A DNA stretch of 22,601 nucleotides from a virus, in the IMG/VR virus record IMGVR_UViG_3300038701_001969, positions 1 to 22,601 of that record. One strand, written 5' to 3'. A program made the position numbers and the translations under genes. The notes below the pieces were generated by a model that had not been told where the DNA came from, searched no databases, and saw nothing but the letters and a program-made list of their open reading frames with translations. Below are positions 1-22,601 of this stretch, one piece after another. The first letter of the stretch is position 1. Each line of letters starts with the position of its first letter.

Positions 1-66
1 TGGGCGCTGACAGATTTGATGCTGGCCGGTTCATACGGCGAGCGGGTTAAGGTGGGCTTCGGATGA
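1..66 (+). CDS. C-terminal end of upstream gene, probably terminase large subunit (partial)
   Basis: Frame 1 is open from the window edge and ends at TGA 64-66. It encodes 21 residues ending in YGERVKVGFG. The portal start codon overlaps the stop (ATGA at 63-66), which is typical translational coupling. Too little is visible to recognise a family. The terminase assignment rests only on position, since the gene directly before a phage portal is normally the large terminase. Start is outside the window. Confidence 0.5.
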   Translation, partial: WALTDLMLAGSYGERVKVGFG

Positions 67-1508
67 GCAGCACTGTTGCAAATGCCAGCGCTCAGCATGA
101 AGCGCGCGTGGATGAATGGAAGAAGGTTCGCGCCACCGCTGCAGGCCGCGCCAAGGTCATTGAGGGTGATGACTTCGTAAAGCGCCTGCCTGGCCACGAC
201 ACCGAAACCTACACGGCTTTTAAGGGCCGCGGCTATTTCCTGAACGCCACCGCGCGATCCATCGAGGGCCTTGTCGGCCTTTTGTTCCGCAAGGCACCGC
301 AGGCGCAATACCCAGACGCGCTGGCGGTCTATGCCGAGGACTTGACCCGGACGGGCCAGAGCGCGGCGAAGATGGCAGAGCAGATCGCCGAGGAGATCCT
401 CACGGCTGGCTGTGTCGGCGTTCTGATTGACCACCCGGAGACGGTTGAGGGTGACACTGTTGCGGCACGCGAAGCGCAGGGCGTTCGCCCCTATGCGCGC
501 CTGTATGCGGCGGAAAGCATTCTGGGCTGGAAAGAGACGACCATCGGCGCCGAGCGCGTGATCAGCCAAGTCCGGCTGAAAGAGGCGGTCGAGCTCGATG
601 ACGATGCAGACGAGTTCAAGAGCCAGAAGGTCGAGCGCGTGCGTGTGCTGGATCTTGAGAATGGGGCCTATCGCGTCCGCGTCTTTGAGAAGGTGAGAAA
701 CAAGGGCGGGGACATTGACTGGGTGCAGCTTGAAGCAGATCGCTTTCCGCAGATCGCCGGCCAGCGCCTGAACCGCATCCCGTTTCGCTTCGTCACACAG
801 CGCGGGGCCGAGGCTGTCATGCCCAAGCCGCCGCTTCTTGACCTGGCGGATGTGAACTGCGCGCACTTCAATGACTCATGCCTTTACCAGTGGGGCATCA
901 TGTGGACGGCGAACCCGACGCCGTGCTTCGTCAACCTGGACTTGAGCGAGGGCGAAAAGGTCGCGCTCGGATCGTCGGGCGGGCTGAGTTTCCGCGAGGG
1001 TGGAAGCGCCTTCTTCCTTGAGTTCGGCGGGCAGGGCCTCGGCACGATCCGTCAGGCGATGGAAGACAAGCGCCGGGACATGGCTGTCATGGGCGCTCGC
1101 ATGCTGATGGAAGACCGCCGGCAGGTCGAAGCGGCTGAGACAGCCCAGATCCACCGCGCGGGTGAAAACAGCATCCTTGCGGCCATCTCGTTCTCGATTT
1201 CCGAGGCGATGGAATGGGCGCTTGATCTGGTGGGCCGCTGGGCGGGTATCTCGTCCGGCTCGATCACGTTCTCGGTGAACAAGGATTTCATGCCGGCCGC
1301 GCTGGACGGTCAAACCCTGACGGCCCTCATGCAGGCTTGGCAGGGCGGCGGGCTTTCCTCGCGCGATTTGTTCGACTGCCTGCAGCGTGGCGAGCTGATC
1401 CGCGAAGACAAGACGTATGAGGACCACGAGGAGGAGTTGGACAGCGAGCCGGTAAGGGTGCCGGACGTTGCCCCGCTGATGGCCAATGACGCCAGCCGAG
1501 GAGCTTAG
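63..1508 (+). CDS. Portal protein (DUF4055 family)
   Basis: This 481-residue protein would form the dodecameric ring at the capsid vertex through which DNA is packaged and ejected. The N-terminal part (about residues 45-80, with YTAFKGRGYFLNATARSIEG followed by a GLLFRKAP segment) is what I recognise from DUF4055 phage proteins, which occupy the portal position. Middle and C-terminal parts include a long helical stretch with MGARMLMEDRRQVEAAETAQ (about residues 344-363), like the stem/crown helices of portals. Length fits the family. The start overlaps the preceding stop as ATGA, and the end overlaps the MuF gene by 23 bases. The family is recalled rather than searched; the portal role is supported by its place before MuF, scaffold and coat genes. 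Confidence 0.85.
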   Translation: MSSTVANASAQHEARVDEWKKVRATAAGRAKVIEGDDFVKRLPGHDTETYTAFKGRGYFLNATARSIEGLVGLLFRKAPQAQYPDALAVYAEDLTRTGQSAAKMAEQIAEEILTAGCVGVLIDHPETVEGDTVAAREAQGVRPYARLYAAESILGWKETTIGAERVISQVRLKEAVELDDDADEFKSQKVERVRVLDLENGAYRVRVFEKVRNKGGDIDWVQLEADRFPQIAGQRLNRIPFRFVTQRGAEAVMPKPPLLDLADVNCAHFNDSCLYQWGIMWTANPTPCFVNLDLSEGEKVALGSSGGLSFREGGSAFFLEFGGQGLGTIRQAMEDKRRDMAVMGARMLMEDRRQVEAAETAQIHRAGENSILAAISFSISEAMEWALDLVGRWAGISSGSITFSVNKDFMPAALDGQTLTALMQAWQGGGLSSRDLFDCLQRGELIREDKTYEDHEEELDSEPVRVPDVAPLMANDASRGA

Positions 1509-2460
1509 AGACCTCACCATCTCGCACCAGATCGGGCTTTTGCGCCTGTCGAATGCGACGGTGAGGAAAATGCTGGGCTTGCTGGCTCGAACCGAAGCCG
1601 ACATTGTGCGTCAGCTTCGACTGGTGGACCCTGACAGCCGGGTTGGGCAACGGCTCGACCGGCAATTGGCTGTCGTCTCGCGCATGTATCGCGAAGCCTA
1701 TGACGAGCTGACCGGCGCGCTGGTCGCGGACATGGACGATCTGGCGGTCTATGAAGCGCAGTTTACGGCCCGGCAGTTTCGCAACACGGTCGGCGTAGCG
1801 TTTGATGTGCCGACCCGCCCTGTCGTGATTGCCGCGGTCAATTCCCGGCCCTTCCAGGGGCGTTTCTTGCGCGAATGGATGGCGGGCATCGGAGAAGATC
1901 AAGGCCGGCGCGTTCGGGACGCGGTGCGCATGGGATTTGTGGAGGGTGAAAGCCTTTCCCAGATCGTGGCGCGGGTTCGCGGGACGCGAGCGGCGGGCTT
2001 CAAAGACGGCATTCTGGAGATCGGGCGACGGTCCACCGAGCGCATCGTGCGAACGGCTGTCACGCATACGGCGGCACGGGCGCGTGAGGCGGCGTTTTCC
2101 TCGTCCGGCGATCTGGTCCGGGGTGTGCAGTGGACATCGGTGCTCGACGGCCGCACCTCGCTGGTGTGCGCTGGACGCGATGGCAAAGAGTACCCGATGA
2201 ACGAGGGGCCACGGCCTCCCGCGCATCCCAATTGCCGCTCGCAGATCACGGCGGTTCTGGACGGCTTTCCGGCCCCGGAGCGCACCACCTATGAGGAATG
2301 GCTGAAACGCCAGCCAAAAGACTTTCAGGACGAAGTTCTCGGGCCGACCCGGGCCAAGGCGTGGCGCGCGGGCGAGATCCCGCTGGGCCGCTTTGTTGAT
2401 CGCAAGGGCCGTGCGTGGTCGCTTGATGAATTGCGCCGCCGCGAGGGGCTTGATATTTAG
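1486..2460 (+). CDS. Mu F-like minor head protein (head morphogenesis)
   Basis: A 324-residue protein of the phage head morphogenesis (SPP1 gp7 / Mu gpF) family, a minor capsid component encoded directly after the portal and thought to act in head assembly or be ejected with DNA. The diagnostic C-terminal part at about residues 208-260 contains VQWTSVLDGRTSLVCAGRDG followed by PPAHPNCRSQI, the conserved D-x-R-T-x2-C and H-P-N-C-R-S signature. The N-terminal two thirds is mainly helical. The start ATG at 1486 lies inside the portal gene; this 23-base overlap gives the full family length. Four bases separate its stop from the next gene's start. Confidence 0.88.
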   Translation: MTPAEELRDLTISHQIGLLRLSNATVRKMLGLLARTEADIVRQLRLVDPDSRVGQRLDRQLAVVSRMYREAYDELTGALVADMDDLAVYEAQFTARQFRNTVGVAFDVPTRPVVIAAVNSRPFQGRFLREWMAGIGEDQGRRVRDAVRMGFVEGESLSQIVARVRGTRAAGFKDGILEIGRRSTERIVRTAVTHTAARAREAAFSSSGDLVRGVQWTSVLDGRTSLVCAGRDGKEYPMNEGPRPPAHPNCRSQITAVLDGFPAPERTTYEEWLKRQPKDFQDEVLGPTRAKAWRAGEIPLGRFVDRKGRAWSLDELRRREGLDI

Positions 2461-2464
2461 GGGC

Positions 2465-2695
2465 ATGGCTGATTTGCCGCCCCGCCTTCGCGTCGTGAAG
2501 AATGAAAAGCCGGCGACCCCTACGGGTCACGGGCTGCTGACCTGCAATGTGTGCCGGGCGGATACCGGCGTTGCGGGGACCAGCTTTATCGAGATCAAGC
2601 GCATGCCGCTGCTCAAGGGCTCCCGCGTTGTGGGTGGCCAGAAGGGCCTTGCATGCCTCGATTGCCTCTCACGGGGCAAGGTTACGCTCTTGTGA
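2465..2695 (+). CDS. Small zinc-ribbon-like hypothetical protein
   Basis: A 76-residue protein that begins MADLPPRLRVV. I prefer the ATG at 2465 over the upstream in-frame TTG at 2393 because 2465 is just four bases after the MuF stop and the upstream extension overlaps MuF coding sequence. It has two CxxC pairs, C27-x2-C30 and C64-x2-C67, separated by 33 residues, the spacing of a four-cysteine zinc ribbon. I do not recognise a family. Its place between MuF and the scaffold suggests a small head-module accessory or DNA/RNA-binding protein, but that is inference. It is followed by an intrinsic terminator. Confidence 0.7.
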   Translation: MADLPPRLRVVKNEKPATPTGHGLLTCNVCRADTGVAGTSFIEIKRMPLLKGSRVVGGQKGLACLDCLSRGKVTLL

Positions 2696-2738
2696 GCGTG
2701 CCGACCTAGCGCCGGGCGATGCCGGGCAGAGTGAAGCG

Positions 2739-2761
2739 AGCGGCTTAGGGCCGCTTTTTTT
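2739..2761 (+). terminator. Intrinsic terminator between zinc-ribbon gene and scaffold gene
   Basis: A 6-bp stem AGCGGC/GCCGCT (2739-2744 with 2750-2755) with loop TTAGG is followed by a run of seven T (2755-2761). The scaffold ATG is only 20 bases further on, so there is little room for a new promoter. Scaffold and coat transcripts probably arise by read-through or antitermination. Confidence 0.7.
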
Positions 2762-2780
2762 ATGGCGAGGCCATCCCAAA

Positions 2781-3443
2781 ATGACCGATCAAACAAACGA
2801 CGCCGGCACTGGCGGCGATGACGATGCTGTGGCCAAAGCTACGGCGGGCTTGAAGGCTAAGAATGACGAGCTGCTGGGCAAGCTCAAGGCGCAAAAAGAT
2901 GAGCTTTCCGCGCTGAAATCCCAGTTTGACGAGATCCAGGCCGCGCGGGAATCCGCCGAGGCTGAGAAGGCCGAGAAAGAGGGCGACATTGCCAAGCTGC
3001 GAGAGCAGATGGAAGCGCGCCACAAGAAGGAATTGGAGAAGCTGTCCGCTTCTCTGGAGGCCGAGAAGGGCGTCAATCACAAACTTCTTGTCGAAAACGG
3101 TTTGAGCGCCGCGCTCACGAAAGCGGGCGTCAAGCCGGAATACATGGATGCAGCCAAGGCGCTGCTCCAGACGCAATCGAAAATCGAGCTTTCCGACTTC
3201 GACGGCCAGCGCGCCGCCGTGGTCGATGGAAAACCCCTGGCCGAGTTTGTCACCGGATGGGCTCAGGGCGACACGGGCAAGCACTTTGTTGCGGCCCCTG
3301 CCAATTCCGGTGGCAACGCCCAAGGGGCGCTTGGGGCTGATGGCTCCGGCAAGACGATCACCCGCACCGCGTTCGATGGCCTCGGCCATGCCGAGCGCGC
3401 CGCCAAGGTGAAAGACGGCTTCAAAGTCGTCGACGAAGCCTGA
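2781..3443 (+). CDS. Capsid scaffolding protein
   Basis: A 220-residue acidic, highly charged protein starting MTDQTNDAGTGGDDD. Residues about 20-110 are Lys/Glu/Ala-rich heptad-like sequence with no proline, a long predicted coiled coil. The C-terminal part becomes Gly/Ala/Ser-rich and ends in a short basic helix (about residues 195-215), as in scaffolds that bind coat protein through the C-terminus. Position directly before the coat protein gene is classic. Start choice: the frame is open upstream to 2547, but the upstream part runs through the previous gene and the terminator and has a composition unlike a protein, so ATG 2781 is used. The role is inferred from sequence character and context, not a specific family match. 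Confidence 0.8.
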   Translation: MTDQTNDAGTGGDDDAVAKATAGLKAKNDELLGKLKAQKDELSALKSQFDEIQAARESAEAEKAEKEGDIAKLREQMEARHKKELEKLSASLEAEKGVNHKLLVENGLSAALTKAGVKPEYMDAAKALLQTQSKIELSDFDGQRAAVVDGKPLAEFVTGWAQGDTGKHFVAAPANSGGNAQGALGADGSGKTITRTAFDGLGHAERAAKVKDGFKVVDEA

Positions 3444-3505
3444 CCCGGCAAGGCCGGTCGCCAGCTTCTCATCCTCCTACGCCATCAGCTTGAAAGGCAA
3501 TTACC

Positions 3506-4672
3506 ATGGCAAACGTTCTTACTGATCTGGCGGCCGACATCTACAAGGCTGCCGATGTCGTCGGCCGCGAGTTGGTCGGCTTCATTCCCGCCGCAACCAT
3601 CAACGCGGACGGCTCCGAGCAAGCCGCGCTGAATGATACGGTTCGCTCGCACGCCACCCGTGCCGCGACGATCAACAATGTCGCTCCGTCCATGACCATC
3701 CCGGAAGGCGATGATCAGACGGTCGATAACAAGACCCTGACCCTTGACACGGCCAAGGCCGCTGAAATCCCGTGGACCGGCGAAGACATTCGCCACGTCA
3801 ACAACGGCTCTGGGTATGAGACCATCTATGGCGACCAGATCGCCCAGGCGATGCGCGCTCTGTCCAACCTGATCGAGGCTGACCTCGCTACCGAAGCCTA
3901 TCAGAACGCCTCGCGCGCTGTCGGCACCGCTGGCACCACGCCGTTCGCGTCCAACTTCAACACGGTCGCCGAAGTTCGCCAGATCCTGGCCGACAACGGT
4001 TGCCCGATGAATGACCGGCAGATCTCGCTGGTCATGGACACGTCCGCCTCCACCAAGCTTCGCAATCTCGCACAGCTCCAGAAGGCGAACGAGGCCGGTT
4101 CGGACAATCTGCTGCGCCAGGGCGTTCTGCTCGACCTGCAGGGTCTGGCCATGCGTGAATCCGCGCAGGTCCAGTCGCACACCATCGGCACGGGTGCTTC
4201 CTACCTGATCGACCTGACCGCGGGCTATTCGGCCGGCGACAAGACGATCCACGTGGACACCGGAACCGGCACGTTCGTTGCGGGTGACATCATCACGGTT
4301 GCCGACGATCCGTTCGGCGGCAAGTACGTGATCGGCACCGGCTTTGCGGGCGATGGCGACGGCGACGTGGTTCTGAATGCGGCCCTGATCAAGGATGCGG
4401 CGTTCGTGAACAACAAGGCCGTGACCATCGGCGCTGCCTACACGGGCAACGTCGCTTTCCACCGCTCGGCGCTTGAGCTCGCGATGCGCGCTCCGGCCAA
4501 CCCGGTCGGCGGTGACGCGGCTGTCGACATGATGGTTGTTCAGGATCCGCATTCCGGCCTGGTCTTCGAGGTGTCCGTCTACAAGGGCTACAAGAAGTCC
4601 ATGATCTCGGTCGGTGCCGTGTGGGGCACCAAAGCCTGGAAGCCGGAGCACATCGGCCTCCTGCTCGGCTAA
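3506..4672 (+). CDS. Major capsid protein, P22 coat-like (HK97 fold)
   Basis: A 388-residue coat protein that would build the icosahedral shell. The N-terminus (MANVLTDLAADIYKAADVVG followed by RELVGFIPA) and the segment IPEGDDQTVDNKTLTLDTAK are what I recognise from phage coat proteins annotated as P22 coat-protein family, a branch of the HK97 fold. An insertion of beta-rich, Gly/Asp-rich sequence at about residues 230-300 (including DKTIHVDTGTGTFVAGDIIT) corresponds to the extra domain of P22-type coats. An AAAGG-like ribosome site lies about nine bases before ATG. A 5-bp hairpin (CCGGC-AAG-GCCGG at 3445-3457, no T-run) stands upstream and a strong terminator hairpin follows, so this gene may be expressed partly as its own message. 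Confidence 0.9.
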   Translation: MANVLTDLAADIYKAADVVGRELVGFIPAATINADGSEQAALNDTVRSHATRAATINNVAPSMTIPEGDDQTVDNKTLTLDTAKAAEIPWTGEDIRHVNNGSGYETIYGDQIAQAMRALSNLIEADLATEAYQNASRAVGTAGTTPFASNFNTVAEVRQILADNGCPMNDRQISLVMDTSASTKLRNLAQLQKANEAGSDNLLRQGVLLDLQGLAMRESAQVQSHTIGTGASYLIDLTAGYSAGDKTIHVDTGTGTFVAGDIITVADDPFGGKYVIGTGFAGDGDGDVVLNAALIKDAAFVNNKAVTIGAAYTGNVAFHRSALELAMRAPANPVGGDAAVDMMVVQDPHSGLVFEVSVYKGYKKSMISVGAVWGTKAWKPEHIGLLLG

Positions 4673-4686
4673 CCCACGTTTGAACG

Positions 4687-4717
4687 CGGGGGCGGGTTTC
4701 GGCTCGCCCCCGTTTCT
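4687..4717 (+). terminator. Intrinsic terminator after the coat protein gene
   Basis: An 8-bp GC stem CGGGGGCG/CGCCCCCG (4687-4694 with 4705-4712) with a 10-base loop is followed by TTTCT. The T-run is short, so termination may be partial. A terminator directly after the coat gene would lower expression of the downstream connector genes relative to coat protein. Confidence 0.65.
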
Positions 4718-4731
4718 ATGAGGTCTCCCAT

Positions 4732-5235
4732 ATGTCCCTGATCACCGAAGACGGCACCGGCCTTGCGTCGGCTGAATCCTATCTGTCCGTCGCGGACGCG
4801 GACACCTACTGGGCAAACCGGGCCGACACGACCTGGGATGCGGCGACAGACCCGGCCAAGGAAGCGGCCCTTCGCAAGGCAACCGAATATCTCGACGCCA
4901 CCTTTCGCTGGGTCGGGGTGATCTCCTCAACCTCGCAGGCGCTGGGCTGGCCTCGGTCTGGTGCCTATGACCACGAAGACCGGCAGCTCGATAACCGGGT
5001 TCCCAGCCTGCTGGCCAATGCGACTGCAGAGCTTGCCCGTGAGGCGCTTTCCGCTGAGCTGCTTGTGACTGTCTCACGCAATGACCGCGCCAGCCGGGTC
5101 AAGGCCGGTTCTGTCGAAGTCGAGTTCGAGCCGGGCGTTTCGGTGCAGAAGGCATTCGACCGCGCCGAGCGCATGCTGACCCCGATTGTGACCGGCCGCG
5201 TGGGCTCCTCGACGATTGCGCTGGTGAAATCCTGA
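4732..5235 (+). CDS. Head-tail connector, DnaT-like family protein
   Basis: A 167-residue protein of the family databases call putative DnaT-like ssDNA-binding protein. In phage head-tail blocks it sits where the adaptor (HK97 gp6 / SPP1 gp15 type) is expected. Recognisable features are the N-terminal SAESYLSVADADTYWANRAD, the central KEAALRKATEYLDATFRWVG and GWPRSGAYD (about residues 75-83), all typical of this family. Largely helical. The stop overlaps the next start by one base (TGATG). The connector role is inferred from position; a DNA-binding role is only suggested by the family name. Confidence 0.75.
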   Translation: MSLITEDGTGLASAESYLSVADADTYWANRADTTWDAATDPAKEAALRKATEYLDATFRWVGVISSTSQALGWPRSGAYDHEDRQLDNRVPSLLANATAELAREALSAELLVTVSRNDRASRVKAGSVEVEFEPGVSVQKAFDRAERMLTPIVTGRVGSSTIALVKS

Positions 5236-5588
5236 TGGCGCTTCTCGATGAGATTGCCGGGATTGTCTACAGCGCCGCCAATGGCGTCGGCGGCACGACT
5301 TGGGACATCACCATCAAGAAGCGCGGGACGGCCACTGTAGACGCCTATGGCGGCTATACGCAGACCACCACGGACACGACCGGCCGCGGCTTTATTGAAG
5401 ACTACACCGCCACCGCCCGGCAAATGGGCGGCATCCCGATCACTGACCGGAAAATCACGCTTTTCGCCGCGTCTTTGTCGGCTGACCCAGCGGTCGGCGA
5501 CACCGTGACCGCGGAAAGCACTGATTACGAAATCATCACGGTGCAGCGCGACCCCGCCGCTGCGACTTGGGTCTGTCAGGCCCGCTAA
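5235..5588 (+). CDS. Putative head-closure (stopper) protein
   Basis: A 117-residue, beta-rich protein that starts on the base where the previous gene stops, so the two are coupled. The C-terminal half has GDTVTAESTDYEIITVQRDP, a pattern common in small head-closure proteins (SPP1 gp16 / HK97 gp7-like) that plug the connector after packaging. I do not recognise a named family. The assignment relies on gene order (adaptor, stopper, tail completion), size and predicted beta content. The next genes in a standard block would be the gp10-like and tail-terminator proteins; here two extra genes intervene. Confidence 0.5.
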   Translation: MALLDEIAGIVYSAANGVGGTTWDITIKKRGTATVDAYGGYTQTTTDTTGRGFIEDYTATARQMGGIPITDRKITLFAASLSADPAVGDTVTAESTDYEIITVQRDPAAATWVCQAR

Positions 5589-5605
5589 TTCAAGGACTAT
5601 CGCTT

Positions 5606-6811
5606 ATGGCCATCACGTCCAGCTTCTCGAACCTGGCGACTGTCACCCGTGCGTCGAAGAAGACAGACGCTGGTGGGTGGGATTTCACAAACGGCGGGAC
5701 GGTTGGCGCGCTGTCTGAATACGCATCCGGGGTCGCGTCAATTCCCGCCGCTGCCGGCATGCTTATCGAGGAGGCCAGCACAAATGAATGTCCAAACCCG
5801 CGAGCCGAAGGTGCGAGTGGTACCACCTTGCCTACCAGCTGGGGGCAGTACGCCGGAGTAACCGCGTCAGAAATGGCGAGCGGCGTCGAGGACGGTTGGC
5901 CCTATCTGCAAGTCAGGTTTGTCGGGGCGGCTACCGGAGTTCGCACCGACTTGGTTTGTGGCGCACTGGGCAGCATTACGACTGCGCCCGACGATCCATT
6001 CGCATTCGCCTCCGGCTTCAAGATCGTTGCTGGTGATATGACGAACGTCTCGTCTATACGACTGGGTATTCTTTGGCGAAATGGGGCAACAAATGTTCAA
6101 AACACTTACTACGACTGCGATGTTGACAGCCAGCATAGACGTTTCTTCAAAACAGAAACGGCACCGGCGGGTACAGATAACGTGGTGCCTCTGATTCGAC
6201 TTCAGCCGGGGACGGGTGATATCGACATCACTCTACGCATATACGCACCTCAACCCGAAAAGAAAGCCTACCCGACAAGCCCGATCTTGCCGACTGTTGG
6301 TAGCCCCGCCGCTTCGACGCGGGCGGCTGATCTAACCACCTTTGCTTTGGGTTCGTGGTTTTCATCGACGGCCTGGACCGTGTTTTTCAGTTTCAAGCCT
6401 GCGACGGCTGGTGTTACCGGAACGGTTTTGGGCGGCATTGGCGACACGTTCGACAATACTGTTTACCTCGATATAGGTTCGTCAGGCGGAACCCGCGCGA
6501 CTGCCAGCTTTCGGTCCGGTGGCTCATCCTCAGCCAACCTTACGCCATCCGGGCAATCAGACTACGCTGTCGGCGACACAATGATGGCCGCGATCGGTGC
6601 TGAGGCAGACAATTTTGCCATGAGTTTGAACGGCGCAACACAGGCCACAGACACCAGCGGCGCAATGCCAGTCTCTAACTCTCGGCTATCGCTTGGGAAT
6701 GGCCCCTGGAGCGCATCAGTCAATAACACCTTTTGCGGATACATCACCGATTTTCGCTATTTCCCGCGCCGCTTGAGCAACGCGGAACTTGAAGCGCTGG
6801 TAGGGAATTGA
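5606..6811 (+). CDS. Head-spike/fibre-like protein with C-terminal LamG-like lectin domain
   Basis: A 401-residue, almost entirely beta-predicted protein. ATG 5606 gives MAITSSFSNLATVTRASKKT; an upstream in-frame start overlaps the previous gene. The N-terminal part contains ECPNPRAEGASGTTLPTSWG and a middle part ends PTVGSPAASTRAADLTTFAL; both patterns are familiar from phage spike or fibre proteins, where they form carbohydrate-binding beta-sandwiches. The C-terminal part (about residues 245-401) ends with ITDFRYFPRRLSNAELEAL, a hallmark of concanavalin/LamG-type lectin domains. It probably decorates capsid or neck and binds surface glycans. By eye it is more AT-rich than its neighbours with different codon use, and it interrupts the connector block, so it looks like a recently acquired accessory gene. 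Confidence 0.65.
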   Translation: MAITSSFSNLATVTRASKKTDAGGWDFTNGGTVGALSEYASGVASIPAAAGMLIEEASTNECPNPRAEGASGTTLPTSWGQYAGVTASEMASGVEDGWPYLQVRFVGAATGVRTDLVCGALGSITTAPDDPFAFASGFKIVAGDMTNVSSIRLGILWRNGATNVQNTYYDCDVDSQHRRFFKTETAPAGTDNVVPLIRLQPGTGDIDITLRIYAPQPEKKAYPTSPILPTVGSPAASTRAADLTTFALGSWFSSTAWTVFFSFKPATAGVTGTVLGGIGDTFDNTVYLDIGSSGGTRATASFRSGGSSSANLTPSGQSDYAVGDTMMAAIGAEADNFAMSLNGATQATDTSGAMPVSNSRLSLGNGPWSASVNNTFCGYITDFRYFPRRLSNAELEALVGN

Positions 6812-6813
6812 TC

Positions 6814-7107
6814 ATGAGCGGTTTTTTTTACGCATTCGATGATGCCGCTACCTGCGGGCAGGAGATGCCGGAGGTCTGGACAGTAGACGGTGACGGCGAG
6901 CCGGTTCTGATTGGCGGGGCGGTCATTCGTTCCACGCGCGGAGTGTGGCTTTCCTTGCCCGTTATGTCGGAGCCAGACGAAAACGGCGACTGCACCCTGA
7001 CGACACCGGGAACGCGCTCCGCTCCGTTCGTGGTCCTGTCTCCGGTCGAATATCCTGACGCTGCAGACTTCCTCATCACGCCAGAGGGCGAGCAAGGGTT
7101 CATGTAA
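6814..7107 (+). CDS. Hypothetical protein in head-tail connector block
   Basis: A 97-residue acidic protein starting MSGFFYAFDDAATCGQEMPE. ATG 6814 is chosen over the in-frame TTG at 6808 because an AGGGA ribosome site at 6802-6806 is correctly spaced for it. No signal peptide, membrane segment or known motif is visible. Mostly short beta-like segments with many prolines. Its stop overlaps the next start (TAATG). It follows the spike gene and returns to GC-rich composition. It may assist the spike or be a neck component; no function can be assigned from sequence. Confidence 0.6.
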   Translation: MSGFFYAFDDAATCGQEMPEVWTVDGDGEPVLIGGAVIRSTRGVWLSLPVMSEPDENGDCTLTTPGTRSAPFVVLSPVEYPDAADFLITPEGEQGFM

Positions 7108-7535
7108 TGGTCGGCGCGCGCATCACGGGCGTTGCTGACGTGCAAGTCGAGATGCAGAAAATCGGCCAGCGTTTCCAGCGCAATGTCATTCGCGAGGCTT
7201 CGCACGTCGCGGCGCTCGATCTTGAGCGCCATATCGTCACCTCGCTCAATCAAGGACCGGCCACCGGCAAGACGCGCGCCAATGGCAAGTCGCGCGCTTC
7301 CGCGCCCGGCGAATACCCGATGACGGACATGGGCATTCTTGCCTCGTCCATCTCGACTGATCGCCGCAACAATGGCGCGGACGTGGTGGCGCGCGCGCCC
7401 TATGCCGAACGCCTTGAGTTCAAAGACCCGGCGCGCGGCGGGCGTCCCTTTATGCGGCGTGGGCTGCAAGAGAACGAAAACCGGATTCATCAGATCGTCC
7501 TCTGGGCGGCTCGCCGGATTTTGCAAAGGCCCTAG
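7107..7535 (+). CDS. HK97 gp10-like tail-completion/neck protein
   Basis: A 142-residue protein of the HK97 gp10 family, which acts at the head-tail interface to complete the tail. The C-terminal signature is clear: APYAERLEFKDPARGGRPFM followed by a helix RRGLQENENRIHQIV (about residues 98-133). The N-terminus is helical with charged residues. The start codon overlaps the preceding stop and the next gene begins two bases after its stop. Gene order gp10-like, DUF3168, tail tube is that of lambda-like siphophages and gene transfer agents. Confidence 0.85.
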   Translation: MVGARITGVADVQVEMQKIGQRFQRNVIREASHVAALDLERHIVTSLNQGPATGKTRANGKSRASAPGEYPMTDMGILASSISTDRRNNGADVVARAPYAERLEFKDPARGGRPFMRRGLQENENRIHQIVLWAARRILQRP

Positions 7536-7537
7536 CA

Positions 7538-8083
7538 ATGCTCTCAGGACTGCCACTACTGGAAACCGTCAGGGCTGCTCTGACGGGCGACGGCCTGCTG
7601 GCCGGATTCATGGGCGGGACGGCAAACGTCTTCGCTCTGGACGCGCCGGATAATCAAGCTCTGCCATACATCACGCTCTCTTTCGTCAGCGCGACGGATT
7701 GGAGTTCTGGCAGCTTCGACGGTGATGAAATCCAGTTTCAGGTCGCCGCTCATTTCGAGCGCGGCAAGTCTGGATCCGCCACGGGCGCGGTGGACGTTTC
7801 CAAAGCCATCGAGCGCATTCGTGACGTGCTCACTCATCGCGACGGCTTCGACCTCAATGCCAGCCCGGCGGAAGGTGAAACCGTTGCCCTCGATTTTCTG
7901 ACAGGCCCCATGCGGGTCGCGCCGGCCGCCGATAAGCGGCTGGTGTCCTGTCGCTATGTCTCGGCCGCCATCATTCCTGGGCTGAATGATGATCCGGCGG
8001 GCGGTGTCGCGTCCGGTGTGGCGCGGGGCCAATCAATCAGCGGTGTCGTGACGTTCCGCGCTCTCATCAGCCCTTCCAACTAG
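7538..8083 (+). CDS. Tail terminator / tail completion protein (DUF3168-like)
   Basis: A 181-residue protein that matches the DUF3168 pattern of tail terminators (lambda gpU fold), which cap the tail tube and join it to the neck. Visible features are an N-terminal helix LPLLETVRAALTGD, the conserved LPYITLSFVSATDW segment (about residues 42-55) and the long helix after AVDVSKAIERIRDVL. The C-terminal 40 residues extend beyond the usual length and end GVVTFRALISPSN. It lies between the gp10-like gene and the tail tube gene, as expected. Confidence 0.82.
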   Translation: MLSGLPLLETVRAALTGDGLLAGFMGGTANVFALDAPDNQALPYITLSFVSATDWSSGSFDGDEIQFQVAAHFERGKSGSATGAVDVSKAIERIRDVLTHRDGFDLNASPAEGETVALDFLTGPMRVAPAADKRLVSCRYVSAAIIPGLNDDPAGGVASGVARGQSISGVVTFRALISPSN

Positions 8084-8093
8084 GAGCTTAATC

Positions 8094-8501
8094 ATGGCCG
8101 CTCAAAAAGGTCTCGCCTATCTTCTCAAGATCGACATCTCGTCGACCTTCACCACCATCGCCGGCATGCGCTCGCTGGAAATGCGGATGAACCGCACCCC
8201 GGTCGATGTCACCAATGCAGACAGCTCTGGCTTTGCCCGTGAGCTGCTTTCGACCGCCGGCAAAAAGACGCTGGACGTGTCCTTCTCCGGCATCTTCACC
8301 GATGCCGCCGCCGATGCCGCGCTACAGACGGACTTTGAAGCCGGCACGCTTCGCGACTTCCAGATCCTCATTCCCGATTTCGGCACCTACGAGGGCGGCT
8401 TCATCATCACCGACCTTTCGCATAATGGCGCCTATGAGGGCGGCGGCGAGTTCTCGATCTCGCTGCAGTCCGGTGACGCCTGGGCCTTCACGGCGGCATA
8501 G
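8094..8501 (+). CDS. Major tail (tube) protein, TP901-1/GTA type
   Basis: A 135-residue tail tube subunit. Its recognisable features are AGMRSLEMRMNRTPVDVTNA, SGFARELLSTAGKKTLDVSF and the C-terminal GGEFSISLQSGDAWAFTA, as in the tail tube proteins of the TP901-1 family shared by gene transfer agents. An AGGAG ribosome site stands seven to eight bases before ATG 8094, one of the best in the window, in line with high expression. Hexamers of this protein would stack around the tape measure to form the tube. Confidence 0.9.
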   Translation: MAAQKGLAYLLKIDISSTFTTIAGMRSLEMRMNRTPVDVTNADSSGFARELLSTAGKKTLDVSFSGIFTDAAADAALQTDFEAGTLRDFQILIPDFGTYEGGFIITDLSHNGAYEGGGEFSISLQSGDAWAFTAA

Positions 8502-8510
8502 GGGAAGTAG

Positions 8511-8840
8511 ATGGCCAATAAGGCACGCGGCGAAGTGCGGGTCGAAGTCGGCGGCGAGGCGTTTGTCTTCGTCGCCAACCTCGGCGCGCTCGCAGACATC
8601 GAGGACGCGCTCGACAAGCCCTTTCCTGAAATCGCGGCCGGCATGCAGTCCGGTTCGGTTTCCGTGCGGGTGCTGCTCGCATGCGCTGAGGCGTTCGCTA
8701 AGGCGGGCGGGGCATCCGATCTTTCCGCCCTGCGCAATTGCAACGACCTGGCCGGGCTCGCCACGGCGGTCGGGGCTTGTGTCTCGGCTGCATTTGCGGG
8801 CGAGGACAGGCCGGGAAACGGCGACGGGGCGAAGTCCTAG
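8511..8840 (+). CDS. Tail assembly chaperone, GTA gp10-like (lambda G analogue)
   Basis: A 109-residue protein of the gene-transfer-agent gp10-like family (GTA_gp10), encoded directly after the tail tube. Recognisable sequence: GEAFVFVANLGALADIEDAL and VRVLLACAEAF. It would act as the short (G-like) tail assembly chaperone that coats the tape measure before tube polymerisation. The last 15 codons contain an in-frame slippery heptamer at 8813-8819. About most ribosomes should stop at TAG 8838-8840; a minority shifting to -1 would make the longer G-GT-like protein. Confidence 0.85.
   Translation: MANKARGEVRVEVGGEAFVFVANLGALADIEDALDKPFPEIAAGMQSGSVSVRVLLACAEAFAKAGGASDLSALRNCNDLAGLATAVGACVSAAFAGEDRPGNGDGAKS
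8813..8819 (+). promoter_or_regulatory. Programmed -1 ribosomal frameshift site G GGA AAC
   Basis: The heptamer GGGAAAC is positioned in the zero frame exactly as X XXY YYZ: codon CCG ends with G8813, then GGA, then AAC. A -1 slip moves the two tRNAs to GGG and AAA and continues in the frame that reads RRGEVLAEIPWRGW and onward to TGG...TAA at 9046. The related lambda site is G GGA AAG. I see no strong downstream pseudoknot; a G4/C4 pairing (8826-8829 with 8848-8851) is possible. Confidence 0.72.
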
Positions 8841-9046
8841 CAGAGATCCCCTGGCGCGGCTGGATCGCGCTCGGGATTGGCAGAATGGGACTTCGCCCGG
8901 CTGATTTCTGGGCCATGAGCGTCGTAGAGTGGACCTCGGCGGCTGAGGGCTTTGCCGAGATCATCGGGGCCGGAAAGCCCGACCTCCCCACGATGGAAGA
9001 AATCGAAGCGGCCATCGCATGGGATGAGGCGCGACAGAAGGGTTAA
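8819..9046 (+). CDS. Second tail assembly chaperone segment (rcc01693-like), probably made by -1 frameshift
   Basis: From 8819 the -1 frame encodes 75 residues including EIPWRGWIALGIGRMGLRPA followed by DFWAMSVVEWTSAAEG. The pattern W-x5-LG-x-G-x-x-L-x-P-x-x-FW matches the small GTA tail assembly chaperones (rcc01693-like). The first ATG in this region, at 8886, lies inside that conserved block and would delete its W...LGIG part; no GTG or TTG lies between 8819 and 8886. Fusion to the preceding gp10-like chain by frameshifting (103 + 75 = 178 residues) is therefore the best model, as in lambda G-GT. An independent start at 8886, giving 53 residues, cannot be excluded. Tape measure follows after three bases. 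Confidence 0.75.
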   Translation, partial: RRRGEVLAEIPWRGWIALGIGRMGLRPADFWAMSVVEWTSAAEGFAEIIGAGKPDLPTMEEIEAAIAWDEARQKG

Positions 9047-9049
9047 GCA

Positions 9050-10855
9050 ATGGTCAGCGCGGGCGAAGTCAAAGTCCACATCACCGGCGATATGCGTGAC
9101 CTAGATGTTGCGCTTCGTCAGGCCCAAGGCGCAACCAGCCGGGCGGCCAATCGCATGGGGGCCAGCTTCGCATCCCTCGGTCGAAGTGTCGCTAACGTCG
9201 GTGCCCTTATCGTCACTGCAATCGCGGCTGGTGTCGCCATGTCCGTTCGCGAGGCGGCGGGCGCTGAGGAAATCCGCTCGAAGTTCAATGCGGTGTTCCG
9301 TGGTAGCGCGGACGATGTGCGGGACTGGGCTGAGACGACCGCCGACGCGGCCTCCCGCTCGTCAATCGCGCTGGAACAATACCTCTCGACCTTCCAGGAT
9401 ACGTTCGTTCCGCTGGGCTTTGCCCGTGAGGAAGCCGCGCAATTCTCGCAGACCCTGACCCAGCTTTCGCTGGATCTGGCCAGCTTCAACAATGAGAGCG
9501 AGCCGGACACGGTTCGCGCGCTGCAATCTGCGCTGGTCGGCAATCACGAGACCGTGCGCCGGTATGGCGTCATCATTGATCAGGCCGCGCTTAATTCCGA
9601 GCTGCTCAATATGGGCATCCGGGGCGGCACGGACGCTGCTACCGCGCAGCAGATGGCAATGGCCCGCCTGAATATCATCATGGCTGGCACTGTTGACGCT
9701 CAAGGCGACGTTTTCAGGACCGCCGACAGCGCAACGAACCAATATCGCGAGCTGCAAGCCGAGATCCGTGACGCGGCGGTTGCCATTGGGCAGAGCTTCA
9801 TGCCCGCTGCCAAAGTCATGATGAAATGGGCTCAAGACATTGTTCCATACGTCCAAGCTGTCGGCGTAGCGCTTGGAAATGCGTTCGACAGCTTCGGGCG
9901 TACCTTTGCCGAGGACCAGTTCAACCCGGAGACTGCCGGGGCTATCGAGGCAGAAATCACCGCCATCGAGCGGGCGCTCGAAAGCTACTGGGAAACCATC
10001 GAGCGCAATCAGCGTCGCTCGGTCAATCTAGGCGAGCTCAATTCATTCCTCGGTGCTGATTTTGTCGACGAGCTTGGCAACACGTTTAGAGATAGCCGGG
10101 GCATTGCCGATGTCACCAGCATTGGCGCACAGCTTGAAACGGTCAGCGGCCTGAATGAGCGCCTTGCCGAGCTTCGCGCCCAGCTTGCGGGTCTGACAGA
10201 GACCCAGGACAATAACACCGGCTCGACGGACGCGAACACAGCATCCCGCGCCGCCGCGACGGCCGAGCTTAATGACTATCTCGACGGCCTGTCCCGCACG
10301 GTCGAAGCCGAACGCCGCCAGCTTGCCGAGCAGACAAATCTGCAAAACAAGATCAAGCAGGCCGCGCCTATGCTCCGCGCCCGTGAGGAATTGCAGGCCG
10401 CATCCGAAGCCTTCTCCCGCTTCACAATCGACAGCGAGCGCGCGGCCTATTCCGTCACGGAGGCTATCGGCTCGGCCTTCGACAATATGGCGCGCGGCAT
10501 TAAGGTCACATTCAACGATCTGGCCAGCGAAATCATGTCCATCATGGCCCGGATCGCGTTCAACAACCTGATCGCCCAGCCTGTCGCCAATTTCACGCAG
10601 GGCCTTTTCGATGGCGCGCTCGGCAGCGTCTTGGGAACGGCTTCCGGCGCGGCCGTCACCAGCGCGGCCAGCAGGGCGGGCGCTCAGCCGGCCGGGCAGA
10701 CCATCATCAACATTGACGCCAAATACGCGACCGAGGGGACGGCCCAGATGATCGCCCGCGCATTCCAGCAGAACGCGCCGGCACTGGTGCAACAATCGGT
10801 CTCAGCATCGGTTGAAGCCGTCACCCAGCAGTCCGGCATGAGGAGCGCGATCTAA
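9050..10855 (+). CDS. Tail tape measure protein
   Basis: A 601-residue, largely helical, Ala-rich protein that fills the tail tube and sets its length. N-terminal residues 1-45 resemble the GDMRDLDVALRQAQG opening common in lambda-family tape measures. A hydrophobic segment follows at about 45-70 (VANVGALIVTAIAAGVAMSV), then a long helical body with YLSTFQDTFVPLGFAREEAA, and a C-terminal part VTEAIGSAFDNMARGIKVTF and IMSIMARIAFNNLIAQPV that is typical of lambda gpH-like C-termini. At about 0.15 nm per residue it would give a tail of roughly 90 nm, a siphovirus. Starts three bases after the chaperone stop; its stop overlaps the next start (TAATG). Confidence 0.92.
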   Translation: MVSAGEVKVHITGDMRDLDVALRQAQGATSRAANRMGASFASLGRSVANVGALIVTAIAAGVAMSVREAAGAEEIRSKFNAVFRGSADDVRDWAETTADAASRSSIALEQYLSTFQDTFVPLGFAREEAAQFSQTLTQLSLDLASFNNESEPDTVRALQSALVGNHETVRRYGVIIDQAALNSELLNMGIRGGTDAATAQQMAMARLNIIMAGTVDAQGDVFRTADSATNQYRELQAEIRDAAVAIGQSFMPAAKVMMKWAQDIVPYVQAVGVALGNAFDSFGRTFAEDQFNPETAGAIEAEITAIERALESYWETIERNQRRSVNLGELNSFLGADFVDELGNTFRDSRGIADVTSIGAQLETVSGLNERLAELRAQLAGLTETQDNNTGSTDANTASRAAATAELNDYLDGLSRTVEAERRQLAEQTNLQNKIKQAAPMLRAREELQAASEAFSRFTIDSERAAYSVTEAIGSAFDNMARGIKVTFNDLASEIMSIMARIAFNNLIAQPVANFTQGLFDGALGSVLGTASGAAVTSAASRAGAQPAGQTIINIDAKYATEGTAQMIARAFQQNAPALVQQSVSASVEAVTQQSGMRSAI

Positions 10856-11550
10856 TGGTTGCCAGCCTTCCAACCGCGCCCGGCCCGCGCCGTGTCAATT
10901 TGCGCCTCGCAGCCAACAGCGCCAGCCATGTCAGCCCGATTACCGGGGCGACCCAGACAAGCGCGCGCTTCGGGGCAATGTGGATGCTCGATATTGAGCT
11001 CCCGCCCCTGTCACGCCGGCAGGCCGGGGAGTGGCTTTCCGTCCTGGCCGACGCAAATGGCGTCTCCGGCTCGATCTATGCCGGGCCGCACTGCCCGCGC
11101 CCGGTCGATTACTATGATGCCACGGTCAACCCCAACCACCCGCAATCTGCCAGCCTGTCGCTGGATTTCATCGCCGGGGAGTATGCGGCCCGCTGGGTGA
11201 CAACCCCGACTCCCTTGGTTGACGGCGGATCACAGACCGGCACGACGCTCGACACGGACGGGTGGAGTGAAGGCGACGGCCTAAATAAAGGCGATTGGGT
11301 CGCGTTCGAGAACGGCACCTTTCGCGAGCTTCACATGGTCACGGCTGACAGCTTTGCAGACAGCAATGGCGACATGACGATTACGCTGGCCCCGAAGATC
11401 CGGCGCAGCCCGTCAGGCAATGCCGCCCTGATTATCGAGCGCGCGACGGGCGAGTTCATCGCGGCCGACAATAACCAGGCTGCAGAGGACTTCGACGGCG
11501 TGAACGGGACACGCTCGATCAGTCTCAAGCTGCGTGAGTTCCTGCGATGA
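10855..11550 (+). CDS. Putative distal tail protein
   Basis: A 231-residue beta-rich protein between tape measure and tail hub genes, the place of a distal tail (Dit-like) or minor tail protein. The N-terminal half includes MLDIELPPLSRRQAGEWLSV and a loop about a bound element SGSIYAGPHCPRP. The C-terminal half (GDWVAFENGTFRELHMVTAD, then DMTITLAPKIRRSP) resembles the C-terminal beta domain of such phage proteins. I cannot name a family; it does not look like the DUF2460 protein that stands here in gene transfer agents. Coupled at both ends, with TAATG before and ATGA after. Confidence 0.6.
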   Translation: MVASLPTAPGPRRVNLRLAANSASHVSPITGATQTSARFGAMWMLDIELPPLSRRQAGEWLSVLADANGVSGSIYAGPHCPRPVDYYDATVNPNHPQSASLSLDFIAGEYAARWVTTPTPLVDGGSQTGTTLDTDGWSEGDGLNKGDWVAFENGTFRELHMVTADSFADSNGDMTITLAPKIRRSPSGNAALIIERATGEFIAADNNQAAEDFDGVNGTRSISLKLREFLR

Positions 11551-12182
11551 GACAGAAAGCCAATTTCAAGTCGCAAACAACCGCCGCCCAGAACGCTCCG
11601 TTTGCGATGGTCCGGCTGGATCTTCCTTCCGGCACTGTGCGGTTCTTCACCGGCATCGGAGAGCTATCATGGGACAGCCAGACATGGACCGGCGCGGGCG
11701 ATCTGGGCTTTATTGGCCCGCTGGAAAGCGCGACGGAATTGCGGGCCGGGAGGGTACAAATCGGCCTCTCGGGTCTGAACTCATCGGTCAAGGCTGACGC
11801 GCTCAATGAGCTGGTGCGCGGCTCCGATGTCTACATTTACCTCGGCTTCTTCAATCTCACGACGGACGCCATCATTGCCGACCCCTGGCTCGCTTTCTTT
11901 GGAAAGGTGGATGAGCCGGCCGTGACCGAGAAAGAGGACGGAATCGACATCACCGTTTCTTGCCTCGATGGCGTCGGCGCGGCGCTTCGCCGGACAGAGC
12001 ATCGCCGGAACGGGGCCGATCAGGAAGCCATTTTCTCCGGCGACGAGATCTTCGAGTTTGTGGCCGATAGCACACCGCTTAATTGGGGCTCGCCCGGCGC
12101 GGCTGTGACCGGCGGTTCCGGCAGCGGCGGCTCCGGGGCCGGCACCGGCCTCTCGCCCGGCCGGACGCTGCGCGATTATTAA
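11547..12182 (+). CDS. Tail hub/tip protein, DUF2163-like
   Basis: A 211-residue protein whose N-terminal 160 residues (MVRLDLPSGTVRFFTGIGEL, then ESATELRAGRVQIGLSGLNS, then DITVSCLDGVGAALRRTEHR) resemble tail proteins of the DUF2163 type, which precede the NlpC/P60-like protein in gene transfer agents and related phages. It ends in a Gly/Ser-rich segment GGSGSGGSGAGTG and a short tail SPGRTLRDY. ATG 11547 overlaps the previous stop (ATGA). The stop TAA 12180-12182 overlaps the proposed ATT start of the next gene. The family assignment is moderate; the hub location is inferred from gene order. Confidence 0.6.
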   Translation: MRQKANFKSQTTAAQNAPFAMVRLDLPSGTVRFFTGIGELSWDSQTWTGAGDLGFIGPLESATELRAGRVQIGLSGLNSSVKADALNELVRGSDVYIYLGFFNLTTDAIIADPWLAFFGKVDEPAVTEKEDGIDITVSCLDGVGAALRRTEHRRNGADQEAIFSGDEIFEFVADSTPLNWGSPGAAVTGGSGSGGSGAGTGLSPGRTLRDY

Positions 12183-12561
12183 AGACCGCGCGCGGCTTGA
12201 GGCTTTCCTCATCCGCAACCGCTGCAAGCTGGTCGACTATCGGGCCTGGGATTGCGCGCGCTATGCCGCCGCGTGGCTGGCCGACAGTGGCCATCCCGTC
12301 ATCCTTCCGCACTGGTCAAACAAGTTCGGCGCCCTGCGCGTTGTGCGCCGGCATGGATACCGCTTGGCCGATCTGATGGCTGATTACGCGGGAAGCCCGA
12401 CAAACCCGGCCCGCGCGCCGTGGGGCGCCATCGTGGCCCTGCCTTCGCCGCCTCTTGATGCCTTGGGCATCGCGGACGGCTCCTCCGCAATCTTCCTCGC
12501 GCCAAACGGTGGCTATACGCGCCGCCCGCTTTGCGCCTGCTCTCATGCCTGGGTGATCTGA
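12178..12561 (+). CDS. NlpC/P60-like tail protein (DUF6950-like), unusual ATT start
   Basis: Frame 1 is open from 12109 and encodes KDRARLEAFLIRNRCKLVDY, RAWDCARYAAAWLADSGHPV and a C-terminal LGIADGSSAIFLAPNGGYTR, ending ACSHAWVI. I recognise this as the small NlpC/P60-like DUF6950 family that lies before the J-like tip protein; WDC carries the presumed catalytic-position cysteine. There is no ATG, GTG, TTG or CTG in frame between 12109 and the conserved block. The first standard start, GTG 12343, would remove the cysteine and half the domain. ATT 12178 overlaps the upstream TAA (T-ATT-AA) just where an ATG would be expected, giving 127 residues. Alternatives: a point mutation or read error in an ATG, or a +1 frameshift fusion with the upstream Gly-linker protein. 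The stop overlaps the next ATG (TGATG). Confidence 0.62.
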   Translation: MKDRARLEAFLIRNRCKLVDYRAWDCARYAAAWLADSGHPVILPHWSNKFGALRVVRRHGYRLADLMADYAGSPTNPARAPWGAIVALPSPPLDALGIADGSSAIFLAPNGGYTRRPLCACSHAWVI

Positions 12562-15500
12562 TGCCTCCTGTCGTCGGTGCTGTCACGACCTTTATTGCCT
12601 CCACGCTGACCGACGGATTCACGCAATCTGTAAGCGCCACGCTTTGGGGCTTTGCCCAGCGCGCCCTGATCTCGGTCGGCCTTGGCATGGTCGCCAGCGC
12701 GCTCACCCCAAAGCCAAAATCTCCCAGCTTCAATGACCCAGGCCGGCCGCTGGCATTCCAGCCCAACCCGGACGCGCCGCGGCAGGTGATTTATGGCGAG
12801 ACGGCCATCGCCGGCCAGATCATCGCCCAGCGCACCTCCTCCAATAACAAATACGCGCACTTTATCGCCGCCCTTGGCGATGGCGGTCCATATGAAAGCG
12901 TCGAGGCCATCCGGCTCAACAATGAGACCGTAACGCTGGACGGCTCGGGCTATGTGACCGCCCCGACCAAGTGGGCCAGCTCGAAATGCCGGATCGAAAC
13001 CAAGCTCGGCACGGAAAGCCAGACGGCATTCTCGTCAGCGGTTTCCGAGATCAGCGATTGGACGAGCGACCATGCAGGCAAGGGCGTGGCGCTGGCTCAT
13101 ATGCGCTATGAGTACGACCCGGAGGTCTGGACCAGCGGCATTCCTTCGCCCCTGTTCATCATGCGCGGCCGCAAGGTTTACGATCCGCGCCTTGACAGCT
13201 CGCCCGGCAATGACCCGACGAATGCGTCCTATATCGCATGGTCTCAAAACCCGGCGCTCTGGGCGCTCGACTATATCCGGGGCGTCGAAACAAACGGGAC
13301 GCGCGTCCTAGGCTTGGGCGTTCCCTCTGCCCTGATCGACTGGCAGAGCTTTGCCGACGCCGCGGACGTGTGCGACGAGACGGTCGCGGTAAAGGCGGGC
13401 GGCACGATTGCCCGCTATACCGGCGGCGGTGGCATCGTCTCGGCGGCTGACGATCCGATTGCCGTGCTTGAAGCCATGATGTCGGCGCTGGCCGGCGTTC
13501 TGACCACGCGATCCGGCCTGATCTCGATCTATGCGGGCGAGGCCCAGACCGCAACAGTCACGCTGACGGATGACGATCTGGCCGGGCCGATCCGGGTGAC
13601 GGGCGCGCGGTCTATCCGCGAAACGGCGAACGCGGTCTCGGTCCAGTATCGCGAACCCTCAGCGGGCTATAATTTTGCAGGCGCTCCGGCCTATCGCAAT
13701 TCGACTTGGGAGACCGAGGACGACAGCGAAGTGCTGTGGACCGAGCTTCGCCTGCCTTTCACCGATGACCACCGCGTTGCCCAGCGCCTAGCCAAGATCC
13801 ACGGCGGCAACAAGCGCGAGCCCCGCGAGATTTCCGCGCGCTACAAGATCAAGGCTATCCAAATTCAGGAAGGCGAGGTCTTCACGCTGGACAGCGACAG
13901 CTACGGGTCGGCGGCAAATGGGAAATATCGCGTCGTCTCGCGGAAGATCAACCCGGACGGCTCTGTTGACATCACGGCTCGCTCGGAGACTGACAGCAAA
14001 TACGACTGGACCGCCGCAAGCGAGGAGCAAGACCCGCCGGCTGGCACTGTCGCCGCCGCTTCAACGCCGACCACGGCCACCCCGACCGGCTGGAGTGTGA
14101 CGGCGACAGAGGTCAGCGGACCACAAGGCGCGGTTCAAACTGTGCTCAATATCGCAGCGCCGGGCAGCATTGAGGCATCTGTCCTGTCCGTCGAAATCGA
14201 ATATCAGCGGCAAGCGGGCGCCAGCCTTGGGCTGGACTTCCTCGGCTCGCAGTTTTCCAGCGAGAGCGGATCTGTTGCCGGGGATAGTGAGTATATCCCG
14301 GTTGCGACCCTTTCCCGCGCTCAATCCCTGAACGGCTATCGTATCCCGAACGTCGAGCGCGCGCGGGGCTATTCGATCCGCATTCGATACCGCAGCTCGT
14401 TCTATATTGCCTCGGATTGGCTGACTATTGAAGCCGCGGTCGATCAGGGTGGCGCCGCGCTGGCTGCACCTAGCGGCTGGACCGCTGCCGGATCGACCCA
14501 GACCAGTGCCGAAGGATATGCCCGGCCGGTGGTGACAGTCACTGCCCCGACCTCCGGTGTTCCGGCAAGCGCAAGCCTTGTGGCAATCGACATCCGCAAG
14601 GTGACGGATTCTGAGTTCTCAGACCAGACGGTCCTAAGCCGAGGCGAGGCGGCGCGCGGCCGCACCATCCAGGCCATTGCCGGGAATAGCTATTACGTCC
14701 GCGTGAGGTATGGCTCCGATGGCGGCGTGTGGGGGCAGGCCCAGATCATTCCGGTCAGCGTGGACGCGACGGGCGCTGTTGCGCTGACGACCTTCGCGGT
14801 CTCCTCGACCTCGCAGACCTCCGGCAGCTTTGCCTTGCCGGGCTTTTCCGCTTCATGGGATGCGCTCTCTGGCGATGACCTGCAGCGCACGCGCTCGATT
14901 GCGGTTCAATATCGGCTCGACGGCACGACAAATGTCACCACGCTTTATGTGGAAGCCGACGAAACGGCCAAGGCTGTTGCGGGCCTGATCGGCGGAGCGA
15001 CCTATAATGTGCGCGCGCGGGCTGAGGATGTCTACGGCGGCGGGAGCTGGACGAGCTGGGAGGATGTGACGGTCTCGTCAACATGGACGGTCGGCGGGGC
15101 CACCTCGGTCGGCTGGTCCGGCGTCTCCGATGATGACGGAAACCGGCCTGAGCCGAACGCCACGCTTGGCGCGACGTGGGGCAGCAACGTCGCCAGCATC
15201 CCGACCGAGCTGACAGACGGGCGCATCACCACGGCGCTCAATGCGTCGGGTATCCTACAGACGAATGTGCCGAACGCTCAGGTTACGGGGCTGGGCGCCC
15301 TGGCGCTGAAAGCCACAATCGACAGCGCCGGGCTTCTGTCTGATGGCGTGGTGTCCACTGCCAAACTGGCAAATAACTCGGTCGATGACGACAAGGTGGC
15401 CGCAAACCGGGCGTTTGTGCAGGAAGGCGCGGGTGTCCCGACAGCCACCGCTCGCCGGATCTACAACGACACCACGAATGACGTGATCTGGTACGATGAC

Positions 15501-15998
15501 GGGACAGACATTCGCCGCCTTTCTCGCCAAATTTTGCAAGACAATCTCGGCACCGACACAGGCGTCAGCGGGTCGAGCTACGAGGTGGTGGTCGCGGTTG
15601 AGGTGCCGGGCCTCAAAGAATTAGATATTCTGTCCATCAACAACATCACGATTAATTTCCAATCACCAGACGAAGCCACTGACGCAGCCGTGGTTGGTGA
15701 GTGGGCCATCGGCATCGTAGACGCTTCACGCGCGCCGGGCGACGCATGGATTGGCACCGGAGACGAAAACATTATTGCGGACGGTCGCTCGATTACTTTC
15801 CAGCTTGATGGGTCGAATGTGGTGCTAAATAGCGATGGGTCCAGCGGCCTTATCTTGGACGTTGGCGCTTATCGCATACCAACCGCATACGAAGGCACAG
15901 CCTATGTCTGCCTATTGCTCAAGCTTACAGCAGCAACGTCCGACCAGATCCTGCTAGGCGGCACCGGCACACAGATGTCGGTCCTGATCTCTCCGTAA
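12561..15998 (+). CDS. Tail tip / host-specificity protein (lambda J-like)
   Basis: This 1145-residue protein is the central tail fibre that contacts the host. Residues 1-55 are hydrophobic; then SPSFNDPGRPLAFQPNPDAP and RQVIYGETAIAGQII open the J-like tail-hub part (to about 500). About 505-850 are three FN3-like beta units, each beginning near a P/A-x-GW or similar strand. About 925-985 hold STAKLANNSVDDDKVAANRA and RIYNDTTNDVIWYDDGTDIR, short linker repeats typical of fibres. The last 140 residues are a beta domain, probably receptor-binding; by eye it is more AT-rich than the rest. ATG 12561 is chosen because it overlaps the previous stop; an upstream in-frame TTG/CTG extension at 12531 lies inside that gene. 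A terminator follows. Confidence 0.9.
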   Translation: MPPVVGAVTTFIASTLTDGFTQSVSATLWGFAQRALISVGLGMVASALTPKPKSPSFNDPGRPLAFQPNPDAPRQVIYGETAIAGQIIAQRTSSNNKYAHFIAALGDGGPYESVEAIRLNNETVTLDGSGYVTAPTKWASSKCRIETKLGTESQTAFSSAVSEISDWTSDHAGKGVALAHMRYEYDPEVWTSGIPSPLFIMRGRKVYDPRLDSSPGNDPTNASYIAWSQNPALWALDYIRGVETNGTRVLGLGVPSALIDWQSFADAADVCDETVAVKAGGTIARYTGGGGIVSAADDPIAVLEAMMSALAGVLTTRSGLISIYAGEAQTATVTLTDDDLAGPIRVTGARSIRETANAVSVQYREPSAGYNFAGAPAYRNSTWETEDDSEVLWTELRLPFTDDHRVAQRLAKIHGGNKREPREISARYKIKAIQIQEGEVFTLDSDSYGSAANGKYRVVSRKINPDGSVDITARSETDSKYDWTAASEEQDPPAGTVAAASTPTTATPTGWSVTATEVSGPQGAVQTVLNIAAPGSIEASVLSVEIEYQRQAGASLGLDFLGSQFSSESGSVAGDSEYIPVATLSRAQSLNGYRIPNVERARGYSIRIRYRSSFYIASDWLTIEAAVDQGGAALAAPSGWTAAGSTQTSAEGYARPVVTVTAPTSGVPASASLVAIDIRKVTDSEFSDQTVLSRGEAARGRTIQAIAGNSYYVRVRYGSDGGVWGQAQIIPVSVDATGAVALTTFAVSSTSQTSGSFALPGFSASWDALSGDDLQRTRSIAVQYRLDGTTNVTTLYVEADETAKAVAGLIGGATYNVRARAEDVYGGGSWTSWEDVTVSSTWTVGGATSVGWSGVSDDDGNRPEPNATLGATWGSNVASIPTELTDGRITTALNASGILQTNVPNAQVTGLGALALKATIDSAGLLSDGVVSTAKLANNSVDDDKVAANRAFVQEGAGVPTATARRIYNDTTNDVIWYDDGTDIRRLSRQILQDNLGTDTGVSGSSYEVVVAVEVPGLKELDILSINNITINFQSPDEATDAAVVGEWAIGIVDASRAPGDAWIGTGDENIIADGRSITFQLDGSNVVLNSDGSSGLILDVGAYRIPTAYEGTAYVCLLLKLTAATSDQILLGGTGTQMSVLISP

Positions 15999-16003
15999 TT
16001 GCC

Positions 16004-16024
16004 GCCGCCTCCGGGCGGCTTTTT
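16004..16024 (+). terminator. Intrinsic terminator after the tail tip gene
   Basis: A 6-bp stem GCCGCC/GGCGGC (16004-16009 with 16014-16019) closed by a TCCG tetraloop and followed by five T. It separates the tail genes from the lysis block. The next ATG is 21 bases on, so the lysis genes probably depend on read-through unless a promoter lies inside the tip gene. Confidence 0.75.
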
Positions 16025-16044
16025 CATGCCCGAAAGGAAACCTG

Positions 16045-16326
16045 ATGGCTGAAACCAATCATTGGACAGTCAAGCGCGAAGTTACGGTCGGCCATATCTT
16101 GACGACCGTGGCGATCTGCTCCGGTCTCGTCGGGCAGTGGTTCCTGATGCAAGCGAAAAACGAAGAGCAAGACCGCGATATTGCCCGGATCGAAGCCCTC
16201 GCCATCCGCAATTCGGCCAGCTTCACATCAATGCAGGAGACGGTCGGCCGGATGGATGAGCGAACCGTCTTCATGGTGGAGGCAATCAACCGTATCGAAC
16301 GCAGACAGGAGCGACCCAATGATTGA
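16045..16326 (+). CDS. Small membrane-anchored coiled-coil protein of the lysis block
   Basis: A 93-residue protein with a short cytoplasmic N-terminus, one membrane segment at about residues 17-35 (HILTTVAICSGLVGQWFLM) and a charged coiled-coil-like tail (about 36-92, RIEALAIRNSASFTSMQETV and onwards). AAAGGAAA lies before the ATG. Such one-span proteins with a helical tail often precede phage holins and may be holin partners or anti-holins. No specific family recognised. The next ATG lies within its last codons (overlap 16319-16326). Confidence 0.7.
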   Translation: MAETNHWTVKREVTVGHILTTVAICSGLVGQWFLMQAKNEEQDRDIARIEALAIRNSASFTSMQETVGRMDERTVFMVEAINRIERRQERPND

Positions 16327-16537
16327 TCAGGCCCGCACCTGGCAGCGCCCGCTTTTCAGCGCCGCGGTCATCGTCTGTTTGCTCTGGGTGACGAGCAAGG
16401 TTCCGCCGGAAGGCGCGGTCGGCGCGCTGGTGGCCCTGCTGGTCGCTGGCGGCGCGCTCTATTTCATGCGCGGCATCATCGACAAGGGTCAGCTTACGGA
16501 ATGGCTGCGGATCTGGAAGGGCGCCGGCAATGACTAA
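16319..16537 (+). CDS. Putative holin (two membrane segments)
   Basis: A 72-residue protein, MIDQARTWQRPLFSAAVIVC onward. Two hydrophobic segments at about residues 12-29 (PLFSAAVIVCLLWVTSKV) and 33-51 (GAVGALVALLVAGGALYFM) are separated by a short turn with PPE, and a charged C-terminus follows (RGIIDKGQLTEWLRIWKGAG). This is the architecture of a class II holin, which would open the inner membrane at the end of infection. ATG 16319 overlaps the previous gene and is the first that gives this topology; the frame is open further upstream but overlaps the previous gene. Its position directly before the endolysin supports the role. No family match can be claimed. Confidence 0.68.
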   Translation: MIDQARTWQRPLFSAAVIVCLLWVTSKVPPEGAVGALVALLVAGGALYFMRGIIDKGQLTEWLRIWKGAGND

Positions 16538-16997
16538 GCTGACCGCCAATTTCACGCTTGCCGAGTTCACGGCGTCTGACACGGCTGACGTGCTGGGCAT
16601 CGAGAACGTCCCGACCCGTGACGAGCTCGCGAACATCATCACGGTTGCCGAACGGCTGCAGGGCCTTCGCGACTTCCTTAATTCCTCGCTCAAGACGCCT
16701 GTCTGGCTGCAGATCACGTCCGGCTTTCGCTGCGAGGCTCTGAATGCTGCGGTCGGCGGTTCGCCATCATCCGATCACCGCTCCGGGCTGGCGGCTGACT
16801 TCAAGGCGTGGCGCGCGGACGGCCGGGCAATCTCGCCGGACACGCTGATGCGGACGGTGGAAGCCCTCGGCAGCTTCGACCAGGCGATCCGCTATGACGG
16901 CCAGACCCGGATTCATGTCGGCTATGGGCCGAAGATGCGCGGCCAGATGCTGCGCAAGTCGGGTGCCGGATATGAGCCATACGAGCCGGGCCGGTGA
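16530..16997 (+). CDS. Endolysin, M15 family D-Ala-D-Ala carboxypeptidase-like
   Basis: A 155-residue zinc peptidase that would cut peptide cross-links of peptidoglycan during lysis. The M15 signature is complete: S-D-H83-R-S-G-L-A-A-D90 supplies two zinc ligands and H129 in RIHVGYG the third; D117 in SFDQAI is the likely catalytic acid region. The N-terminal FTLAEFTASDTA is typical of the phage/peptidase M15_3 type. No signal peptide, so export needs the holin. The gene overlaps the holin gene by eight bases and its stop overlaps the next GTG start (GTGA). Confidence 0.9.
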   Translation: MTKLTANFTLAEFTASDTADVLGIENVPTRDELANIITVAERLQGLRDFLNSSLKTPVWLQITSGFRCEALNAAVGGSPSSDHRSGLAADFKAWRADGRAISPDTLMRTVEALGSFDQAIRYDGQTRIHVGYGPKMRGQMLRKSGAGYEPYEPGR

Positions 16998-17362
16998 TCG
17001 GTTTTCTTTCCAGTGTGTGGGGCAAGGCAATGACGGGGGCTGTTGTGGTGCTGTTCATCGCGGCAGCTTTCTTTTGCTCTCGCTGGGTGGCTGCTCGCGA
17101 AGACCTTGCCGACGCCCTCGACGCCACCGCCAAGGCAGAAGCCGAAATCACCCGCACACGGGCCGCTCTGGACGCAGCCGAGACGAGAGCGCGCGACCGG
17201 GCGGCACAGACCGCCACACAGCGCCAAGACGAGGAGCTAGTACGCGATGCCCCGGAAACTTACGAATGCGCTTCTAGCCCCGCTGTGCGCGGCGCTCTTG
17301 ATATATTGAGAAGCCGGAGGGTAGAGCAAGATGAATTACTCGAATTGCCCTCGCAGCCCTGA
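16994..17362 (+). CDS. Inner-membrane spanin (Rz-like)
   Basis: A 122-residue protein with an N-terminal membrane anchor (about residues 10-28, KAMTGAVVVLFIAAAFFCSR) followed by a long Ala/Glu/Arg-rich coiled coil (about 34-75) and a short C-terminal part. This is the build of an i-spanin, which with an outer-membrane lipoprotein bridges the periplasm and fuses the two membranes. GTG 16994 overlaps the endolysin stop; ATG 17030 is a weaker alternative inside the anchor. The 3' end overlaps the HNH gene by 32 bases, and the last residues (EQDELLELPSQP) may derive from that insertion. Confidence 0.75.
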   Translation: MIGFLSSVWGKAMTGAVVVLFIAAAFFCSRWVAAREDLADALDATAKAEAEITRTRAALDAAETRARDRAAQTATQRQDEELVRDAPETYECASSPAVRGALDILRSRRVEQDELLELPSQP

Positions 17363-17948
17363 AGAGGCGCAGCGGAGAGGCGAAGCTTTCTATTTTTCTG
17401 GCAGGCCTTGCGTAAATGGCCACTTCTCTCTTCGTCGCGTTCGCGGAGGGAAGGACGGTGGGTGCCAAGGCTGTAAGATTATAGCAGACGCTTCTTACAG
17501 CAAAAAAAATCGCGCCACAAAGCGGGCGCACGCGCAGAAGTACAAAGAGGCCAACGCAGTGAGGATCGCTGCGGAAAGAAAAGAAAGGTACACTCGAGAG
17601 CATAAGCGCGCCTCCGAAATGTCAAGGAAATGGTATTCTGAAAACAAAAGGCGCAAAGCAAAAACAATGAAAGAAAATCGTCTTCGCATGGCGGCGGACT
17701 ACAGGCGTCGTGCAATGGAGAGATTTCACTACACGAAACGCGCCAAGCCTAAATGGTGCGATGATGAGTCTGTGGCTCAAGTATATCGTCAGGCGCAACT
17801 AGCTTCGCTCGTTTTTGGTCTCCCCTATCATGTCGATCACATAATCCCACTTAGGGGGAAATCGGTCTGCGGGCTGCACGTCCACAATAACTTGCAAATC
17901 TTAGATGTGTGGGAGAACTGCTCAAAGGGAAACAGTTATGATTCTTAG
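17331..17948 (+). CDS. HNH endonuclease (homing-type, inserted in spanin locus)
   Basis: A 205-residue nuclease. Residues about 27-49 form a zinc motif (C27-x2-GH and CQGC near 46-49); residues about 60-140 are a Lys/Arg-rich helical linker; residues about 166-203 hold the HNH core, YHVDHIIPLRGKSVCGLHVH followed by NNLQIL and a final N-x5-GN. An AGGAGGG-like ribosome site stands about nine bases before ATG 17331. The gene is markedly AT-richer than all neighbours and overlaps the inner spanin by 32 bases and the outer spanin by 11, so it was likely acquired between them. Free-standing HNH enzymes of this kind are often homing nucleases; a packaging or host-DNA role is possible but HNH genes for packaging normally lie next to terminase. 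Confidence 0.85.
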   Translation: MNYSNCPRSPEEAQRRGEAFYFSGRPCVNGHFSLRRVRGGKDGGCQGCKIIADASYSKKNRATKRAHAQKYKEANAVRIAAERKERYTREHKRASEMSRKWYSENKRRKAKTMKENRLRMAADYRRRAMERFHYTKRAKPKWCDDESVAQVYRQAQLASLVFGLPYHVDHIIPLRGKSVCGLHVHNNLQILDVWENCSKGNSYDS

Positions 17949-18195
17949 AATCACGTTGGTTTTGTTTGCCCTATCAAGCACCGCCTGCGGGACCGTCGAG
18001 CGGGTGATACGCCCGCCTCTGGTGATACCGCCGAGCCTCCTGATCTGCGCTGACTTCCCGGTCGAGCCAGACCCGGACACCGCAAGCGATGTGGACCTAG
18101 CCGTCTTCATGCTGCGCGGCGAGGACGCATGGCGCGACTGCCGGGACACGCTGGCAGACGTGGCTGATCTGGTCTCTAATCAGGAGGGCACTTAA
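17938..18195 (+). CDS. Outer-membrane spanin lipoprotein (Rz1-like)
   Basis: An 85-residue protein, MILRITLVLFALSSTACGTV. It has a charged/hydrophobic signal (1-16) and a lipobox-like STAC with the lipidated cysteine at C17; position -3 is Ser rather than the usual Leu. A Pro-rich stretch RPPLVIPPSLL (about 24-34) follows, as in o-spanins, and then a C-terminal helical part. ATG 17938 overlaps the HNH end; the upstream in-frame start at 17905 lies inside HNH. It is the expected partner of the inner spanin, from which it is separated by the HNH gene. The role comes from build and locus, not a family match. Confidence 0.72.
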   Translation: MILRITLVLFALSSTACGTVERVIRPPLVIPPSLLICADFPVEPDPDTASDVDLAVFMLRGEDAWRDCRDTLADVADLVSNQEGT

Positions 18196-19292
18196 TGCCT
18201 GCAAAGCCACTGTCACAAGAGCAGGCGGCAAACGCCGTTGCGCTGGTCGAGGACTGTCTAAAAGAGGGCTTTGCTCCACCTTCGACGCCCCGCGCCGGCA
18301 TGGCCGCGATGACAGAGGCGGGAAGGCGCTTTCAAGAGCAGACCGGGCTGACACCGAAAGCCTTCGCCACCCGAATTTCCACCGCGCGCGACCGCTACGG
18401 CATAGAGCCCGACTGGTCACTCTGGCGGGCGCCGCAATATCAGCAGGTCAAAGGCACCAAGCGTAGCCCGAATGCCCGCGCGCCGATCCCCGAAAGCGTC
18501 CAAGAGCGCGAAGGCGAGCCGATCCGGGTGCTGGTTATTGGCGACACGCATGACGACCCTCGCCACCCGGATAAGTCGCGCTTCGAAGCGTTCGGACGGA
18601 TGGCCGCAGAGCGCAAGGTTGATCGCGTCGTGCAGATCGGGGATTTCGGCACCTGGGACAGCGTAAGCCGCCACGAAGACCGCAGCACAATCGCGGGCCG
18701 GGCGCTGCCGTCATTCGAGGACGATATGGCGTCATGCCGCATGGCCCTGATGGCGTTTCAGCGCGGCATGGGCGACTTCCGCTGCCCGCTGCACATCCCG
18801 CTGGGCAACCACGAAGACCGCGTTCGCGTGTATGAAAATCTGCACCCGGTCATGGAGGGCGGCATGTATCGCCGCCTGCTGGAAATGTTCGCGCAATATC
18901 GCTGGGAAACCCGACGCTTTGGCGAGTTCCTGTTCATTGACGGCGTGGGCTTCTGTCATGTGCCGCTGAACATCATGGGCAAGCCCTACGGCGGCAAGAA
19001 CCCTGAGAACCAGATCGGCAACGATGCGACGTTCTCGCTAGTCTACGGCCACACTCACAAGAAGGTGGTCAAGTCCGTTCCCAAGATCGGCCCAACCAAT
19101 CAGATCAAGGTGGTCAATGTCGGCTGCGGCCTGCCGTTCGGCCACGTCGAGGATTACGCGAAGCTGTCGACGACGGGCTGGGACTATGGCGTGATGGAAA
19201 TCGCCATCCAAGGCGGTCAAATCATTTCCGAGAAATGGTTCGACATGCTGGAGGTTCTGGACCGCTACGGCGAGCAGCAATGTGCCGCCTGA
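18195..19292 (+). CDS. Metallophosphoesterase with N-terminal helical (HTH-like) domain
   Basis: A 365-residue calcineurin-like phosphoesterase. All metal motifs are present: GDTHDD (G116-D121), GDFGTWDS (G149 on), GNHED (G204-D208), H255, and GHTH (G285-H288), which would bind two metal ions. Residues 1-75 are helical, LSQEQAANAVALVEDCLKEG and QTGLTPKAFATRISTARDRY, and resemble a helix-turn-helix-like domain seen in phage versions. The ATG overlaps the spanin stop (TAATG). Substrate is unknown; a nucleic-acid or nucleotide phosphodiester is possible. Its place at the end of the late operon is that of a moron or accessory gene. Confidence 0.88.
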   Translation: MPAKPLSQEQAANAVALVEDCLKEGFAPPSTPRAGMAAMTEAGRRFQEQTGLTPKAFATRISTARDRYGIEPDWSLWRAPQYQQVKGTKRSPNARAPIPESVQEREGEPIRVLVIGDTHDDPRHPDKSRFEAFGRMAAERKVDRVVQIGDFGTWDSVSRHEDRSTIAGRALPSFEDDMASCRMALMAFQRGMGDFRCPLHIPLGNHEDRVRVYENLHPVMEGGMYRRLLEMFAQYRWETRRFGEFLFIDGVGFCHVPLNIMGKPYGGKNPENQIGNDATFSLVYGHTHKKVVKSVPKIGPTNQIKVVNVGCGLPFGHVEDYAKLSTTGWDYGVMEIAIQGGQIISEKWFDMLEVLDRYGEQQCAA

Positions 19293-19340
19293 TTAACCGT
19301 GAAATTCGGGAGCGAGGGTCCGGCTTTGCAAGGATGTTGA

Positions 19341-19401
19341 TGGCCGGTTAGCCCCGTCATGGTGCCATATGAGACACCAATGGCCGGTTATTTGGCCGGT
19401 T
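19341..19401 (+). repeat. Three direct copies of TGGCCGGTT upstream of att core
   Basis: Exact 9-mers at 19341-19349, 19381-19389 and 19393-19401. The last two are only three bases apart. A small dyad TGGTG...CACCA spans 19360-19380 between the first and second. GGCCGGTT occurs elsewhere by chance in GC-rich genes, but a cluster of three in 61 non-coding bases is not expected. They may be binding sites for excisionase or integrase. Confidence 0.5.
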
Positions 19402-19529
19402 GTGCCAGCGGGACGCAATCCCCGATCTCTCGGCTCAAAGCCTCTACCCTTTCGGGTGTGTGGGGTAGCTGTTCCCACCTCTGACAACACCCAATGGCTA
19501 CCAGAGCCATTCGAGCGCATCAAGAAAAT

Positions 19530-19549
19530 TGTGGGTGATTTTGTGGGGA
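19530..19549 (+). repeat. 20-bp direct repeat, left copy (candidate integrase arm site)
   Basis: TGTGGGTGATTTTGTGGGGA is exactly repeated at 19796-19815. Each copy itself holds two TGTGGG motifs 12 bases apart. The two copies bracket the att core, 127 bases to the left and 69 to the right. A further TGTGGGG lies at 19459. Confidence 0.65.
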
Positions 19550-19644
19550 CTTTCTGCGGTGTTCCGCGAACGTTCCGCCCCAAACTGCCCTTTTCGGCCG
19601 ATACGCATTGCCTGCTATATCAGGCGTCCAGCCCTGTCTGGTAA

Positions 19645-19656
19645 GGGCAATTGCCC
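19645..19656. repeat. 12-bp perfect palindrome GGGCAATTGCCC
   Basis: The palindrome lies 20 bases left of the tRNA-derived att core in non-coding DNA. It could be a dimeric protein site in the integration complex; this is inference from location. Confidence 0.45.
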
Positions 19657-19676
19657 GGTTTCCTCCCCCGCGCCGC

Positions 19677-19726
19677 CTAGATTGTGGATCTAGAGGTCTC
19701 CCGTTCAATCCGGGAAGGCGGTACCA
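19677..19726 (+). other. attP: Attachment site core: 3' part of a tRNA-His(GUG) gene
   Basis: This is the tRNA from the anticodon stem to CCA: stem CTAGA (19677-19681), loop TTGTGGA with anticodon GTG, stem TCTAG, five-base variable loop AGGTC, T-arm TCCCG-TTCAATC-CGGGA (19699-19715), acceptor strand AGGCGGT (19716-19722), discriminator A and CCA. T72 and A73 fit alphaproteobacterial tRNA-His, which lacks G-1. The sequence before 19677 does not form a D-arm, so it is a fragment, as carried by phages that integrate into tRNA genes and restore the 3' end. The dyad CTAGAT-TGTGG-ATCTAG (19677-19693) would be the pair of core integrase sites with crossover in the anticodon loop. The integrase gene ends 17 bases away. 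Confidence 0.85.
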
Positions 19727-19742
19727 TTTTTCCCCTTTATAA

Positions 19743-20852
19743 TCAGTCTTTTCCGGGTTCGCCATTGCCCCCGGCTTCCGCGCCTTCGCCCTCGCTGTGG
19801 GTGATTTTGTGGGGAGTTGCTGCAGCCGCCATTGCTTCCAGCGCGTCGGTTACGGCCCGCTCTTCCGGGTGAGCATAGCGCCCGGTCATGGCAATCTGGC
19901 TGTGTCCAAGCAAGTGCTGTGCGGCCCGCAGATCGCCGGTTGCGCGCACAAAGGCGGTGGCCGCATGGTGGCGCCAGTCATGGACCGCGCGCGCGTTGGT
20001 GATGCCAGCCCGGGTATAAGCCCGCTTCATGGCCGTTTGGAATGTGGCCGGCGGTATCGCCACCAATCCCCCCTCCCGATTTTCCCGAAACCATACCGTG
20101 TCGAGCCCGGCCGCTTTGGCCTGCTTGGCGCGCTCTGCCATCATTTGCCGGTCGCTCTCGATCAGCCGGATGACATGATCGCCGCCGTCCTTGCGGTCGC
20201 GAAGCCAGATCCGCCCGGATTCCGCGTTGAAGGCTGACAGCGGGAACCAGGCTTCGGACATGCGCGCGCCGTATCGGGCGAAGAATGCCAGGATCAGACG
20301 GTGGTGGTCGAGGAGCTGCGCGACCACGGCGGCTTGCTCGTCTGGCGTGAACTCGCGCACCCGGTTCTTGCGCTCTTTCAGCCTGACCGATCGCCAGTCT
20401 ATTTCCTGCACCAGAGCGCCGCGGACCCGCCGCGCGTATCCGTGGACGGGCCGCATCACGTCGATGATTTCGCGGTTGATGGTGGCGTTTGTCGGCGGGC
20501 GCTTATTGTGGGTCTGTTCGGCCCGACGCGCGGCGATGGCTGCGGCAATGTCCGCGGTGGACAGGTCGGCCATGTCTTTGGAGAAGTCGAGAACCCGCCG
20601 GCAGACGCGAAGCTGAAACGCAATTGTGCGCCAGCTTTTCAGGTGCCGGGCGTGATCGGTGAACCAAGCGGTCGCGGCGTCGTCTATGGTAATCCGTGTC
20701 TGAGTGCTTGTTCCCAGACGGGCAGCTCGCCGGGCTTCACGCTCGATGTCTTCCGCCTCACGCTTCGACGTGCAGCCGGTCGATTCACGATGTCTGATGC
20801 CTTGGTGCCAGAACTCGTACCAGTAGATCCGACCTCGCTTGTAGACCCCCAC
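19743..20852 (-). CDS. int: Tyrosine site-specific integrase
   Basis: A 369-residue phage integrase that catalyses attP x attB recombination. The N-terminus (MGVYKRGRIYWYEFWHQGIR, then STGCTSKREAE) is the small arm-binding domain; a SAM-like core-binding domain follows at about 55-150; the catalytic domain at about 165-345 has R197 (GARMSE), probable K221, H291-x2-R294 (HDWRHH), H317 (LGHSQIAMTGRY) and nucleophile Y326. The arm domain begins at residue 1, so the start at 20852 is well supported although it lies 169 bases inside the excisionase ORF. The C-terminal tail contains a copy of the 20-bp repeat. It adjoins the tRNA-His-derived att site. Confidence 0.93.
   Translation of the reverse strand: MGVYKRGRIYWYEFWHQGIRHRESTGCTSKREAEDIEREARRAARLGTSTQTRITIDDAATAWFTDHARHLKSWRTIAFQLRVCRRVLDFSKDMADLSTADIAAAIAARRAEQTHNKRPPTNATINREIIDVMRPVHGYARRVRGALVQEIDWRSVRLKERKNRVREFTPDEQAAVVAQLLDHHRLILAFFARYGARMSEAWFPLSAFNAESGRIWLRDRKDGGDHVIRLIESDRQMMAERAKQAKAAGLDTVWFRENREGGLVAIPPATFQTAMKRAYTRAGITNARAVHDWRHHAATAFVRATGDLRAAQHLLGHSQIAMTGRYAHPEERAVTDALEAMAAAATPHKITHSEGEGAEAGGNGEPGKD
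19796..19815 (+). repeat. 20-bp direct repeat, right copy (inside integrase 3' end)
   Basis: Exact copy of 19530-19549. It lies in the last codons of the integrase gene, where the opposite strand encodes TPHKITHS. The left copy is not in an equivalent reading frame, so the repeat is conserved as DNA and not as protein. Confidence 0.65.
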
Positions 20853-21019
20853 TGTTTGCGCCCCTGCTCAAATTCAGCCACATCGCGCGGGTCATAGCGG
20901 ATGGACCGCCGACCGAGAACGATCCGGGGCAGCTCACCACTGGCGCTTATCCCGCGCAAGGTCTTTCGATCCACCCGCAGGCGTTCGCAGACCTCTTCGA
21001 TGGTGAGTAGGGCTTGCAT
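20684..21019 (-). CDS. Excisionase-like DNA-binding protein (MerR/AlpA-type HTH)
   Basis: A 111-residue protein. Residues 4-53, LLTIEEVCERLRVDRKTLRG followed by PRIVLGRRSIRYDPRDVAEF, form the winged helix-turn-helix of the excisionase/AlpA (HTH_17) type that directs integrase towards excision or regulates it. The tail from about residue 56 is Ser/Thr/Gly-rich, then basic (RPAARRSVRRKTSSVKPGE), and is encoded in DNA that also encodes the integrase N-terminus in another frame (169-base overlap). Its ATG overlaps the upstream stop (ATGA). Excisionase is the likely role given adjacency to int; a transcription regulator is the alternative. Confidence 0.78.
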   Translation of the reverse strand: MQALLTIEEVCERLRVDRKTLRGISASGELPRIVLGRRSIRYDPRDVAEFEQGRKQWGSTSEVGSTGTSSGTKASDIVNRPAARRSVRRKTSSVKPGELPVWEQALRHGLP

Positions 21020-21042
21020 CAGTCGGCCTTGTCCTGGGTGGC
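21018..21042. repeat. 25-bp direct repeat at gene boundary, copy 1
   Basis: Exact match with 21361-21385, 343 bases apart. In both places it covers the last codons (encoding ATQDKAD), the TGA stop and the junction to the next gene on the - strand. It looks like a recombination boundary or a past duplication. Confidence 0.8.
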
Positions 21043-21360
21043 GCGGGCTTCGTTTCGCGCACTGATGGCTTCATCAAGAGCCTCTTTGAGGGCGTCCGAG
21101 ATTTGCGCCGGTTGCGGCAGATCGCAATGAAAGCCCTCGTCAAAATCCCGGCGCGTCAACAGATCGGCGTCAGGCCCGGCAACGTCAGGACCGCACGATG
21201 CATCAGCGGACACTGAGCAAGCCCCGACAGACCACCACCAGCCGGGCAGCTTTTCGTCAAACTCCCGGACCACCTCGCCCAGCCTTTTGAGGTCGGGTGA
21301 AGGCCACCGGCCCGCAGCTTGCGAGGACACGGAGCGAGCTTCGCGAGCCTGGTCCGTCAT
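21019..21360 (-). CDS. Conserved phage hypothetical protein (113 residues)
   Basis: The protein begins MTDQAREARSVSSQAAGRWP and has a distinctive centre EKLPGWWWSVGACSVSADAS followed by CGPDVAGPDADLL and FDEGFHCDL (about residues 36-80). I recall this pattern from small early-operon proteins of phages in Rhizobiales/Rhodobacterales, but no function is known to me. The C-terminus is a helix ending ATQDKAD, identical to the C-terminus of the next gene upstream, owing to the 25-bp repeat. The stop overlaps the excisionase ATG. Confidence 0.75.
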   Translation of the reverse strand: MTDQAREARSVSSQAAGRWPSPDLKRLGEVVREFDEKLPGWWWSVGACSVSADASCGPDVAGPDADLLTRRDFDEGFHCDLPQPAQISDALKEALDEAISARNEARATQDKAD

Positions 21361-21385
21361 ATCAGTCGGCCTTGTCCTGGGTGGC
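21361..21385. repeat. 25-bp direct repeat at gene boundary, copy 2
   Basis: Second copy of 21018-21042, covering the 3' end of the 240-residue gene and the first bases towards the following gene on the - strand. Confidence 0.8.
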
Positions 21386-22084
21386 TCGCTCTGCTCGCTG
21401 CGTGTCCTGCGCTGGTGGGGTGTCGTCTGCCCCGTGCCCCGTCATATTCATGATAAATTCAATAAGGCTCTCGACGGCCGGGCCGGTGAGCTTACCGCCC
21501 GCTTCGAGGTACGCCCGGAGCTCATCGGCATACCGATAGGCCCGGTCATGCAGGCTTTGTTCTCCGTTAATTCCGGGGAACATGCGGTCGATGGTCCGGG
21601 CTTCCCGATAGCCCTGCGCGATGATCATCTCGCGTCCGTCTGCAAGTGCAATGTTGCCGGGCCGCTCGCCGTGGCCGGAACAGGAAGCGACAGTCAGGAA
21701 GCCTGCATCGTTCAAGACCTTGACCAGAGGCGCTATGCTGGCATCAACATAGCGAAGCTTCCCTCCGATCTCCAACACTTCGATGCCTTCATTTTGACAG
21801 GGCGCATCTACCACCCCCCCATCCGGCGTAATCTCTGCCCACACGTTCACAGTCACGACGCGCGGGGCTTCTGATACGAGGTCGTGGCGGGTGCGAGACG
21901 TGTCAGAGTGGAAGCACCCACCCGCAGTGTATGTCTCGATGGCTTCCGAATCCTTTGCATCCACAAGGCAAATGACTGGAAATTGGTCAGAGCGCCGATC
22001 CACGCAGATACACCGGGCCGTTCGACCGTCACGGGTCAGGTAGGTCTTGCCGACCTCGGGCTTTATTGTGTCAGTCATCATCAT
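21362..22084 (-). CDS. Two-domain early phage protein of unknown function
   Basis: A 240-residue protein. Residues about 10-75, VGKTYLTRDGRTARCICVDR ending TRHDLVSEA, form a small beta domain found alone in many phage early proteins. After a spacer come residues about 110-165, VKVLNDAGFLTVASCSGHGE, then RPGNIALADGREMIIAQ, a pattern (ASC-GHG, then R-P-G-N-I-A-L) that I know from separate phage hypothetical proteins. So this looks like a fusion. The tail ends ATQDKAD from the repeat. Three ATG codons stand in a row at the start (MMMTD); the first is used. No enzymatic function can be assigned; the Cys-Ser-x-His cluster might bind metal. Confidence 0.75.
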   Translation of the reverse strand: MMMTDTIKPEVGKTYLTRDGRTARCICVDRRSDQFPVICLVDAKDSEAIETYTAGGCFHSDTSRTRHDLVSEAPRVVTVNVWAEITPDGGVVDAPCQNEGIEVLEIGGKLRYVDASIAPLVKVLNDAGFLTVASCSGHGERPGNIALADGREMIIAQGYREARTIDRMFPGINGEQSLHDRAYRYADELRAYLEAGGKLTGPAVESLIEFIMNMTGHGADDTPPAQDTQRAERATQDKAD

Positions 22085-22088
22085 CTCA

Positions 22089-22157
22089 TCAAATCACCAT
22101 CAGGCTTGCGAGAGCCGCTATCGGCCAGAGCCATGACCGAAGGGTCGCGCGGGTCAT
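22089..22157 (-). CDS. Possible 22-residue hydrophobic peptide
   Basis: MTRATLRSWLWPIAALASLM and two more residues. The ATG overlaps the stop of the 52-residue ORF (ATGA at 22154-22157), and the ORF fills the gap before the next gene. Basic start and hydrophobic end suggest a tiny membrane peptide. It may also be a chance frame; only the coupling supports it. Confidence 0.3.
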   Translation of the reverse strand: MTRATLRSWLWPIAALASLMVI

Positions 22158-22312
22158 GTGCCGGCCCTCCTCATCTCATCCCATGCCAGCCGCTTTTCAT
22201 CCGGTGACAGGCTGGCCAACAGCGGCCGGTTGGCTTCGATAAGCTGGTCGCGGGTCAGGCGAGACACGCACCAGAGGCGGGTGACGGCCAGTATCCAGTC
22301 GAGGCGGGTCAT
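22154..22312 (-). CDS. Small hypothetical protein (52 residues)
   Basis: MTRLDWILAVTRLWCVSRLT, then RDQLIEANRPLLASLSPDEK and a short basic helix RLAWDEMRRAGT. The start overlaps the upstream stop by four bases (ATGA), and the stop overlaps a further ATG. Helical and without known motifs. The reading frame fills the space between two larger genes exactly, which is good support for a real gene too short for routine calling. Confidence 0.6.
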   Translation of the reverse strand: MTRLDWILAVTRLWCVSRLTRDQLIEANRPLLASLSPDEKRLAWDEMRRAGT

Positions 22313-22596
22313 GCGGCGCGGTCCTGCTTGATCAGAACGCCCGGTTCGACCCCGAGCAGATCCGCGATGTATTCCAGGATTGCCTGCTTGCTTTCTTGAA
22401 ACCGCTTCCCGCCCATCGCCTTCTTGGACTGGCTGTGCGCGGTTAACTCGGTGACGGTCGCCCCATCCACGGTGATCAGCGCAAACTCGTCAGCGGGCCG
22501 GAGAAAGGCCGCAACACGCTGGGCCTCTGCCTTGCTCGAGCAAACGAGCGACCGGACATCGCAGAACCGGCACATGATGAGCGCATACTTGCGCAA
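22309..22596 (-). CDS. Hypothetical early phage protein (start uncertain, may extend past window)
   Basis: The frame is open to the window edge. A TTG at 22596 gives 95 residues; ATG 22575 gives 88 residues beginning MCRFCDVRSLVCSSKAEAQR. The true start may lie outside. The N-terminal CxxC plus a third Cys might bind metal. The C-terminal half, SKKAMGGKRFQESKQAILEY followed by IADLLGVEPGVLI, is helical. No family recognised. Its stop overlaps the next ATG, so it heads or continues the leftward operon. Confidence 0.6.
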   Translation of the reverse strand: MRKYALIMCRFCDVRSLVCSSKAEAQRVAAFLRPADEFALITVDGATVTELTAHSQSKKAMGGKRFQESKQAILEYIADLLGVEPGVLIKQDRAA

Positions 22597-22601
22597 ATGT
22601 T

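Follow-up and report, generated by a model that had tools for sequence, protein, structure and literature searches.

The stretch of viral DNA analysed here (the window, an IMG/VR virus record that is linear and 22,601 bases long) contains a 50-base copy of the 3′ part of a tRNA-His gene, which is very probably the attachment core (attP) of a temperate tailed phage that recombines with the tRNA-His 3′ part of a Maricaulis-like host, with crossover in the anticodon loop. Carrying a copy of part of a host tRNA gene is the usual means by which phages insert into such a gene without breaking it. Direct reading of the bases revealed that 19677–19726 opens with the anticodon stem of a tRNA-His(GTG) gene and follows that gene base for base until its CCA end. 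This agrees with an earlier note made from the sequence, which had described a clean fragment with anticodon GTG and an att core derived from tRNA-His with T72 and A73. The anticodon stem-loop, the T arm and the 3′ acceptor strand are present, and the 5′ part of the tRNA is absent:

19677–19681, plus strand: 5′ strand of the anticodon stem-loop, CTAGA
19682–19688, plus strand: anticodon loop, TTGTGGA, with the anticodon GTG at 19684–19686
19689–19693, plus strand: 3′ strand of the anticodon stem, TCTAG
19694–19698, plus strand: variable region of the core
19699–19715, plus strand: T arm, TCCCG-TTCAATC-CGGGA
19716–19722, plus strand: 3′ acceptor strand, AGGCGGT, with T at position 72
19723, plus strand: discriminator base A73
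19724–19726, plus strand: CCA

ARAGORN recognised no complete tRNA in the 22,601 nt of the window, which indicates that 19677–19726 is a fragment. The core agrees with a genuine tRNA-His at 50 of 50 bases, against 26 of 50 at the next-best place in the window and 25–27 in 20 shuffles, so that a chance origin is excluded; the same score, which cannot be exceeded, also excludes a better match to a different tRNA, the outcome that the earlier note had set against its own reading. Identity to the Maricaulis tRNA-His spans 56 bases, beginning at 19677 and extending six bases beyond the CCA to 19732, with no identical base leftward of 19677 in either of two exactly matching genomes (G001, a Maricaulis sp. 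MAG, and G068, of the same family). Identity through the tRNA 3′ end, a left limit at the anticodon stem-loop and an adjacent tyrosine integrase gene, the features expected of a tRNA-targeting attP, are thus found together.

Genes encoding the portal, major head, tape-measure and tail-fibre proteins and the endolysin are arranged from left to right in the window (phrog search). The metallophosphoesterase gene ends at 19292 and is followed by a non-coding stretch with the core and then by integrase and excisionase-like genes on the minus strand. The following features make up the attachment region and its neighbourhood:

19530–19823, no strand assigned: putative complete attP with the core between two arm sites, conserved also in two further viral contigs
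19531–19547, plus strand: P-side repeat GTGGGTGATTTTGTGGG, putative integrase arm-type site, within a 28-nt repeat at 19530–19557
19677–19693, plus strand: anticodon stem-loop dyad with a 7-base loop, CTAGA-TTGTGGA-TCTAG, putative crossover (overlap) region
19677–19726, plus strand: probable attP core, tRNA-His(GTG) 3′ part starting at the anticodon stem and including CCA; the bases up to 19732 are also identical to those of the Maricaulis gene
19743–20852, minus strand: tyrosine integrase of 369 aa from the predicted start (PF00589, E 5.8e-17; phrog_1, E 1.1e-33)
19797–19813, plus strand: P′-side copy of the repeat, putative arm-type site, within the integrase gene at its 3′ end
20684–21019, minus strand: excisionase-like HTH_17 protein of 111 aa (PF12728, E 3.6e-10; phrog_66, "excisionase and transcriptional regulator", E 1.6e-8)

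The integrase gene ends 16 bases from the core. Exactly two copies of the perfect 17-base repeat occur in the window (at 19531 and 19797), 266 bases apart and flanking the core, compared with 0.04 copies expected in shuffles at up to three mismatches; they probably represent arm-type integrase sites. The right-hand copy sits within the integrase coding region, and some C-terminal residues of the integrase are therefore partly dictated by the att site. Just past the left repeat, the segment 19549–19585 is nearly identical in viral contig L003 and contains two copies of the motif GTTCCGC, to which an excisionase or accessory factor may bind. Since the attP is unsplit and flanked by phage genes, the record most likely derives from virion or excised DNA.

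Related viral contigs share this organization. L003, part of a 36-kb contig, contains the core in closely similar surroundings with the repeat at the same 266-base spacing, and L004, from a 24-kb contig, contains the same core and right side together with the left repeat copy. An integrase 88% identical is encoded in these two contigs (L005/L006). In the phage collection, 13 of 50,697 records match the integrase, all below 60% identity (best 32%), and DNA similarity to the window comprises one short match in the phosphoesterase gene.

According to the mechanism proposed here, the tyrosine integrase would recombine the attP core with the identical 3′ part of the host tRNA-His gene. Crossover probably occurs in the anticodon loop, where the displaced tRNA copies left by other elements in genomes G031 and G074 become identical. 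After integration, the 5′ part of the host tRNA would be joined to the phage-borne 3′ part, so that the tRNA-His gene would stay whole, with the T arm, U72, A73, CCA and the greater part of the anticodon loop now of phage origin. The integrase gene would come to lie beside the tRNA, and the 3′ part displaced from the host gene would be found at the far end. ARAGORN identifies an intact tRNA-His in a computed junction between the 5′ part of the G068 tRNA and the phage core, but in neither the attP nor the other junction. We infer arm binding, the crossover point and integration by the window phage from these sequence arrangements.

Genome searches, conducted with one genome per species, identified a candidate target. 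Among 84,980 species genomes (genome_contigs), the exact 50-base core is present at one place, in NZ_JADFAJ010000006.1 of the Maricaulis sp. MAG, where ARAGORN reports a complete tRNA-His. Maricaulis is a marine alphaproteobacterium belonging to the order Maricaulales and the family Maricaulaceae. In a second collection, 74 of 137 Maricaulaceae genomes match the region (E ≤ 0.001), and in the same MAG and in G068 the match covers all 50 bases without a difference; 52 of 385 genomes of a class sample also match, exactly only in the MAG. Most Maricaulaceae genomes have one tRNA-His match each. A host tRNA-His identical over the 50 bases, for which the earlier note had suggested searching, thus exists, and its expectation that the core would predict the integration target and narrow the host is supported by exact matches confined to these two genomes among those searched.

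The predicted host, a Maricaulis-like alphaproteobacterium, holds as far as tested. Neither an integrated copy of the window phage nor one of a close relative was found in the 137 family genomes or in 398 genomes of the order. Integrase relatives in the family genomes are partial and distant (best E 7.9e-9 at 30% identity), and the best in the 398 genomes of the order is 47% identical, with adjacent tRNA-His or core at none of the eight best loci; a search of the 137 family genomes, run without a positive control, revealed no relative of the major head protein. The tRNA-His of G001 itself adjoins a displaced tRNA fragment, suggesting that its 3′ part may stem from an earlier element. Element sharing, rather than descent of the host, may lie behind the exact G001 match, and tRNA-His 3′ ends exchanged by such elements could partly account for the match to the core.

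The acceptor end of the core is informative about the clade. The earlier note had attributed T72/A73 without C73 to the alphaproteobacterial clade that lost G-1, and the tRNA genes and the available portions of two publications are in line with this. Those portions indicate that tRNA-His of Rhodobacteraceae, Rhizobiales, Caulobacterales and Hyphomonadaceae shares A73 and lacks a templated G-1 (PMC3937112), and that A73, U72 and the anticodon are identity elements for the HisRS of Caulobacter crescentus (PMC9976931). The core has A73 with U72 and no templated G-1:C73 pair, as in this G-1-less clade; the top acceptor pair is G1:U72, which is invisible from the 3′ part alone. G1:T72, A73 and an encoded CCA are present in all 84 distinct tRNA-His genes read, with a variable base at position -1, although this represents consistency rather than an independent census because the genes were retrieved by similarity to the core. 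These 84 genes (90 rows minus six duplicates) include 70 from the family and 14 from the class sample, the latter being 14 loci from a subset of the 52 matching genomes; the set excludes four of the 74 matching family genomes (G007, G024, G026 and G037) and a second G111 match on another contig.

Other explanations of the core were considered. It might not be an attP but a scar beside a chromosomal tRNA-His, either the end of a prophage or a join made in assembly, given that tRNA fragments often mark attL/attR ends and that the record is a linear fragment; this is highly improbable because phage genes lie on both sides (head, tail and lysis genes on the left, integrase and excisionase-like genes on the right), the 5′ tRNA part is missing, and the same arrangement occurs in two other viral contigs. 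We give equally little credence to the core functioning as a small RNA itself, in which CCGCCT, lying across the left edge of the core, would pair with AGGCGG to form an acceptor-like stem without a D arm. When the window and L003 sequences are folded computationally this pairing does appear, but the fold is not a cloverleaf and its z-scores are only -1.94 and -1.30, while 6-base strings capable of such pairing occupy 1.1% of window positions. ARAGORN in bacterial and mitochondrial modes called nothing in the attP, and Rfam, even with E relaxed to 1, gave no tRNA in this region, so this stand-alone tRNA-like RNA was set aside.

Less far-fetched, though still unlikely, is that the attP targets the tRNA-His of a host outside Maricaulaceae, in another member of the A73/U72 clade. 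Integrases tolerate mismatches away from the overlap, tRNA-His 3′ parts at 87–94% identity exist outside the family (the 14 class-sample loci), and the T-arm haplotype has a patchy distribution in close relatives, all of which would permit such a host; however, exact matches occur only in the Maricaulis MAG and G068, and in none of the 384 other class-sample genomes.

Other elements indicate that tRNA-His is used repeatedly for insertion in Maricaulaceae. In six of the 137 family genomes, a displaced second copy of the tRNA 3′ part lies downstream on the same strand, at a distance of 18 kb (G001), 52 kb (G031), 9 kb (G045), 2 kb (G073), 1.5 kb (G074) or 2.9 kb (G075). The 52-kb interval of G031 has an integrase gene directly after the tRNA (phrog_1, E 3.9e-15; PF00589 below cut-off) and further encodes a repressor, tail terminator, tape measure, tail fibre and endolysin, which together identify a prophage with the polarity predicted for the window phage. 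No phage integrase was recognised among the subset of ORFs examined in the intervals of the other five genomes. Prophages at this locus, which the earlier note had proposed to look for, were therefore found in part: other elements are present, one of them clearly a prophage, but not the window phage itself. In G001 (L054/L053, G001:C19, ~20–38 kb), translation reading suggests exopolysaccharide-type genes beside the tRNA at that end of the 18-kb stretch, which is perhaps an island without its integrase.

All HisRS identity elements reported from this clade (anticodon, U72 and A73) lie within the core, which means that the tRNA-His of a lysogen would be phage-encoded in its 3′ part. A tentative and rather doubtful extension is that the core acts as a mobile tRNA allele and locks host range, with repeated integration shuffling T-arm haplotypes between species. 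If so, the hybrid tRNA would be mischarged or dead in a C73 host, and T-arm haplotypes would move among species. In a tree built from the adjacent gene for an M48-like peptidase (named by translation reading and found at 44 of 46 loci), the T:A haplotype at 49:65 is scattered (five rows) and needs four changes, at least three of which are forced by well-supported branches; this patchiness is not significant, as 67 of 500 label shuffles were as low, and parallel mutation is also possible. The displaced fragments of G073 and G074 have T:A and their present tRNAs C:G, whereas in G001 the two share T:A and thus show no swap. Because the core contains the histidine identity bases of the clade, it could serve as a straightforward means of asking whether the hosts open to lysogeny are restricted by tRNA identity rules.

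A skipping-rope RNA adjoins the attP and is convergent with the metallophosphoesterase gene:

19399–19488, minus strand: skipping-rope RNA (RF02924; Rfam 40.6 bits, cut-off 36.7)

At nine of the 13 bacterial skipping-rope loci matched at E ≤ 0.001 (L062–L066, L131, L133, L134 and L136), a PBECR3-like (PF18812) RNase-like gene lies within the ~3 kb read, being Pfam-supported in eight and convergent in eight. Such a gene is absent from the ~3 kb read at L067, L068, L132 and L135 and from the window. The two may form an RNA–toxin pairing, judging from this gene neighbourhood; a literature search found no published work naming both.

Williams (2002) is reportedly the original study of attP sublocation in tRNA genes. 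Among the literature titles listed on Maricaulis prophages and integrases and on tRNA-His/Caulobacter attB, we found no published account of Maricaulaceae tRNA-His as an attachment target. The G031 prophage and the displaced fragments in the other five genomes share target gene and polarity with the window phage, although the G031 integrase is distant. The available parts of the Islander paper (PMC4383910) and of a review (PMC8371274) describe a class A, anticodon-centred crossover for tRNA-targeting integrases, and the window resembles these "A" sites in having a 3′ fragment starting from the anticodon stem, a dyad with a 7-base loop and an adjacent integrase gene. Occupied "A" sites, as described there, show a regenerated tRNA and a displaced fragment, which are seen here in other elements at tRNA-His; for the window phage, the regenerated tRNA is seen in a computed junction. 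Different from the catalogued sites are the specific tRNA-His of the G-1-less clade and an integrase distant from those of the phage collection. From fifty bases, this uncultured virus can thus be assigned a probable host family and a precise place of insertion; the type of system is a classical anticodon-centred tRNA attachment site, and what is new is the specific target, Maricaulaceae tRNA-His, and the host assignment.
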